This document shows, one piece after another, positions 1-64,000 of a stretch of DNA of 64,000 nucleotides; the first letter of the stretch is position 1, and each line of letters opens with the position of its first letter. A model generated the notes under the pieces. The model searched no databases, was not told the DNA's origin, and saw only the letters and a program-made list of their open reading frames with translations. The stretch comes from Emcibacteraceae bacterium (GTDB taxonomy: Bacteria; Pseudomonadota; Alphaproteobacteria; Sphingomonadales; Emcibacteraceae). The position numbers were made by a program, and so were the translations under genes. The DNA lies in NCBI GenBank assembly GCA_905612225.1, contig CAJQRG010000019.1, positions 1 through 64,000 on the forward strand. The letters are read 5' to 3'.

Positions 1-16
1 TGCAATTTTATACCTA

Positions 17-1048
17 CTATTTGTAGCTAAGCAAATCTTCGAATTTATCATTAAGTATTGGGTATTTTTGCCAATCCTCATGATCAAAATGCCACCATTC
101 GTTATGAACAACACTAAACCCCTCTGCTTCCACTGTAGTTCTAAGTAAATCTCGATGCCATCTTTCAAGTGTTGTGCCACCAAGGTACTGAGGATAGGAA
201 CGGTCGGACATTTCATCATAAGTTCCAACCATTTTTATAACTAAACCTGTGTCTAAGTCATAAAGGGTAAGGTCGACAGCACTACCCATATTATGTTTTG
301 ACCCACCTTCTGGATCTGCAACGAAATTTCGTTCGGCACCTTCCGTTGCATCCCAAAAAATTTTAGTAACATACCAAGGTCGATATGTGTCATGAATGAG
401 CATACCAAAACCCAATTCATTAAGACGTTTATTAGCCCTATTAAGAGCCATTAGAGCCGGCCTTTGAAAAAAACTTTTTGGAAGAGAATAAGTAGCTACG
501 TTAAGAAAATTATTTTTTGTAGCATAGCGGATATCTAATTTTACATTTTCAAGTACCGTAGTTACATCAACAAGGTCCGATTCAAAAAATTCACCAAATT
601 GTTGAGGGGGATCTGCATTTAGAGCTATTTTAGTATACTCCTCAATGCTCTTATCTAGATCAACTTTGAATGTTTCACCATTACCGGGCTCTATAAAATT
701 TCTTGAGTAAGCCTTATCACCTAACATAACAGCAACGGCCTTACCACTCTCATTAACTTGAAAAGAAAATGAAATAAATTTCGATGTAAAGGCTAATGAT
801 GAAGTTTGGATTAGTTTCCAAATTTCTAAATTTTCAATATTTATACCGTCAGCTGGGGGGTTAAAGAGAACTTCCAAGTGTCCCCCATTTTCACGAAAAA
901 GAATTTTTTCATTTTCATAATTATATTCCCCATAATATAATTCCCAATGCTTAGGGGCCGGAAGGGGTTTTTTAACAACTTCCACTTGAGCTGATGCAAG
1001 GGGACCAATCATCAGAGTTATTAAAATAATAAAAATATTATGAACCAT
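17..1048 (-). CDS. Periplasmic D-alanyl-D-alanine dipeptidase, VanX/M15D family, with N-terminal extra domain
   Basis: A zinc dipeptidase expected to hydrolyse D-Ala-D-Ala or similar peptidoglycan dipeptides. Residues 1-20 form a signal peptide ending in SA, so it should act in the periplasm. The M15D domain fills about residues 155-343. It shows Arg223 in a YRP motif, the zinc pair His252 and Asp259 in SKHNMGSAVD, and catalytic Glu317 with zinc ligand His320 in EWWHFDH. Classical VanX is about 200 residues; this protein has about 130 more between the signal and the peptidase. That part contains a stretch (YYGEYNYENEKI, then GGHLEVLFNPP) like the small beta domain found at the C-terminus of many serine beta-lactamase-like proteins. 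An AGGGA Shine-Dalgarno lies upstream of the ATG. No vanH or vanA is near, so dipeptide recycling or nutrition is more likely than glycopeptide resistance. The family call is firm; the substrate is inferred. Confidence 0.85.
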   Translation of the reverse strand: MVHNIFIILITLMIGPLASAQVEVVKKPLPAPKHWELYYGEYNYENEKILFRENGGHLEVLFNPPADGINIENLEIWKLIQTSSLAFTSKFISFSFQVNESGKAVAVMLGDKAYSRNFIEPGNGETFKVDLDKSIEEYTKIALNADPPQQFGEFFESDLVDVTTVLENVKLDIRYATKNNFLNVATYSLPKSFFQRPALMALNRANKRLNELGFGMLIHDTYRPWYVTKIFWDATEGAERNFVADPEGGSKHNMGSAVDLTLYDLDTGLVIKMVGTYDEMSDRSYPQYLGGTTLERWHRDLLRTTVEAEGFSVVHNEWWHFDHEDWQKYPILNDKFEDLLSYK

Positions 1049-1090
1049 ATATAATATTCCCTGTTTTATAAAAACATAATTATATCGTTT

Positions 1091-1585
1091 TTAGTCACGA
1101 TTGTTTGTTATCCAATTGTTAGCTTTGATTTGAATATTTTCTATATCTTCACGCTTCATGTAATTAGTCACTCGCCACATAAATTTACGTGCTTTTTCAA
1201 AGCCCCCGTCCTCAGCAAGGATAAACCAGTAATATGAACCAGTTAAATCATAATCAGTACCACGAGCATTTATCTTCATAGTACCAATATTTCCTTGTGA
1301 TATTGGATGACCTTGCAGGGCTGCTTTCATAAACCAATTATAAGCCAAAATATCATTACGGGGGACAGAGTGTCCCATTGCATACATTATTGCCAAATAG
1401 TATTGTGCCAACATATGGCCATTCTCAGCTTCAGTTTTCAAGTCAAGGTATGCTTCATCGTAACGGTATTCATCGTAAGCAACCTTACCAGTTTCATAGC
1501 TGGCATTTGCCGACATAAATGGCGTTACAACACCAATAATGAGACCAATTTGTAAAAATTTTACGATTTTAGTTTTAAAAATCAT
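1091..1585 (-). CDS. Sel1-repeat periplasmic protein
   Basis: A 164-residue protein with an N-terminal signal peptide (about residues 1-28, hydrophobic core then ANA) followed by Sel1-like repeats. The repeats show the usual alternation of small and aromatic residues, for example AENGHMLAQYYLAIMYAMG and AYNWFMKAALQGHPISQGN. Sel1 repeats are TPR-like helical pairs used for protein-protein contacts. AGGTGA five bases before the ATG is a good ribosome site. It lies 15 bp downstream of another Sel1 gene on the same strand, so the two are probably co-transcribed. No enzymatic motif is seen; partner and role are unknown. Confidence 0.75.
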   Translation of the reverse strand: MIFKTKIVKFLQIGLIIGVVTPFMSANASYETGKVAYDEYRYDEAYLDLKTEAENGHMLAQYYLAIMYAMGHSVPRNDILAYNWFMKAALQGHPISQGNIGTMKINARGTDYDLTGSYYWFILAEDGGFEKARKFMWRVTNYMKREDIENIQIKANNWITNNRD

Positions 1586-1600
1586 TGTTTCACCTAATAG

Positions 1601-1876
1601 TTAAAAGTATTCATAGAGTAGCATTAAGGCCATTGGCGCTTCAGGGTGACCGTTATCTGCAGCTTTCTGAAACCATTCTCCGGCTTTCACATCACTTTGT
1701 TTAACCCCATGGCCATTTTCGTACATAATTCCCAAATTAAATTGCGCGTTTCTATCACCGCCATCTGCAGCTATAGTAAATTCTTTAAACGCTATGCCAT
1801 AAAGGGCCTGAGAATAGGCTATTTCGCCCTTATTATTATCAGCGTGAGCTGAAGTAAAATTTAGAATAGATAACAT
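1601..1876 (-). CDS. Small Sel1-repeat protein, start codon uncertain
   Basis: A small exported Sel1-like protein with about two repeats (FKEFTIAADGGDRNAQFNLG, then GEWFQKAADNGHPEAPMALM). Counted from the first in-frame ATG it has 91 residues, but that ATG has no Shine-Dalgarno and cuts into the signal peptide. In frame upstream the reading continues I-I-K-F-S-T-V-I-L before MLSILNFTSAHA, which would give a normal charged and hydrophobic signal peptide. An AGGG sits seven bases before an ATT codon at 1903-1901. The true start may therefore be a rare AUU (or AUA at 1900), or an ATG lost by mutation. It pairs with the Sel1 gene 15 bp downstream. Confidence 0.6.
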   Translation of the reverse strand: MLSILNFTSAHADNNKGEIAYSQALYGIAFKEFTIAADGGDRNAQFNLGIMYENGHGVKQSDVKAGEWFQKAADNGHPEAPMALMLLYEYF

Positions 1877-1984
1877 TAAGATTACTGTTGAAAATTTTAT
1901 AATTATTTTTCCCTATAAATAAACTTGTCCAACTTTAAGTTATAGTTAACGATCTACTTTTTCAATAATAATCAGACAAGTACT

Positions 1985-4189
1985 TTAAAAAGTTCCTTGT
2001 AGTGAAACTCTTAGCTCTATAGGTCTTCTATTAAATTTTTCTTGGCGTTCTTTAAGGTCAGAAAATCTGATGTGATCATTGTATATATAATATTTAGAGC
2101 TTCCACGATTTTTAGTAAGGCCCTCACCCTCAATCCGCAGTTTATATTTTGAAAAGATTGTTTTTTCTGCAAATATTTTAATATTAGCTGCAGGACTGTT
2201 GGGCCAATAATAAGTTATATAATGTCGGGAACTATCACTTCTTGCGCTAAAGTCAAAACCGTAAGTAACTTTGTATGCTGATATGTCATGACGGAAATTA
2301 ATATCTACTCGATGGTCAGAATGGCGGTCGAAATTTCGCATCAAACCAGTAAATTGATCTTTCGTTCGCCTACGCTCATATATATAGTTAATACTTAGTG
2401 TAGCATCAGGAACTCCTATAAACCCTAACCGTAAATTGCTTTTTAGTTTTACACCATAGCCCTTGGCTGTTGGGATATTTCCTGACTTTGCGGAGTAACT
2501 ATTACCAGTATCATCAACGTAATCACGCAGTGCCCTAGTCGGAGGTAGAGCAAAAAAATTATCCACTCCAATTGGATTGTTCTTAGCATCAACGTACATA
2601 GTAAAATCAGTTGAGGAAATATGGTCCGAATACTTACGGTAAAACAGCTCGCCTTCAAAGGATCCCTTATCATTTAAAAGGCGGTGTTCAAAGGTAACGG
2701 CAAAATCCCAAGTTTGTTCAGGGCGGATTTTAGTATTACCTTCTCTATATAACAATTCTTGAGGGTCAAAACGTGTAACAAAATTATTAAAATTTAATTG
2801 ACTTACTTTTTTTTCAAGTAAAATTCTAAGTTGATCCTGGGAGGATAAATCATAGCGAAAGTTCACTCTTGGCTTTAAGTATGTAAAACTTGTATTTCGC
2901 CGATCAACCCTACCACCTTGTAGTATATTATCAGCAACTATTTTAGAAAACTCAGAAGTCAGCGAACTTTGCAAAGTGATGGATGGTGATATATTATAGC
3001 TGTGGTTGGCAAAAATTTCATAACGGTTTTCCTTTATTTTAACATTGTCACTGCTATCTAGGAAAAGATTACTCGTAATGTTAGAGCGGTCATAGTTTTT
3101 GAAAACTTTATCAAATTTATTAATTGCCACCTCTCCGCCAAATTCAATAGACTGCGCAGCAGTAAGTTTTTTAGTGAGTGATGCGCGAATGATCCCCTCG
3201 CTACGATCTTCATCTGTAATATCCCGAGTATATTCGTATTTATCAGCACTTTTACCTTTGAAACGAAATACTGTTTGATCGAGTTTACTTTGATTAATGA
3301 CAAATAAAGTTTTCAAAGCTCCTAAATATTCTAAATTTTTAGAATAGTCACCACCAACTTCCCATTTATTATCATCACGATCAGTATTCCAAAATATAGG
3401 TCTTAAAGTATCGCTGGTTTTGTCCCTATATTCCTTACCGTTTACTCCGTTTGGTTCATAAAGACCATTTAAACGAAGGCGACCACCATCTTTAAATTCA
3501 TATTCAATATTGGTATTTAATTTATGACCAAAACGGTCAAAATTTCCTTTAAGTGTTTGTTGAGACTGAAGTAAGTTGGTTGGGCCATAAAATTTTTCAT
3601 TGCCAGTAAAGAAAAAATCATTGTTCTGCCGCTCATAACTAAGTGTGTAATCTAGCTCTCCTGCTGACCCACTGTGAGAAACAAGAAATTCGGGAACAAA
3701 ATTATGGTTTACTGTATATTCCCCCTTTACCTTCCAAAACGTAGTCGACGTTGAGACCCCCTCGAGCATTATTATATTTATTACAAGCCCCTGACTTTGA
3801 ACATCAAGACCACTAGCTGCTCCTCGGATCAGTTCGACTCTTTCAACTTGAGTTGCTGAAACTCTAGAAAGAGTATCATTAATATTATTAGCTTTACCGG
3901 CGAGACGTTTACCATCCATCAATATCTGATCCCCGCCAGAACCAAACCCCCTTTGACCTCCGCCTCCGCTATATGCGGCCCTTCGGGCTTGCTGTTGATT
4001 TTTATTAAGAATATCAGGAACGCCTGGCACTGCCATTAACATATCTAAAAGGGTTACAGGGTTGAAACTATCAAAGTAATTTTGATCGTAAATAACCACA
4101 GATGAACTCGAAGCTCTATCCTCAGCAGCAAATACTGTCACAGTCATATAAGTTGAGAGCATTAAAGCAGCTAAAATATAAATTTTCAT
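1985..4189 (-). CDS. TonB-dependent outer-membrane receptor (paralogue A)
   Basis: A 734-residue TonB-dependent receptor. A signal peptide ends near VFAAED. The plug domain follows: VTLLDMLMAVPGVPDIL, a glycine-rich stretch, GFGSGGDQILMDGKRLAGKA, then VERVELIRGAASGLDVQSQG. The rest is a beta barrel of alternating strands ending in a typical aromatic terminus (RVSLQGTF). The substrate cannot be read from sequence. It lies directly downstream of a close paralogue with the same architecture and many shared phrases (for example ITLQSSLTSEFSKI versus LVLQSSLTTEFSQI), so the pair arose by tandem duplication. I chose the ATG at 4189 (MKIYILAALML); the reading frame extends to a TTG at 4201 without a better ribosome site. 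Confidence 0.88.
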   Translation of the reverse strand: MKIYILAALMLSTYMTVTVFAAEDRASSSSVVIYDQNYFDSFNPVTLLDMLMAVPGVPDILNKNQQQARRAAYSGGGGQRGFGSGGDQILMDGKRLAGKANNINDTLSRVSATQVERVELIRGAASGLDVQSQGLVINIIMLEGVSTSTTFWKVKGEYTVNHNFVPEFLVSHSGSAGELDYTLSYERQNNDFFFTGNEKFYGPTNLLQSQQTLKGNFDRFGHKLNTNIEYEFKDGGRLRLNGLYEPNGVNGKEYRDKTSDTLRPIFWNTDRDDNKWEVGGDYSKNLEYLGALKTLFVINQSKLDQTVFRFKGKSADKYEYTRDITDEDRSEGIIRASLTKKLTAAQSIEFGGEVAINKFDKVFKNYDRSNITSNLFLDSSDNVKIKENRYEIFANHSYNISPSITLQSSLTSEFSKIVADNILQGGRVDRRNTSFTYLKPRVNFRYDLSSQDQLRILLEKKVSQLNFNNFVTRFDPQELLYREGNTKIRPEQTWDFAVTFEHRLLNDKGSFEGELFYRKYSDHISSTDFTMYVDAKNNPIGVDNFFALPPTRALRDYVDDTGNSYSAKSGNIPTAKGYGVKLKSNLRLGFIGVPDATLSINYIYERRRTKDQFTGLMRNFDRHSDHRVDINFRHDISAYKVTYGFDFSARSDSSRHYITYYWPNSPAANIKIFAEKTIFSKYKLRIEGEGLTKNRGSSKYYIYNDHIRFSDLKERQEKFNRRPIELRVSLQGTF

Positions 4190-4282
4190 GTAACTTATCA
4201 ATAATTGAAGAAATGGTTCAAACGGATATAGACAAACTAGACTTGTAAATCAATGGTATATTACATTGTACGTAAAATATAT

Positions 4283-6523
4283 TTAGAACGTACCTTGGAT
4301 TGAAATTTCCAATTCTCTTGGTACCGTAGTTTGTCTTTTTTCACGTGAGGAAAGGCTATTAATGCGTATGTGATCTGAATAAATATATCGGGACGAAGTC
4401 CCCCGTTTTTGAGTTAACTGTTTAGCGTCAATTCTGACCTTAATACCATCAAAAATATTATATTCTGCAAAAACGCTGACATTTGCCTGAGGATTATAGG
4501 GTTGGTAATATCTTATGTCATGGTTTGCACCATTACTGCTGAATGAAACACGACCACCATAAGACAGGCCGAAGTTAGTTAGGTCATGACGATAATTCAA
4601 ATCCCATATATGATCTGATGAACGTGAAAAAGAACGTTCTAGGCGTGTAAATTGATCAATAATCTTTGATTTCTCAAATGTATATTTAGCACTGAGCACT
4701 GCATCCTTTAGACCGACAGAACCAAGGCGGTAACTACCTTTAAGATTAAAGCCATATGAACTCGCCTTCCCAACATTTCCAGATTTAGAAATAAACCCTG
4801 ACCCCGTGTCCTTTATGTATGAGCGGACAGCAGTGTTGGGTGGCAAAGCAAAGAAAGCCTCTCTTCCAACAGATGTGAAACCTAAATCAACATACTTAGT
4901 AAAATCAGTTCGGACAATCTTATCGGTAAAATTGCGGTAAAATCCTTCAATTTCTATAGAGCCACCATCATTTGCAAAACGATGCTCGTATGCAGTTAAA
5001 AATTCCCAAATTTGCTCAGGCCTGATGTTCGTATTCCCATACTTAAACTCTTCTGTTCTTTGATCGTAACGTGTAACGAAGCTATTGAAGTTTAGTTGAC
5101 TTACTTTTTTCTCAATAGTTGCCCGAATTTGATTGCGGGGGGTTACATCATAACGGAGATTTATACGTGGTTTAATATAAGTAAAACTAGTATTGCGACG
5201 GCTTATAGCTGCATCTGGCAGCACATTATCCGCAATAATCTGAGAAAATTCTGTGGTAAGGCTACTTTGTAGAACTAATGAATTCGATATGTTAAACGTA
5301 TGATTAGCAAAAACTTCATAACGATTTTCTTTAATTTTAACGTTATCGGCAGCAACAGTAGCATATGGATTCGAAGCTAATACGCGATTTTTGCTATCAA
5401 AACTTTTATTAAAAGCATTAAACGCAGCCTCCCCACCCAACTCAATAGTTTGCGAAGTATTAAGAGTTTTTGAAATTGACGCACGAAGTATTTTTTCTTT
5501 TTTTATTTCAACAGTTCTTTCAACAGTATAAATAAATGGAGCAGTACTGATATCCTGACTACGGTTTACAGATTGGTCATCTTTACTTCTATTGGCCACA
5601 AATACAGCTTTAAAACGACCAATTTTACCAAAATTTTTAGTATAATCTCCACCAAACTCCCACTGCCCTTGATCTTCTTTGTTTCTCCATAAAAGGTTAG
5701 ATGCACTGTTGCCTGTCCGCACACGTCCTTGATCATAATTCTGATCGCCAGTTTTAAACAACCCGTTTAAGCGCAAAACTGCACTGTCTTCAAAATTATA
5801 AGTAAGGTTCGAGTTGAAGTTTAAACTTTTTTGTAGGAATGTGGTTCCAATAATTCTATCGCCGGTTTTTAAGTCTGAGGTATCATAAAATTGATTTTTT
5901 TCTGTGTTAAAACTTTTATTACTTGCGCGCTCAGCACTAAATACATAATCGAGTTTATTTTTTGAACCGCTGTGGGATAATAAAAATTCCAACCCGGGGG
6001 AATGTCCCTGCTTTGTTTCAGAGGTAATATTCCAAAAAGTTGTAGATTTAGGTGCCCCTTCAGAGAGGAGTATATTAATTACCAGACCCTGACTTTGAAC
6101 ATCCAAACCACCTGCAGCACCTCTGATCAATTCTATTTTTTCCACAGAAATAGCTGAAATCCGCCCAAGGGTGTCATTAATATTGTTACTTTTACCCGCA
6201 AGACGCTTGCCATCAATAAGAATTTGATCACCCCCTGAACCAAATCCTCGTGATCCACGACTTTGACCACCTCCTCCATTACCCTGACGACTGGCATTAA
6301 GAATTTCAGGTGCACCTGGCACACGCTGAAGCATGTCGAGAAGAGTTACGGGAGCATAAAGTTCAAAAAACTGTTTTTCGTAAGTAACAATTGATGCATC
6401 ACTGGTTGTCTTTGTTGTTTGCGCTGCAAAAGAGGGATTAATGAAAAAGTTAGCGGTAAATAAAACTTGTAAAATTATATTTTTTTTACTTAGTATAGTT
6501 TTAGTTAATAGGCCAGGCAGCAT
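4283..6523 (-). CDS. TonB-dependent outer-membrane receptor (paralogue B)
   Basis: A 746-residue TonB-dependent receptor, first gene of the tandem pair. It has a long signal region ending near PSFAAQ. The plug carries VTLLDMLQRVPGAPEIL, a Gly/Gln/Ser-rich insert, GFGSGGDQILIDGKRLAGKS and VEKIELIRGAAGGLDVQSQG. The barrel ends LEISIQGTF. The plug is more conserved with its neighbour than the barrel loops, as expected if the two receptors diverged for related but different ligands. The gap between the two genes is about 90 bp, with no clear terminator, so read-through is likely. The upstream side is a divergent intergenic region shared with a serine hydrolase gene. Confidence 0.88.
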   Translation of the reverse strand: MLPGLLTKTILSKKNIILQVLFTANFFINPSFAAQTTKTTSDASIVTYEKQFFELYAPVTLLDMLQRVPGAPEILNASRQGNGGGGQSRGSRGFGSGGDQILIDGKRLAGKSNNINDTLGRISAISVEKIELIRGAAGGLDVQSQGLVINILLSEGAPKSTTFWNITSETKQGHSPGLEFLLSHSGSKNKLDYVFSAERASNKSFNTEKNQFYDTSDLKTGDRIIGTTFLQKSLNFNSNLTYNFEDSAVLRLNGLFKTGDQNYDQGRVRTGNSASNLLWRNKEDQGQWEFGGDYTKNFGKIGRFKAVFVANRSKDDQSVNRSQDISTAPFIYTVERTVEIKKEKILRASISKTLNTSQTIELGGEAAFNAFNKSFDSKNRVLASNPYATVAADNVKIKENRYEVFANHTFNISNSLVLQSSLTTEFSQIIADNVLPDAAISRRNTSFTYIKPRINLRYDVTPRNQIRATIEKKVSQLNFNSFVTRYDQRTEEFKYGNTNIRPEQIWEFLTAYEHRFANDGGSIEIEGFYRNFTDKIVRTDFTKYVDLGFTSVGREAFFALPPNTAVRSYIKDTGSGFISKSGNVGKASSYGFNLKGSYRLGSVGLKDAVLSAKYTFEKSKIIDQFTRLERSFSRSSDHIWDLNYRHDLTNFGLSYGGRVSFSSNGANHDIRYYQPYNPQANVSVFAEYNIFDGIKVRIDAKQLTQKRGTSSRYIYSDHIRINSLSSREKRQTTVPRELEISIQGTF

Positions 6524-6850
6524 TATTGTAATTCCATATTATAAAACAAAAGAGAATGTTATATTGTACTAATGCTAATAGCTCTAAAACACAATACTTA
6601 ATGACTGTTATTATACGTAATTATTCATAAAACCCTGCACAATTATTATCTATTAAAATAATAAAAAAAGAGACAGTACTTTTACGTACCGATAGACCAT
6701 GTTGGATTTTATAATCGTAAATTTTCTAAGTTAAATAATATGTCAAATATAGCTTTATAGTTTTTTATTAAAATATATTTTACTTTGTAAATCAAAACAT
6801 CACTATTAGTATCTAAAGAGCGAATATACATAGATATTTATGAGGATAAT
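6524..6850. other. Divergent intergenic region between a TonB receptor and a serine hydrolase
   Basis: This very AT-rich stretch separates the start of the TonB-dependent receptor from the start of the divergent serine hydrolase, so it must hold promoters for both. I see no reading frame that resembles a protein and no strong hairpin. The only clear element is the GAGGA ribosome site directly before the hydrolase ATG. Confidence 0.5.
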
Positions 6851-8410
6851 ATGCTGCAAAAATTCATGAAAAAAATACTCATTTTAATTTCCTTGTATTT
6901 AGTTTTATCAATTCCAGTTTTCTCAAGAGATTTAGACGAAAAAGAACTAGACGCTTTTGTTAAAACTGCGATGGAGCGTTTTAAAATACCTGGTATCGCA
7001 ATTGGCATAATAAAAGATAATAAAATACGCCATCTAAAGGGTTACGGTGTCAGAGATATTAACCAAAACGAATTAATTGATGCAGATACTATGTATTCTA
7101 TTGCTTCGAATAGTAAAGCTTTTACCGCCTCAGCTATAGCTATCCTCGTTGATGATGGCGTAATTAATTGGGATGACAAGGTAATTGATTACCTTCCCAA
7201 CTTCAGAATGATGGATCCCTGGATAACAGCAGAGTTCACAATACGTGATTTATTAACACATAGAAGCGGCCTAGGTCTCGGTGCCGGTGATTTGATGTTC
7301 TGGCCTTCGACGGGTGTGACGAGAGAAGAAATAGTAAAAAATGTTCGATATCTTAAAATGGTTAGTGGTTTTAGAGCGAAGTACGCATACGATAACACCC
7401 TTTATGTGGTTGCCGGTGAAGTAATCTCTGCTGCAAGCGATATGTCTTATGAAGACTTTGTGCAAACCCGAATTATGAATCAACTTTCTATAAGTAATGG
7501 ATGTAAGGCGGATATTACAAAAATTTCTAATAATGACAATATAGCCACCCCGCATGTAAATATAGATGGAGAGTTAAGGGTAGCAAGTCGTTTAAATAAG
7601 CCCGGTGAACCCATGGTAATTGCCGCCGCAGGAGGAATTCAGTGCAGCGCAAGAGCAATGTTGAAATGGCTTAATATCCACCTAAGCGATGGTGCTGGTC
7701 TTATTTCCAAGACGCAACATGAAGAAATGTTGTCACCACAGACAATAATTCCAGTTAGTCAAACTGATAAAAGCTGGTATGGAACCAACTTTACTGCATA
7801 TGGCCTTGGGTTTAGGTTAAAGGACTATCATGGCATTAAACATGTTTCCCACACTGGAGGTTTACTTGGCATGTTAACCTATGTGGTAATGATCCCCGAC
7901 CAAAACCTGGGAGTTGTGGTTTTAACCAATCAAGAGAACGGTTCTGCTATGCGTGCGATTATGGAAAATATTCTTCAGGTATACCTTGATACAGGAAATG
8001 TTGACTGGGCTGATAGATTTGCAAAAATTCGTGAACAAAATATTGCACGTGCCACTAAAAAAGTTAAGGAAGAACAAAAAAGTAATCAACCAAAGTCAGT
8101 GTTGCCACTTGAGGATTATACAGGTCTTTATCGGGATAAGTGGTTCGGGGATGTTAGTATTTCGATGAAAGGCAACTTACTTTATTTCACAGCACAGAAA
8201 TCGCTAAAACTTAGAGGACCCCTTAACCTATTTAAGTTTAATACATTTAAAGTAAGGTGGACTGACCGTAGCTTTAATGCAGATGCTTATGCAATTTTTA
8301 GCACAGATTTTGAAGGAAAAGTAAACGGGTTGAAAATGAAAGCCATTTCACCACTAACTGATTTTAGTTATGATTTTCATGATCTTAATTTTATTAAGGT
8401 AGCAGAGTAG
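6851..8410 (+). CDS. Secreted serine hydrolase, beta-lactamase/penicillin-binding-protein fold, with DUF3471-like C-terminus
   Basis: A class C beta-lactamase-like serine hydrolase (519 residues). Hydrophobic residues 8-22 and the VFS site suggest export. The three active-site motifs are visible: SxxK as SNSK at 86-89, YxN as YDN at 180-182, and HTGG at 334-337 in place of the KTG box. About residues 410-515 form the small C-terminal beta domain seen in many family members (LEDYTGLYRDKWFGDVSISM). Members include D-aminopeptidases, esterases and peptidoglycan-active enzymes; true beta-lactamases of class C usually have KTG and are shorter, so resistance should not be assumed. GAGGA six bases before the ATG supports the start. 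It is transcribed away from the TonB receptors. Confidence 0.85.
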   Translation: MLQKFMKKILILISLYLVLSIPVFSRDLDEKELDAFVKTAMERFKIPGIAIGIIKDNKIRHLKGYGVRDINQNELIDADTMYSIASNSKAFTASAIAILVDDGVINWDDKVIDYLPNFRMMDPWITAEFTIRDLLTHRSGLGLGAGDLMFWPSTGVTREEIVKNVRYLKMVSGFRAKYAYDNTLYVVAGEVISAASDMSYEDFVQTRIMNQLSISNGCKADITKISNNDNIATPHVNIDGELRVASRLNKPGEPMVIAAAGGIQCSARAMLKWLNIHLSDGAGLISKTQHEEMLSPQTIIPVSQTDKSWYGTNFTAYGLGFRLKDYHGIKHVSHTGGLLGMLTYVVMIPDQNLGVVVLTNQENGSAMRAIMENILQVYLDTGNVDWADRFAKIREQNIARATKKVKEEQKSNQPKSVLPLEDYTGLYRDKWFGDVSISMKGNLLYFTAQKSLKLRGPLNLFKFNTFKVRWTDRSFNADAYAIFSTDFEGKVNGLKMKAISPLTDFSYDFHDLNFIKVAE

Positions 8411-8455
8411 GTCTTTTTTGAAAACTATTTTTTAATAGACTTATAAAATACTCTA

Positions 8456-8950
8456 TCAGTCCTCCAATATCTCTCGTTCACTTTTGAGGTTGCGAATATA
8501 AGCTTTTTCTTGAGTAAACTTTTCTGGAAAGCGAGCTTTAAGTTTATTAATATTAGTCTCTGCCACCTGAGAAAAGTCAGTATCCAGTTCTCTAAATAAC
8601 ATGGCAAGATACCAAAGAAGATCACCGGCTTCTTCTTTTAAATTAACTTCATCAAAATTTCCTACCTCTGCTGCCTTCAATAGTGCTTCACTAATTTCAC
8701 CGGCCTCGGTACAAAGCCCATAAATTGCATGAACTATATTACCGTTTAAGCCTTTAATAGAAAAAGCATCAATATCACCGCTAGCAACCTGTTTTCCTTT
8801 ACCGTAAAAAAGACGCCTTTTTTGATTATCTAATATTTCACCCGTAGCAGAAAATCTTTCAAAGGCTTCTTTCACTTCGATTTTTGTAACTTTATCAGTA
8901 TAATAATTGTTTGAGGCAGTGCGTTGACTATCGATTAAATATTTTTTCAT
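8456..8950 (-). CDS. MazG-like nucleotide pyrophosphohydrolase
   Basis: A 164-residue all-alpha NTP pyrophosphohydrolase of the MazG type, expected to cleave nucleoside triphosphates to monophosphates and pyrophosphate. The metal-binding core is visible as YGLCTEAGEISEALLK followed by NLKEEAGDLLWYLAML, the EExxE...ExxD pattern of the family. The end (INKLKARFPEKFTQEKA) is typical of short, single-domain and phage-like members. I placed the start at the ATG with AGGA five bases upstream; the frame extends to a TTG touching the previous stop, but without a ribosome site. It lies 60 bp downstream of a PLP decarboxylase on the same strand. The cellular substrate is unknown. Confidence 0.82.
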   Translation of the reverse strand: MKKYLIDSQRTASNNYYTDKVTKIEVKEAFERFSATGEILDNQKRRLFYGKGKQVASGDIDAFSIKGLNGNIVHAIYGLCTEAGEISEALLKAAEVGNFDEVNLKEEAGDLLWYLAMLFRELDTDFSQVAETNINKLKARFPEKFTQEKAYIRNLKSEREILED

Positions 8951-9010
8951 CGTTATCCTAAATAAATTGTGATCATATTTGCATTTAATTTCGATTAAAA
9001 ACCCTGGCAA

Positions 9011-10357
9011 TCATAAAATAGCCTCTTTAATAGCTCCCAATGCAATATCTACATCAGCTTGGTTCGTCACGTGGGATGAAATACTTATGCGGAAAGCCTT
9101 TCTACCCTTCCAATAGGTCGGCCCAAACCAGGTTTTACCACTTTTTTGGACCGTAGTTATAAAATCATCAATTTTATCGTCATCCATAGTGGCAACTACT
9201 TGATTTATCACTACTTCATTGAGAATTTCAAAACCTAATTTATCTAATTCCTCTGCAGCATACTTAGCATGATTACAGGTTTTTTCTACCAAATCGTTAA
9301 ATCCATCCTTACCAAGGTGCTTCAGAGCAGCCCAAATTTCAATACCCCTAGCCCTACGTGAAAGCTCAGGGGTATGATGGTTTGGTTCACGAAATAAACC
9401 CTGAACTAAATAAGCGGCTTGAACACCAAACATTTCACTAATCGCATCAGGATGACGGCAAATAGCAATTGCACTATCATGTGTTACATTCATCCATTTA
9501 TGACAGTCAAGTGACCAACTATCGGCTCGCTCCATTCCACGGGTTAAAAATGAGCGAGAATGACATGCCCTTACCCAACCACCAAAAGCAGCATCAACAT
9601 GCAACCATGCACCTGTATTTTCAACTAAGTTGGCAACTTCGTCAATCGGATCGAAAGCGCCGCTATTAACATTACCAGCTTGTAAAAGAACAATTGAATG
9701 ATCGTCTAAAGCCGGTATTGAAGAAGGGTCAATTCTACCTTGTTCATCACAAGAAACAAATTCAAGTTCGCCTTTTCCATAACCCATGTACTGTAGGGCA
9801 ATAATATTAGTTGGGTGGATTTCATCAGACATAATAAAACGGATTTTGGGTGCATTTCTAATACCGTATTGCTTAACATTATATCCTAGTTTCTTATACA
9901 TACTATTTCGTGCGGTAGAAAGAGCAGTAAACCCTGCCATAGTTGCACCAGTAACAAAACTAAACCCACTATCCCTTGGCAGATTAAGAAGATCTAGAAC
10001 CCAATCCCCAGCAACCTCTTCAATCTTTGCTGATGTGGGGCTCATTACACTTGGACCTGCGTTCTGATCCCAGCTAGCTGCTAGCCAATTAGCTGCAACC
10101 GCCACTGGCAGTGCTCCGCCCGTTACAAAACCATAGTAGCGCCCTCCACGCGATGAAACAACTCCTTGTTCCCCTATTTCGTTGAGCATTTTAATAACGT
10201 CTAATGCTTCTGCACCATTATTACTTAACGGTTCATCAAAACAATTAAGGTTTTTCATTGAAGCTGTGTTCGGGGTAACCGGACGAGTATCCAAACTTTC
10301 CTCAAATGTTTTAGTAGCTTGCAGTACATACTCATAAAGTGGCTGATTAGACTTCAT
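9011..10357 (-). CDS. Group II PLP-dependent amino-acid decarboxylase
   Basis: A 448-residue decarboxylase of the aromatic-amino-acid/glutamate (group II) family. Visible residues are the ring-stacking His181 in SDEIHPTN, Asp255 in LHVDAAFGG and the Schiff-base Lys287 in LDCHKW. The N-terminal RYYGFVTGG and WDQNAGP segments also fit. Length is normal. Family members decarboxylate aromatic amino acids, glutamate, aspartate, cysteine sulfinate or diaminobutyrate; the substrate cannot be assigned here. GAGGAA lies six bases before the ATG. The MazG-like gene follows on the same strand. Confidence 0.85.
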   Translation of the reverse strand: MKSNQPLYEYVLQATKTFEESLDTRPVTPNTASMKNLNCFDEPLSNNGAEALDVIKMLNEIGEQGVVSSRGGRYYGFVTGGALPVAVAANWLAASWDQNAGPSVMSPTSAKIEEVAGDWVLDLLNLPRDSGFSFVTGATMAGFTALSTARNSMYKKLGYNVKQYGIRNAPKIRFIMSDEIHPTNIIALQYMGYGKGELEFVSCDEQGRIDPSSIPALDDHSIVLLQAGNVNSGAFDPIDEVANLVENTGAWLHVDAAFGGWVRACHSRSFLTRGMERADSWSLDCHKWMNVTHDSAIAICRHPDAISEMFGVQAAYLVQGLFREPNHHTPELSRRARGIEIWAALKHLGKDGFNDLVEKTCNHAKYAAEELDKLGFEILNEVVINQVVATMDDDKIDDFITTVQKSGKTWFGPTYWKGRKAFRISISSHVTNQADVDIALGAIKEAIL

Positions 10358-10465
10358 TTTAAATTCCTCATTTTATAAATATGACTTTACTGAATAATTG
10401 CGAAATGCCAATATTAAAATACCAAAACTTAACTATTTAGATAATTTTATTCACTGAGGTAACAA

Positions 10466-11071
10466 ATGAAAAATAAATTAAAAGAAAAGGGTCAGGACTT
10501 AGTTCAAGTTATAGTAATTTTTATTTTACTAATTTTACCTCAAAGATTTGGACAATTCGTAATTACTTTACTTGATGTTTCAGAAGTAGAACATTATCTA
10601 AATATTTTTATTCCTCTCACAGGAGCGATGATTACATATTATTTATTTATTATGTATTTTCATCAACGACTGATTAATCGCATATATAACCTAGTTTACT
10701 TAAAATACTTAGTAGTTATCTTAATTCTTTTTTGGATAATGTATGATGGGGTTACCGCCTACTATATGCAGAGTAACTTTACTTTTCTACAGAACAAAAT
10801 TGGGCCACGCGATATTGTTTGGCGAGATGTACCATTTGAACAACTTCCAGAATATGTTATCTACCCAAATTTTAAATACGCATTTATGTTTTTCCTTTGT
10901 GTCAGTCGTTTTATTCTACTTACTATCCTTGCCATTAGTTTAATGAGTGATAAAGATAAGCTAATAATAAATAAGAAAAAACACCGTCAAAAATTTAAAA
11001 AAAGATCCGTTGAAGAATTAAAAGCTAACCTTCATCCATCGATTTTAAAAAGATACCAAGACGAAGAATAA
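10466..11071 (+). CDS. Unknown inner-membrane protein, four transmembrane segments
   Basis: I do not recognise this 201-residue protein. It has four hydrophobic segments at about residues 13-32, 48-68, 82-102 and 140-162. An outward-facing loop probably lies between the third and fourth, containing IGPRDIVWRDVPFEQLPEYV. A strongly basic cytoplasmic tail follows (KKKHRQKFKKRSVEELK) and ends in KRYQDEE. AGGT six bases before the ATG supports the start. It is convergent with the following helicase gene. No catalytic motif is seen. Confidence 0.7.
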   Translation: MKNKLKEKGQDLVQVIVIFILLILPQRFGQFVITLLDVSEVEHYLNIFIPLTGAMITYYLFIMYFHQRLINRIYNLVYLKYLVVILILFWIMYDGVTAYYMQSNFTFLQNKIGPRDIVWRDVPFEQLPEYVIYPNFKYAFMFFLCVSRFILLTILAISLMSDKDKLIINKKKHRQKFKKRSVEELKANLHPSILKRYQDEE

Positions 11072-11125
11072 TAATTTGAAAAGTATAAAAAATAGCTTAA
11101 TAAAACTAAAAATTAATTTTTTTAA

Positions 11126-12895
11126 TTAAGTACTTCTGTTACCTTTTACAACGTTACGCTTGCCTGTAAACGTTTTATAACCGCCCGTTTGTTTCTTAGT
11201 GGTTGTTAACTTTACCCGTTTATTGGAAGTACTATCTTTTTTACCTTTTAGTACTATGTCTTTATTTTTATCATATTTTTTTTCGGGTCTTTCCCTAGCT
11301 TCATCATTACTCTTAACTTTACGTTTCATGGGTTTTCCCCGTAGCTTTTTCATTACAGGATCATCGCCAAAGGCATCTGAATCAAATTTATAACTATCGC
11401 GCTTAGGGTCATATTCACGTTTAGGTTTCGGAGCGAAGGAGGGTTTCTTGGAAGTTATTTTTTTTGCATACTCAGGTTTTTTTGCATACTCAGGTTTTTT
11501 GGCATGTTCTGGTTTAGAAGCGCGTCGTGGAGCCTGACTAGTTTTTTTGAACCCACCATCGGCTTTCTTATACCCACCATCATCTCTTTTAAACTCTCTA
11601 CGTCTCTTTTCACCACTTTCTTTACGCCTTCCATCAGAACCTGAATCTTTTCTCCGACTACGAGGTTTATCAAATTTACCTCTGCCCCCCTTTTTAAAAT
11701 CCCGAACTTCGGAGAGATCAAAATGATATTTATGATTTACATCAACATCAATTTTTATTTTTATTAAACTCTCTATTTCTCTTAATAAACGAACATCACT
11801 CGGGTCACAAAAAGAAATCGCAAGTCCAAATGCACCTGCCCTTCCCGTTCTACCAACGCGATGAACATAATTTTCCGCTTCAATTGGCAGTTCATAATTT
11901 ATAACGTGTGTAATACCGTCAACATCAATTCCACGTGCTGCTACATCAGTTGCGACGAGAACTGTAGTGCGGCCTTTTCTAAAGTTTAGAAGAATTTTTT
12001 CTCTAGTTCGTTGTTTTTTATCACCATGAATGGCATCAACTCGAACTGGAGTATCGCGAAAAGCCTCTTTGAGTAAGCCACAAATATTATCGGCACCAAG
12101 TTTAGTGCGTGCAAAAATAAGGGCCTTACCAATTCCCTCGTCTTGAAGTAGTTCAATAAGTAGGTCTGTTTTATTTTTACGTCTTACATTCATCAATTTA
12201 TGAGTAACTGTCTCAGCAACAAGGTTTTTGCGTTCCTGCTCAACGTATTCAGGGTTTTTTAATAAATCACCTGAAAGTCTGCGAACCTTTGCATTCATAG
12301 TAGCAGAAAACATTACCGTTTGATGGTCCTCTCGCAGGGCTGCCTGCATTTCCTTAACTTCATCAATAAAGCCCATATCGAGCATTCTATCAGCTTCATC
12401 AAGAATAAATGTATGACATTGGTCTAACCTCACCGTACCAGAGCCCATATGATCAATTAACCTGCCAGGAGTGGATATTAATATATCAACTCCATATTTA
12501 AGTTTCCGTATTTGGGGTTGATATGGCTGCCCCCCTGCAACAACAAGGCTTTTAATTGGAGTACCTCTGCTAAATGTATCAATAAATTTTCCTATTTGCA
12601 TTACAAGCTCCCTGGTTGGAGCAATTATTAATACTTTCGGTTTGTTTTTTTCAGGTGCCTTATACTCTTGAAGGAGCCTATTCATGGTAGGAAGGGAAAA
12701 TGCGGCGGTTTTTCCACTTCCAGTCTGAGCTATTCCCATTAGATCGACGCCACTCATAACAGGTAGAATGGCCATTTCTTGAATAGGGGTTGGTGTAATA
12801 AAACCTTCATTTTTGATAGACTTAATGATAGCCTTATCAAAACCAAAGTCATTAAAGCCAAACAAGTTTTCTTCAGGCGCAGCATCATGCGTCAT
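11126..12895 (-). CDS. DEAD-box RNA helicase, RhlE-like, with long basic repetitive tail
   Basis: An ATP-dependent RNA helicase of 589 residues. The core has the Q motif (FITPTPIQ), motif I AQTGSGKT, Ia PTRELV, DEAD in LDEADRMLDMGF, SAT, and the C-terminal HRVGRTGRAG. About 200 residues after the core form a Lys/Arg-rich low-complexity tail with near-exact hexapeptide repeats (KPEYAK); such tails bind RNA. The start is the ATG with AAGGA about seven bases upstream (MTHDAAPEEN); the frame extends further upstream without a good site. The leader between this ATG and the divergent aminotransferase is about 245 bp. RhlE-like helicases act in ribosome assembly and RNA decay and often matter in the cold. 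Confidence 0.9.
   Translation of the reverse strand: MTHDAAPEENLFGFNDFGFDKAIIKSIKNEGFITPTPIQEMAILPVMSGVDLMGIAQTGSGKTAAFSLPTMNRLLQEYKAPEKNKPKVLIIAPTRELVMQIGKFIDTFSRGTPIKSLVVAGGQPYQPQIRKLKYGVDILISTPGRLIDHMGSGTVRLDQCHTFILDEADRMLDMGFIDEVKEMQAALREDHQTVMFSATMNAKVRRLSGDLLKNPEYVEQERKNLVAETVTHKLMNVRRKNKTDLLIELLQDEGIGKALIFARTKLGADNICGLLKEAFRDTPVRVDAIHGDKKQRTREKILLNFRKGRTTVLVATDVAARGIDVDGITHVINYELPIEAENYVHRVGRTGRAGAFGLAISFCDPSDVRLLREIESLIKIKIDVDVNHKYHFDLSEVRDFKKGGRGKFDKPRSRRKDSGSDGRRKESGEKRRREFKRDDGGYKKADGGFKKTSQAPRRASKPEHAKKPEYAKKPEYAKKITSKKPSFAPKPKREYDPKRDSYKFDSDAFGDDPVMKKLRGKPMKRKVKSNDEARERPEKKYDKNKDIVLKGKKDSTSNKRVKLTTTKKQTGGYKTFTGKRNVVKGNRST
11461..11514. repeat. 18-bp tandem repeat coding KPEYAK in the helicase tail
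   Basis: Three consecutive 18-bp units (unit as read on the plus strand: gcatactcaggttttttt) encode KPEHAK/KPEYAK/KPEYAK in the C-terminal tail of the helicase. Two units are near-identical at DNA level; the third has diverged. Each unit holds a run of six or seven T, which makes the tract prone to slippage. Confidence 0.75.
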
Positions 12896-13140
12896 TGTGT
12901 AATCCTTCGCGTTTGTTCCATATTTTATGAAACTATATTTATTTCCGCGAATGCACATGGCCCTATTTTGGGTTACTCGTGATAGTTACTAGTCACGGCT
13001 GCTCAGCGGAATTGAATTATGTAATAATCCTGTAACGGCCGCTTGATGCGCCTTTTCACTAATCAAGTCAAGCAATAACCTTTCTTATTTAAAATTGTCA
13101 TGCTACAAAATAAATAATTTTTATAATAAGGAAATTTTTT

Positions 13141-14265
13141 ATGCGTAATTTTGAATTGGAAATATTTTTTTCTGAATGGGAATTTAAAGCTAAATACCAT
13201 TTAACTGCATCTGATATGGAGAGTATGTCTACAAAAGATTTACTCGCAATGGCTAGTCCAGAAGATCGTAAAATATATGAAAACTTATGGCTTGGATATA
13301 CACAGACCTATGGTTTACCAGAACTTAGGTCAGAGATAGCCTCCACTTACGACCATTTAAAAGATGAAAACATTCTCTGTTTTGCTGGAGCTGAAGAAGG
13401 TCTTTATGTGGCAATGAAGGTAATTCTTAAAAAAGAGGATCACGCGATTGTAGTAGTTCCTAATTATCAAGCAGCTGAGACTATACCTCTTAGTATTTGC
13501 GATGTTACTGGGGTTGCTCTCCAAGCAGAAAATGACTGGGCCCTCGATATTAATGAAATCATTGCAGCTATCAGACCAAATACGAAGTTAATCTCTATTA
13601 ACTTTCCAAACAATCCCACTGGTAAAATCATATCTAGTGATGAATTAAATAATCTTATAAAGCTTGCTCGTAAATTTGATATTTATATATTTAGTGACGA
13701 AGTTTACCGCGGTATAGAAACTGATGAGACTAAAAGAATGCCACAGGTAGCAGATGTTTATGAAAAAGGGCTTTCACTTAACGTAATGTCAAAAGCATAT
13801 GGCCTTCCAGGTTTACGTATTGGGTGGATTGCAGGTCAGGATACCACTCTACTTGAAGAGTTTGAGCGTTTTAAACATTATTTAACTATATGTAACAGTG
13901 GACCCAGTGAAATTCTCTCACTTATTGCATTAAAAGCTCGCAATAAGATACTGATAAAAAACAATAAATTAATATTTGATAACTTAAATAAATTGGATAA
14001 TTTCTTTTTAGAGTTCCCGAATACGTTTGAATGGAAAAGGCCTGATGGTGGCGCAGTAGCTTACCCAAAATATATAGGCCCTGGTTCAACGGATCAATTT
14101 TGCCAAGACTTACTGGAAGAAACTGGAATTATGATCCTACCACCACGAATTTATAAGTCTGAGCTGCTAGATACACCACAAGACCGCTTTAGAATAGGGT
14201 TCGGCCGAAGTGGAATGGATGAAATGTTGGAGGTATTTTATCACTATTTAAAGAAAAACTACTAA
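13141..14265 (+). CDS. PLP-dependent class I/II aminotransferase
   Basis: A 374-residue fold-type I aminotransferase. It shows NNPTG at 157-161, the cofactor-binding Asp186 in FSDEVYRG, the Schiff-base Lys218 in MSKAYGLPGLRIGW and a C-terminal substrate-binding Arg in DRFRIGFGR. The sequence resembles the aspartate-aminotransferase-like group that includes capreomycidine synthase relatives, but substrate cannot be assigned. AAGGAA lies before the ATG. Its promoter region is shared with the divergent helicase gene. The next gene (YceI) is convergent, 7 bp away. Confidence 0.83.
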   Translation: MRNFELEIFFSEWEFKAKYHLTASDMESMSTKDLLAMASPEDRKIYENLWLGYTQTYGLPELRSEIASTYDHLKDENILCFAGAEEGLYVAMKVILKKEDHAIVVVPNYQAAETIPLSICDVTGVALQAENDWALDINEIIAAIRPNTKLISINFPNNPTGKIISSDELNNLIKLARKFDIYIFSDEVYRGIETDETKRMPQVADVYEKGLSLNVMSKAYGLPGLRIGWIAGQDTTLLEEFERFKHYLTICNSGPSEILSLIALKARNKILIKNNKLIFDNLNKLDNFFLEFPNTFEWKRPDGGAVAYPKYIGPGSTDQFCQDLLEETGIMILPPRIYKSELLDTPQDRFRIGFGRSGMDEMLEVFYHYLKKNY

Positions 14266-14272
14266 ACAAACA

Positions 14273-14863
14273 TCAATGGTCTTCACTAGTATTATCGGCA
14301 GTTTTGCGAATACCTTCTACATATAAGGTTAGGTAAACTTCTCCATATTCAAATTTGAAGTCGAAATCCGTTGGATTAATTGATAACTTTGCTTCAAATG
14401 CAGCGCGGTGCCCACCCCAAGGGTCATCACCCTTACCAACAAATTCAGCATCAAGGGTAACACTATTAGTAACGCCATTTAGACTAAGCTGGCCATGGAT
14501 TAAACCACTTCTTTTATCTAAAATTTCTATTGATGTACTTTCAAAATGTGCTGTGGGATTATTCGTGACATTCAAGTAGTTTTCTTCTCGTATGTGCGCA
14601 TCACGAGCTTCATGGTTCGAATTCACGCTGCCAACATCTACATTAACCATAACCTTTGAAGCAGCCGGGTTATTTTCATCAAAAACAAAATAACCATCAA
14701 ATTTATCAAAACGACCAGAAAGCCAACTTATGCCGATATGACGTACTTTAAAATTAATGGCCGCGTGCATTCCCTCGATATCAATCTTATATTCATCACC
14801 CTTCGCAATAGAAACTGTAAGTGCTAGCATCAAATTTATAGCAATAATTAATAATTTTTTCAT
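14273..14863 (-). CDS. YceI family periplasmic lipid-binding protein
   Basis: A 196-residue exported protein. Residues 1-22 are a signal peptide (Lys-Lys then hydrophobic, ending SIAKG). The rest matches the YceI lipocalin-like beta barrel: YKIDIEGMHAAINFKVRHIG near the N-terminus, FDKFDGYFVFDE, DVGSVNSNHEARDAHIR, and the late DFKFEYGEVYLTLYVEG. Family members bind isoprenoid lipids in the periplasm. Length is normal. It has its own upstream region, shared with the divergent M1 peptidase gene. Confidence 0.85.
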   Translation of the reverse strand: MKKLLIIAINLMLALTVSIAKGDEYKIDIEGMHAAINFKVRHIGISWLSGRFDKFDGYFVFDENNPAASKVMVNVDVGSVNSNHEARDAHIREENYLNVTNNPTAHFESTSIEILDKRSGLIHGQLSLNGVTNSVTLDAEFVGKGDDPWGGHRAAFEAKLSINPTDFDFKFEYGEVYLTLYVEGIRKTADNTSEDH

Positions 14864-14999
14864 CTATTTTGTCCAAATTAAATATAGTTTAATTTATTTT
14901 TAAGTATCAATAACAACTTTCTGGTGCGTAAAAAAGAAATTTCGAGAAATATTCCGTATATTGAAATACCATATAACACAATTTAATTTTTAAAAAAAT

Positions 15000-15029
15000 T
15001 TGTTAAAGTTTTTTATATAGCATTATAGT
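15000..15029 (+). promoter_or_regulatory. Predicted sigma-70-type promoter of the M1 peptidase
   Basis: TTGTTA at 15000-15005 and TATAGT at 15024-15029, spaced by 18 bp, lie about 30 bp upstream of the M1 peptidase start. Prediction by eye in an AT-rich background. Confidence 0.4.
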
Positions 15030-15060
15030 AAGCAATTAACTGTCTAAAGGTTTAAAAGTT

Positions 15061-17610
15061 ATGAAATATATTAGTAGTATTATAATTTTATATTTATTGA
15101 TTTTTCCAGCGCAATCACAAAATTTATCAACCACACCAATAGTAAAAGGTGTTTCTTGGGAGTTAGCAACTTACCGTAAAAAACATATATCAAATCTAAG
15201 TTATAAAATGGATTTGACTATTCCAGAACAGCTTGACCTTCCTATCCGAGGCATGACGGAAATTATATTTAACCTGAACAATCTCTCGCAAGACCTGCAA
15301 ATTGACTTTAAAGCTTTTAAAAATCAAATTCAAACTGTTTATGCTAATGGTTCACGTCAGAAAATTAAGCATCATAACGAACATATTATTATTGATAAAA
15401 ATGAACTTAAAATTGGTCAAAATAAAATAAAAATCAAATATAATGCAGGTGATGGCGCATTAAACAGATCAGCTAATTTTCTCTACACATTATTTGTGCC
15501 CGACCGTATGCGCACAAGTTTTCCGAGCTTTGATCAGCCGAATTTAAAAGCAACATTTGAACTTACACTTAAAATGCCTGAAAGCTGGGAAACTATGTCC
15601 AGCACCACCATAGCTCGAGAAACCCAAAGAAATAGAAAAAAAATAGTCCGGTTTAAAAAATCAGACAAAATGAGTACTTATTTATTTTCCTTTGTCGCTG
15701 GACGGTTCATTAAGACAAAAACAGTATTAGATGGGCTAGAAATGACAATGCTCCACCGAGAGCCCGATACTGAAAAAGTAAATCGAAACCTTAAAGAAAT
15801 ATTTTCCCTTCATAAAGATTCTATCAACTATATGGAAAATTACACAGGCATTAAATATCCATTCCAAAAGTTTGGCTTTGTGCTAATCTCGGATTTTCAA
15901 TTTGGTGGCATGGAACATATAGGTGCTATCCAATATAGAGCCGGAAGTTTAATGCTTGATGAAAATCCTTCCACGGCTGACCTTCTCTCGAGGGCTTCGC
16001 TTATAGGCCACGAAACCTCACATATGTGGTTTGGCGACCTTGTTACAATGGATTGGTTTGATGATGTATGGACAAAAGAGGTATTTGCAAATTTCTTTGC
16101 CGCTAAAATGATCTACCCTAATTTTCCAGGAATTGATCACCAGCTTAGATCACATTTAAGACTTCATCCTGGAGCCTACGCTATAGACCGATCTGAAGGC
16201 GCAAACCCAATAAGACAGAAGTTACCTAATCTAAATGAGGCTGGAAACTTATATGGTGCAATAATTTATAATAAAGCACCAATCATGATGCAGCAGCTTG
16301 AAAAATTGCTCGGTGAAGATCTTTTTCGCGAAGGTGTGCGAGAATATTTATCAACTTATGCATTTTCAAATGCTACATGGCCAGACCTTATAAGTATTCT
16401 TGATAAACGTTCAGAAAAAGATCTTAAGGCATGGAGCGATGTTTGGGTCAATACCGCTGGGATGCCAAAATTTAATATTAAAAAATATCCTGATAAGGGT
16501 TTGATTTTAAGTCAAACTGATCCATCAAAAATGAAAAGAATTTGGTCACAAACTTTTAAAATTAAAAAGGGTAATCAAAGTTATAATGTGCCTTATCTTA
16601 AAAAAGAAATTAATCTCAATACATTTGAAAATAATCTTAATGAAAAAATTTTATTAAACTCTGATGGTATGGGCTACGGACTATTTTCAATAGAGAAAAA
16701 TTTTCTAAGAAAAAACTGGGGTGACCTATCAGACCTTGAGCGAGCTTCAGCATTTGTAAAACTATACGAACAATTAATGCAAAATAATGGAACAATAAAG
16801 CCACAGGAATATATCGAATTAATTATTTGGGCTGTTGGTAGAGAAAAAAATCCATTAATAATAAACCATATAATGCGACAAACTATAGACATTTATTGGT
16901 CATTATTTAATCAAAAAAATCGATTAGATTTAGCACCGTTCCTGGAACAGGCCATTTGGAACCAAGTTGTGAATGAAGCACACAATACAGGAATAAGGCG
17001 TATTTATTTTCGTAACTATGCCAATCTTGCACTAACCCCCACTGCTCTATTTAATGTGCAGTCAGTATGGGATAAAAGTTTAAAAATAAAAAATCTTAAT
17101 CTATCAACTCGTGACTATACTAACGTCGCTGCTTCCCTCGCTATTAAGCTTCCAAATTCTGCAGATCAAATAATTGGAACACAATTACTTAAAATCAAGG
17201 GCCCAGATAATAAAGCAAGATTTCAATTTATAATTCCTTCTCTATCTTCAGATCAATATATTCGAGACAATTTTTTTAATACTCTCATGAAGGCAGAAAA
17301 TAGACACACAGAACCCTGGGTTCTTTCTGCACTTAGATATTTACATCATCCCTTGCGAATTGGTTTTTCCGAGATTTATCTTAAAAGAAGTTTAAATGTA
17401 TTAGAAGATATACAAATTACAGGAGATATTTTTTTTCCTGGAAGGTGGCTTAATGCCACATTCAAATATTATCAAAGTGATGCTGCCGTAGCTACAGTTA
17501 ATAATTTTCTTACTGAGAACCTCGATTATAATTATCAACTAAAATTAAAAATACTACAAAACTCTGATCAAATGAAGCGTGCAAATAAAATTTTAAAAAA
17601 CACCCAATAA
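15061..17610 (+). CDS. Secreted M1 family metallopeptidase (aminopeptidase N type)
   Basis: An 849-residue zinc aminopeptidase. Residues 1-19 are a signal peptide (ending AQSQ), so it acts outside the cytoplasm. The M1 exopeptidase box appears as FGGMEHIGAIQYR (about 281-293). Zinc ligands are His317 and His321 in HETSH and Glu340 in WTKEVFANFF, 18 residues after the second His. A Tyr for transition-state binding is present in YGAIIYNKAP. The C-terminal half (about 560-849) is the helical ERAP1-like domain. Length matches PepN-like enzymes. The protein is very Lys/Asn rich, following local AT content. It likely releases N-terminal amino acids from peptides in the periplasm. Confidence 0.9.
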   Translation: MKYISSIIILYLLIFPAQSQNLSTTPIVKGVSWELATYRKKHISNLSYKMDLTIPEQLDLPIRGMTEIIFNLNNLSQDLQIDFKAFKNQIQTVYANGSRQKIKHHNEHIIIDKNELKIGQNKIKIKYNAGDGALNRSANFLYTLFVPDRMRTSFPSFDQPNLKATFELTLKMPESWETMSSTTIARETQRNRKKIVRFKKSDKMSTYLFSFVAGRFIKTKTVLDGLEMTMLHREPDTEKVNRNLKEIFSLHKDSINYMENYTGIKYPFQKFGFVLISDFQFGGMEHIGAIQYRAGSLMLDENPSTADLLSRASLIGHETSHMWFGDLVTMDWFDDVWTKEVFANFFAAKMIYPNFPGIDHQLRSHLRLHPGAYAIDRSEGANPIRQKLPNLNEAGNLYGAIIYNKAPIMMQQLEKLLGEDLFREGVREYLSTYAFSNATWPDLISILDKRSEKDLKAWSDVWVNTAGMPKFNIKKYPDKGLILSQTDPSKMKRIWSQTFKIKKGNQSYNVPYLKKEINLNTFENNLNEKILLNSDGMGYGLFSIEKNFLRKNWGDLSDLERASAFVKLYEQLMQNNGTIKPQEYIELIIWAVGREKNPLIINHIMRQTIDIYWSLFNQKNRLDLAPFLEQAIWNQVVNEAHNTGIRRIYFRNYANLALTPTALFNVQSVWDKSLKIKNLNLSTRDYTNVAASLAIKLPNSADQIIGTQLLKIKGPDNKARFQFIIPSLSSDQYIRDNFFNTLMKAENRHTEPWVLSALRYLHHPLRIGFSEIYLKRSLNVLEDIQITGDIFFPGRWLNATFKYYQSDAAVATVNNFLTENLDYNYQLKLKILQNSDQMKRANKILKNTQ

Positions 17611-17702
17611 ATCTAAAAGTAAATTCAATATTTAACATTAAACTTTGGACTTTACATTAAAATCAAAATCTTATAAATCTTTAAAAAAATTCAGGATACG
17701 AA

Positions 17703-18020
17703 ATGTATGCAAAACTAAAAGACCCAATTTTCCGACTACGCAGTATTGCGCTTATTGAAGGTTTCTCATTTTTATTACTACTTTTTGTTTCCATGCCTCT
17801 TAAATACTATATGGGTATGCGTGGCTTTAGTTTTTATGTTGGAGCCCTTCACGGAGCTCTTTTTGTTATTTATATTTTTATTGCCTTAGATACTATTGCT
17901 AGGCAAAGATTAAATATAATTCAATTTATACGCGTTATAATTGCTTCTGTGATTCCATTTGGCACTTTTTTTAATGATAGTATGTTAAAAGATCTCCAAG
18001 AACCCATCACAAAGATATAA
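17703..18020 (+). CDS. DUF3817 small inner-membrane protein
   Basis: A 105-residue membrane protein with three hydrophobic segments (about 17-33, 43-62 and 74-90). The pattern RLRSIALIEGFSFLLLL, then the MPLKYYMG motif and GALHGALFVIYIF, is characteristic of DUF3817 proteins. The function of that family is unknown to me. It is downstream of the M1 peptidase on the same strand, with a roughly 90-bp gap, and convergent with the next gene. Confidence 0.8.
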   Translation: MYAKLKDPIFRLRSIALIEGFSFLLLLFVSMPLKYYMGMRGFSFYVGALHGALFVIYIFIALDTIARQRLNIIQFIRVIIASVIPFGTFFNDSMLKDLQEPITKI

Positions 18021-18112
18021 CCACTTTGATAATCTATCTACTCAAACAAAACTTACGAATATAACCCCTCAATAAAAATTACGTTCCTATATTCCCTTTA
18101 AACACAAAACCT

Positions 18113-18131
18113 GAAACTGATGTTTCTTTTT
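18113..18131 (+). terminator. Weak candidate terminator after the DUF3817 gene
   Basis: GAAAC-TGAT-GTTTC forms a 5-bp stem with a 4-base loop directly followed by five T. The stem is short, so this is a weak intrinsic terminator candidate. It lies between two convergent genes, where a terminator is expected. Confidence 0.35.
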
Positions 18132-18133
18132 AA

Positions 18134-18778
18134 TTATTCCAGTTTAAAGGCGGAAAGAAAGTCTGTATAACTCATTTCTTCAATAATATTTAAGTTTCCA
18201 ATATTAAGACGGCGCCGCGTAATGCTATAAGGAAGTGCATTGTTGGATATACGGTCAACAATCAACATCCATTGACCACGTTTTATGATCCCTGTATCTT
18301 CATCGACAACAGTCTTTTCATTACTATAACTAATTAAAGGAAAAATTTGTTGACTGAGACGAGTAGAAAGAAATTCAAAATCAGAAATATCCATTCTGGT
18401 AGACTTTTCTTGATCACAATTAATAAAATCAATTGCATCACGACCATTTTTACCAAATTTTATATTTTTTCTAGCAAAAAGAAGATATTCACTTTCTTTA
18501 TCCATAAGTACGTCACTATTTGAGGCAAATACCCTAAAGTCTTCTTCACCACCCTTGTAACTTTTAGTTACTTTAATATTCAGAATATAACCACAAATAA
18601 GGTTAGGGTTTTCGGTGTCGTAATTATACCGCACTTCTTTTTTGGATATTATACGCCCCTGTACAACTTTAGCAGAAGTATTAGCCATATACTGATATGT
18701 ATTTTGAGCCTTAACTGTAATATTACAGCAAAAAACAACAAAAATAATTAATGCAAATAAATAAGTTTTAATTATCAT
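18134..18778 (-). CDS. Unknown exported protein, possible NTR/TIMP-like fold
   Basis: I do not firmly recognise this 214-residue protein. It has a signal peptide (about residues 1-24, ending VKAQ). The pattern KVVQGRIISKKEVRY, then CGYILNIKVTKSYKGG, then DKESEYLLFARKN resembles secreted proteins with a tissue-inhibitor-of-metalloproteinase-like (netrin-domain) beta barrel, where an 'is expressed as ... KG ... YLLFA' pattern is common. That link is tentative. It sits just downstream of a BNR-repeat gene and a Gfo/Idh/MocA gene on the same strand, so it may belong to that transcription unit. Confidence 0.6.
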   Translation of the reverse strand: MIIKTYLFALIIFVVFCCNITVKAQNTYQYMANTSAKVVQGRIISKKEVRYNYDTENPNLICGYILNIKVTKSYKGGEEDFRVFASNSDVLMDKESEYLLFARKNIKFGKNGRDAIDFINCDQEKSTRMDISDFEFLSTRLSQQIFPLISYSNEKTVVDEDTGIIKRGQWMLIVDRISNNALPYSITRRRLNIGNLNIIEEMSYTDFLSAFKLE

Positions 18779-18807
18779 AATTTTATATAGCCAGTTGTTC
18801 TAATAGT

Positions 18808-19761
18808 TTAATTTTCAACCATAATACGTTCAGCATTTAGTGCAATTTGTAAACTTAGCATAACTGTCTCATAGTGCGGCTCCAAATCTATATCTTTTTT
18901 TATTACATCAAAAAAATAGGCTTGTTGTTTATTTATAGATTTTTCATAAGTCTTTGAAGAAAAAATATATTCTTGATCATTATGTATTACAATATTTTCC
19001 GATTTTATATAAACAAAACCTAGTGGTCCTTGAACTTTTTTAGATATATTTTCTTCCAAATTGATTTCAGGACCATAGCCGCTTTCGAAATCAAGAGTTG
19101 ACCCATCACTATAGTTAATTATCATATTTGTTTTATTCGAAACGCTTACGTCAGAGTTTGTTTTTGTTCCATTAGCACAAGACTTTACCACTTTTCCACT
19201 GACGACTTGGAGCATCAGGTCTGTATAGTGTACCCCACAATCTACTAGCGGTGATAATCCCGAATTAAGTATATTAATATGGTGTTGCCAGTCTCTGCCC
19301 ATACTGTGCTGATTACTTGTAATTGTTAAATGAACCGGCTTCCCAAGAAGTTTTGCGCACTCAACAAATTTTTTCCACATATCATCGTGCCTGAGGATAA
19401 AGCCAACAACAAGTTTTCTTTTATATTTACGTGCAGTTGCTATTACTAGTTTAGCATCCAAAATATTTGTAGCAAGGGGCTTTTCTACAAAAACATCCGC
19501 ACCAGCCTTCAAGGCTTTTATTGAGTATGATGCGTGAGTATCAGTAAAACTTGAGATAATGACAACATCAGGATTAGTCTTAATCAGGGCTAAATAAAAG
19601 TCATCATATCGTGGAATTTCTGAAAAATATTCAGCTACTAAATTCCATTTTTTCCAATCCCTCGCCACCAGACCTACAATTTGATTGTTTTTTATAGATG
19701 CACAGGCTTTGGCGTGGGCAAAACCCATAAAACCAACACCCACAACCAATACTCGGACCAT
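18808..19761 (-). CDS. Gfo/Idh/MocA family NAD(P)-dependent oxidoreductase
   Basis: A 317-residue oxidoreductase. The Rossmann nucleotide-binding motif is at the N-terminus (VLVVGVGFMG), and the family's EKP catalytic motif appears as DVFVEKPLATN, with the C-terminal alpha/beta domain following. Members act on sugars, inositols, aldoses or related polyols; the substrate is not evident. GGAAG lies eight bases before the ATG. The start is six bases after the stop of the giant BNR-repeat gene, so the two are co-transcribed. No signal peptide, so it is cytoplasmic. Confidence 0.85.
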   Translation of the reverse strand: MVRVLVVGVGFMGFAHAKACASIKNNQIVGLVARDWKKWNLVAEYFSEIPRYDDFYLALIKTNPDVVIISSFTDTHASYSIKALKAGADVFVEKPLATNILDAKLVIATARKYKRKLVVGFILRHDDMWKKFVECAKLLGKPVHLTITSNQHSMGRDWQHHINILNSGLSPLVDCGVHYTDLMLQVVSGKVVKSCANGTKTNSDVSVSNKTNMIINYSDGSTLDFESGYGPEINLEENISKKVQGPLGFVYIKSENIVIHNDQEYIFSSKTYEKSINKQQAYFFDVIKKDIDLEPHYETVMLSLQIALNAERIMVEN

Positions 19762-19767
19762 TAGATA

Positions 19768-22700
19768 CTACTTCCTTGCGTATGCCGCTTCGACGGTATT
19801 ATATTCATTAGTAAGTTCGGCGAAGCGCTCAATACTGTCTCTCCCGGGTATTTGATCAGCATCACTATTAATATTATACAGGTAACTAATCATCCCAACT
19901 AACCCTGCTTTAGGATAAATAACATTGGGTGTGCCCAAGGTCCTAACCGTATTATGTACACGGTCGAAATTAGAATTTACTTCAAATCCGCGTTGTTTAT
20001 CCGTTTTACCTCGGTAGAGTTGATGTAAAGATGCGTGTTCATTTTTTGCCACCATTTCAAGTTTTCTTGCTTTGGTCAGTAAATTCGAAATATTGCCCTG
20101 CAATTCATTCTGGGCAGCAATATCGTAGAGCTTAATCCCCTGATCTGTTACTCGGGGGTCAATTATTAACTCAAAACTTACATCAGATACTTTACCATCA
20201 ATTACAATACGCACTGTATAAAGTCCCGGGGCCGCAATTGGACCATCTAAAAAGCGTCGTTCCGAATTTGCATTCCAGGGGCCAAGGTGAGACATATCCC
20301 AACGGAAACGGTTAAGGCCAGTTGTCATATTAAGGGTATCTGTTAAAATATAATTTGGGGCATCCTCATTATTTTCTTTAGCTAAAGAACCATTATTTAC
20401 ATAGGCCGTAACAAAATTATTCTGGGCATCAAGTATTTCCAGGCTGATTGAATCATATTTTCCTTTTGGTAGAAAATAATCAATTGCAACAGTTGGTTTT
20501 GGAAGGTCTGGAACACCATCTGAAGTACCATCACGGGGAACCCCACGAGGCCGTCGGTATCTAAATGTATCAGCAGGTTTTAAGACCGAAACTCTATCTC
20601 CACTAATTCTTCCCGCGGCAGCAACTGATTGAATGTTATCTAAAACCCAAAAGCCCCTTCCCATCGTAGAAACAGCAAGGTCCCCACGAATAAATTTAAC
20701 GTCTGTTACTGGGGTCACAGGAAGGTTTTGTTGAAAAACTTCCCAGTATTCACCGTCATTAACGGACATGAACATTCCAAATTCAGTTCCAGCAATCAAT
20801 AACCCTTCATGATCTGGACTTTCCCTCACAACACGAACCGGAAAACCTTCTGGTATGCCCTCGGTAATTAATTTCCAACTGTCCCCATAGTTTTCTGTTT
20901 TGTAAATATAGGGTTTCCAGTCATCAAACTGATACCGCAACACTGTAATAAAAGCTTTTCCAGGATTATGGGGACTTGGCGCTACGCTGTCTACCCTGCC
21001 ACCCGCAGGCATTCTCGGTGTAACATTTTTCCATGTAGTGCCATTATCTTTTGTCAAAAACACCGGACCATCATTTGCGCCAGTCCAAATAACACCTTTT
21101 TCAATTTTACTTTCTTGAATAGAATAAATTACAGAATAGTATTCTTCACCAGTTATATCACGAGTAATTGGACCTCCAGATATAACTTGTTTATCTTCTT
21201 CATTTGCCGTGAGGTCTGGTGATATTTGCTCCCACGTAACACCATCATCTTTTGTCCGGTGTAAATATTGAGAACCGTGATAAACAACATCAGCATCATG
21301 GGGTGAAACATGAATTGGAGCAACCCGCTGAAAACGATATTTTAAATCAGCCGGATTATGACCATATATATTCGTCGCCCCAACGTAATATGCTCGCTCA
21401 GTACCGGTGCGCTTATCGTAAGTTCCAAAGCGCCCCTTACAATCTGAATAAACTATATTGTGATTTCCAGGCTTTGGAACTGCGGGGCCGGTTTCGCAAC
21501 CACCAGCATATTGAATATAAGCATTTGTATGCTGGGCTCCCCAAGGCGCATTGCTAGGCACTGAGATAGTAGATCCGTTATCCTGCATGCCGGCATATAA
21601 CCAATATGGATGCTGGTCATCAACCTCTACCTGATAAACTTCCGTTGTCGGTTGATTAAATTGAGTTGACCATGTTTTTCCACCATTAAAACTTACATTT
21701 GCACCGCCATCATTAGCCTGAATAAGTAAATCAGGATTATTTGGATTTTGCCACATATCATGATTATCTCCATGCGGCACGGACATGTTAGTCCATGACT
21801 TACCACCGTCTGTAGATTTTCTAAGTGGATTAGCATTTGAATAAATTATTTTTTCATTAGTAGGATCAATATCAAGGTTAGTATAATAAAAGGGTCTATT
21901 TTGAACCCCACTATCATTTGAAACATGTTTCCAGCTATCACCCTGATCTTGAGACCAATAGAGCCCACCACCTGGGTTTGGTGCTTCGACAATGGCGCCA
22001 ACTACGCTTGAATTAGCCGGCGTCACTGCAAGATCAATTTTACCCACTAATCCAGTAGGGAGACCTTTATTAATTTTTTTCCATGATAAACCCGCATCTA
22101 TAGATTTATAAATTCCTCCTTCACCCGCATCCATTTCTCCCCCAGAAATAATTGTCCAGGGTTTCCGCTCAGCCTTCCAGGCCGAAGCATATACTATATT
22201 AGGGTTACTTGGGTGCATTTCAACATCAACAATGCCAACGGTTTTTGAAATATAAAGAACCTTATTCCAATTTTTACCGCCATCAATTGTTTTATAAAGC
22301 CCTCTATCTTCATTAGGGGCAAAGGCATTGCCAATAGCCGCAACATAAACAGTATCATTTGAGCGAGGGTCTATTTCCACTGCACCAATCTGGCCTGTCT
22401 TCTCTAGACCCATGTGGTTCCATGTTTTACCACCGTCGATTGAACGGTAAACCCCTTTTCCTATAATTACATTGGAACGGAGACCATCTGAGCCAGTCCC
22501 CACATAAACGATGTTGGCATCATTTTGCGCAACTGCTATATCCCCAATCGATGGTGTAGAGAAATAGCCATCAGATACATTATTCCAGGTAGTTCCATAA
22601 TCATCCGTTTTCCAAACACCACCACCTGAGGCACCCAGATAAAATGTTCCCATCTCCGAAACAGTTCCTGTCACGGCCGTAACTCGACCACCTCGTGTTG

Positions 22701-22833
22701 GACCAACATTTCGAAATTCGTAGCTTTCATATTTTCCACCAATATTAACACCAGTAGCAATAGCCACCTGCGAAAACATCGTTGGAAAACTAATAATAGC
22801 TGCAATAGTTAGCAAACATAAATTATTTTTCAT
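19768..22833 (-). CDS. Giant exported BNR/Asp-box repeat protein (sortilin/VPS10-like beta propeller)
   Basis: A 1021-residue exported protein, signal peptide about residues 1-26. It contains at least ten Asp-box motifs of the form S/T-x-D-x-G-x-x-W, for example TDDYGTTW, SIDGGKTW, TIDGGKNW, SIDAGLSW, SQDQGDSW, STDGGKSW and TKDNGTTW. These define one or two beta propellers of the sortilin/VPS10 or xyloglucanase-like type. Residues after about 790 form a separate beta-sandwich-like region (LNRFRWDMSHLGPWN, then GLYTVRIVIDG), and the end is helical. Such proteins are common in marine and soil bacteria; their ligands are mostly unknown. It heads an operon with the Gfo/Idh/MocA gene. I see no glycosidase catalytic signature I can place with confidence. 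Confidence 0.85.
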   Translation of the reverse strand: MKNNLCLLTIAAIISFPTMFSQVAIATGVNIGGKYESYEFRNVGPTRGGRVTAVTGTVSEMGTFYLGASGGGVWKTDDYGTTWNNVSDGYFSTPSIGDIAVAQNDANIVYVGTGSDGLRSNVIIGKGVYRSIDGGKTWNHMGLEKTGQIGAVEIDPRSNDTVYVAAIGNAFAPNEDRGLYKTIDGGKNWNKVLYISKTVGIVDVEMHPSNPNIVYASAWKAERKPWTIISGGEMDAGEGGIYKSIDAGLSWKKINKGLPTGLVGKIDLAVTPANSSVVGAIVEAPNPGGGLYWSQDQGDSWKHVSNDSGVQNRPFYYTNLDIDPTNEKIIYSNANPLRKSTDGGKSWTNMSVPHGDNHDMWQNPNNPDLLIQANDGGANVSFNGGKTWSTQFNQPTTEVYQVEVDDQHPYWLYAGMQDNGSTISVPSNAPWGAQHTNAYIQYAGGCETGPAVPKPGNHNIVYSDCKGRFGTYDKRTGTERAYYVGATNIYGHNPADLKYRFQRVAPIHVSPHDADVVYHGSQYLHRTKDDGVTWEQISPDLTANEEDKQVISGGPITRDITGEEYYSVIYSIQESKIEKGVIWTGANDGPVFLTKDNGTTWKNVTPRMPAGGRVDSVAPSPHNPGKAFITVLRYQFDDWKPYIYKTENYGDSWKLITEGIPEGFPVRVVRESPDHEGLLIAGTEFGMFMSVNDGEYWEVFQQNLPVTPVTDVKFIRGDLAVSTMGRGFWVLDNIQSVAAAGRISGDRVSVLKPADTFRYRRPRGVPRDGTSDGVPDLPKPTVAIDYFLPKGKYDSISLEILDAQNNFVTAYVNNGSLAKENNEDAPNYILTDTLNMTTGLNRFRWDMSHLGPWNANSERRFLDGPIAAPGLYTVRIVIDGKVSDVSFELIIDPRVTDQGIKLYDIAAQNELQGNISNLLTKARKLEMVAKNEHASLHQLYRGKTDKQRGFEVNSNFDRVHNTVRTLGTPNVIYPKAGLVGMISYLYNINSDADQIPGRDSIERFAELTNEYNTVEAAYARK

Positions 22834-23151
22834 GATTATTTTTCCATATATTTCTTCTATAATAATATTAGTTTTAGGCTAGCACGGGAGATAGTATTTG
22901 AGCAAGTACAAGCCCCAATATATACAATTATGAATTATATTTTAATATGATATTTATGAAAAAAATAAAATAAATTAATACAAAGCTAAGTTATTAGTAT
23001 TTTACCATCTATTTATCTAATTAGCTTTAAAAACTAGCTAATCAATTGTCATAAAGAAAAATATTGGCTAAAGTAATTATTCAATAGTTAATTTAAGGGA
23101 CAATTTTATAGAAACAATGCTTGCAGAAGTATTTATTATAATTATGTATTT
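22834..23151. other. AT-rich divergent intergenic region
   Basis: This stretch lies between the divergent BNR-repeat gene and a small hypothetical gene. It is very AT-rich. I see one small inverted repeat, TTAGCT and AGCTAA with a nine-base loop (23021-23041), and no protein-like reading frame. Promoters for both flanking genes should lie here, but no hexamer pair stands out. Confidence 0.45.
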
Positions 23152-23454
23152 ATGAAAAAAATTCCTGAAATTCCAATAAATATAACACAAGAACAGGTTG
23201 ATGCCGGACTTGATAAGTTTATAACCACAGTTGAAGAAGAAATTCAATCGCATCACACTCGCCCTGAATGGTTGAACTTAGATGAGCCGAGCCGCGAAGA
23301 ACAGAACCTTATAGTTCGCACCAATATCATTCTCGATATGCTCGAAGAATACATTCAGATACTCAAACTAGGTGATGATAATCCCTATTACCAACGCTTT
23401 GAAGTTGCTAAACTTTATTTTAAAAATATTAATATCCCCAATTTTAAAAAATAA
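23152..23454 (+). CDS. Small acidic hypothetical protein
   Basis: I do not recognise this 100-residue protein. It is soluble, with no signal peptide or membrane segment, and looks mostly helical (ITQEQVDAGLDKFITTVEEE, later TNIILDMLEEYIQILKL). No Shine-Dalgarno is visible before the ATG. It lies 90 bp upstream of the Tat-exported HD-domain gene on the same strand, so a shared transcript is possible. Confidence 0.6.
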   Translation: MKKIPEIPINITQEQVDAGLDKFITTVEEEIQSHHTRPEWLNLDEPSREEQNLIVRTNIILDMLEEYIQILKLGDDNPYYQRFEVAKLYFKNINIPNFKK

Positions 23455-23543
23455 GAGAATAGTAATAATATTTTAAACTTTGAATTTCTAAAATTTGACA
23501 ATTTACCCTCTTTTGTGTTCTTATGAGTATGGGGAGATTGATA

Positions 23544-24344
23544 ATGGACAGGCGTAAATTTTTAACATTCGTTGGTGGAGCAAGTGCTCTTGCAACCATG
23601 AACGCAAATCAAAAAGCTGATGCACTTGAAATGGCGATGGAGCAAGAACTTGAGAATGCAAATATTAACCATATTTCAAAATCTCCTTTCTGCAGAGCTT
23701 ACGGTGTAGATAATAATTGGGAAAGCGGCCCTCGCATAGCTGGACAACTCCGTCACATGGGCCATGAACCAAGACTACCGAGAATGTCAGCAAAACCTAC
23801 ACTACTTGAATTTTTTGATAAACGCATCGGTCACTCAAGTCATCTTTTACAGTCAGCCCGCCTGGCTAAACTGAATGGTTTGCCAGAAAAAATGATACTA
23901 GCCTGCTTGCTCCATGACATTTCTGTTACCGCTTACATTAACGTAGACCATGGCTATTATGGCGCTCAACTTGTTGCACCTTACGTTGAAGAAGAAATTT
24001 CATGGGCTATTAAATATCACCAATCCTTGCGCTTTATTCCAGACGAAGATGTCGACTATCCCTACCCCGAGGCATACATTCGTTACTTCGGTGAGGATTA
24101 TAAGCCTGAGCCCTATATTTTCAAAGACGGTGAATATGCTAGAAATCATAAATGGTATATGACAGCACGCCAAATTTGCATCAATGATGTTTATAGCTTT
24201 GATCCAAACATACAAGTGAGCCTTGATGACTTTCATGACATTATTGCTAGAAACTGGCGTGATCCAGAAGAGGGTCTTGGTTATGATGGAAGCCCGTCAG
24301 CTCATATGTGGCGCACGATGATCTTTCCTAATAACTTTTTATAA
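23544..24344 (+). CDS. Tat-exported HD-domain protein, resembling PhnZ/MIOX-type diiron oxygenases
   Basis: A 266-residue HD-superfamily protein with a twin-arginine signal: MDRRKFLTFVGGASALATMN. The start is the ATG with GGGGAG seven bases upstream. The HD core shows His100, His124-Asp125 in LLHDIS, His136 in DHGYYGAQLV, His159 in AIKYHQSLRFI and Asp215 in ICINDVY. This H...HD...H...H...D ligand set, and the phrase after the fourth His, resemble the mixed-valence diiron oxygenases (PhnZ, TmpB, inositol oxygenase) more than simple HD phosphohydrolases. Tat export carries folded, cofactor-loaded proteins, which fits a metal enzyme. Substrate unknown; no phn genes are nearby. The HD and Tat calls are firm, the oxygenase assignment is inference. 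Confidence 0.75.
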   Translation: MDRRKFLTFVGGASALATMNANQKADALEMAMEQELENANINHISKSPFCRAYGVDNNWESGPRIAGQLRHMGHEPRLPRMSAKPTLLEFFDKRIGHSSHLLQSARLAKLNGLPEKMILACLLHDISVTAYINVDHGYYGAQLVAPYVEEEISWAIKYHQSLRFIPDEDVDYPYPEAYIRYFGEDYKPEPYIFKDGEYARNHKWYMTARQICINDVYSFDPNIQVSLDDFHDIIARNWRDPEEGLGYDGSPSAHMWRTMIFPNNFL

Positions 24345-24370
24345 AAAATGGTTATCTAGTTAATAGAAAA

Positions 24371-25384
24371 CTACTTATCCTTAAATATATTTACTGCATC
24401 ACGCATCATACTAGCAGCAGTTGGAATAGGTTCTTTCTCATATAGTTTATGGTAACTAATCCCATAAATATCTGAGTGTATTTCAACTCCCATCTCCCAA
24501 CCATTGATTGAACCCAAAAAGCTGTCGCGTTGCTCTGCTATTGGCTTAACGTTAAATTTACCACCCTCAACAGAGGCAACCAATTTAATAGTTTTGCCTA
24601 ATTCTTTTGCTTTCTGAATTTTTTTGGAAGTAATATTATCAATACCTTCAACGGAAATATCCGATAATTTTATGTTAACTCCCATTACTGTATTGGCTAA
24701 AATCAAAAGTTTAAACGCAGTATCCCAACCGCCCGTGTCAAGGCTAGGATCAGCCTCTGCAGCTCCTACAGCCCTGGCTTTCTCAATTCCTTCGTCAAAA
24801 GTAAAGCCCTCGGACATAGCATCGATAATGAAATTACTCGTTCCGTTAAAAACCCCACGAATTAATTTTATATCACCAGCAATCATATCGCGAGTACCTA
24901 TATTTAAAATAGGAAGGCCCCCACATACGGTAGCAGAGTATTCGAGCCCAGCTCCGCTTAACTTAGCAATCTCAAGAAGCTCACCAATACCGTGTACCAG
25001 AGGCCCCTTGTTAGCTAGCACTACTGATATTCCATTTTTAAGCGCTCTCCGGCAAATATTAAGTGCCTCACCACCAGTTTCTAGATGAACGGGCGTAGCC
25101 TCAAAAAGAAGATCTAAATCTAACGAATTTATTACATTTTCAACTTGGCAACCCTTAAAGGATAAAAGGTCTGATAGGGCCCCCCCCGTCTCTTTATGAT
25201 CTACTAGTGTTAAGAAATCTAATCCGTTATCATCGACTATAATACCAGTACTGTCAGTGGCAGCTAAAACTTTGAAAACTATTCCATAATCTTCAGCCAG
25301 TCGATCTTTTTTAGTTGATAGTATTTTTAAAAGGGTCCTATTCACAGTCCCCATACCTAGCATAGCCACTTTTACAGTCTTCAT
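24371..25384 (-). CDS. Homoserine dehydrogenase (short form, no ACT domain)
   Basis: Catalyses NAD(P)-dependent interconversion of aspartate semialdehyde and homoserine. The N-terminal nucleotide-binding motif is AMLGMGTVNRTLL; the catalytic domain shows the signature GVFNGTSNFIIDAMSEG followed by ARAVGAAEADPSLDTGGWDT. At 337 residues it ends after the catalytic domain and lacks the regulatory ACT domain of the usual 430-residue bacterial Hom. A strong AAGGAG precedes the ATG. It is the third gene of an operon behind two LysE/RhtB exporters, which suggests a role in homoserine/threonine balance or catabolism rather than only biosynthesis. Whether it is the cell's sole Hom is unknown. Confidence 0.85.
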   Translation of the reverse strand: MKTVKVAMLGMGTVNRTLLKILSTKKDRLAEDYGIVFKVLAATDSTGIIVDDNGLDFLTLVDHKETGGALSDLLSFKGCQVENVINSLDLDLLFEATPVHLETGGEALNICRRALKNGISVVLANKGPLVHGIGELLEIAKLSGAGLEYSATVCGGLPILNIGTRDMIAGDIKLIRGVFNGTSNFIIDAMSEGFTFDEGIEKARAVGAAEADPSLDTGGWDTAFKLLILANTVMGVNIKLSDISVEGIDNITSKKIQKAKELGKTIKLVASVEGGKFNVKPIAEQRDSFLGSINGWEMGVEIHSDIYGISYHKLYEKEPIPTAASMMRDAVNIFKDK

Positions 25385-25393
25385 TTTTGCTCC

Positions 25394-25999
25394 TTATATG
25401 GAATGTTCCATCATTGCTAAATAGACAGCAATAATAATAAGGCTTACCCCCATTATATAATTAAAAATACGTAAATTTTGTCCAACTTTTAAAAAATGAT
25501 TTATTTTTGCTCCCGCCAACCCCCAAGAAAGTACACACAAATAACCTACAGTCACATATATTAATAAAAAAATGATCAAGCGCTCCTCACTTACTGAAAT
25601 TTGAAAAGCGCTAACTCCCGCCATGCAAGCAATCCATGATTTTGGATTTAACCATTGAAGAGCCGCACCGTAAATAAAACTTGGACGAGATCTCTTTTTC
25701 TCGTCAACAGTGGAGCTTGAGAAGGCAATTTTGAAGCCCATAAAGCTTATCATTGCAGATCCAAAGTAAGTCATATTTTGCATAATAGCTTTATTTTCGG
25801 TTAATAACTCTCCAAGACCGAACGCAACAATCATGACAAGCGAAGTATATCCAAATGCAGCACCAGTAGCAAACGGAATGGTACTTTTAAAACCATAGTT
25901 AACTCCAGTAGACATCATAATAATATTTGTGGGCCCTGGGGTAATCGACATACCAAAAGCGTAAAATATAATAGTTATAATAAAAGCAGCCATATTCAA
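25394..25999 (-). CDS. LysE/RhtB family amino-acid exporter
   Basis: A 201-residue inner-membrane exporter with about six hydrophobic segments. The family signature appears near the N-terminus (FGMSITPGPTNIIMMSTG), and QWLNPKSWIACMAG is typical of the middle. Members export lysine, arginine, homoserine, threonine or cysteine by proton exchange. It overlaps the preceding paralogous exporter by 4 bp and is followed 9 bp later by homoserine dehydrogenase, which makes homoserine or threonine plausible substrates. Confidence 0.85.
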   Translation of the reverse strand: MNMAAFIITIIFYAFGMSITPGPTNIIMMSTGVNYGFKSTIPFATGAAFGYTSLVMIVAFGLGELLTENKAIMQNMTYFGSAMISFMGFKIAFSSSTVDEKKRSRPSFIYGAALQWLNPKSWIACMAGVSAFQISVSEERLIIFLLIYVTVGYLCVLSWGLAGAKINHFLKVGQNLRIFNYIMGVSLIIIAVYLAMMEHSI

Positions 26000-26586
26000 A
26001 TCCTCATAAAGAAAAGATATATTGCCAATAGAATAAGGCTTCCCCCCATCAACACGTTAAAGACCCTATGCTTAGTTTTATTAGAAAGAAATCGTGTTAT
26101 TTTTGAGCCAGCATATGCCCAAAACATAATACAGAACATTACGACAAAAACCGATATTAACATGTAAAGTATAATGCCAAAATTATTACCGGCGAGATTG
26201 AAGGCTGCAATACCTCCAAGAGATGACGTCCAAGCTTTGGGATTAACCAGTTGCAAAAATACACCATAAATAAAACTAGGGTTATCATTATTTTCATTTT
26301 TTATTTCGGTAGGAGATCTTGCAATTTTAAACCCCATAAAAGTTATAAAGCCTATCGCCACAAAAGCCAGTAAGTCCATTAGCGAGTTATTGTTTGCTAT
26401 TATACCTCCAATTCCAAAGCCAAGACCAGCTATCAGAAGATTGAAGCCTACCACTACCCCAAATGCAAATGGCAGGGCCCTTTTAAAGCCAAAATTAACA
26501 CCAGTGCTAAGTGCAATAATGTTATTTGGTCCTGGAGTTATACCCATTGAAAAAGAATATATAAACATTGCTAAGAAGAGGGACAA
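25996..26586 (-). CDS. LysE/RhtB family amino-acid exporter, first of tandem pair
   Basis: A LysE/RhtB-type exporter, about 196 residues. It carries FSMGITPGPNNIIALSTG near the N-terminus and QLVNPKAWTSSLGG in the middle, matching its neighbour closely enough to be a tandem duplicate. The start is uncertain: the frame opens to an ATG at 26622 with no ribosome site. A TTG at 26586 has AAGG eight bases upstream and would give MSLFLAMFIYSFSMGITPGPN, the usual length; an ATG at 26568 is also possible. It heads the exporter-exporter-homoserine dehydrogenase operon. Confidence 0.82.
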   Translation of the reverse strand: MSLFLAMFIYSFSMGITPGPNNIIALSTGVNFGFKRALPFAFGVVVGFNLLIAGLGFGIGGIIANNNSLMDLLAFVAIGFITFMGFKIARSPTEIKNENNDNPSFIYGVFLQLVNPKAWTSSLGGIAAFNLAGNNFGIILYMLISVFVVMFCIMFWAYAGSKITRFLSNKTKHRVFNVLMGGSLILLAIYLFFMRI

Positions 26587-26908
26587 TTTTGAAACCTTAT
26601 GAAAATAAAGGCAACATAACATCGAATTTTAATGGTGACTAGATTGAATGTTTATAGCATTAGTTTAATTTGGCGTATCATGACAAAAATTACCACTTAG
26701 CTCATTATTGATTATTAAGGTAACCTAAGCTAAACTACCAAAAATTAACCAAATTTAATTTAAGGGCATTACAATTAAAATGTTTTCATTAACTTTAAAC
26801 TTAATTGCATTTACGCAAATTATATTTTAACAGACAATAAAATTGGGTTTGCGGTAGCCAAAGACTAGTTTACTAAAATTACTATTTTTTAATAAAGAAA
26901 GCCATACG

Positions 26909-27514
26909 ATGACCTGGATTAATACTGTTTCATATCAAGAATCTGTCGGTAAATTAAGAAAACTTTATGATAGAGTTAAGGGCCCAAATAATAATGTAGA
27001 CAACATCATGATGTCGCATTCTCTTCGACCGCACACTATGGAAGCACATATGTCCATGTACAAGCGTGTTCTTCACCATACATCAAATGAAATACCTAAA
27101 GATTTTTTAGAATGCATAGGTATTTATGTTTCAATAATTAATAAATGTTTTTATTGTGTCGACCACCACTACGAGGGAATGTCACGATTAATTGGTGACG
27201 AAAATCGCGCATTAGAGATACGTGCCGCCCTGGAAATTCATTCTCCCAAAAAAGCATTTAATAGTAAACATGTTCTGATGCTTAATTACGCTCGTTCCCT
27301 CACCGAAAGCCCTTCTGAAATTACAAAACAACAGATAGAAAAAATGAAAGAAATGGGTATCAGTGACGGTGAAATACTAGAGGTTAATCAGGTGACTTCT
27401 TATTTTAACTACGCAAACCGAACCGTTCTTGGGCTTGGCGTTCATACAAAAGGTGATATTATAGGGCTTAGTCCTGGGAATTCGAACAATCCAGATGACT
27501 GGAACCACAATTAA
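26909..27514 (+). CDS. AhpD/carboxymuconolactone-decarboxylase-like (peroxidase-related) protein
   Basis: A 201-residue helical protein of the AhpD-like superfamily. The redox motif is C80-F-Y-C83 followed by His86/His87 in NKCFYCVDHHYEG, the CxxC-xx-H arrangement of alkylhydroperoxidase D-like and 'uncharacterised peroxidase-related' proteins. Other matching parts are NHSLRPHTMEAHM-like text near residue 35-50 and the late EVNQVTSYFNYANRTV. It likely acts in the cytoplasm as a thiol-based peroxidase or reductase; the physiological substrate is unknown. It stands alone between divergent exporters and a lipoprotein gene. Confidence 0.82.
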   Translation: MTWINTVSYQESVGKLRKLYDRVKGPNNNVDNIMMSHSLRPHTMEAHMSMYKRVLHHTSNEIPKDFLECIGIYVSIINKCFYCVDHHYEGMSRLIGDENRALEIRAALEIHSPKKAFNSKHVLMLNYARSLTESPSEITKQQIEKMKEMGISDGEILEVNQVTSYFNYANRTVLGLGVHTKGDIIGLSPGNSNNPDDWNHN

Positions 27515-27584
27515 CTAATATTATGAAATATCGTCTAAGGAATTCCACTTAACTTAAAATACAAGTTTCATATTGAAGTTTACA

Positions 27585-28055
27585 ATGTACAAAATGATAA
27601 AAGCATTACTAAATATTTTTAGCTTAACATTCATTGTTGTGCTTATTTCTTGCGATGAAAATCCTCAAAGCAAAGTAGACTTATCAAATGTAATAAAACG
27701 CGACCATACCCTTTACAAGCAGGTATACAAAAGATGTAATGATAAAAATAACAATACTGACTGTAACTGTGTAGCTAAGTTAAATATTCAGCATAGGAGT
27801 GAAATCTATGCATCTTATATAAAAAATTATAAAACTGTTCACAGGCCAAACCAGCAAATGGAAATTTCTAAGAGAAAAGATACTATTATCGAAAAAACTA
27901 AAAATTTGTCAGATGAGAGAGTAATAGAAGCACTAGAAGATGATCTGCACCGACTTGAAAATAGTCTTGCATCAGGGCCAAATAGTATAAAAGAATTTAA
28001 CTTGTACATTTTGCCGAAAGGTAAAACGGATATTTGTGGATTAATTGACCCATAA
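27585..28055 (+). CDS. Hypothetical lipoprotein
   Basis: I do not recognise this protein of about 156 residues. It has a short basic N-terminus, a hydrophobic stretch and a lipobox (VLISC), so the mature form should be anchored by an acylated Cys and carry a small charged domain. Later cysteines (RCNDKNNNTDCNC, and one near the end) could form disulfides. The start is one of three close codons (TTG 27573, ATG 27585, ATG 27594); I prefer 27585, with GAAG six bases upstream. It is convergent with another lipoprotein gene. Confidence 0.6.
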   Translation: MYKMIKALLNIFSLTFIVVLISCDENPQSKVDLSNVIKRDHTLYKQVYKRCNDKNNNTDCNCVAKLNIQHRSEIYASYIKNYKTVHRPNQQMEISKRKDTIIEKTKNLSDERVIEALEDDLHRLENSLASGPNSIKEFNLYILPKGKTDICGLIDP

Positions 28056-28069
28056 TTAACTTCTAAATA

Positions 28070-28594
28070 CTATTTCTTTTTCATTTTAACCAGAAAAATG
28101 GCCTGATGGTGATAAACAGATATACTTTTACGATAGGGAACATAAATTGGGTTTGGAATTCGTTCATAGAATATTTGACTATACATTTGTCCCGTTCCGG
28201 CAAGGTATCCAGATTCTACTGGAATATAATCATAATTTTCAACATACTTATAAGCTTTTTTAGAAGCATCATAAGCATATTTAGCATTCAATAAAATATG
28301 TGTTACACCAAGTTTTTTAGCAAGTTCAATCGCATCACCTGCACCACCTTCAGGTCCATTAAATTTACTTTCACCCACAATTACATAATTTTGATTTATT
28401 AGTACCTCTAGGTCTCTTTCAATTTCAGGTGTCATAATTAGGGTTGGGTGCGCTCCTTCCTCAAGAAGAAAAGCATCTTTTTCCATTGGCACAGCCATGC
28501 TTGATGTATAAGACGTGTCGTACATGTCTCTTCCATTGCAACTGGTTAGAATAAAAAAAACTGCAAATAATATTAAATTTTTAAAATAAGTCAT
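28070..28594 (-). CDS. Hypothetical lipoprotein
   Basis: A 174-residue predicted lipoprotein: hydrophobic N-terminus and lipobox (ILTSC). The mature part has the pattern NYVIVGESKFNGPEGGAGDA followed by AKKLGVTHILL and a Tyr-rich region (KAYKYVENYDYIPVESGY). I recall similar unnamed lipoproteins with a 'V-G-x-S-x-F-N-G ... A-x-x-x-G-A' pattern, but cannot name a family or function. It is convergent with the preceding lipoprotein gene, and its upstream side faces tRNA-Cys. Confidence 0.6.
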   Translation of the reverse strand: MTYFKNLILFAVFFILTSCNGRDMYDTSYTSSMAVPMEKDAFLLEEGAHPTLIMTPEIERDLEVLINQNYVIVGESKFNGPEGGAGDAIELAKKLGVTHILLNAKYAYDASKKAYKYVENYDYIPVESGYLAGTGQMYSQIFYERIPNPIYVPYRKSISVYHHQAIFLVKMKKK

Positions 28595-28682
28595 TTAGTA
28601 AATCTATTCTGTTTTAATTGCTTTTTCAATTTCTTACTTGATAAGGTTACACTATTATGCGAGATAATGCTCTTTATAGGAT

Positions 28683-28756
28683 GGTGCGGTGGCGGAGAGG
28701 CTACGCAGCGGATTGCAAATCCGCGTACACCGGTTCAAATCCGGTCCGCACCTCCA
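28683..28756 (+). tRNA. tRNA-Cys (anticodon GCA)
   Basis: A 74-base tRNA. The acceptor stem pairs GGTGCGG with CCGCACC. The anticodon arm GCGGATTGCAAATCCGC carries GCA, the T arm is CCGGTTCAAATCCGG, the discriminator is T, and CCA is encoded. U73 and the GCA anticodon are cysteine identity elements. A possible promoter lies upstream (TTGATA, then GATAAT about 20 bp later) but the spacing is long. Confidence 0.96.
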
Positions 28757-28810
28757 GTTTTATTCATTTTTGAATTCTCTGACTATAAAAAATAAATAAG
28801 GATCAAAACT

Positions 28811-29293
28811 ATGTTTAAAATTTTTGTTTTAAACCTATTAATGATTACATTTCAAACCACACTTAGTGCACAGACAAGCCAACAAAACATTAATAACTCT
28901 ATAACAGAAAATGAATGTGCTAAAATAGCAATTATAGAAAAAAATGATATTAAAGCTTATGCTCATCTCCAAAAGGCCATAGCTTTTGATCCAAATAACT
29001 CTACATTTTTTAACAGTGTCGCTTTCATGGCTATGAAGCAGGGTGAATTTAAAAATTCAATAGATTATTTAGAAAAAGCGTTGCGGATTGATACAAAAAA
29101 CTTTGGAGGAAATCATCCTAATGTTGCATCCATCCTTAATAACATAGGCGCTGTCTACAGTAAATTAGGGGATAAAAAAAGTGCGTTAGAATATTTTGAT
29201 AAGGCCTATAAAATTATTTCAGAGTATCTTGGTGAAAAACACCCACAAACAGCGAACATAAAAAGGATCCGCGATAGAGAAGCAGAAAAGTAA
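28811..29293 (+). CDS. Exported TPR-repeat protein
   Basis: A 160-residue exported protein with signal peptide (about residues 1-20, ending LSAQ). The rest consists of about three tetratricopeptide repeats, including AYAHLQKAIAFDPNNSTFFN, SIDYLEKALRID and a kinesin-light-chain-like unit (HPNVASILNNIGAVYSKLGD, then ALEYFDKAYKII). TPRs mediate protein contacts; no partner is evident. It follows tRNA-Cys by about 55 bp. Confidence 0.75.
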   Translation: MFKIFVLNLLMITFQTTLSAQTSQQNINNSITENECAKIAIIEKNDIKAYAHLQKAIAFDPNNSTFFNSVAFMAMKQGEFKNSIDYLEKALRIDTKNFGGNHPNVASILNNIGAVYSKLGDKKSALEYFDKAYKIISEYLGEKHPQTANIKRIRDREAEK

Positions 29294-29391
29294 ACTGATA
29301 ATTTATTATCAAATTTTATTGTTGCTGATCTTTATTCTTTTTTAATAGTCTTAATTATTTAGTTAAACAAAAATAACAAAATGAATTATTT

Positions 29392-29416
29392 ACTAGTCAG
29401 AAACTAGTCTGATAGT
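29392..29416. repeat. Dyad with repeated ACTAGT upstream of the second M1 peptidase
   Basis: Two ACTAGT palindromes lie 11 bp apart, one helical turn. The same bases form a stem ACTA(G)TCAGA / TCTGATAGT with a six-base loop and one bulge, followed by a T-rich run. It is about 40 bp before the M1 peptidase start and 100 bp after the TPR gene. It could be an operator or a terminator; sequence alone does not decide. Confidence 0.35.
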
Positions 29417-29457
29417 TATATTTTTATAATTATAAAAAATTAAGGGGCCTATTTTCC

Positions 29458-31875
29458 ATGTTTCATAAAGTATTAGTTTCACTGGCAATCATTTTTTTCT
29501 TTACTGCTGCAACCTTCGCACAGGTAGAGCAAACAAAGGGTGACTTTATTGATAAGTTCCGTCAACTTGACGAAATTTTACCTACTGCCAATACCTACAG
29601 AACCGCTGGGGGTGAACCAGGGCATGAGTATTGGCAACAGCGAGCTGATTATTTAATTGATGTTACCCTTGATGAAGAAAATCAAAGAATTACCGGTGAT
29701 GTAGAAATTACCTATCATAACAATTCACCAGATAACTTACGCTTTTTATGGGTGCAGTTAGATCAAAATCGGTTTAACAAAAACTCCATGCAAAATAAAA
29801 CGTCTACATACGGATCTCCCTCAAACCTTAAGGGCTTTAATGGCGACCCCGCTCGTTTAAGCCTTGGTCAACTGCGCCAACAACAACTTATGGCTGACCG
29901 TGAATTTGGTTTTGAAATTAATAATGTTAAATCTAAAGATCGAGACCTTAAGTTTACAATAGTTGGCACAAAAATGCGTGTTGACTTGCCGAAAATACTG
30001 GCTTCGGGTTCTGCAGTAAAATTCTCCATTAACTACGCCTTTAATATTATAGAAAGTGATGTAATAGGTGGCCGGGGTGGCTTCGAACATTTTCCTGACG
30101 ACGAAATTGAAGGTGGTGGCTACATATATGAAATGTCACAGTGGTATCCACGTATGGGAGCTTATACCGATTATGAGGCGTGGACAGCAAAAGAGTTTCT
30201 CGGTTCTGGTGAGTTTACACAAGAATTCGGAAATTTTGACGTACGCCTAACGGTTCCTGATGATCATATAGTAGCTTCGACGGGTGTTCTTCAAAACATG
30301 TCTGATGTATTGACGTCTGAGCAAATTAACCGTTGGGAGCAAGCCAAGAGTGCTGAGAGCCCAGTCTATATCGTAACACCTGAAGAGGCCCTGGAAAATG
30401 AACAGTCAGGGACTTCAAATAAAAAAACTTGGCACTTCAAGGGAGAAGATGTCCGGGATTTTGCTTGGGCGGCCTCTCGTAAATTTGCCTGGGATGCAAA
30501 AGGCTATAACCAAGGTGGAACAGTTCGTCCATTTGTAATGGCCATGTCATTTTTTCCAAAAGAGGGCGGCGAACTTTGGGAAAAATATTCAACAGAAGTA
30601 GTTATACATACAATGGAGGTATATAGCCGTATTTCGTTCGACTATCCCTACCCCGTCGCAATTTCTGTAAACGGACCAGTTGGTGGCATGGAATACCCAA
30701 TGATTACTTTTAACGGACCCCGTACAATCCTCCATGATGACGGAACCCGTACCTACACAGCTGCCGAAAAAGAATTCTTAATTGGAGTAGTTATTCATGA
30801 AATTGGACATATGTACTTCCCCATGATTGTAAACTCTGACGAACGTCAATGGACATGGATGGATGAAGGGTTAAACAGCTACCTTGATAGTGTCGCGGGC
30901 CGGGAATGGGATTATGAAATGGGCTCAACCGAGCCATCAGATATAATTGAATATATGAAATCACAAAATCAAACACCTATCATGACACAATCTGATAGTG
31001 TGCTTCGTCTTGGCCCTAATGCTTATACTAAGCCTGCAGTATCACTTAATATCTTGCGCGAAACAATCCTTGGGCGTGATCTGTTTGATTTCGCATTTAA
31101 GGAATACTCACGCCGTTGGATGTTTAAACGCCCTACTCCTTCTGATTTCTTCCGTACTATGGAAGAAGCGTCTGGTGTAGACTTAGACTGGTTCTGGCGT
31201 GGTTGGTATTATACTACTGATCATGTGGATATTTCTCTCGACCACATATATGCCATGCGTATGGACACAAAAGATCCTGATATTGACTTTAATCGTCGCC
31301 GCGATGAAAATATCGCCAAGCCATCATCAGTGTTTAGCGCACGTAATAGGCAAGAAGGTACGATGTCATGGGTTGACCGTAATCCCGACGTACGTGACTT
31401 CCATGATGAAAATGATCAATTCACAGTAACCAATAAAGAACGAAATACATATTTTGATTTCCTTGAAGGTTTAGACGGTGTTGAAAAGGCCACCTTCACT
31501 CGCGCCGTTGAGGAAGACAAAAATTACTATGTGCTAGAGTTTTCTAATAAAGGTGGGCTTGTAATGCCGATCCTGCTTGAGCTTACCTTCACAGACGGAA
31601 CGAAAGAAAATTACAATATACCTGCTGAAATTTGGCGCCGCAGTTATAATTCTGTTAAAAAACTGCTCGTCCTTGATAAAGAACTTGCTCAAGTTGTGAT
31701 TGATCCACGCTGGGAGACGGCTGATGTTGATATTGAAAATAACCATTATCCACGCCGCATCATTCCATCACGCATCGAAGCCTTTAAAAGCCTTCCACGC
31801 ACTGGCCTTAAACGCCGTGATATAATGCATGACATAAAAACCGAACTCAAAACCCAAGAAGATGATGATAATTAA
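29458..31875 (+). CDS. Secreted M1 family metallopeptidase
   Basis: An 805-residue zinc metallopeptidase of the M1 clan, different from the PepN-like one at 15 kb. A signal peptide covers residues 1-21 (ending TFAQ). The exopeptidase box is GGMEYPMITFNGP (from about 409). Zinc ligands are His447 and His451 in HEIGH and Glu470 in WMDEGLNSYLD. The C-terminal part continues past the helical domain with a beta-rich region (about 670-770), as in the large bacterial group of M1 enzymes found in Bacteroidetes and marine Proteobacteria. AAGGGG precedes the ATG. The stop overlaps the start of the next gene by one base, so the pair is translationally coupled. It is probably an aminopeptidase in the periplasm or outside the cell. 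Confidence 0.9.
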   Translation: MFHKVLVSLAIIFFFTAATFAQVEQTKGDFIDKFRQLDEILPTANTYRTAGGEPGHEYWQQRADYLIDVTLDEENQRITGDVEITYHNNSPDNLRFLWVQLDQNRFNKNSMQNKTSTYGSPSNLKGFNGDPARLSLGQLRQQQLMADREFGFEINNVKSKDRDLKFTIVGTKMRVDLPKILASGSAVKFSINYAFNIIESDVIGGRGGFEHFPDDEIEGGGYIYEMSQWYPRMGAYTDYEAWTAKEFLGSGEFTQEFGNFDVRLTVPDDHIVASTGVLQNMSDVLTSEQINRWEQAKSAESPVYIVTPEEALENEQSGTSNKKTWHFKGEDVRDFAWAASRKFAWDAKGYNQGGTVRPFVMAMSFFPKEGGELWEKYSTEVVIHTMEVYSRISFDYPYPVAISVNGPVGGMEYPMITFNGPRTILHDDGTRTYTAAEKEFLIGVVIHEIGHMYFPMIVNSDERQWTWMDEGLNSYLDSVAGREWDYEMGSTEPSDIIEYMKSQNQTPIMTQSDSVLRLGPNAYTKPAVSLNILRETILGRDLFDFAFKEYSRRWMFKRPTPSDFFRTMEEASGVDLDWFWRGWYYTTDHVDISLDHIYAMRMDTKDPDIDFNRRRDENIAKPSSVFSARNRQEGTMSWVDRNPDVRDFHDENDQFTVTNKERNTYFDFLEGLDGVEKATFTRAVEEDKNYYVLEFSNKGGLVMPILLELTFTDGTKENYNIPAEIWRRSYNSVKKLLVLDKELAQVVIDPRWETADVDIENNHYPRRIIPSRIEAFKSLPRTGLKRRDIMHDIKTELKTQEDDDN

Positions 31876-32384
31876 TGAAGAGGATTGTTATTATATTTTT
31901 AGCAGTAGCCAGCCTGTTGACGCTGCCGGCTACTGCACATCAGCTTCGTACAGCAATTACAAAGGTGCTATTTAATAAAAATACGGGCAACCTTGAAGTG
32001 ATGCACCGTTTTTATCTTCATGATACGGAGCATGCGGTGCAGATGTTGTTTGATAAAAAAGCAGACATTAGGAACTCGGCAAACACAAGGGAGCTCTTTG
32101 CCAACTATGTTTCTAATCGATTTGCTATAAAACCCCTAGACGGAAAAGAACTTCAGCTAACACCGGTGGGGCATGAAATTGAACGGATATATTTTTGGGT
32201 TTACCAGGAAGTAAAAGCTCCAGAAGACCTCCAGGGCTTAAGCATGATCCATAACGCGCTTCGTGATATCTGGTCAGATCAAGTTAACACCGTCAACGTA
32301 GAGGGCATTGGAGATCTCAGAACAGCTACCTTTGAAGACGGCATAGAGCTTTTATCAATAGAATTTAATAATAGTAGCAATTAA
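31875..32384 (+). CDS. DUF6702-like exported protein, partner of the M1 peptidase
   Basis: A 169-residue exported protein; signal peptide about residues 1-21 (ending ATAH). The segments HQLRTAITKVLFNKNTGNLEV, MHRFYLHDTEHA and IERIYFWVYQEVKAP match my recollection of DUF6702 proteins, which often sit beside M1 peptidase genes. The TAATG junction with the peptidase shows coupled translation. A role as subunit, chaperone or inhibitor of the peptidase is a reasonable guess; nothing catalytic is visible. Confidence 0.72.
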   Translation: MKRIVIIFLAVASLLTLPATAHQLRTAITKVLFNKNTGNLEVMHRFYLHDTEHAVQMLFDKKADIRNSANTRELFANYVSNRFAIKPLDGKELQLTPVGHEIERIYFWVYQEVKAPEDLQGLSMIHNALRDIWSDQVNTVNVEGIGDLRTATFEDGIELLSIEFNNSSN

Positions 32385-32482
32385 TGTCATTAAGGTAAGT
32401 GAAATTAGTACAAATACTAAATCTTAAATTTTGATGATCTGGTATAAAAATTAACTACTAAATTTATTAAAATTTTCTATCC

Positions 32483-33421
32483 TTAAGTTAAGCTGGCTAA
32501 ATAAATAGCCTCAGCAATTTTAATATCCTGAACAGCCACTCCAGTTAAATCTGCTACAGTAATCTGATCTTCTGAAGTACGCCCACCGCAAGAAGTAATC
32601 ATACTACCCAACTCAATTATATCTTCGATTGATATTTTACCAGCTTCCACTGCTTTACAAACTTCACCTCGAGTTTCACTTTGCGGAATACTATCAACCA
32701 TAACAATGTCGGCCCGTGAAAGTATTTCAGGATCCAGCTCCTGTTTTTCCAGGGTATCCGAACCCATTGCAGTAATGTGCGTGCCAGCACGAATAATATC
32801 GTTACTAATTAGGGGTTCGAGGGCTGGTGTCGTAGTAACTATGAGGTTTGCATTAGCACAAAGCTCTTCCATATCATTGGTTGTTTTTATTTTATACCCA
32901 GCCGTATCCATATCTTTTTTGTAAGCCAACATACCTTCTGCAGATCTGCCCCAAACAATGACATCCCTACAATCCGTAACTGATTTAAGATATTCTAATT
33001 GCATCCGCGCCTGGACGCCAGTTCCTACAATACCGATTGCCTTAACATTCTTTGGAGCAAGGTATTTGGCCGAAATAGTGCCCGCTATAGCAGTTCTAAT
33101 ATCCGTCAATAAACATTCATCGTGCAGGATGGCTACTGCCTCACCAGTATTTTGCGAAAAAACACACATCATACCATTACTAGTACAGAGGCCAATTTTC
33201 TGGTTACCGTAGAAGCCAGAAGCAATTTTAATCACATAAAAATCTTCGCCTGTTACACATCCATATTTTATATGAACCTCACCCTTCTCCATTATAAGCT
33301 CACCAACTGGGGGGACATTACATTTATTTGCTGAATATTCAACAAACCCTTGTTCTATGCTGCTGATAGGATCCAGGGATGGTAAAAGCAATTCAATTTC
33401 AGCCTTAGTAATTATTTTCAT
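32483..33421 (-). CDS. Ornithine cyclodeaminase / mu-crystallin family enzyme
   Basis: A 312-residue NAD(P)-binding enzyme of the ornithine cyclodeaminase family. It shows the substrate-side Lys in YVIKIASGFYGN, Arg in LLTDIRTAIAGTISAKYL, the Rossmann motif GIVGTGVQARMQLEYL, and the late DLTGVAVQDIKIAEA. The family includes ornithine and lysine cyclodeaminases, ketimine reductases, alanine dehydrogenases and opine-type dehydrogenases (SbnB). The exact reaction cannot be assigned. It lies on the same strand as, and downstream of, an ABC importer operon with a fumarase-superfamily lyase. A CDGSH gene lies between, on the same strand, and a TIR gene on the other. Confidence 0.85.
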   Translation of the reverse strand: MKIITKAEIELLLPSLDPISSIEQGFVEYSANKCNVPPVGELIMEKGEVHIKYGCVTGEDFYVIKIASGFYGNQKIGLCTSNGMMCVFSQNTGEAVAILHDECLLTDIRTAIAGTISAKYLAPKNVKAIGIVGTGVQARMQLEYLKSVTDCRDVIVWGRSAEGMLAYKKDMDTAGYKIKTTNDMEELCANANLIVTTTPALEPLISNDIIRAGTHITAMGSDTLEKQELDPEILSRADIVMVDSIPQSETRGEVCKAVEAGKISIEDIIELGSMITSCGGRTSEDQITVADLTGVAVQDIKIAEAIYLASLT

Positions 33422-33755
33422 ATTTGGTTTTCCTAATAACGTTTTTTCTAGAAGCGACGTTAGAATATTTTTTTAAAAAAGGCCATTAATATTTAAATAG
33501 TAACTCATTATTTGTATTTAGAAATATTAGCATATTTAAAAAATAAATAAAAAACTTTTTAACCCGCTCAAGTAATTGTTTGGCAGGTAATCATTTAACA
33601 AACACTATAATAATTTTCAATAATTTCATAAATCATAATTTTTATAAAAATTTATAATATAGGGAAAGTATTATAAGTTTGTTTGTTACTACTTAGCGCC
33701 TTGTATCTTTTACTTTTACAATGTAAAAAGTAAAAAATAACAGAACGGATAGCCT
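33422..33755. other. AT-rich divergent intergenic region with a leader dyad
   Basis: This stretch separates the ornithine-cyclodeaminase-family gene from the divergent TIR gene. It is very AT-rich, with no protein-like frame. The one clear structure is a near-perfect dyad at 33708-33735, described separately. Promoters for both flanking genes must lie here, but none stands out. Confidence 0.45.
33708..33735. promoter_or_regulatory. Near-perfect dyad just upstream of the TIR gene
   Basis: TTTTACTTTTACA and TGTAAAAAGTAAAA are inverted copies around a single central A, with one extra A in the right arm. The arms are about 13 bases. The element ends 20 bp before the TIR gene's ATG, where it could be a repressor operator or a hairpin in the mRNA leader. 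Confidence 0.5.
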
Positions 33756-34124
33756 ATGGTTAAGAAAAAAGTATATATAAGTTTCGATTTTCAGAATGAC
33801 CGCGCTTTTAAAAATGAACTCGTCTCTGCATCCCAGGCTAAAGACGCTAGTTTTAAAATTGCAAATTGGTCTACAAAACCTGTAAATATCGGCCCTAAAT
33901 GGCTAAAGGAAACTAAATATCACATTGGTAGATGCGATGCCTTTGTGGTGGTCATAGGTGAGAATACAGAAATGGCAGAGGGAGTGCGACACGAACTGGA
34001 TATAGCAGAAACTATTGGCAAACTGATCATTCCTCTTCTAGCACACCCACAAAACACTCTACCCAAGGGTATTGTTGAGGCACATGATTGGTCTCCCGAC
34101 ACCCTAACTTCCCTTCTAAAATAA
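33756..34124 (+). CDS. Stand-alone TIR-domain protein, ThsB-like (DUF1863 type)
   Basis: A 122-residue single-domain protein with the TIR/flavodoxin-like pattern of the Thoeris ThsB group. It has a first strand KVYISFDFQND, a second strand and loop FKIANWS, then WLKETKYHIGRCDAFVVVIGENT, and the helix HELDIAETIGKLIIPLL. Glu80 in that helix is the candidate equivalent of the catalytic Glu of NAD-cleaving TIR domains. ThsB enzymes make a cyclic ADP-ribose-type signal from NAD that activates ThsA. No ThsA or other effector is next to it here, so it may be an orphan, act with a distant partner, or have a housekeeping role. A weak GGAT ribosome site precedes the ATG. The fold call is good; activity is unproven. 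Confidence 0.75.
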   Translation: MVKKKVYISFDFQNDRAFKNELVSASQAKDASFKIANWSTKPVNIGPKWLKETKYHIGRCDAFVVVIGENTEMAEGVRHELDIAETIGKLIIPLLAHPQNTLPKGIVEAHDWSPDTLTSLLK

Positions 34125-34208
34125 ATATTTGGTTCTTCATGGTAATTAATTTTTTAATAAAGTAGATGTTATGGAATCATGTTAAATACAGCTCGTTTAA
34201 AATGATAT

Positions 34209-34436
34209 TTAACCGTTATGGCTGCCATCGCAGTAAGGTAACCTTTCAGACTTCAGACAACCACAAACACGAAGCCGTTTATCTTCAGTAAATTTAACTA
34301 CCTCGGGTTTAATATCAGTAGCCTTATGTTTTCCATCGCATAATGGTCCTGCTTTAGAAAGACCACACATACAAAAAGCTTTAATATCCCCAGAAGATAC
34401 ATTCATTATATAAGGGCCACTCTGCCATCCACTCAT
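34209..34436 (-). CDS. Double CDGSH iron-sulfur domain protein
   Basis: A 75-residue protein with two CDGSH motifs: CMCGLSKAGPLCDGKH and CGCLKSERLPYCDGSH. Each gives three Cys and one His for a redox-active 2Fe-2S cluster, as in mitoNEET and bacterial relatives. It is probably cytoplasmic; there is no membrane anchor. GGGA lies seven bases upstream of the ATG. It lies on the same strand as, and about 125 bp downstream of, the ABC ATPase gene, and could provide electron transfer or cluster sensing. The partner is unknown. Confidence 0.88.
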   Translation of the reverse strand: MSGWQSGPYIMNVSSGDIKAFCMCGLSKAGPLCDGKHKATDIKPEVVKFTEDKRLRVCGCLKSERLPYCDGSHNG

Positions 34437-34561
34437 AATTTATTCCCATTAATTGTTAAATATTTATAATAGTTAGACGCATATAGTTTTCTTCTCAACC
34501 AAAAATAATTTTTAATACTTCAAAATAAAAGATAACAGATAAAATAAACTATTGTCTTATA

Positions 34562-35572
34562 TTAAATCCGCTCACCATTTACATCAAAAAAGTGAGCTTT
34601 ATTCATATCTAACACTAATTGTATTTCGTCTCCTGGAGTAAATTTCTTTGTCCCACTTATTTTAGCAACAATTTTTGTATTATCATAATTCACCGTAACC
34701 AACGTTTCTGGTCCAAGGGTCTCTATAACCTCAATTGAAGCAATTATTTGTTTATGGTTACTAGTATCATCGTAGTTTTTTAATAAATATATGTCCTCAG
34801 GTCTAATTCCTAATGTTTTGCCATCTTCACAAATTATAAAATTCATTTCGGGACTTCCAATGAAGCCAGCCACGAATTTATTTGCTGGGGTATCGTAGAG
34901 TTCCATAGGGGTCCCTACCTGCTGTATATTACCTCCATCCATGATGACAATTCTATCCGCCAGTGTCATGGCTTCCACCTGGTCGTGGGTAACGTAAATC
35001 ATTGTAGTATCAAGTTGTGAGTGAAGTTTTTTAATTACAGCTCGCATATTGCCACGTAGTTTAGCATCCAAATTAGAAAGTGGTTCATCAAAAAGAAAAA
35101 CATTAGGTTCTCTTACAATTGCCCGACCCATGGCTACACGCTGACGCTGGCCACCAGAAAGTTCGGATGGTCTGCGGTTCATAAGTCCAGATATTTCAAG
35201 CATTTCCCCGGCTTCTTTTACCTTTTTTTCAATTTCTATCTTTGGAGTTTTGCGCGCCCGTAAACCAAAACCTATGTTATTTGATACATTCATATGTGGA
35301 TATAGAGCGTAATTCTGAAAAACCATGGCTATGTTTCTATCGCGAGGTTCAATATTATTGACCTCCTTCTTACCAATAAAAATTTTACCTTCTTTTATGT
35401 CCTCAAGCCCTGCAATCATTCGTAGTAATGTTGATTTACCGCAGCCAGATGGACCGACTAGTACGAGAAACTCTTTGCTGATAATTTCCAGATCAAGGTC
35501 CTTAATCACTTCTACTTCTTTTTTTCCTGTACCATAACTTTTTGAAATATTTTTTAAGCTTACACTTGTCAT
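34562..35572 (-). CDS. Sugar-type ABC transporter ATP-binding protein (MalK/UgpC-like)
   Basis: A 336-residue ATPase of the CUT1 carbohydrate importer group. It has Walker A GPSGCGKST, the Q-loop in FQNYALYPHMNV, signature LSGGQRQRVAMGRA, Walker B VFLFDEPLSNLDAKLR and the H-loop in YVTHDQVEAM. The C-terminal part (about 240-336) is the TOBE/OB regulatory domain (TLGIRPEDIYLL). It is the last gene of the importer operon; its ATG follows the stop of the lyase gene by one base. With the two permeases and the binding protein upstream it completes an importer. The substrate is not evident. Confidence 0.92.
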   Translation of the reverse strand: MTSVSLKNISKSYGTGKKEVEVIKDLDLEIISKEFLVLVGPSGCGKSTLLRMIAGLEDIKEGKIFIGKKEVNNIEPRDRNIAMVFQNYALYPHMNVSNNIGFGLRARKTPKIEIEKKVKEAGEMLEISGLMNRRPSELSGGQRQRVAMGRAIVREPNVFLFDEPLSNLDAKLRGNMRAVIKKLHSQLDTTMIYVTHDQVEAMTLADRIVIMDGGNIQQVGTPMELYDTPANKFVAGFIGSPEMNFIICEDGKTLGIRPEDIYLLKNYDDTSNHKQIIASIEVIETLGPETLVTVNYDNTKIVAKISGTKKFTPGDEIQLVLDMNKAHFFDVNGERI

Positions 35573-35573
35573 G

Positions 35574-37073
35574 CTACGTTACCCTAAGTTCCTTAACAGC
35601 TTCAGTAAGAAGTTCCCTAGCAAAAATTAACCGCCTAGAGAATGTCAAATTTTCATCAGACTGGGACATTGCAATATTACAGTATTTCTTAAGGCTCGCT
35701 TCAAATGCTGGAAGCGCTGGACCACCAATAATCTTACGAACTGCTATAAAGTAATCGGGACTTCCAATCTCTTTAAGTTTCTCAGGTGTAATATTTGTTT
35801 CAATTCCAGTATGCCCCCTATAAATATCTTGAAAATCTGCATAAACGAAGTCCTCAAGAGTTATTTCATCAGCAGTAACCCGTTTAGCCATATCAGCTGC
35901 AATTTCATGAGAAATTTTGAAAGATACACCCTCAATACGGGCTATACTATCAGCAACTTCAGTGATGGTGGAGCAACTTTTACCGATATCTTTCCTTACT
36001 TTTTCTTCATCGATTTGTACTGAACTAATAAAATCTGTTAAAAGTAATAACAACCGGGAACCGCTCTCAAATGCCTGATGCCCTGCCCGTTGAACTTCAG
36101 TTTCACTGTCATTCATATCAGTAAAGGGCGTATTGTGCATAGTGTTGATAATAGTATCGCAGTGACCGCTAGAAAGGCTCGCTATTAGGCGCATATGCTC
36201 AATGGGAACAGGGTTTCTTTTTTGTGGCATAATTGAACTGATTTGAACAAATTCATTGGGCACATATATGTGACCAACCTCGAAGGCACTCCGTTGTGCA
36301 AGGTCCTGTATAAATCTCCCCATATTGAGAAACAAAACTTTAAGTGCCGAATACAAACCAGTCACATAGTCAACACTAGAAATACAACCGTAGGAATTTT
36401 CAAGTGGATCCGTAAACCCAAGTAAATCCGACATTCGCTTTCGATCTAAATTAAACCCGGTAGTGGTTATAGCAGCAGCACCCATGGAGCATAGTTCGGA
36501 GGAACTGCGGGCCAACGTAATTCGTTCCACATCACGTTGTAATATTTCAATAAATGCCCCTAAATAGTGTCCCCAAGTGGTTGGTTGAGCTGGCTGACCA
36601 TGAGTATAAGCAAGGATTATTGTACTTTTACCCTTCTCTGCAGCAGTAAGTAGACTAGAAATCAATCCCGTAAGTTCCTTTAACAACTCAGATGAAAGGG
36701 CCATAAGGTGCATCTTAAAAATAGTATGATCAATATCATTACGGCTACGCCCAGTATGAAGTCGCCCAGCCAAGTCTACACCAATACGCTTTATCAGCTC
36801 ACCCTCAACATAGAAAAAATAATCTTCAACAACTCCAGTGTACACAAGTTCCTCTAGGTTAAGTTCTTCTTCTATCTTTACCAATGCCCCTAGTATCTTT
36901 GCACCCTCTTTAGTGCTAAGTATACCCTGTTCTGTAAGCATTACACAGTGGGCAAGATTGACCCTATAGTGATAGTCCGCAAACGTTTTCTTGCTGGCAT
37001 CAAACAAAGGCGCAAGAACTGTTTCTTTATAGGTATCATTAGGAAATTTTGAATTATCAATTAATTTTGTCAT
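35574..37073 (-). CDS. Argininosuccinate-lyase-family enzyme inside an ABC operon
   Basis: A 499-residue member of the fumarase/aspartase superfamily, closest in pattern to argininosuccinate lyase. It has GRLHTGRSRNDIDHTIF, YTHGQPAQPTTWGHYLG and the catalytic-loop signature SSIMPQKRNPVPIEH. It departs from canonical ArgH: the usual 'AYNKDLQEDKE' region reads TPFTDMNDSETEVQ, so the substrate is probably not argininosuccinate. Family enzymes split C-N bonds to release fumarate or an enoate; one relative is EDDS lyase. I start at the ATG at 37073 (MTKLIDNSKF); the longer frame overlaps the permease gene. It lies between the permease and ATPase genes, so it probably acts on the imported compound. 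Confidence 0.82.
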   Translation of the reverse strand: MTKLIDNSKFPNDTYKETVLAPLFDASKKTFADYHYRVNLAHCVMLTEQGILSTKEGAKILGALVKIEEELNLEELVYTGVVEDYFFYVEGELIKRIGVDLAGRLHTGRSRNDIDHTIFKMHLMALSSELLKELTGLISSLLTAAEKGKSTIILAYTHGQPAQPTTWGHYLGAFIEILQRDVERITLARSSSELCSMGAAAITTTGFNLDRKRMSDLLGFTDPLENSYGCISSVDYVTGLYSALKVLFLNMGRFIQDLAQRSAFEVGHIYVPNEFVQISSIMPQKRNPVPIEHMRLIASLSSGHCDTIINTMHNTPFTDMNDSETEVQRAGHQAFESGSRLLLLLTDFISSVQIDEEKVRKDIGKSCSTITEVADSIARIEGVSFKISHEIAADMAKRVTADEITLEDFVYADFQDIYRGHTGIETNITPEKLKEIGSPDYFIAVRKIIGGPALPAFEASLKKYCNIAMSQSDENLTFSRRLIFARELLTEAVKELRVT

Positions 37074-37084
37074 TATTTTGTCAT

Positions 37085-37915
37085 CTATCCCTTTAATCCA
37101 CCCAAAACTACTCCGCGAATTATATAGCGCTGTAATATTAAAAATACTAGTAGGGTTGGCAATGTAGCTAAAGCCGCCCCAGTCATGATGAGTTCCCAAT
37201 CACTTTGAAACTCACCGGAAAATGAGGCTAATCCAACTGGTACGGTAAAAAGTTCTGCACTTGAACTTACAATAAGAGGCCATAAAAAAGCTGTCCAGTT
37301 TCCAAGAAAGGTAAATATAGCCAGGGCTGATAATGCCGGGGTTACCAAGGGCAAAGCTATTCGTATAAAAATAGTGAATTCTCCAACACCATCAATCCGC
37401 GCAGCTTCTAAATAATCATCGGGCACACCTTCAAAAAATTGTTTCATAAGGAAGACGCCAAACCCTGTCATAATTCCTGGAAGAATTAACCCTAAATAAG
37501 TATCAAGTAAACCAAAATCTCGGGCAATAATATACCAAGGAATTACCAGCATTTCAGTCGGAATCATCAAGGTACTAAGAATAGCAATAAAAACTATTTT
37601 TTGGCCATTAAATTGAAATTTAGCAAGCGTATATCCAACTAAGCTATCAAAAAATAACACGCAGAAAGTAGTGAAAAGGGAAATAAATAATGAATTTGAT
37701 AACCAAACAATAAAGTCTGTATTTTCAAGAAGATAAATATAATTATCTAATGTAAAGTCTGAAGTAAATAAAGTCAAATCGTAAATCTGATCATTATATT
37801 TAAAGCTTGCTGAAAACATAAAAATAATCGGTGTCATCATAATGACTGCACCAATAAATAAAAATGTCCAAATGATAATTTTTTTAGGATTTAATGATGC
37901 TTTATTCTTATTCAC
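37085..37915 (-). CDS. ABC sugar-type importer permease, MalG/UgpE-like
   Basis: A 276-residue inner-membrane permease with about six transmembrane segments. The cytoplasmic EAA loop that contacts the ATPase is visible as DYLEAARIDGVGEFTIFIRIALPLV. It overlaps the other permease gene by 4 bp (ATGA-type junction). It forms the channel with the second permease. It is the CUT1-family partner with the shorter N-terminus. Confidence 0.92.
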   Translation of the reverse strand: MNKNKASLNPKKIIIWTFLFIGAVIMMTPIIFMFSASFKYNDQIYDLTLFTSDFTLDNYIYLLENTDFIVWLSNSLFISLFTTFCVLFFDSLVGYTLAKFQFNGQKIVFIAILSTLMIPTEMLVIPWYIIARDFGLLDTYLGLILPGIMTGFGVFLMKQFFEGVPDDYLEAARIDGVGEFTIFIRIALPLVTPALSALAIFTFLGNWTAFLWPLIVSSSAELFTVPVGLASFSGEFQSDWELIMTGAALATLPTLLVFLILQRYIIRGVVLGGLKG

Positions 37916-38784
37916 TTTCTTAGTATCCTAAGTTGAATAATTGTAATGATGAGAAGTAAAGTAAATAAAACTACAGTCTGTGCAGCTGCCATACCCATAT
38001 CAAAGTTTTCAAATGCTGCCTTATAAATATTTAGAACTAAAGGACGAGTGGCATTAAGCGGTCCGCCTTCTCCTTCCTGGGTCATATTATAAACTTGATC
38101 AAAAATACGAAGAAAACCAATAGAGCTAATGACCACCAAGAATACTATTGTTGATCGCAACTGTGGTAACGTTATAACTCTTAATATATGCCAAGAAGTT
38201 GCTCCATCAATCTTCGCTGCCTCATAATAAGTGATGGGTACAGCACGCAACCCTGCAATAAATATAACGATTTGAAATCCAAGCCCTGCCCAAATAGCCG
38301 GAGCAAGTACCGCAGGTAATGCCTCAGTTGTTGAACGCAAAAAGTCAAATTGCAAAATACCAATCTTCCCTAGTCCAAGGTTAATTATACCTACTGGTAC
38401 TGGCTGATAAAACCAGCGCCATACCCAGGCCATCGCTACAGCTGTTGTAAGAAATGGGATGAAGTAGCAGGCACGCAGAAACCCATGACCAAAGCGAACC
38501 TGATCAAGAAAGTAGGCAATAACAAATGAAAGCAATAGTGAGATTGGAACACCAAGCAAAAGATATTCAAAAGTATTAGAAAGCACAATCCAAAAAATAG
38601 GGTCATCCCAAAGTACTATAAAATTATCAAACCCTATATATTTTTTTTCTCCAACAATATCCCAATCAGTAAAGGCAATTGAAAATGCATCAAGACTTGG
38701 GTAAAATCGTATCAGAATAAAATATATCAAAGGAACCCCAATAAAGGACCATGCACACAGTGAACGCTTTTGCGACACAGTCAT
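37912..38784 (-). CDS. ABC sugar-type importer permease, MalF/UgpA-like
   Basis: A 290-residue permease with about six membrane segments. The EAA loop reads YYEAAKIDGATSWHILRVITLPQL. The N-terminal WSFIGVPLIYFILIRFYPSL and later VPISLLLSFVIAYFL are typical of UgpA-like subunits. It overlaps both the upstream binding-protein gene and the downstream permease gene by 4 bp, so translation is coupled through the operon. Confidence 0.92.
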   Translation of the reverse strand: MTVSQKRSLCAWSFIGVPLIYFILIRFYPSLDAFSIAFTDWDIVGEKKYIGFDNFIVLWDDPIFWIVLSNTFEYLLLGVPISLLLSFVIAYFLDQVRFGHGFLRACYFIPFLTTAVAMAWVWRWFYQPVPVGIINLGLGKIGILQFDFLRSTTEALPAVLAPAIWAGLGFQIVIFIAGLRAVPITYYEAAKIDGATSWHILRVITLPQLRSTIVFLVVISSIGFLRIFDQVYNMTQEGEGGPLNATRPLVLNIYKAAFENFDMGMAAAQTVVLFTLLLIITIIQLRILRK

Positions 38785-40022
38785 CTTTTCTGTGCCTCAC
38801 TGATAATAATTTGATCTTCCATTGCACCAATTCTTAAACTATCAATAATACCCATATTAGTTAATACCACTCGATCAAACATATCAACAAAAGTCTTCCT
38901 TTGAGCGCTTTCAGATTTAAAGTCAGTTGTAACCGCATACTCTAAGCCCCTGATAAATGGTCCATATTTTGGATGTTTTAAATTTTTTTCCCTTAATGCT
39001 ACTGCCCTACGGGATGGAAGTTCGCCCACTTCATCAAGCCACAACTGTTGAGCTGGTTCTGATGTTATAAATTTAAGAAACTTTTCGGCAGCAGCCTGTT
39101 TTTTTTTATTCACTTTTGAAGTTATACCATTTACCCAATAAGAAGAAAAATTAGCCTTTACTCCATTATGCACAGGAAGTTCGGTGACACCGTAATCAAG
39201 TCGCCGGGCTCTATCAAAGGTACTAAGCACAAATGACCCATCAATATGCATAGCAGCACGGCCAGCTTTAAATGCAATTTCACCTTTATCCATAAAATCA
39301 ACTACACTAACCCTATGTTCTGTCAGCAAACGAACATAATATTCGAAGGCCTTGATACCAGCATCATTAAAATAGTTTACTTTACTAGTATTCTTATCAT
39401 AAGGCGTTCCACCAAACTGACGGACTAGAACCTCACGCCACCAATTGTGATCTTGATTAATAGGTCCCATAGTCAGCCCTACTTGTATAATATTGCCTGC
39501 CTTATCTCTTTTTACTAATTTTTTTGCCATTTTCAAAAGCTCGTCTAATGTTTCTGGAGGGGTCTCGGGATCCAGCCCCGCATCCTTAAATAGTTTTTTG
39601 TTCCAAAAGAGGCCAAGTGACCTTACTGCTGTTGGCAGTGCATAGTAATCACCATCTTGCTTCATTAGACGAACAAGTGGAAAATATTCCGCTTCAATAT
39701 CACTTCTTGGAAACAATTCGTTAGATAATGGCTTTAAAATTTTTGCTCGACGATAATCTGAAAGCCATCCATAATATAACTGCACAACATCAGGACCCTC
39801 ACCCGCTGAAACTGCTGCTGCTACTTTGGTTCTATATTGTGCGTAAGGAAAATTGGTATGCTTTACTGTAATGTCAGGGTACTTAATTTCAAAGGCATTA
39901 ATAAGTTTATCCATCGCATCAATGCGAGATTTATAACTATACTGCCAATAATCAATTTCAACTGCTCTCGAAGAACAAGAAAGAAGAACAGTAATAGCAA
40001 TAGTTATGATGGATTTTAGCAT
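38781..40022 (-). CDS. Extracellular solute-binding protein family 1
   Basis: A 413-residue periplasmic binding protein of the carbohydrate (CUT1) type, first gene of the importer operon. A short N-terminal hydrophobic region contains LLSC, a possible lipobox, before VEIDYWQYSYKSRIDAMDKL. Other fitting parts are AGEGPDVVQLYYGWL, YALPTAVRSLGLFWNKKLF and a C-terminal AQQLWLDEVGELPSR. The sugar or other ligand cannot be read from sequence. The divergent gene is a large PIG-L deacetylase, 111 bp away. Confidence 0.9.
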   Translation of the reverse strand: MLKSIITIAITVLLSCSSRAVEIDYWQYSYKSRIDAMDKLINAFEIKYPDITVKHTNFPYAQYRTKVAAAVSAGEGPDVVQLYYGWLSDYRRAKILKPLSNELFPRSDIEAEYFPLVRLMKQDGDYYALPTAVRSLGLFWNKKLFKDAGLDPETPPETLDELLKMAKKLVKRDKAGNIIQVGLTMGPINQDHNWWREVLVRQFGGTPYDKNTSKVNYFNDAGIKAFEYYVRLLTEHRVSVVDFMDKGEIAFKAGRAAMHIDGSFVLSTFDRARRLDYGVTELPVHNGVKANFSSYWVNGITSKVNKKKQAAAEKFLKFITSEPAQQLWLDEVGELPSRRAVALREKNLKHPKYGPFIRGLEYAVTTDFKSESAQRKTFVDMFDRVVLTNMGIIDSLRIGAMEDQIIISEAQKR

Positions 40023-40133
40023 AATAGTCCTTTAAATTTATATTATAATAGATCAAATAGTTTTTGATTTCCAGTGTATTGACTTAAAGAATATTGCCGT
40101 TAAATTGATACTGTATAAATAGGAAAATATTAG

Positions 40134-42641
40134 ATGACTGAAGCTCAACGCAGAATTGCCATACAGCAAAGTACTAGCGGTATAAATAAATTATGGAATG
40201 CCCTGATACCCCTACAACATTTAGGTAGTTTTATGAATAGTGGTGCCCATCCCGATGATGAACGTTCACATATTCTTGCCTACCTTGCACGAAATCAAGG
40301 AGTTCGCGTTATGTACGCAACCGCGACCCGCGGCAAAGGTGGACAAAATGCTATTGGCACCGAAGCTGGTAATGATCTTGGCGCCTTTCGGACCGAGGAA
40401 TTAGAAGCTGCAGCGAGCCAGATACCAATGTCTGTACATTATTATTCTGAACATTTTGATGATCAAATTGATGATTTCGGGTTTTCAACTGATCCATTAG
40501 AGGTAGAAAAAAGATGGGGTCGCACAAGAATGCGCGAAAGATTAGTCCGTATTATACGCGAGCAAAAGCCTGATATTTTATCTCCTACATTTCTTGATAC
40601 CGACGGACAGCATGGCCACCATAGAGCAGTAACCCGAGCTACCATCGATGCTTATCATCTCGCCGCAGATCCAGATTCCTTCCCAGAACAAATAAGTGAA
40701 GATGGTCTTAGGCCGTGGCAGGTGAAAAAACTTTATTTGTCCGCGGTATCAGGACGTGGTGACGTGTATGATGACCGCGATCCCCCACCCGTCCCCACAG
40801 TATCAATACCAACAGGAAATTATGACCAAATAAATGGTGCTACATACCGCCAAATTGGTGAATGGTCACGAGTTCGCCACTTAACCCAAGGAATGGGCCG
40901 TTGGCGTGCGGCAGAACCTGAAATGAGCCATATGCACCGGCTAATGTGCGAACTCGATATACCGTTGCAAGAAGATGATGTTTTTACGGGCCTTATTAAA
41001 GACTATAATGACCTTGCACTTCTCTGTGATGGAGTGCTTTCAAAACTATTAAAAGAAGCAGGAAGAACAACCCGCAAAATTATAGTTGCATTCCCCGATC
41101 GCACAAAGATACTTTTTCAACTAAATAGGTTATCAAAGCAGCTTGATGATATAACTGAAGCATTAGAGGATCAATCAGAGCTTGTTTTGTCAAACATAGA
41201 ACACAGAATTAAACTCAAAAGAAAACAACTTGGCGTCGCCTTTATTGAGGCCTCCGGCCTCCAGGTGAATATTACTTGGGATAGTAATTTTATCAGTCCT
41301 GGGCAAAAACTTAAGGGTAGGATATCACTTTATAATACCAGTAATCAAGAATGGAGCGGCCTTCTACTTTATCTTGTTGGTGAGACAGTGAAAACATTTA
41401 AGCGTGTAGATCTTACAGAACATAAAATTAGAAGTGGTGAAAGAAAAAATATTGAAATTAGTGTTACAGTTTCAGGTCAGGCAGAATACCACCATCCGCT
41501 TGATAAAAACTACGAGCCTATGTGGCAAATGGAGAGGTTCTCTGCTGTATTCAGCTTACCAACACTAGGCCAACACGCAACTATTAACCTACTTCCTTCA
41601 AACCCAGTACTTATTGTCCCTGCTGTTAACCTAGGTTGGGAAGCCAGTGGTTTGTTTTATAACCGTTTGACTGATGGGGACCCCGTGCAAGCGACCCTGA
41701 GTGTTGATAAATTAACTGAAATTTCTTCAGACGTTAAAATTGGCCTTGAAGTACCCGAAGGCTGGACAGTAATACCACCTAATTATTCTATAAAGGCGGG
41801 GAAGCTAGCCAAGTCATCTAATTACCCCTTTACAATTGCAGGCCCTACTAATAGTGAGCGACTTGAAATAACGCCATTTGCTAACATAGGTGAAGATCGA
41901 TTTGAAGAAAATGTTCTAATGATGGATTATGTCCACATAAGAAATACCTGTAAAGTTATTCCTGCAACACTGGCTGTGCAACCCATTGATCTAGAAATAC
42001 CAGCGCGTCTAAATATTGGTTATGTGGATCGAGGTGCAGACCGAGTTTATTACTGGCTAAGGCAATTTGGTGTTAGCGTTACTATGCTCAGCGTAGATGA
42101 TATCAAAAATAATGATTTATCTATCTATGATAGTATTGTAATCGGCATCCGAGCTTTTGATTCAGATCTCAATTCTACAAGCCAATTTCTTCGTGAATAT
42201 GTTGAATATGGCGGTAACCTAGTTACCCAATATAATCGCACCGACGATGACTGGAATAGTAAAACTACCCCGCCCCGACCTATTACTATTGGCTCACCAT
42301 CATTCCGCTGGCGAATTACTAACCCAAATGCAAAAGTTATCCACTTAAAACCAAATCATCATTTGCTAACCACCCCAAATAAAATAGTTATGGCTGATTG
42401 GGAAAATTGGCATCAGGAACGGGGACTTTATTTCCCAATGGAGGCCTCTCCTGAGTACGAATTTCTACTTTCTATCTCTGATCATGGCAAGTCTCCGCTT
42501 AATAGCGCATTAATTAGTGCTTCAATTGGAGCTGGCTGGCACCATCATTGCTCATTAATACTTCATCATCAGCTGGAACATCAGGTTCCAGGTGCCGCTC
42601 GGTTGCTTGCAAACCTGATCACACCTCCTGATTGGAAGTAG
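40134..42641 (+). CDS. Large cytoplasmic PIG-L (LmbE-like) deacetylase with C-terminal extension
   Basis: An 835-residue zinc-dependent N-deacetylase-type protein. The zinc motif AHPDDE is at 38-43 and a second motif HGHH at 160-163. The family removes N-acetyl groups from GlcNAc-linked or similar substrates. About residues 370-620 are beta-sandwich-like (INLL, VPEGWTVIPPNYS), and about 650-835 resemble a Rossmann-like/glutamine-amidotransferase-type (ThuA-like) domain (YDSIVIGIRAFDSDLN, then EYGGNLVTQYN). I recall relatives with signal peptides, but here none is seen and an in-frame TAG sits immediately before the ATG, so the start is fixed and the protein should be cytoplasmic. It is divergent from the ABC importer and probably processes its cargo. 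Confidence 0.85.
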   Translation: MTEAQRRIAIQQSTSGINKLWNALIPLQHLGSFMNSGAHPDDERSHILAYLARNQGVRVMYATATRGKGGQNAIGTEAGNDLGAFRTEELEAAASQIPMSVHYYSEHFDDQIDDFGFSTDPLEVEKRWGRTRMRERLVRIIREQKPDILSPTFLDTDGQHGHHRAVTRATIDAYHLAADPDSFPEQISEDGLRPWQVKKLYLSAVSGRGDVYDDRDPPPVPTVSIPTGNYDQINGATYRQIGEWSRVRHLTQGMGRWRAAEPEMSHMHRLMCELDIPLQEDDVFTGLIKDYNDLALLCDGVLSKLLKEAGRTTRKIIVAFPDRTKILFQLNRLSKQLDDITEALEDQSELVLSNIEHRIKLKRKQLGVAFIEASGLQVNITWDSNFISPGQKLKGRISLYNTSNQEWSGLLLYLVGETVKTFKRVDLTEHKIRSGERKNIEISVTVSGQAEYHHPLDKNYEPMWQMERFSAVFSLPTLGQHATINLLPSNPVLIVPAVNLGWEASGLFYNRLTDGDPVQATLSVDKLTEISSDVKIGLEVPEGWTVIPPNYSIKAGKLAKSSNYPFTIAGPTNSERLEITPFANIGEDRFEENVLMMDYVHIRNTCKVIPATLAVQPIDLEIPARLNIGYVDRGADRVYYWLRQFGVSVTMLSVDDIKNNDLSIYDSIVIGIRAFDSDLNSTSQFLREYVEYGGNLVTQYNRTDDDWNSKTTPPRPITIGSPSFRWRITNPNAKVIHLKPNHHLLTTPNKIVMADWENWHQERGLYFPMEASPEYEFLLSISDHGKSPLNSALISASIGAGWHHHCSLILHHQLEHQVPGAARLLANLITPPDWK

Positions 42642-42723
42642 CTGACTATTGATTGACAGTACGAACGCATAAGGGTATCAAGCGCCATTCAATTATCGGG
42701 TGTATTCCCAGAAAGCAGTCTTT

Positions 42724-44115
42724 ATGACAAAATTTACGGATATTGATCTTCGTGCCCCTATTCTCCGCGCTGTAGAGGAAGGTGGTTATGAAAGTATGAC
42801 CCCTATCCAAAGCAAGGCTATCCCAATAGTGCTCGCTGGTCATGATCTCATTGCCGTTGCACAGACAGGAACTGGCAAAACGGCTGCTTTTTCATTACCA
42901 TTAATTCAGTTGCTCCTCTCAGGAGAAGGTAAAAGAAAGCCAAAGACTGTAAGGTCACTCATCCTTGCCCCAACTCGGGAACTAGCTATTCAGATTGAAG
43001 AAAATGTGCGCCGGTATGCAAAACACCTACACTATAAAATAAGTCTCGTTTATGGTGGTGCAAATCAAAACCCACAAATAAAGTCTATAGCTCTTGGTGT
43101 CGACATTCTCATTGCCACACCCGGACGTCTCCTTGATCTAATGGATCAGGGGCACATTAAACTTCACGAGGTTGAATATTTTATTCTTGATGAAGCCGAC
43201 CGGATGCTGGATATGGGATTTATTAGAGATATCCGTCGGGTTGTGCAAAAGCTTCCAGCTAAACGCCAAACATTGTTTTTCTCAGCCACAATGCCAAAGT
43301 CAGTTGAAGGTCTTGCAAACAGTATTTTAACAAAACCCGAACGGGTCGAGGTTGCGCCTACAGCAACTACAGCAGAAAAAGTAGAGCAACACGTTTTAAT
43401 GGTCCCCAAGAATATGAAACGGAAGCTGCTAGCTCACGTCCTGAGTGATGAAGCCTTAAAAAGGGTAATTATATTCACTCGCACTAAGCACGGCGCAAAC
43501 CGGGTTTCTCGTAATCTTGAACAGCTTGGAATACTATCTAGTGCTATTCATGGCAATAAATCACAGAATGCTCGTCAAAAGGCCCTTAATGAATTTCGTG
43601 ACGGTAAAATTCGAGTTCTTGTGGCAACTGATGTGGCGGCGCGGGGAATTGATGTTGATGAAATTACACATGTAATTAATTATGATCTACCTAATGAACC
43701 GGATAGTTATGTTCATAGAATAGGAAGAACAGCTAGGGCCGGGGCAACTGGAGTGTCACTCTCCTTTTGTGATCATGAAGAACGAAATTATCTTCGCGAC
43801 ATTGAAAAACTTATCCGTCAAAAGATTCCTCTTATGGATAACCACCCTTTTCATCTTGAAGGAATGCAGCCTGCAGATTATGCCGATAAAGATGATGATG
43901 ATGATGATGATAGGCGCGGCCCCCGAAAAGGTACAAGAAGAGGTAGTCCTCACCGCAGAGGCGATGGACAAAAATCTAATCAAAAAAGTAATGGTTCAAA
44001 AAACCCATCAAATTCAAGGCGCCCAAACCAAAACGCCAACTATAACGAAGACAGTGGATCCACCAATAAGAAAAAAAATAAAAATAGAAAACACTATCGT
44101 CCCTCTAAAGCTTAA
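42724..44115 (+). CDS. DEAD-box RNA helicase with Asp-run and basic tail
   Basis: An RNA helicase of about 463 residues. Motifs: MTPIQSKAIP (Q motif), AQTGTGKT, PTRELA, DEAD in LDEADRMLDMGF, SAT, and HRIGRTARAG. The tail after about residue 380 has seven consecutive Asp encoded by (GAT)7, then an Arg/Lys/Asn-rich region ending NRKHYRPSKA. I start at the ATG giving MTKFTDIDL; a GTG lies 24 bp further upstream. Its stop is 20 bp before an alpha/beta hydrolase gene. Role: RNA remodelling; the target is unknown. Confidence 0.9.
   Translation: MTKFTDIDLRAPILRAVEEGGYESMTPIQSKAIPIVLAGHDLIAVAQTGTGKTAAFSLPLIQLLLSGEGKRKPKTVRSLILAPTRELAIQIEENVRRYAKHLHYKISLVYGGANQNPQIKSIALGVDILIATPGRLLDLMDQGHIKLHEVEYFILDEADRMLDMGFIRDIRRVVQKLPAKRQTLFFSATMPKSVEGLANSILTKPERVEVAPTATTAEKVEQHVLMVPKNMKRKLLAHVLSDEALKRVIIFTRTKHGANRVSRNLEQLGILSSAIHGNKSQNARQKALNEFRDGKIRVLVATDVAARGIDVDEITHVINYDLPNEPDSYVHRIGRTARAGATGVSLSFCDHEERNYLRDIEKLIRQKIPLMDNHPFHLEGMQPADYADKDDDDDDDRRGPRKGTRRGSPHRRGDGQKSNQKSNGSKNPSNSRRPNQNANYNEDSGSTNKKKNKNRKHYRPSKA
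43891..43911 (+). repeat. (GAT)7 microsatellite coding seven Asp
   Basis: Seven tandem GAT triplets in the helicase tail encode an Asp run. The unit length keeps frame, so slippage would change only the number of Asp. Confidence 0.9.
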
Positions 44116-44135
44116 TAAACTGTTAGGAAATAAAA

Positions 44136-45413
44136 ATGAAAATAAGAACTCTGATTGTATTATTTTGTTTGACTTTATTCTCTAACTCTTTGTTTGCCAA
44201 AGATAACCGTATTGACGGTCTACGACCAGATGCTCCCGAGTTAGCTATGCCAGGCCCCTTTAAAATTGGGGTCCGTACTTTAAAATTAATTCATAAAAAT
44301 CAAATAGACGCGATTAACATAAAAATCGGTACACCCTTTCCGCTTTACGATCGCCCATTAACAGTTGAGGTATGGTACCCGGCTAATACACCTGACATCG
44401 GAGGTGTTTATAAAAATGTTTATTTACGAGATGGAAAAACACAAGTTAACCTATACGGAACTGCAGTTCGCGATGCGCCGCCACTTGCTGGTAGGGCTTA
44501 TCCCTTAATAATTATTTCTCATGGTTATCCTGGAAACCGCTACTTAATGAGCCATTTTGGTGAAAACCTTGCATCAAAAGGCTATATAGTTGCATCAATA
44601 GATCATACGGATAGTAATTATAAGGATGCGGGCCCCTTTTCAAGCACCCTTTTTAATCGCCCGCACGATCAAAAATTTATTCTTGATGAGATGACACGTA
44701 TGAATGCATTGCAAGGTCATTTCCTTGAAAATAAAGTCAATACTGACCAAACAGGTCTAATTGGGTATTCTATGGGCGGTTATGGTGCCCTCATTACTGC
44801 GGGCGCAGGGATTACAAAGAACATAGCACAAACTGAACTAATGTCTCCAAATGGTCTTTTAAATGAACTTGTAGCTGACAGCGAGCCCCATGAAACTTTT
44901 CTTGATGATCGTTTCAAAGCAATCGTAGCAATATCTCCCTGGGGAATGGAGCGTAATTTATGGTCTAATCAAGGTCTAGCAAATATTAAAAAGCCAATAT
45001 TTTTTATTTCAGGAAGTGTTGATGATGTGTCCGGTTATGAAAGTGGTACAAAACTTATCTATGAAAAAACCGTAAATAGTAATCGCTACCTTCTCACGTT
45101 TGAAAACGGCAATCATAATTCAGCAGCCCCAATTCCTGCACCAATAGAGGCCTGGACTGCCCTTTATAATAATGACAAAGGTGTAGCCTTTTCCCATTAT
45201 ACTGATCCAGTTTGGGATCAATTACGCATGAACAACATTGCCCAACATTTTGTCACTGCATATTTTTCAAAAATTTTAAAAAACAATTCAATGATGGACC
45301 CTTTTTTAAATTTTGCAGCTAGCAATATTGATGGTAAAGAAAAAGGTGTCTGGAAGGGGTTTGAAAACCAAAGTCACGAGGGTTTAAAGTTGGAATACCT
45401 TAGTGCTAGATAA
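44136..45413 (+). CDS. Exported alpha/beta hydrolase (PAF-acetylhydrolase/dienelactone-hydrolase-like)
   Basis: A 425-residue serine hydrolase. A signal peptide covers about residues 1-21 (ending LFAK). The oxyanion region is ISHGYPGNRY (from 128), the nucleophile is Ser212 in GYSMGG, and a candidate catalytic His is in NGNHNSAAP. The overall pattern (LTVEVWYPANTP at the start of the domain) is that of the platelet-activating-factor-acetylhydrolase-like group, which act on ester bonds. The substrate is unknown. AGGA lies eight bases before the ATG. A decayed aminotransferase fragment follows directly. Confidence 0.82.
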   Translation: MKIRTLIVLFCLTLFSNSLFAKDNRIDGLRPDAPELAMPGPFKIGVRTLKLIHKNQIDAINIKIGTPFPLYDRPLTVEVWYPANTPDIGGVYKNVYLRDGKTQVNLYGTAVRDAPPLAGRAYPLIIISHGYPGNRYLMSHFGENLASKGYIVASIDHTDSNYKDAGPFSSTLFNRPHDQKFILDEMTRMNALQGHFLENKVNTDQTGLIGYSMGGYGALITAGAGITKNIAQTELMSPNGLLNELVADSEPHETFLDDRFKAIVAISPWGMERNLWSNQGLANIKKPIFFISGSVDDVSGYESGTKLIYEKTVNSNRYLLTFENGNHNSAAPIPAPIEAWTALYNNDKGVAFSHYTDPVWDQLRMNNIAQHFVTAYFSKILKNNSMMDPFLNFAASNIDGKEKGVWKGFENQSHEGLKLEYLSAR

Positions 45414-45422
45414 TCAAATTAA

Positions 45423-45578
45423 GAACTATGCGTGCATGTAAGAAAAGGTGACAATTTTTCTAGCAACATTCTTATTCCTCTCGGTCAAAAAAGTTGCGTG
45501 CGGATTTCAATGTGCCATTATAATACGACTGAAGGAGTAATAAAGTTTTTAAAAAAATATAAAAAAATTACCTTATAG
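45423..45578 (+). pseudogene. C-terminal remnant of a class V aminotransferase / cysteine-desulfurase-like protein
   Basis: An open frame of 51 codons plus stop, directly after the hydrolase gene and an in-frame TAA. It lacks any start but reads VHVRKGDNFSSNILIPLG, then SCVRISMCHYNTTEGVIKFL. That is the typical end of class V aminotransferases of the cysteine-desulfurase-like group, where 'V-R-x-G ... V-R-[IV]-S-x-x-H-Y-N-T-x-E-E-[IV]' closes the small domain. The PLP-binding and catalytic parts are missing. It is therefore a gene fragment left by a deletion or rearrangement, not a functional gene. Identified by eye; not searched. Confidence 0.6.
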
Positions 45579-45627
45579 ATTTTCATATTGTACATTTATT
45601 AATCTCAAAGACCAAAAGGGCCAATAC

Positions 45628-46314
45628 TCATATAACTTTATTCCTTAAAGTACCAATTCCATCAATACCTGCATCCATTTGATCTCCAGCCAAAACCGCA
45701 CCGATTCCAGATGGTGTTCCCGTATAAATAAGATCACCTGGTTCTAATACAAAAAGTTCTGAAAGCTCGGCAATAATTTTAGAATAACTTGCAATCATCT
45801 GATCTATGTTACTGTCCTGTTTAACAACACCATTAACACTTAACCAAATGCGCCCTTTTTTAGGATGACCAATAATATTAGCAGGGTAAATAGCAGAAAT
45901 AGGCGCTGACTTATCAAAGCCTTTTGATGGCCCCCAGGGCATTCCCTTATTTTTAAGCGATATTTGCATATCTCTACGTGTTAAATCGTTTCCAACAGCG
46001 TAGCCATAAATATGATCTTCAGCTTCACTTTCTTTAATATTTGATGCACGCTTACCGATAGCTACGACAAGTTCCACTTCATAATGAAAGTTTTTTGTGT
46101 GTGTTGGATAAGGAACATCAAGACCATCGGCTAAAACAGCATCGCCAGGTTTCATAAAATAAACAGGTTTTGCCTTTTTCGGGTCTTCACCAAATTCAAG
46201 AACATGATTGATATAATTTAGTCCCACACAATAGATACGGTTTACAGGAAATTTTTTTTCTGATCCAGAAATATCGACCACTGGGTTTGGTTTTGGTTCA
46301 AAGATCAAATTCAT
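45628..46314 (-). CDS. Fumarylacetoacetate hydrolase family protein
   Basis: A 228-residue FAH-superfamily enzyme, a typical single-domain length. Visible parts are NRIYCVGLNYINHVLEFG, the metal-site acidic stretch in FHYEVELVVAIGKRA, and the closing PGDLIYTGTPSGIGAV. Members hydrolyse acylpyruvates or decarboxylate oxaloacetate-like acids and need a divalent metal. In this location, after lipA and a RatA-like gene, it probably belongs to the metabolic block rather than to tyrosine breakdown. Substrate uncertain. Confidence 0.88.
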   Translation of the reverse strand: MNLIFEPKPNPVVDISGSEKKFPVNRIYCVGLNYINHVLEFGEDPKKAKPVYFMKPGDAVLADGLDVPYPTHTKNFHYEVELVVAIGKRASNIKESEAEDHIYGYAVGNDLTRRDMQISLKNKGMPWGPSKGFDKSAPISAIYPANIIGHPKKGRIWLSVNGVVKQDSNIDQMIASYSKIIAELSELFVLEPGDLIYTGTPSGIGAVLAGDQMDAGIDGIGTLRNKVI

Positions 46315-46316
46315 TT

Positions 46317-46754
46317 TTAGTCCTTATTTTGGTATATTTCTTCTGCACGCAATTCGAACGAGGTTACCATCCGGCGAACTGCATCGGTGAACAACCCACC
46401 AACCACTTTTTGAAAAATTTTATTTTTAAATTCAAAGTCCACTTCAAAATGAAGTTTTGAACCTCCCTCATCAAGATCTTCAAAATGCCAAGCATTGTGC
46501 AGGTGCTCTAGTGGACCCTTAATATAATCAATTTTAATTTTGTTATCACTAAGCATGACATGAGAGGTAAAACGTTCACGAAATACTTTAAAGCCAATAA
46601 TTAAATCAGCATAAAAATCATCATCATTTATATTGTAAAGTCTTGCACCAATGCACCAGGGTAAGAAGTTAGGATACTCGTTAACATTTGCTACCAAATC
46701 ATACATCTGTTTAGCACTATAAGGAAAAATTCTATCTTCAATAAATTGTGGCAT
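46317..46754 (-). CDS. RatA/Coq10-type SRPBCC protein
   Basis: A 145-residue START-like protein of the Coq10/RatA group. It begins PQFIEDRIFPYSAKQMYDLV and contains NEYPNFLPWCIGARLY, DLIIGFKVFRERFTSHV and the end GLFTDAVRRMVTSFELRAEE, all characteristic. The fold binds a hydrophobic ligand, in Coq10 ubiquinone. Its start overlaps the lipA stop by one base, and the FAH gene follows two bases later, so it is part of the lipA operon. A toxin role for RatA is only one literature proposal; quinone handling is at least as likely. Confidence 0.87.
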   Translation of the reverse strand: MPQFIEDRIFPYSAKQMYDLVANVNEYPNFLPWCIGARLYNINDDDFYADLIIGFKVFRERFTSHVMLSDNKIKIDYIKGPLEHLHNAWHFEDLDEGGSKLHFEVDFEFKNKIFQKVVGGLFTDAVRRMVTSFELRAEEIYQNKD

Positions 46755-47737
46755 TATAAATCATAATTTGGATTATATTTTTTCATTTCTTCAAAATCAA
46801 TTGGCGCATCCTGATGAAATTTATTTTCAGCCTTTTTAATTTTTTCACGTCTAACTTCCTGGAGTACTGCAAAATCTTCACTGGCATGATGAGATGATCT
46901 TGTCAGAGGTGATGATGATACGTGAAGAAAACCCTTGGCCTTAGCTCTTTTTTTAAATTTTAAAAATTGATCTGGCTTAATAAACTCTTCAATATTCACA
47001 TGTTTTTTAGTAGGCTGCAAATACTGACCAATTGTCATAAAATCTATGTCAGCAGACCGCATATCATCCATAACCTGTAGAACTTCAGTTTCACTTTCGC
47101 CAAGCCCTACCATAATTCCTGACTTGGTAAATATTTCAGGATCAATTTCTTTGACCTTGGAAAGAAGGTTTAAAGAGTGAAAGTAACGTGCCCCTGGCCG
47201 AATATAGGAGTAAAGGCGGGGAACAGTTTCTAAGTTATGATTGAACACATCAGGTTTAGAAGCGATGACAGTTTCAAGGGCACCAGGTTTATTTCTGAAG
47301 TCTGGTGTTAGTATTTCAATTGTTGTGTCCGGAGACGCTTTACGTACAGCTGCAATCACTTTAACAAATTGGTCTGCCCCGCCATCATCAAGATCATCCC
47401 GGTCAACAGAAGTAATAACAATATGTTTCATCTCAGTAACAACAACCATTTCAGCAACATGAGCAGGTTCATCAGGATCAACAGGGTTTCCTTTGCCTGT
47501 TTTAATGTTACAAAATTTACAGGCACGAGTACACGTATCACCCAAAATCATTACTGTTGTGTGTTTTTTTGTCCAGCACTCACCAATATTTGGACAAGCT
47601 GCTTCTTCACATACTGTATTAAGTTTGAGACCTCGCATAAGATTACGAGTTTCATTATACCCCTTAGATGTAGGGGCCTTCACTCGTATCCAGTCCGGTT
47701 TACGTTTATATTCTGAAAATTCTTTTTTTTCACTCAT
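46754..47737 (-). CDS. lipA: Lipoyl synthase
   Basis: The radical-SAM enzyme that inserts two sulfurs into octanoyl groups to make lipoyl cofactors on PDH E2 and related proteins. Auxiliary cluster cysteines are Cys43, Cys48 and Cys54 ([12 protein letters not shown]); the radical-SAM cluster is Cys69, Cys73 and Cys76 (CTRACKFC). At 327 residues it has a normal length. Its place directly after the PDH genes and lpd fits a cell that makes lipoate for this complex. The gene is 11 bp downstream of lpd. Confidence 0.96.
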
Positions 47738-47748
47738 AAGAGTTCCTA

Positions 47749-49167
47749 TTACATATGCAATGTTTTATCAAACGCATCAAGAACCGCTTCATGCATCATT
47801 TCCGACATAGTTGGATGTGGGAAAACTGTGTGCATTAGATCTGTTTCCGTTGTTTCTAAAGTTCTAGAGATTGTATAACCTTGGATCATTTCCGTCACTT
47901 CGGCCCCAATCATATGAGCACCAAGCAACTCTCCTGTTTTAGCATCAAACACAGTCTTAACCATTCCTTCAGCTTCACCCATTGCTATGGCCTTGCCATT
48001 ACCTATAAAGGGAAAACGACCAACTTTAACGTTGTGGCCAGCAGAAATAGCTGCTTTTTCTGTTAAGCCCACACTAGCTACCTGAGGACGACTATATGTG
48101 CAACCTGGAATATTACCCTTATCAATCGGATGAAGATCTTTGATTTCTTTATTACCTTTATCTCGAGCAATTTTTTCAACTAAAATAACCCCTTCGTGGC
48201 TTGCTTTATGCGCAAGCCATGGTGGACCAGTAAGGTCGCCAATTGCGTGAATCGATTTCACTCCCGTATGTCCCCACTCATCTGTAACAACATGACCACG
48301 TTCTACTTTTATTTTATTAGCCTCAAGACCAATATTTTCAACATTGCCGTCAATACCAATAGCGACAATAACTATATCAACTTCTATTTTTTCTGATTTA
48401 CCGTCTTTGTGCTCAACCGTGCACACAACACTTTTTTGTTTCTTTTCAAGATTAGTTACGGATGCTGAAGTCAAAATTTTAATTCCTTGAGAATTAAATG
48501 ACTTCGCAGCAAATGCTGAAATTTCTTCATCTTCTACAGGTAATACCCGGTCCATCATTTCAATAACAGTCACATCAGCACCAAGTTCATTATAAAAACT
48601 AGCAAACTCTATTCCAATAGCACCTGATCCTATGACTAACATTTTTTTAGGCATTTTTTTGGGTACTAATGCATGACGATAGTTCCAAATCATGTCTCCA
48701 TCTGGTTTTAGGTGGGGGAGTTCTTTTGCACGTGCACCAGTTGATAAAATAATTTCTGTTGCATCAATTAGTATTTTTTTACCATCTTTTTCAACAGACA
48801 TTTTACCAGGTGAAACCAGAACACCATTACCCTCAATTACTGTTATTTTATTCTTCTTCATCAAGTGCTTAATACCACCACTCAATTGGGCAGCAATACC
48901 CCGACTACGAGCAACAACTTTTTCAAGATCAAATCCTGGCTGGTTAGCAATAAGCCCATATTCACTAGCATTTTTCATGTTGTGAAAAACTTCTGCAGAC
49001 CTTAGGAGCGCCTTTGTCGGAATACAGCCCCAATTGAGGCAAATTCCACCAAGCTCGGCACGCTCAACAATTGCTGTTTTAAAACCAAGCTGTGCAGAAC
49101 GAATTGCTGCTACATATCCTCCTGGACCAGACCCAAGCACTACTATATCAAATTTTTGGTTACTCAT
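47749..49167 (-). CDS. lpdA: Dihydrolipoyl dehydrogenase (E3)
   Basis: The FAD-dependent E3 subunit that re-oxidises dihydrolipoamide and makes NADH. N-terminal FAD motif [13 protein letters not shown]; redox disulfide Cys43/Cys48 in [16 protein letters not shown] motif [13 protein letters not shown]; catalytic His in [17 protein letters not shown] near the C-terminus. Length 472 is normal. It follows pdhC by 12 bp in the PDH operon. Confidence 0.95.
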
Positions 49168-49179
49168 AATTAGCCCTTT

Positions 49180-50436
49180 TTATAGCAACATTGCAGAAGG
49201 TTGCTCAAGAAACGTCTTAACTGCAGCAAGGTAGGCTGCACCAACGGCACCGTCGATAGCACGATGATCACACGAAAGCGTAACTGTCATCACAGTAGCT
49301 ATGCTTAACTCACCATTTTTAACGATTGGGCGCTGTTCACCAGCCCCAACAGCAAGTATGGCAGCTTGTGGTGAATTAATTACAGCATCAAACTGTTTAA
49401 TACCCATCATGCCCATGTTTGAAATTGAAAAAGTTCCACCTTCGTATTCTTCCGGCGCTAATTTTCCCTGGTGAGCTTTAATTGCTAGATTTTTTACTTC
49501 TTCAGATATTTGGCGAAGACCTTTTTTATCAGCACCACGTATTACTGGAGTAATAAGTCCCCCTTCAATGGCAACTGCCACTGAAATATCAGCACGCTTA
49601 TACTGATGCATAACATCACCGCAATACTGAACGTTAGCATCAGGTACTTTTATGAGGGCTGCTGCACAAGACTTTATCACAAAATCATTTACAGAAATTT
49701 TATATTCGTCCGACATAGAATTAAGTTCTTTTCGCGCCCCCAAAAGGTTATCGAGCTCAATATCTACGCTAAGATAAAAATGCGGAACATTTTGCTTGCT
49801 CTCCGTTAGACGTTTGGCAATTGTTTTACGCATGTTGCTTAATTTGATTACATCAAAAGGCGCCTTTCCCTCCATATCTGTAGTCGCAGTCATTTCAGTT
49901 GAATTAGTTGTATTTGAATAATTTTCTACATCTCTCTTAATGATGCGGCCACGCGGGCCTGAACCAGAAATATTAGAAATATCATATCCATTTTGCTGCG
50001 CAATCCGTTTTGCAAGAGGTGATGCCAATATACGATTACTAGAATTGATAGCAGGTACAGGCTCCGTTAAGGGAACTGCAGAAGGTACTGATATCGTGCC
50101 AGGTTCATCAACCACAGGCTCGGAAGAAGTTGACGATGAGGCTAATTTAATAACAGTGGGCAATTCTAAGTTTTCAATAACAGAAGCATCTTCTCCATCT
50201 TCAAGAATCACTGCAATAAGTTGACCTACAGGTATTTCTTCTGCACCATCAGCTACAAAGAGTTTACCAACTACACCATCATCTATACTTTCAAGTTCCA
50301 TAGTGGCTTTGTCAGTTTCAATTTCAGCTAATACAGTACCACTTTCAACAACATCGCCCTCATTAACAAGCCATTTAGCAAGTGTTCCGGTCTCCATAGT
50401 AGGAGAAAGAGCAGGCATAGTGAGTGAAATAGCCAT
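49180..50436 (-). CDS. pdhC: Pyruvate dehydrogenase E2, dihydrolipoyllysine acetyltransferase
   Basis: A 418-residue E2 core subunit that passes the acetyl group from E1 to CoA. One N-terminal lipoyl domain has the lipoyl-lysine Lys43 in ETDKATMELES. A peripheral-subunit-binding domain follows at about 131-167 (ASPLAKRIAQQNGYDI, GSGPRGRIIKRDV), and the catalytic domain ends with VTLSCDHRAIDGAVGA. The linkers are rich in Pro, Ser and Thr. It lies two bases after the pdhB stop. Confidence 0.95.
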   Translation of the reverse strand: MAISLTMPALSPTMETGTLAKWLVNEGDVVESGTVLAEIETDKATMELESIDDGVVGKLFVADGAEEIPVGQLIAVILEDGEDASVIENLELPTVIKLASSSTSSEPVVDEPGTISVPSAVPLTEPVPAINSSNRILASPLAKRIAQQNGYDISNISGSGPRGRIIKRDVENYSNTTNSTEMTATTDMEGKAPFDVIKLSNMRKTIAKRLTESKQNVPHFYLSVDIELDNLLGARKELNSMSDEYKISVNDFVIKSCAAALIKVPDANVQYCGDVMHQYKRADISVAVAIEGGLITPVIRGADKKGLRQISEEVKNLAIKAHQGKLAPEEYEGGTFSISNMGMMGIKQFDAVINSPQAAILAVGAGEQRPIVKNGELSIATVMTVTLSCDHRAIDGAVGAAYLAAVKTFLEQPSAMLL

Positions 50437-50438
50437 AT

Positions 50439-51824
50439 TTATTTATCCTCTTTATAGCAAACAGTTTTAGCAGCCGCCACAATACGCTCATCATTAACTA
50501 CCGCCAGTTTTTCTAGATTTGCAGCATATGGCATTGGAACATCTTCATTTGTAACGCGCGTTACAGGCGCATCAAGATAATCAAATGCCCCTTCCATTAA
50601 TCTTGCCGATATTTCTGAACTCACGGAACACGTTGCCCAGCCCTCTTCAACACAAACAACACGATTTGTTTTCTTTACGGATTCAATAATTGTTTCCATA
50701 TCCAGAGGACGAATAGTCCGAAGATCGATAACTTCAGCATCAATACCGTCAGAAGCGAGTTTTTCAGCTGCATCGAGAGCAAACTTAACACCAATAGAAT
50801 AAGCTACCAATGTAACATCAGATCCTTTACGAACAATACTGGCTTTCCCAATAGGAACTGTATAGTCGTCTAAATCCGGAACATCAAAACTGTAACCATA
50901 AGTAATTTCATTTTCCAAAAATATAACAGGGTTTGGATTTTTAATCGCTGCCTTCAGTAGACCTTTGCAGTCTGCAGCGCTATAAGGTGCAATTACAATA
51001 AGGCCGGGTATATGAGCGTACCAAGACGCATAATTTTGTGAATGCTGGGCTCCCACTCTAGCTGCAGCACCGTTTGGACCACGGAAAACTATAGGGCAAC
51101 GGATCTGACCACCTGACATATAATTTGTTTTTGCAGCAGAGTTTACTATTTGATCAATTGCCTGCATAGCAAAGTTAAAAGTCATAAATTCAACAACCGG
51201 CCTAAGATTAGCCATGGCCGCACCAACCCCAAGACCAGCAAAACCATGCTCCGTGATTGGCGTATCTATAACACGTTCCTCACCAAACTCCTGAAGTAAT
51301 CCTTGTGTCACTTTATAAGCACCCTGATATTCAGCAACCTCCTCACCCATGACAAATACACTATCATCCAAACGCATTTCTTCAGCCATAGCATCCCTAA
51401 GCGCTTCTCGCACTGTCATATTAGAAAAGCCAGTTCCTTCTGGAAAATCAGCTTCAGGTGCACTGACCGTTACAGGAGCCGTAACGTTAGTATCACTCTG
51501 TTCAGCAGAAATAGATAAGGGAGGAGCCGATGGTACCGAAACAACAGAGGCGGTAATTCCGTCAAGAACGCTAGCATTTTCACCATCTTCAAGGATGACG
51601 GCAATAAGCGTGCCAACCGCAATCCCTTCCGCACCTTCATCCACTAAAATTTTTCCCATTACGCCATCTTCGTCGGTTTCAAGCTCCATGATTGCCTTAT
51701 CCGTTTCAATTTCTGCGATAACATCTCCAGGTGATACTTTTTCACCTTCCCTTTTTGTCCATTTTGCAATGTTTCCCTCTGTCATAGTAGGAGACATTGC
51801 GGGTAGAAGAATTTCTACTGACAT
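50439..51824 (-). CDS. pdhB: Pyruvate dehydrogenase E1 beta with N-terminal lipoyl domain
   Basis: A 461-residue E1 beta. It carries an N-terminal lipoyl domain, Lys43 in [11 protein letters not shown], and a Pro/Ser/Ala-rich linker, then the transketolase-like beta domain starting near [14 protein letters not shown]. The domain fusion of lipoyl to E1 beta is a known alphaproteobacterial trait and supports the taxonomic reading. With PdhA it forms the TPP-dependent decarboxylase. Confidence 0.95.
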
Positions 51825-51842
51825 ATTATTACTTTCCTATTC

Positions 51843-52889
51843 TTATTCAGCGACTAGAACGTCGGTATAAAGCTCCGACGGATGTGGTTCAGCGCTATTT
51901 TGTGCAAAATCAGCAGCCTCCGAAACAAGAGCCTTAATATCTTTATCAATAACCTTAAGATCATCCTCTGATAATATATTAGCATCAAGAATCCGTTTCT
52001 TAACCTGATCAATAGGGTCAAACTCAGCACGCATTTTTGAAACCTCTTCTTTTGATCTATATTTTGCAGGATCAGACATAGAATGACCGCGGTAACGATA
52101 AGTTTTCATTTCTAAAAGTGCAGGTCCATCACCAGCCCTACATTTGGCTACAGCCCGCTCTGCGGCTTCCCTAACAGCAAAAACATCCATACCATCAACA
52201 CTTTCGCCCTTAATTTTAAAACTTTCTCCACGGCGAAAAAGCTCAACCTCTGATGATGATCTGGCAATTGACGTACCCATGGCATACTGATTGTTTTCAA
52301 TAACAAATATCACGGGCAGGTTCCATAATTTAGCCATATTAAAGCTTTCATAAACTTGGCCTTGGTTTACAGCGCCATCCCCAAAATAAGTAACAGAAAC
52401 ATTATCATTTTTGCGGTATTTATGTGCAAATGCAAGACCTGCACCAATAGGCACCTGAGCACCTACAATACCATGGCCACCATAAAAACCATGCTCAACG
52501 CTAAACATATGCATTGACCCACCCTTACCCTTAGAAATACCAGTTGCCCGGCCCGTAAGTTCTGCAAGAATTAATTTAGGGTCAATTTTACATGCAAGCA
52601 TGTGGGCATGATCCCGATAACTAGTTAGAACACTATCGCCGTCTTTTAGTGTTGCCTGGATACCAGTGACAACAGCTTCCTGACCAATATAAAGATGACA
52701 AAAACCTCCAATCAATCCCATCCCATACATTTGACCAGCCTTTTCCTCAAAACGACGCATCAAGAGCATACCTTTATAGTATTCCATCAATTCGTCATTG
52801 GTAGCAGTAGGGGTATTTTTTTTGACTGCCTTGCGGCGCGCCGCAGGCTTCCCACTTTTGGTTTTGCGGGGGACAGATTTTTTAGTCAT
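51843..52889 (-). CDS. pdhA: Pyruvate dehydrogenase E1 alpha
   Basis: A 348-residue TPP-binding E1 alpha. The TPP motif is GDGAVNQGQVYESFNMA followed by ENN, and the phosphorylation-loop-like region YRGHSMSDPAKYRSKEE is present. The first 35 residues are a Lys/Arg-rich low-complexity leader (KKSVPRKTKSGKPAARRK) before the conserved core (MEYYKGMLLMRRFEEKAG). It is the first gene of the PDH operon; a candidate promoter lies about 140 bp upstream. Confidence 0.95.
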   Translation of the reverse strand: MTKKSVPRKTKSGKPAARRKAVKKNTPTATNDELMEYYKGMLLMRRFEEKAGQMYGMGLIGGFCHLYIGQEAVVTGIQATLKDGDSVLTSYRDHAHMLACKIDPKLILAELTGRATGISKGKGGSMHMFSVEHGFYGGHGIVGAQVPIGAGLAFAHKYRKNDNVSVTYFGDGAVNQGQVYESFNMAKLWNLPVIFVIENNQYAMGTSIARSSSEVELFRRGESFKIKGESVDGMDVFAVREAAERAVAKCRAGDGPALLEMKTYRYRGHSMSDPAKYRSKEEVSKMRAEFDPIDQVKKRILDANILSEDDLKVIDKDIKALVSEAADFAQNSAEPHPSELYTDVLVAE

Positions 52890-53026
52890 ATTCTTAACTC
52901 ATTTAGTTGATACAAGTTTCATAAATTTTACAACATAAAACTATGAAATAAACCTAATATAAAGATACTAGATCATCTTTAAAATATACCCCATAATCAC
53001 CAAAAGTTATTGAAATACAACACTTA

Positions 53027-53056
53027 TTTATAATTAACTATAATATGGTTAATCAA
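53027..53056 (-). promoter_or_regulatory. Predicted promoter of the pdhA operon
   Basis: On the minus strand TTGATT (53056-53051) and TATAAA (53032-53027) are 18 bp apart. The element lies in the 260-bp gap before pdhA and would give a leader of about 130 bases. AT content makes chance matches likely. Confidence 0.3.
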
Positions 53057-53149
53057 TTAAATTTTCCATATTGAATATATTTAATTTTTATAACTATAAC
53101 AACATGAAAACAAATGACTTTTAGTGTAAAGTTATTTTAAAAATTAATT

Positions 53150-53449
53150 TTATCTGGGAATAATAATTTCATCCGGATGAGAAAAGCCAAGGTTCTTGCG
53201 AACGAGTTCATCAAGGTAATCCGGATCAACATGATTACTAGAAATCAAACCAACATGAAACTCTAGAACTTTTCGTTCAGACTTCAAGCTATCCTGACGA
53301 AATTTTAAAGCTGCAATTTCATCAGCAAGCATATTTTGTGTGGCTACACTCTTAAATGCATGAGCTCCAAAATAAAAAGATACAAGAAGAGCAAAAAGGG
53401 GCACTGTGATCTCACGAAGACGATAAAAAATTGATTTTTTATTTTTCAT
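53150..53449 (-). CDS. FtsB/DivIC family septum formation initiator
   Basis: A 99-residue bitopic protein: short basic cytoplasmic N-terminus (KNKKSIFYRLR), one membrane segment (about 13-31), then a coiled coil (LADEIAALKFRQDSLKSERKV) and a short conserved end (LDELVRKNLGFSHPDE). This is the FtsB/DivIC form, part of the FtsQLB cell-division complex. The location between eno and pdhA is the usual one in Alphaproteobacteria. Confidence 0.88.
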   Translation of the reverse strand: MKNKKSIFYRLREITVPLFALLVSFYFGAHAFKSVATQNMLADEIAALKFRQDSLKSERKVLEFHVGLISSNHVDPDYLDELVRKNLGFSHPDEIIIPR

Positions 53450-53518
53450 AGGATGAGAGAATCATATACGATTCGTCAGGTCAAGAAAAAAATGCAAAAT
53501 AATTGAATGGAGTCAAAT

Positions 53519-53556
53519 ACATAGATCAAAAATATCTATAAATATTTGATCTATGT
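53519..53556. repeat. 12-bp perfect inverted repeat between ftsB-like gene and eno
   Basis: ACATAGATCAAA and TTTGATCTATGT are perfect inverted copies, separated by a 14-base spacer. There is no U-run after either arm, so a simple intrinsic terminator is unlikely. It lies downstream of eno and 70 bp upstream of the ftsB-like start on the minus strand. A stable mRNA hairpin or an operator are both possible. Confidence 0.7.
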
Positions 53557-53622
53557 TCATTAGTCAATTTTGGTAAGGAAAGCTTAAAAACAATTTGCTC
53601 TCATATCAAAATTCTAAATTAC

Positions 53623-56552
<2,930 letters not shown>

Positions 56553-56619
56553 TCAATCCAAAAATAAATCTAAAACCACCTACTTTAAAATTAACTCCAC
56601 ATCGAAGGCCGTTTATAAC

Positions 56620-56949
56620 TTAATTTGAAACGGGTACTTGCGGCGTCATCTCATCTTCTACTAACTCCGGCATTTGTTCACTTAATGCAGCAGGCGCTGA
56701 TCCATCAAGAACCGATGTGCTTACGGCCTCGTTTTTTGCCATCCAAGCAAGTGCTAGGCTCGTTACAAAAAAACAGCCCACAAAAATTGTTGTCAGGCGT
56801 GTCAACAGATTAGCCGCAGAACGACCAGTCATCATACTGCCCTGACCACCACCAATTCCAAGGCCACCACCTTCAGATTGCTGAAGTAAAACCGTTATTA
56901 CTAGGGCAATCGCTAACATTAGGTGTATAACAAGAACGACTTCTTCCAT
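56620..56949 (-). CDS. secG: Preprotein translocase subunit SecG
   Basis: A 109-residue inner-membrane protein with two hydrophobic segments (about 3-22 and 51-71). The SecG pattern VLLQQSEGGGLGIGGGQGSM and the following TRLTTIFVGCFFVTSLAL are clear. An acidic C-terminal tail follows. It assists SecYE translocation. It lies between tpiA and pyrG, its usual place. Confidence 0.93.
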   Translation of the reverse strand: MEEVVLVIHLMLAIALVITVLLQQSEGGGLGIGGGQGSMMTGRSAANLLTRLTTIFVGCFFVTSLALAWMAKNEAVSTSVLDGSAPAALSEQMPELVEDEMTPQVPVSN

Positions 56950-56987
56950 GCTATCTTACTCAATCCATTAATAAATTACCGCACTAT

Positions 56988-57018
56988 TTATAATTAGCGC
57001 GTTTCGTGTTAATTATAA
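56988..57018. repeat. Stem-loop between tpiA and secG
   Basis: TTATAATTA and TAATTATAA are perfect nine-base inverted copies. The inner GCGCG-TTT-CGTGT can extend the stem to 14 pairs on the plus strand with two G-U pairs; on the minus strand the same positions give A-C mismatches. It has no trailing U-run. It sits in the 110-bp gap after tpiA and before secG. Confidence 0.55.
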
Positions 57019-57059
57019 GAGGCTTTTAACCTAATGGTTGAACAATGGCTAGTATAAAA

Positions 57060-57818
57060 TTAGTCAAATTGGTCATATACTGAAATTATATTAAAAAAGT
57101 CATCCGCCTTAAGGCTAGCACCACCAACAAGCGCACCGTTTACATTAACTACTGACATAAGCGTGTGAGCATTAGATGCGTTAACCGAGCCACCATAAAG
57201 TATATTAATTTTATCCCCATCATTTCCAAAACGCTCCACAAGAACCTTTCGTATAACAGCATGAACCTCTTTCACACTACCTACTGTTGGCACCTTTCCT
57301 GAACCAATCGCCCATATTGGCTCATATGCAATGATAGTATTCTCTGCAGTAGCGTGACTTGGAATAGATGAATTAATTTGAGATACTATTACCTCAAGTG
57401 TTTTTTTAGCTTCGTACTCATGAATAGTTTCCCCAACACAAATAATTGCAGTAGTTCCCACGGTCTGCGCTTGCGTTGCTTTTTTATTTACTATTTTATT
57501 ATCTTCGCCGTGACCCACACGCCGCTCTGAATGACCAATAATGATATGACTGCATCCAATGTCTCTTAGCATTTCTGCAGATATATCGCCAGTATGAGCT
57601 CCATTCGTGTTTGTATGACAATCCTGAGAGCCAATAAAGACATGTTCTAAGTTTAACTGTACTATCGAACTTATCAATGTAACCGGCGGACAAATTAACA
57701 CATCACATTTAGGAGCACTTCTAACTAGAAAGTCATTTAATTTAATGATTTCATTCAACGAGGCCCTAAGACCATTCATCTTCCAATTTCCAGCAACGAG
57801 CGGCTTTGGTCTTATCAT
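57060..57818 (-). CDS. tpiA: Triose-phosphate isomerase
   Basis: Interconverts glyceraldehyde 3-phosphate and dihydroxyacetone phosphate. A 252-residue TIM barrel with the active-site Lys in AGNWKMNG, His in IIGHSERR, Glu in IIAYEPIWAIGSG and the phosphate loop ILYGGSVNASNA. It is the first gene of the leftward block and is divergent from the PpiD-like gene. Confidence 0.96.
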   Translation of the reverse strand: MIRPKPLVAGNWKMNGLRASLNEIIKLNDFLVRSAPKCDVLICPPVTLISSIVQLNLEHVFIGSQDCHTNTNGAHTGDISAEMLRDIGCSHIIIGHSERRVGHGEDNKIVNKKATQAQTVGTTAIICVGETIHEYEAKKTLEVIVSQINSSIPSHATAENTIIAYEPIWAIGSGKVPTVGSVKEVHAVIRKVLVERFGNDGDKINILYGGSVNASNAHTLMSVVNVNGALVGGASLKADDFFNIISVYDQFD

Positions 57819-57916
57819 AACTTATTTGATCCCTACATGATGACTCTTAATAGTTTAACTAACAGATATTTATAAAGTTTTCTATAAGGTTTCTAAAATT
57901 TTCGACACTTTTATGG

Positions 57917-57945
57917 TTGCGATCTGGGGGTGAGGATACTATTAT
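57917..57945 (+). promoter_or_regulatory. Predicted promoter of the PpiD-like gene
   Basis: TTGCGA at 57917-57922 and TATTAT at 57940-57945, with a 17-bp spacer, precede the PpiD-like gene by about 65 bp. Good spacing supports a sigma-70-type promoter. Confidence 0.5.
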
Positions 57946-58011
57946 AGTAAAAATAAATTCAACGAGCGATAGAGAATGCTCCAAAAAATTACAATTATGT
58001 AGGTAGTTATT

Positions 58012-59937
58012 ATGTTTGACTTTTTTAGAAAAGGCATGGGATCAATATTTGCTGGTGGGCTTCTCGCCATGCTTATTGCCAGTTTTGTTTTATGGGGAGT
58101 AGGTGACCCTCTTAGCACACTCAGCTCAGACGAGATTGCTGAGGTAGGTGACGAAAAAATAACTCCATATGATCTTCAGCAGGCTTTTGAAAGTGAATAT
58201 CTTAGAATTCAGCAACAAGCAGGAGATAGTCTTACTCGAGAATTAGCTATTCAGGTAGGGCTTGGATCTCAAGCTATTGCTAAACTCCTAGAACTAAAAG
58301 CTTATGATGTTGAAACCTCCAACCTCGGATTACGTACCTCAGACAAAGATTTGCGTGATTATATATATAACATTCAAACATTTCAGGATGAAACTGGCCA
58401 GTTTAATCGTAGTTATTTTGATCAATATACCCGCTCTCAAGGTTATACTACTAAGGACTTTGAAGCACTTTTACGTGAAGAAATGGCCAGGGCAAGTTTA
58501 ATAGAATCCCTTATTGGCAATATTATAGCTCCCGAGATAGCTACAACTACCTTAACTAAATATGCATCTGAAGAAAGAACTTCTGAAATTCTTGCAATCC
58601 CTGCTAGCTTAATGACTGGTATAGGCGAGGTGAATGATGAAATTTTAAAAATTTATTTTGATGAAAACAAATTGAATTATATGTCGCCCGAATATCGTGA
58701 TATTAGTTATTTTGAAGTTTCCGCAACAACAGTTGCTTCAACTATCAGCGTGAGCGATGAGGAAGTAGTTGCAAATTATGAAAGTCGCATTAGCGAGTTC
58801 ACTAAAGAAGAAGAGCGAGGCTTTGTACAAATGTTCTTTGACGACCTTGAAATTGCAAATGCAGCCTACGCAGATCTTGAAAATGGTAAAATTTTTTCTG
58901 ATGTAATTGTTAACCGAACTGGAGATACTCAAGAAGAAGCAACATTCGCCCCTCTACCCAAAAATGAAATTACAGACAATTATGGACAAGAAATTACAAC
59001 TCTAATTTATAATGCCCCCCTTAATGGTTATACGGAGCCAATTAACACTGATTTTGGTGTTTATATTTTTAAAGTAATCAACATCAGTCCAGGTAGTTTT
59101 CAAACTCTTGGAGAGGTAAGTAAAAAAATTGTTAATGACCTTAAAATGGAACGTGCGATAGATACCCTCTTTGATATCAGAAATCTAATTGATGATGAGT
59201 TAGCAGCGGGCTCACCAATTGAAATTGTTGCCGAAGCAGCGGGAGTAATTCTTAAAACCGTCTCTAATGTCAACATCGAAGGGATGACGGCAGACGGTTC
59301 CGCATCTACTGAACTTCCACTTATTGTAGACTTTATTGACTATAGCTTTCGTAATAACATTGGAGACGAATTAGAACTTTACGAAGGTATTTCAAACAAG
59401 TTTTACATGCTTTCAGTTGATAATATAGTTGAAAGTAATCTTCAATTATATGCCGATGTTAGAGATGCCGTTAATGAGGATTGGGCTCAATCTCGCCGTG
59501 AAACACTTGCATCTGAACTTGCTGCCCGTATAAGTGATGAATATGCAACAGCAGAAAATATTGATAAAACACTTGCAGAATATGAAGGGCTGCTGTCACA
59601 ACTTACGGTTAATGAGGTCATTGTTAGTCGCGCTAATAATGATAATGTGGTTTCTACAGAAATACATAGCAGTATCTATTCTCAGGACGTCGGCAGCATT
59701 AAAATCATACCCGCATCTAACGGCGATGGTTCTGTAGTAGTTCGCGTAAAAGACAGGTCCTTTGCAGATAATGTAGATGAAAGTGTTCTAAATGATACAA
59801 AAGTTCAAATTCAAAGGTCATATCAAAATGACTTGATGCAATCATACATCACTCACCTTTATGAGACCCTTCCAGTCATTGTAAAGGAAGATAACGTTCA
59901 AGCTACACTTAAAGCTATAGCAGATCCCACACAGTAA
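58012..59937 (+). CDS. PpiD-like membrane-anchored peptidyl-prolyl isomerase/chaperone
   Basis: A 641-residue periplasmic folding factor anchored by one N-terminal membrane segment (about 12-31). The start FDFFRKGMGSIFAGGLLAML and the SurA-N-like region (GDEKITPYDLQQAFESEY, then YNIQTFQDETGQFNRSYFDQ) are typical of PpiD. The parvulin domain region is about 230-370 and looks degenerate (no strong parvulin signature). PpiD sits near the Sec translocon and helps exported proteins fold; secG and this gene flank tpiA. Length is normal. Confidence 0.85.
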   Translation: MFDFFRKGMGSIFAGGLLAMLIASFVLWGVGDPLSTLSSDEIAEVGDEKITPYDLQQAFESEYLRIQQQAGDSLTRELAIQVGLGSQAIAKLLELKAYDVETSNLGLRTSDKDLRDYIYNIQTFQDETGQFNRSYFDQYTRSQGYTTKDFEALLREEMARASLIESLIGNIIAPEIATTTLTKYASEERTSEILAIPASLMTGIGEVNDEILKIYFDENKLNYMSPEYRDISYFEVSATTVASTISVSDEEVVANYESRISEFTKEEERGFVQMFFDDLEIANAAYADLENGKIFSDVIVNRTGDTQEEATFAPLPKNEITDNYGQEITTLIYNAPLNGYTEPINTDFGVYIFKVINISPGSFQTLGEVSKKIVNDLKMERAIDTLFDIRNLIDDELAAGSPIEIVAEAAGVILKTVSNVNIEGMTADGSASTELPLIVDFIDYSFRNNIGDELELYEGISNKFYMLSVDNIVESNLQLYADVRDAVNEDWAQSRRETLASELAARISDEYATAENIDKTLAEYEGLLSQLTVNEVIVSRANNDNVVSTEIHSSIYSQDVGSIKIIPASNGDGSVVVRVKDRSFADNVDESVLNDTKVQIQRSYQNDLMQSYITHLYETLPVIVKEDNVQATLKAIADPTQ

Positions 59938-59943
59938 AAATGA

Positions 59944-59964
59944 CACTTTTACAGAAAAAAAGTG
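59944..59964 (+). terminator. Weak hairpin after the PpiD-like gene
   Basis: CACTTTT and AAAAGTG form a seven-base stem with a seven-base loop, seven bases after the stop codon. It is followed by AATTTATT rather than a T run, so it is a weak terminator candidate at best. Confidence 0.3.
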
Positions 59965-60071
59965 AATTTATTAAAAAATAAATAAAATCAATACCTGGGT
60001 GTTGAGGTTTATGAACATACTCTATAGGGTGACTAGAATAGAAAACCTTATTTAATGAGACCTATAAAAAT

Positions 60072-62051
60072 ATGACTGACTTGTTTGAAACGGCTGTCAC
60101 AACAGCCGATTACTCTGCTAAAGATATTGAAGTACTTGAAGGATTAGAGCCAGTACGTTTACGTCCAGGAATGTATGTAGGTGGCACCGATGAGCGGGCA
60201 CTCCACCATTTGGTTTCTGAAGTTTTTGATAACAGTATGGACGAAGCAGTGGCAGGCCATGCAACCCGCATTGAAATTACCATGAATGTTGATGGTTCTA
60301 TTGCCATAGCTGACAATGGACGCGGTATTCCTGTTGACCCTCACCCAAAGTATAGGGATAAATCTGCCCTAGAGGTTATTTTTACTACCCTTCATTCTGG
60401 AGGAAAGTTCAATAGTAAGGTTTATCAAACTTCCGGTGGACTTCATGGTGTTGGAATTTCAGTTGTTAATGCACTTTCAGAATGGACTAATGTAGAAGTT
60501 GCCAGAGATAAAACCCTATGGACGCAAAGTTTTTCTCGCGGTAAAGCAACAAGTAAAATAACTAACAATGGAACAACTCCAAATCGCAGGGGGACCAAAG
60601 TTACGTTTCTTCCAGATCATGAAATTTTTGGGATAGGCAATATAACCTTTAAACCGAGTATTCTTTATAAGCTTTCACGTTCGAAAGCGTATCTTTTTAA
60701 AGGTATTGAAATTCGCTGGCAATGCGATCCTTCGCTAATTTCTGAAAAAGAAAAAGAAACTATTCCTCAAAAGGAAATACTTCATTTTCCAGGAGGACTC
60801 AATGATTACTTAGCGCTCCTCACTAATAGTAGAAGCTTGGTCACGTCAGAGAATTTTCACGGTAAAGTCCCGCTTGCAGATCAAGCAGGTCAGATTGAGT
60901 GGGCAATCACTTGGCCAGAATATGGAGATGGCAGCATATCATCATATACCAATACTGTGCCTACCCCAGAAGGCGGTACTCATGAAAGCGGCGTGAGGGG
61001 GGCACTTCTCAAGGGTATCAAAGCCTACGGTGAACTCGTTGGCAACAAAAAAGCGACGAACCTAACTGGTGATGATATTTTTAATGGTGCTTGCGTACTT
61101 ATATCCTTATTTATTAAAAATCCTCAATTTCAAGGCCAAACTAAAGACAAACTTACTAACCCAGAAGCCCTTCGGCTTACAGAGAATGCTCTTCGTGATC
61201 ACTTTGATCACTGGCTTTCAGGTTCACCGGCGATGGCGAATGATCTACTAAGTTGGTCGCTTGAGCGAATGGAAGAACGCCTTCGTCGCCGTGCAGAAAA
61301 AGAAGTTAAGCGGGCTAGTGCCACTAGTAAGCGTCGACTACGCCTCCCAGGAAAACTATCTGACTGTTCTAATGCTGAAGCAGATGGCACGGAAATTTAT
61401 ATTGTGGAAGGAGACAGTGCTGGCGGTTCTGCAAAACAAGCAAGAGACCGAAAAACTCAAGCTATTCTGCCAATTCGCGGTAAAATACTCAATGTAGCAT
61501 CTGCGACACGGGATAAAATTAACGCTAATCAAGAGATTGCGGATATTAATCAGGCCCTTGGTTGCGGTAGCGGTGATAAATATATAAAAGACGAGCTCAG
61601 GTATGAACGCGTAATTATAATGACCGATGCCGATGTTGATGGAGCCCATATCGCTACCCTTCTAATCACAATGTTTTATCAAGAAATGCCTGAGCTTATT
61701 AAGGATGGTCACCTTTTTATTGCACAACCTCCTCTTTACCGGATAGCCCAAGGTGGTACAGTCTATTATGCTCGCGATGATGCACATAAAGACGAACTAA
61801 TGGAAAATGAATTTAATGGTCGCGGTAAAATAGAAGTGAGCCGCTTTAAAGGTCTTGGTGAAATGCCCGCCTCACAACTTAAGGAAACCACAATGCTTCG
61901 CGGAAAGAGAACCCTCCTGCGCGTTGTAATTGAAGAAGGCACTCGCCTTGAGACTGCTGAAAAGGTGGATCAACTTATGGGTAAAAAACCTGAACTTCGC
62001 TTTCAATTTATTCAAGAAAATGCCGCAAAGGTAGCAGAACTTGATATTTAG
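60072..62051 (+). CDS. parE: DNA topoisomerase IV subunit B
   Basis: The ATPase subunit of topoisomerase IV, which decatenates daughter chromosomes. A 659-residue protein. The GHKL ATP site is seen in EVFDNSMDEAVAGHA, DNGRGIPVD and GLHGVGISVVNAL. The TOPRIM part is EGDSAGGSAKQARDRKTQAI and MTDADVDGAHIATLL. The length and the short end (EGTRLETAEKVDQLMGKKPE) fit ParE more than the longer GyrB. It follows the PpiD-like gene on the same strand; ParC is not in this window. Confidence 0.92.
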   Translation: MTDLFETAVTTADYSAKDIEVLEGLEPVRLRPGMYVGGTDERALHHLVSEVFDNSMDEAVAGHATRIEITMNVDGSIAIADNGRGIPVDPHPKYRDKSALEVIFTTLHSGGKFNSKVYQTSGGLHGVGISVVNALSEWTNVEVARDKTLWTQSFSRGKATSKITNNGTTPNRRGTKVTFLPDHEIFGIGNITFKPSILYKLSRSKAYLFKGIEIRWQCDPSLISEKEKETIPQKEILHFPGGLNDYLALLTNSRSLVTSENFHGKVPLADQAGQIEWAITWPEYGDGSISSYTNTVPTPEGGTHESGVRGALLKGIKAYGELVGNKKATNLTGDDIFNGACVLISLFIKNPQFQGQTKDKLTNPEALRLTENALRDHFDHWLSGSPAMANDLLSWSLERMEERLRRRAEKEVKRASATSKRRLRLPGKLSDCSNAEADGTEIYIVEGDSAGGSAKQARDRKTQAILPIRGKILNVASATRDKINANQEIADINQALGCGSGDKYIKDELRYERVIIMTDADVDGAHIATLLITMFYQEMPELIKDGHLFIAQPPLYRIAQGGTVYYARDDAHKDELMENEFNGRGKIEVSRFKGLGEMPASQLKETTMLRGKRTLLRVVIEEGTRLETAEKVDQLMGKKPELRFQFIQENAAKVAELDI

Positions 62052-62126
62052 ATAACATTCTATTTTAATTTGATGTTTATTTATGAATATCAAATAATTA
62101 TCTATCTAGTGAATAATGTAAGGTTA

Positions 62127-62150
62127 ATTTTATTTTATTTTATTTTATTT
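62127..62150 (+). repeat. Short ATTTT tandem repeat
   Basis: Four complete ATTTT units and one partial in the gap between parE and the next helicase. No coding role. Confidence 0.8.
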
Positions 62151-62181
62151 AGGCCTCTCACCTGCAACTCTAAGGAAATCA

Positions 62182-62209
62182 TTGACATTTTACCTTATTT
62201 CCCTATCCT
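62182..62209 (+). promoter_or_regulatory. Predicted promoter of the third DEAD-box helicase
   Basis: A consensus -35 TTGACA at 62182-62187 and TATCCT at 62204-62209 have a 16-bp spacer, about 40 bp upstream of the helicase start. AAGGA lies 13 bases before the ATG. Confidence 0.5.
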
Positions 62210-62248
62210 CCGCCAAAATGATGACACAAAAAGGACGTCGACCAACAC

Positions 62249-63643
62249 ATGAGTTTTGATTATTTAGGCCTAAGTGACGAACTACTCTCTGCAATCAAAG
62301 ATGCAGGATATAGCGAACCAACCCCTATCCAGAAAAAAGCCATTCCAAGTGTTCTGCAGGGTCGTGATATTCTTGGTATAGCCCAAACCGGGACCGGAAA
62401 AACTGCAGGCTTTACCCTTCCAATGATAGATATTCTTGCTCAGGGACGTTCACGTGCCAGGATGCCAAGATCGCTTATTCTAGAACCTACTCGCGAACTT
62501 GCTGCTCAGGTCGAAGAAAGTTTTGTAAAATACGGAAAAAATTCAAAACTCTCCTGTGCTCTCCTTATTGGCGGTACTGATTTTGTTGGTCAGGTTAAAA
62601 AACTTGATAAGGGTGTCGATGTATTAATTGCCACACCAGGTAGACTTCTCGATCACATGCAACGTGGTAATGTAATGCTTAGTGGTGTACAAATCTTAGT
62701 TGTTGACGAAGCAGATCGGATGCTTGATATGGGTTTTATTCCTGATATTGAAAAAATTTGTAAAATGTTACCTAAAAAAATTCAATCATTATTCTTTTCA
62801 GCAACTATGCCCACAGAAGTAAAAAAGCTCACCGATAGTTTTCTTAAAGACCCTAAAGAGTTTGAGGTGTCTTCACCAACTCAAACGGCAGTAACCATCG
62901 AACAGCATTTGGTTAAGTTTAAAGGAACTGATAGTATAAAGAGGCAAGTACTTCGCCATTTAATTAAAGCTGAAAATGTGAGTAACGCTATTATTTTTTG
63001 TAACCGCAAAAAAGAAGTAAAAATTGTAAACAAATCTTTACAAGTCCATGGCTTTAGTGCTTCTGAACTACATGGTGATCTGCACCAAAGCACTAGAATG
63101 GAAGTTTTGACTGCCTTTAAAGCTGGCAAAACTAAAATTCTTGTTGCAAGTGACGTAGCAGCCCGTGGATTAGACATTCCTGATGTTGGTCATGTATTTA
63201 ATTTTGATGTACCCTCAAATCCTGAAGATTACGTGCACCGTATCGGAAGAACTGGACGTGCTGGGAAAAAAGGTACCTCATTTACCCTCAGCACTCAATC
63301 AGATAAAAAATATTTAGATGGTCTACTTAAATTTCTTGCTAAGGATATACCTCTTTATAAAATCCCCAAAGAAATACTGGAAGATAATAAATCTCCACGT
63401 CATTCTAGCTCTGGGTCTAAACAATCCGGTTTTAAAAGTCACGAGAAGGTAAATAACAGTTCTCAACGTAATTCCCTAAATAAAAAACCAATAAAAAAGC
63501 AAACGCCTCAAGCCGAAAGACCAATAAAAAGACAATCGTCTCAAAATGAAAAAGAAATTAAAAAGCAATCTTCACAAGATAATAAAACACACGAGAAAAC
63601 CCTCGGTATGGGTGGGCATATGCCAGATTTTTTAAATCGCTAA
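62249..63643 (+). CDS. DEAD-box RNA helicase, RhlE-like, with repetitive tail
   Basis: A 464-residue RNA helicase. Motifs: PTPIQKKAIP, AQTGTGKT, PTRELA, DEAD in VDEADRMLDMGF, SAT, and HRIGRTGRAG. The tail after about residue 380 is rich in Lys, Gln and Ser, with three imperfect repeats of the form K-K/R-Q-x-x-Q followed by an acidic or basic residue. It is shorter than the helicase at 11-13 kb. It is the third DEAD-box gene in 64 kb. Confidence 0.9.
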   Translation: MSFDYLGLSDELLSAIKDAGYSEPTPIQKKAIPSVLQGRDILGIAQTGTGKTAGFTLPMIDILAQGRSRARMPRSLILEPTRELAAQVEESFVKYGKNSKLSCALLIGGTDFVGQVKKLDKGVDVLIATPGRLLDHMQRGNVMLSGVQILVVDEADRMLDMGFIPDIEKICKMLPKKIQSLFFSATMPTEVKKLTDSFLKDPKEFEVSSPTQTAVTIEQHLVKFKGTDSIKRQVLRHLIKAENVSNAIIFCNRKKEVKIVNKSLQVHGFSASELHGDLHQSTRMEVLTAFKAGKTKILVASDVAARGLDIPDVGHVFNFDVPSNPEDYVHRIGRTGRAGKKGTSFTLSTQSDKKYLDGLLKFLAKDIPLYKIPKEILEDNKSPRHSSSGSKQSGFKSHEKVNNSSQRNSLNKKPIKKQTPQAERPIKRQSSQNEKEIKKQSSQDNKTHEKTLGMGGHMPDFLNR

Positions 63644-64000
63644 TTACTAAATAAAAAAATTATAGATAGACGACTTAACCTTCCTTTACAGTCGCTGTAG
63701 CTGGCAATACTTGATACGTCTGTCCAATCATCGGTGGTATCGGAGTACATACCATTCTGCATTCATTCCCTACCTACCAACAGTATCAAACGCCTTTTTT
63801 AGTATAGCCGTAATCTTTATAAAGTATTATGCTAAGAATAGAAGCAACGCGTTGACCATGGCTACAACGAAGCAATATTTATTGACCTTTACGCTTACTA
63901 TATCAATAGTAACTTTTATCTTGCTAAGGCCAATATCAGAAAAATCGGAATTAAATGAAGGTTCCTGCATGTAAGGGATTTGGATATATGAATTTTCCTG
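63644..64000. other. Window end, mostly without a recognisable gene
   Basis: After the helicase I see no family I can name. Besides the weak small frame at 63858-63974, an AAGGGA followed by ATG at 63988 may be the start of the next gene, but only four codons remain in the window. Confidence 0.4.
63858..63974 (+). CDS. Possible small single-pass membrane protein
   Basis: A possible 38-residue protein with a basic start (MATTKQYLL), one hydrophobic segment (TFTLTISIVTFILL) and a short polar end. No Shine-Dalgarno is seen. It could be real, coupled to a gene starting near 63988, or chance. Confidence 0.25.
   Translation: MATTKQYLLTFTLTISIVTFILLRPISEKSELNEGSCM

Follow-up and report, generated by a model that had tools for sequence, protein, structure and literature searches.

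A Tat-tagged HD-domain protein of an Emcibacteraceae bacterium and its kinship to the PhnZ-type oxygenases

Among the genes of the 64,000-nucleotide stretch of Emcibacteraceae DNA analysed here (the window) is one that specifies an HD-domain protein with a twin-arginine N-terminus and a set of residues resembling the metal ligands of the HD oxygenases. The questions raised by this locus are whether the protein is an oxygenase or a hydrolase, whether it leaves the cytoplasm, and on what kind of compound it would act. From its sequence and those of its relatives we read it as belonging to an uncharacterised lineage of HD diiron oxygenases of the PhnZ type, exported by Tat in part of its members and involved in the catabolism of anionic, probably aromatic-derived compounds, and would put the probability of this reading at roughly 0.6. 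The features discussed are collected in Table 1.

The window protein begins MDRRKFL. Its start is supported by the GGGGAG seven nucleotides upstream and by the homology of its relatives, which starts at MDRR; for the latter reason a longer frame from 23523 is less likely. The ORF translates as the first-pass annotation had claimed, and the numbering given there for the ligands (H100, H124, D125, H136, H159 and D215) is exact. Pfam finds a weak HD domain in the protein (21.2 bits versus a cut-off of 22). A genome scan provided 50 related loci, and wider searches reached the order to which a Woeseia genome belongs and one Acidobacteriota genome. The six residues are kept throughout the first 50 relatives, with the exception of one contig-edge fragment which lacks the first His, and are invariant in all 53 members of a broader alignment (40–88% identity), as are D135, R163, H202, R209, D248, H254, W256 and R257. 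Unlike D215, its nearest alternative, D220, varies in this alignment. The observation of a Tat-tagged HD protein with a predicted set of six ligands is in this respect confirmed as real.

Table 1. Features of the HD gene and its surroundings (window positions)
Feature	Position	Strand	Basis or remark
Ribosome-binding site GGGGAG, 7 nt upstream of the ATG at 23544	23531..23536	+	Sequence
HD-domain protein, PhnZ/TmpB-like, twin-arginine N-terminus, 266 aa	23544..24344	+	ORF, profile and fold searches
Predicted Tat signal peptide, residues 1–27: MDRRKFL, uncharged stretch 6–23, K24, A25-D26-A27 possible cleavage motif	23544..23624	+	Pattern in 32 Tat-bearing members
His100, predicted metal ligand 1	23841..23843	+	Invariant; aligned to PhnZ H34
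His124-Asp125, HD motif, predicted metal ligands	23913..23918	+	Invariant; aligned to PhnZ H58-D59
His136, predicted metal ligand	23949..23951	+	Invariant; aligned to PhnZ RHE histidine
His159, predicted metal ligand	24018..24020	+	Invariant; hhalign
Asp215, predicted last metal ligand	24186..24188	+	Invariant; aligned via intermediate HD family
CMD/AhpD-type 'peroxidase-related' protein	26909..27514	+	2.6 kb from HD gene

The three best NCBIfam matches of the window protein are the three families of phosphonate HD oxygenases, all of them far below cut-off: TIGR03276 (25.9 bits versus 214.6), NF049941 (22.5 versus 300) and NF052439 (17.6 versus 300). A Phn-HD oxygenase was the top NCBIfam match, again far below cut-off, in 43 of 43 and then in 52 of 53 members. 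The 25.9-bit match is not specific on its own, as its score is exceeded by many of the class's other short HD proteins; these constitute an intermediate HD family which was later employed for transitive alignment. A search of the PDB sequences places TmpB and PhnZ first. When aligned by hhalign with the homologues of PhnZ (2-amino-1-hydroxyethylphosphonate oxygenase; PDB 4MLM, 4N6W, 4N71; TIGR03276) the probability is 97.5, with H100, H124-D125, H136 and H159 falling on the PhnZ histidines and aspartate, and with Arg163, four residues after His159, near the position of the lysine of PhnZ HVxAKRYL. D215 is aligned to the Asp of KWDQ in the intermediate family, and that residue to the Asp of PhnZ RRWD, such that all six ligands align with PhnZ, five of them directly and D215 through the intermediate. 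The control profile of HD_3/YfbR phosphohydrolases gave an hhalign probability of only 11.6.

The intermediate proteins (loci L125–L139, about 200 aa) belong to a widespread, unnamed HD family of alphaproteobacterial genomes with the motifs H-KWY and (K/R)(Y/W)DQxSFDP, as in KYDQxSFDP. Theirs is the closest profile to that of the window family, with hhalign probabilities of 99.3–99.4 and E values of 5e-20 to 1e-21 over the whole domain, the best pairing 99.4 with 1e-21. Both families possess the H-KWY segment and the D-x-x-SFDP motif; the intermediate one is shorter and, in the sequences read, carries no Tat tag. At the sequence level it bridges PhnZ and the window family, and it is probably another dimetal HD lineage.

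Two AlphaFold2 models (pLDDT 82.7 and 85.0) were submitted to Foldseek. With both, PhnZ and TmpB were the only PDB entries with E values below 0.001 (E 4e-5, probability 1.00) and made up the top ten matches, each with a probability of 1.00; the TM-scores are moderate, at 0.52–0.63 depending on the target. YqeK, PgpH and HD-GYP proteins gave no significant Foldseek match, nor did MIOX (E 2.3 and 0.75 for the two models), and PF05153 (MIOX) is absent among the Pfam matches of the protein. Of the three kin originally proposed, PhnZ and TmpB are thus upheld by profile HMM, profile-profile alignment and fold search, whereas the MIOX-like reading was dropped since its fold match is not significant. 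The same three methods favour PhnZ/TmpB over the plain HD phosphohydrolases, which, as had been maintained, are not the closest relatives.

TmpB ((R)-1-hydroxy-2-trimethylaminoethylphosphonate oxygenase, PDB 6NPA) is the best or near-best match to the window protein in both fold and sequence. The two share the H..HD..H..H..D order of ligands and the 24-residue spacing from the first His to the HD motif, at about 20% identity. Unlike TmpB, the window family lacks the YxxE loop and has the Tat tag and two invariant segments peculiar to it, HKWYM and HMWR; its HD-to-His loop is shorter, and no phosphonate or 2OG-oxygenase partner is nearby. A gapless alignment puts F90 and K93 of the window protein, which differs from PhnZ also in its export signal, at the YxxE positions (Y24/E27 in PhnZ, Y30/E33 in TmpB), and across the 53-member family these are occupied by F/Y and K/L/Y/H, respectively. 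Lacking the loop, a score at the family cut-offs and the phosphonate context, the protein is not a PhnZ or a TmpB. Absence of the Glu, which contacts the amino group of the substrate, would fit a substrate devoid of that group.

The H..HD..H..H..D set had been taken as the mark of an oxygenase. It does not serve as one: an identical diiron set of six ligands is found in the Ap4A hydrolase YqeK (PMC8177086), and the ligands by themselves therefore cannot decide between oxygenase and hydrolase. A dimetal or diiron hydrolase of the YqeK/HD type, nearest to PhnZ by chance and acting, in the periplasm or cytoplasm, on a phosphorylated substrate or another ester, would also accord with HD proteins being mostly hydrolases and with the many invariant cationic residues, which could bind phosphate. 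We consider this unlikely. In HD phosphohydrolases an Arg stands at position −3 from the first metal His (PMC8177086), and it is absent from the window family, position 97 being P/S/H/D/G; YqeK is matched by Foldseek at E 1.5–2.7 versus 4e-5 for TmpB, and the HD_3 profile at the low probability given above; and the neighbouring genes of the relatives are those of oxidative catabolism, not of nucleotide metabolism.

The HD fold also hosts the lyase/hydratase Ddi2 (PMC8177086), and the missing YxxE loop controls access of O2 in PhnZ and TmpB. A diiron relative of PhnZ that has acquired a chemistry other than oxygenation, as a lyase, hydratase or decarboxylase of an aromatic acid pathway, might be at home among the decarboxylase-like amidohydrolase and UbiD-like genes which the related cluster includes. 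We give this little credence: all six oxygenase ligands are kept, whereas the last Asp is replaced in Ddi2, and MIOX, which has the same order of ligands as the window family, is likewise without YxxE, yet is an oxygenase (PMC8177086). An oxygenase is favoured because every one of the nearest relatives is an oxygenase, the Arg of the hydrolases is missing and the gene neighbourhoods are oxidative, and the protein looks built to work like its PhnZ-type relatives.

The Tat signal claimed for the window protein bears up in comparison, the RRxF being followed by an uncharged h-region and being conserved while the h-regions diverge. A twin-arginine N-terminus (MDRR or similar) is present on every complete copy in the genus of the window and on 32 of the 53 members of the broad alignment. 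In these 32 R3, R4 and F6 are invariant, residues 8–23 vary while staying mostly hydrophobic or (nearly) uncharged, and position 24 is basic in all but one, after which A25-x-A27 is conserved. Basic c-region residues are a known means by which Tat signals avoid the Sec pathway. The NCBIfam model TAT_signal_seq (TIGR01409) matches four to six relatives and not the window protein, so that the call for this copy comes from the motif and from the pattern seen in the comparison. TatC is found in 12 of 12 other genomes of the genus, and was not found in the window's own assembly, which is 54% complete.

Tat-tagged homologues had been suggested as a test. They occur in several lineages (Alphaproteobacteria, many gammaproteobacterial members and Acidobacteriota) without being universal, many homologues being cytoplasmic-looking and devoid of an RRxF signal; both exported and cytoplasmic forms would therefore exist. 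The ADALE stretch which follows the signal is also present in homologues without the RR segment, which thus looks added to, or lost from, a conserved protein. In the tree the copies of the genus fall into one clade (its three untagged rows are incomplete) with other Tat members outside it; the signal has consequently been gained or lost more than once, or is old. The ADALE segment of untagged homologues, the many members missed by the Tat HMM, the FAA hydrolase and molybdenum partners without RR signals (see below) and AlphaFold2 pLDDT values of 70–90 for residues 1–40 would all suit a cytoplasmic protein in which the RR segment is a structural N-terminal extension rather than a working Tat signal. 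This strikes us as quite improbable, given that R3-R4-F6 is retained in front of a divergent yet hydrophobic or uncharged stretch with a basic residue before A-x-A, that such N-termini recur in three lineages, that the genus possesses TatC, and that gammaproteobacterial neighbours are themselves Tat-tagged.

In the window the HD gene lies outside any catabolic cluster. On its 3' side are a homoserine dehydrogenase and two LysE exporters on the opposite strand, and the CMD protein of Table 1 is 56–62% identical to a gammaproteobacterial CMD located about 2.1 kb from the HD gene there. Since a CMD homologue is near both HD genes the window locus is tied to the gammaproteobacterial module described below, and the CMD protein is a probable functional partner of the HD protein. 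Just upstream of the HD gene is a 100-aa ORF (23152–23454), conserved in L003 and L078 and elsewhere in L006, for which no family scored above cut-off. An 805-aa ORF (29458–31875) which by length resembles a molybdenum hydroxylase is an M1-type peptidase. No gentisate cluster could be demonstrated in the window's own genome, in whose 54%-complete assembly a single HD copy was found. The statement that phosphonate genes are lacking nearby holds for all genes scanned or read near the window gene and at the related loci. Leaving aside a PhyH-like gene 4 kb from the paralogue in L014, there was likewise no PhnY/TmpA-type 2OG oxygenase among them. A phosphonate role for the window gene was not adopted, no phosphonate genes having been seen.

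The first-pass annotation saw no clue to the substrate; the related loci do provide one, pointing to aromatic or carboxylate catabolism. Twelve of 13 genomes of the genus carry one to seven HD copies, some in tandem. One paralogue group, represented in about ten genomes, has an amidohydrolase on one side (88–1204 bp, opposite strand) and an MFS transporter on the other (6–19 bp, same strand). It resides in a gentisate island comprising a gentisate 1,2-dioxygenase (537.6 bits versus a cut-off of 442.1), a maleylacetoacetate-type isomerase, an FAA hydrolase, an HpaB-like monooxygenase, a 3-hydroxybenzoate 6-hydroxylase-like flavoenzyme, RraA-type aldolases, an Fe-dependent alcohol dehydrogenase and a molybdenum hydroxylase subunit. 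In Gammaproteobacteria the HD gene is preceded by an FAA hydrolase gene and followed by that of the molybdenum subunit; the three share a strand, lie only tens of bp apart and form what appears to be an operon. It is adjoined by a Tat-tagged class V aminotransferase (8/8), a Tat-tagged FAD oxidoreductase (5/5), CMD, BKACE and a secreted-type amidohydrolase. The FAA hydrolases (56–63% identity) and molybdenum subunits (56–59%) are so similar between the gammaproteobacterial operon and the alphaproteobacterial island that the association of the three genes spans the classes. Neither partner has an RR-type export signal, so that the pathway would not necessarily be wholly periplasmic.

A more specific version of our reading is put forward tentatively: a periplasmic lineage of mixed-valent diiron HD oxygenases, Tat-exported in metal-loaded form and self-sufficient in electrons, cleaving C–C bonds in hydroxylated acids that are cyclic or derived from aromatics, and served downstream by a molybdenum hydroxylase and an FAA hydrolase of their own. 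We infer the identity of the metal, the O2 chemistry, the export and the class of substrate, and the events would be as follows. The protein would fold and load two metals, presumably irons, in the cytoplasm, be exported by Tat and have its signal cleaved near A25-D-A27. In the periplasm the mixed-valent site would be held by the six ligands, and an anionic substrate bound by invariant Arg and His residues such as R94, R163, H202, R209 and R257. With the substrate held through Fe1 and the cationic pocket, O2 would bind at Fe2 and a hydrogen atom be abstracted; kinship to MIOX, PhnZ and TmpB suggests that the C–C (or C–X) bond next to a hydroxyl would then be cleaved with O2, with no external reductant, the site returning to Fe(II)/Fe(III). 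The product of MIOX cleavage is an aldehydo-acid (glucuronate). A molybdenum enzyme of the aldehyde-oxidase type and an FAA hydrolase would logically come next after such a product, which may enter a catabolic route including these and CMD-type proteins: in the genus of the window a gentisate-type aromatic route, and in Gammaproteobacteria the compact operon beside its Tat-tagged enzymes.

NAD(P)H-dependent reductases are cytoplasmic, and an HD oxygenase, which can do without one, would for this reason suit the periplasm. The cofactor of HD oxygenases is self-regenerated and no reductase is needed (PMC8177086). PhnZ and TmpB, iron enzymes that break C–P bonds with O2, are cytoplasmic. HD oxygenases are a small group: MIOX, PhnZ and TmpB are the only ones listed in a 2020 review, which mentions neither the periplasm nor Tat (PMC8177086), and NCBIfam adds hydroxymethylphosphonate dioxygenase. 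In the open-access literature, subscription papers being outside the scope of the search, we found no Tat-exported or gentisate-linked HD oxygenase; the same literature and plasmid searches disclosed no characterised homologue. What is new here is the gene context of the family. A conserved, Tat-tagged relative of PhnZ in a fixed catabolic neighbourhood is a testable candidate for extracytoplasmic diiron oxygenation, and the family is probably one more lineage of HD oxygenases, its substrates belonging to a class different from the phosphonates. Should the periplasmic version be correct, HD oxygenase chemistry would be extended to a new compartment as well as a new class of substrate.

Several observations on the related loci deserve mention. 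Two or three Tat-HD paralogues stand in tandem in L094 (10081–12675) and L024 (5163–6789); together with numbers of up to seven copies per genome, this suggests diversification of substrates within the genus. Other paralogues adjoin genes which from their sequence are for TRAP/TAXI-type transporters (L022, 6819–7805; L014, 6566–9734), a further hint of carboxylate substrates. The molybdenum subunit is a stand-alone molybdopterin-binding protein of the xanthine dehydrogenase family (800–805 aa; L181, 9221–11638; L092, 4536–6938), accompanying the HD gene in two bacterial classes with no FeS or FAD subunits seen adjoining; having no export signal of its own it could be cytoplasmic or a Tat hitchhiker. 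The class V aminotransferases, about 0.8 kb from the HD gene (L181, 6400–7653; L186, 6667–7899), have clear Tat signals (ARRDFLK). Few PLP enzymes of this fold are exported by Tat, PvdN being one example. Lastly, members of the family are also found in metagenome-assembled genome records titled Bordetella parapertussis (L030, L034 and L050), which are probably mislabelled environmental bins.
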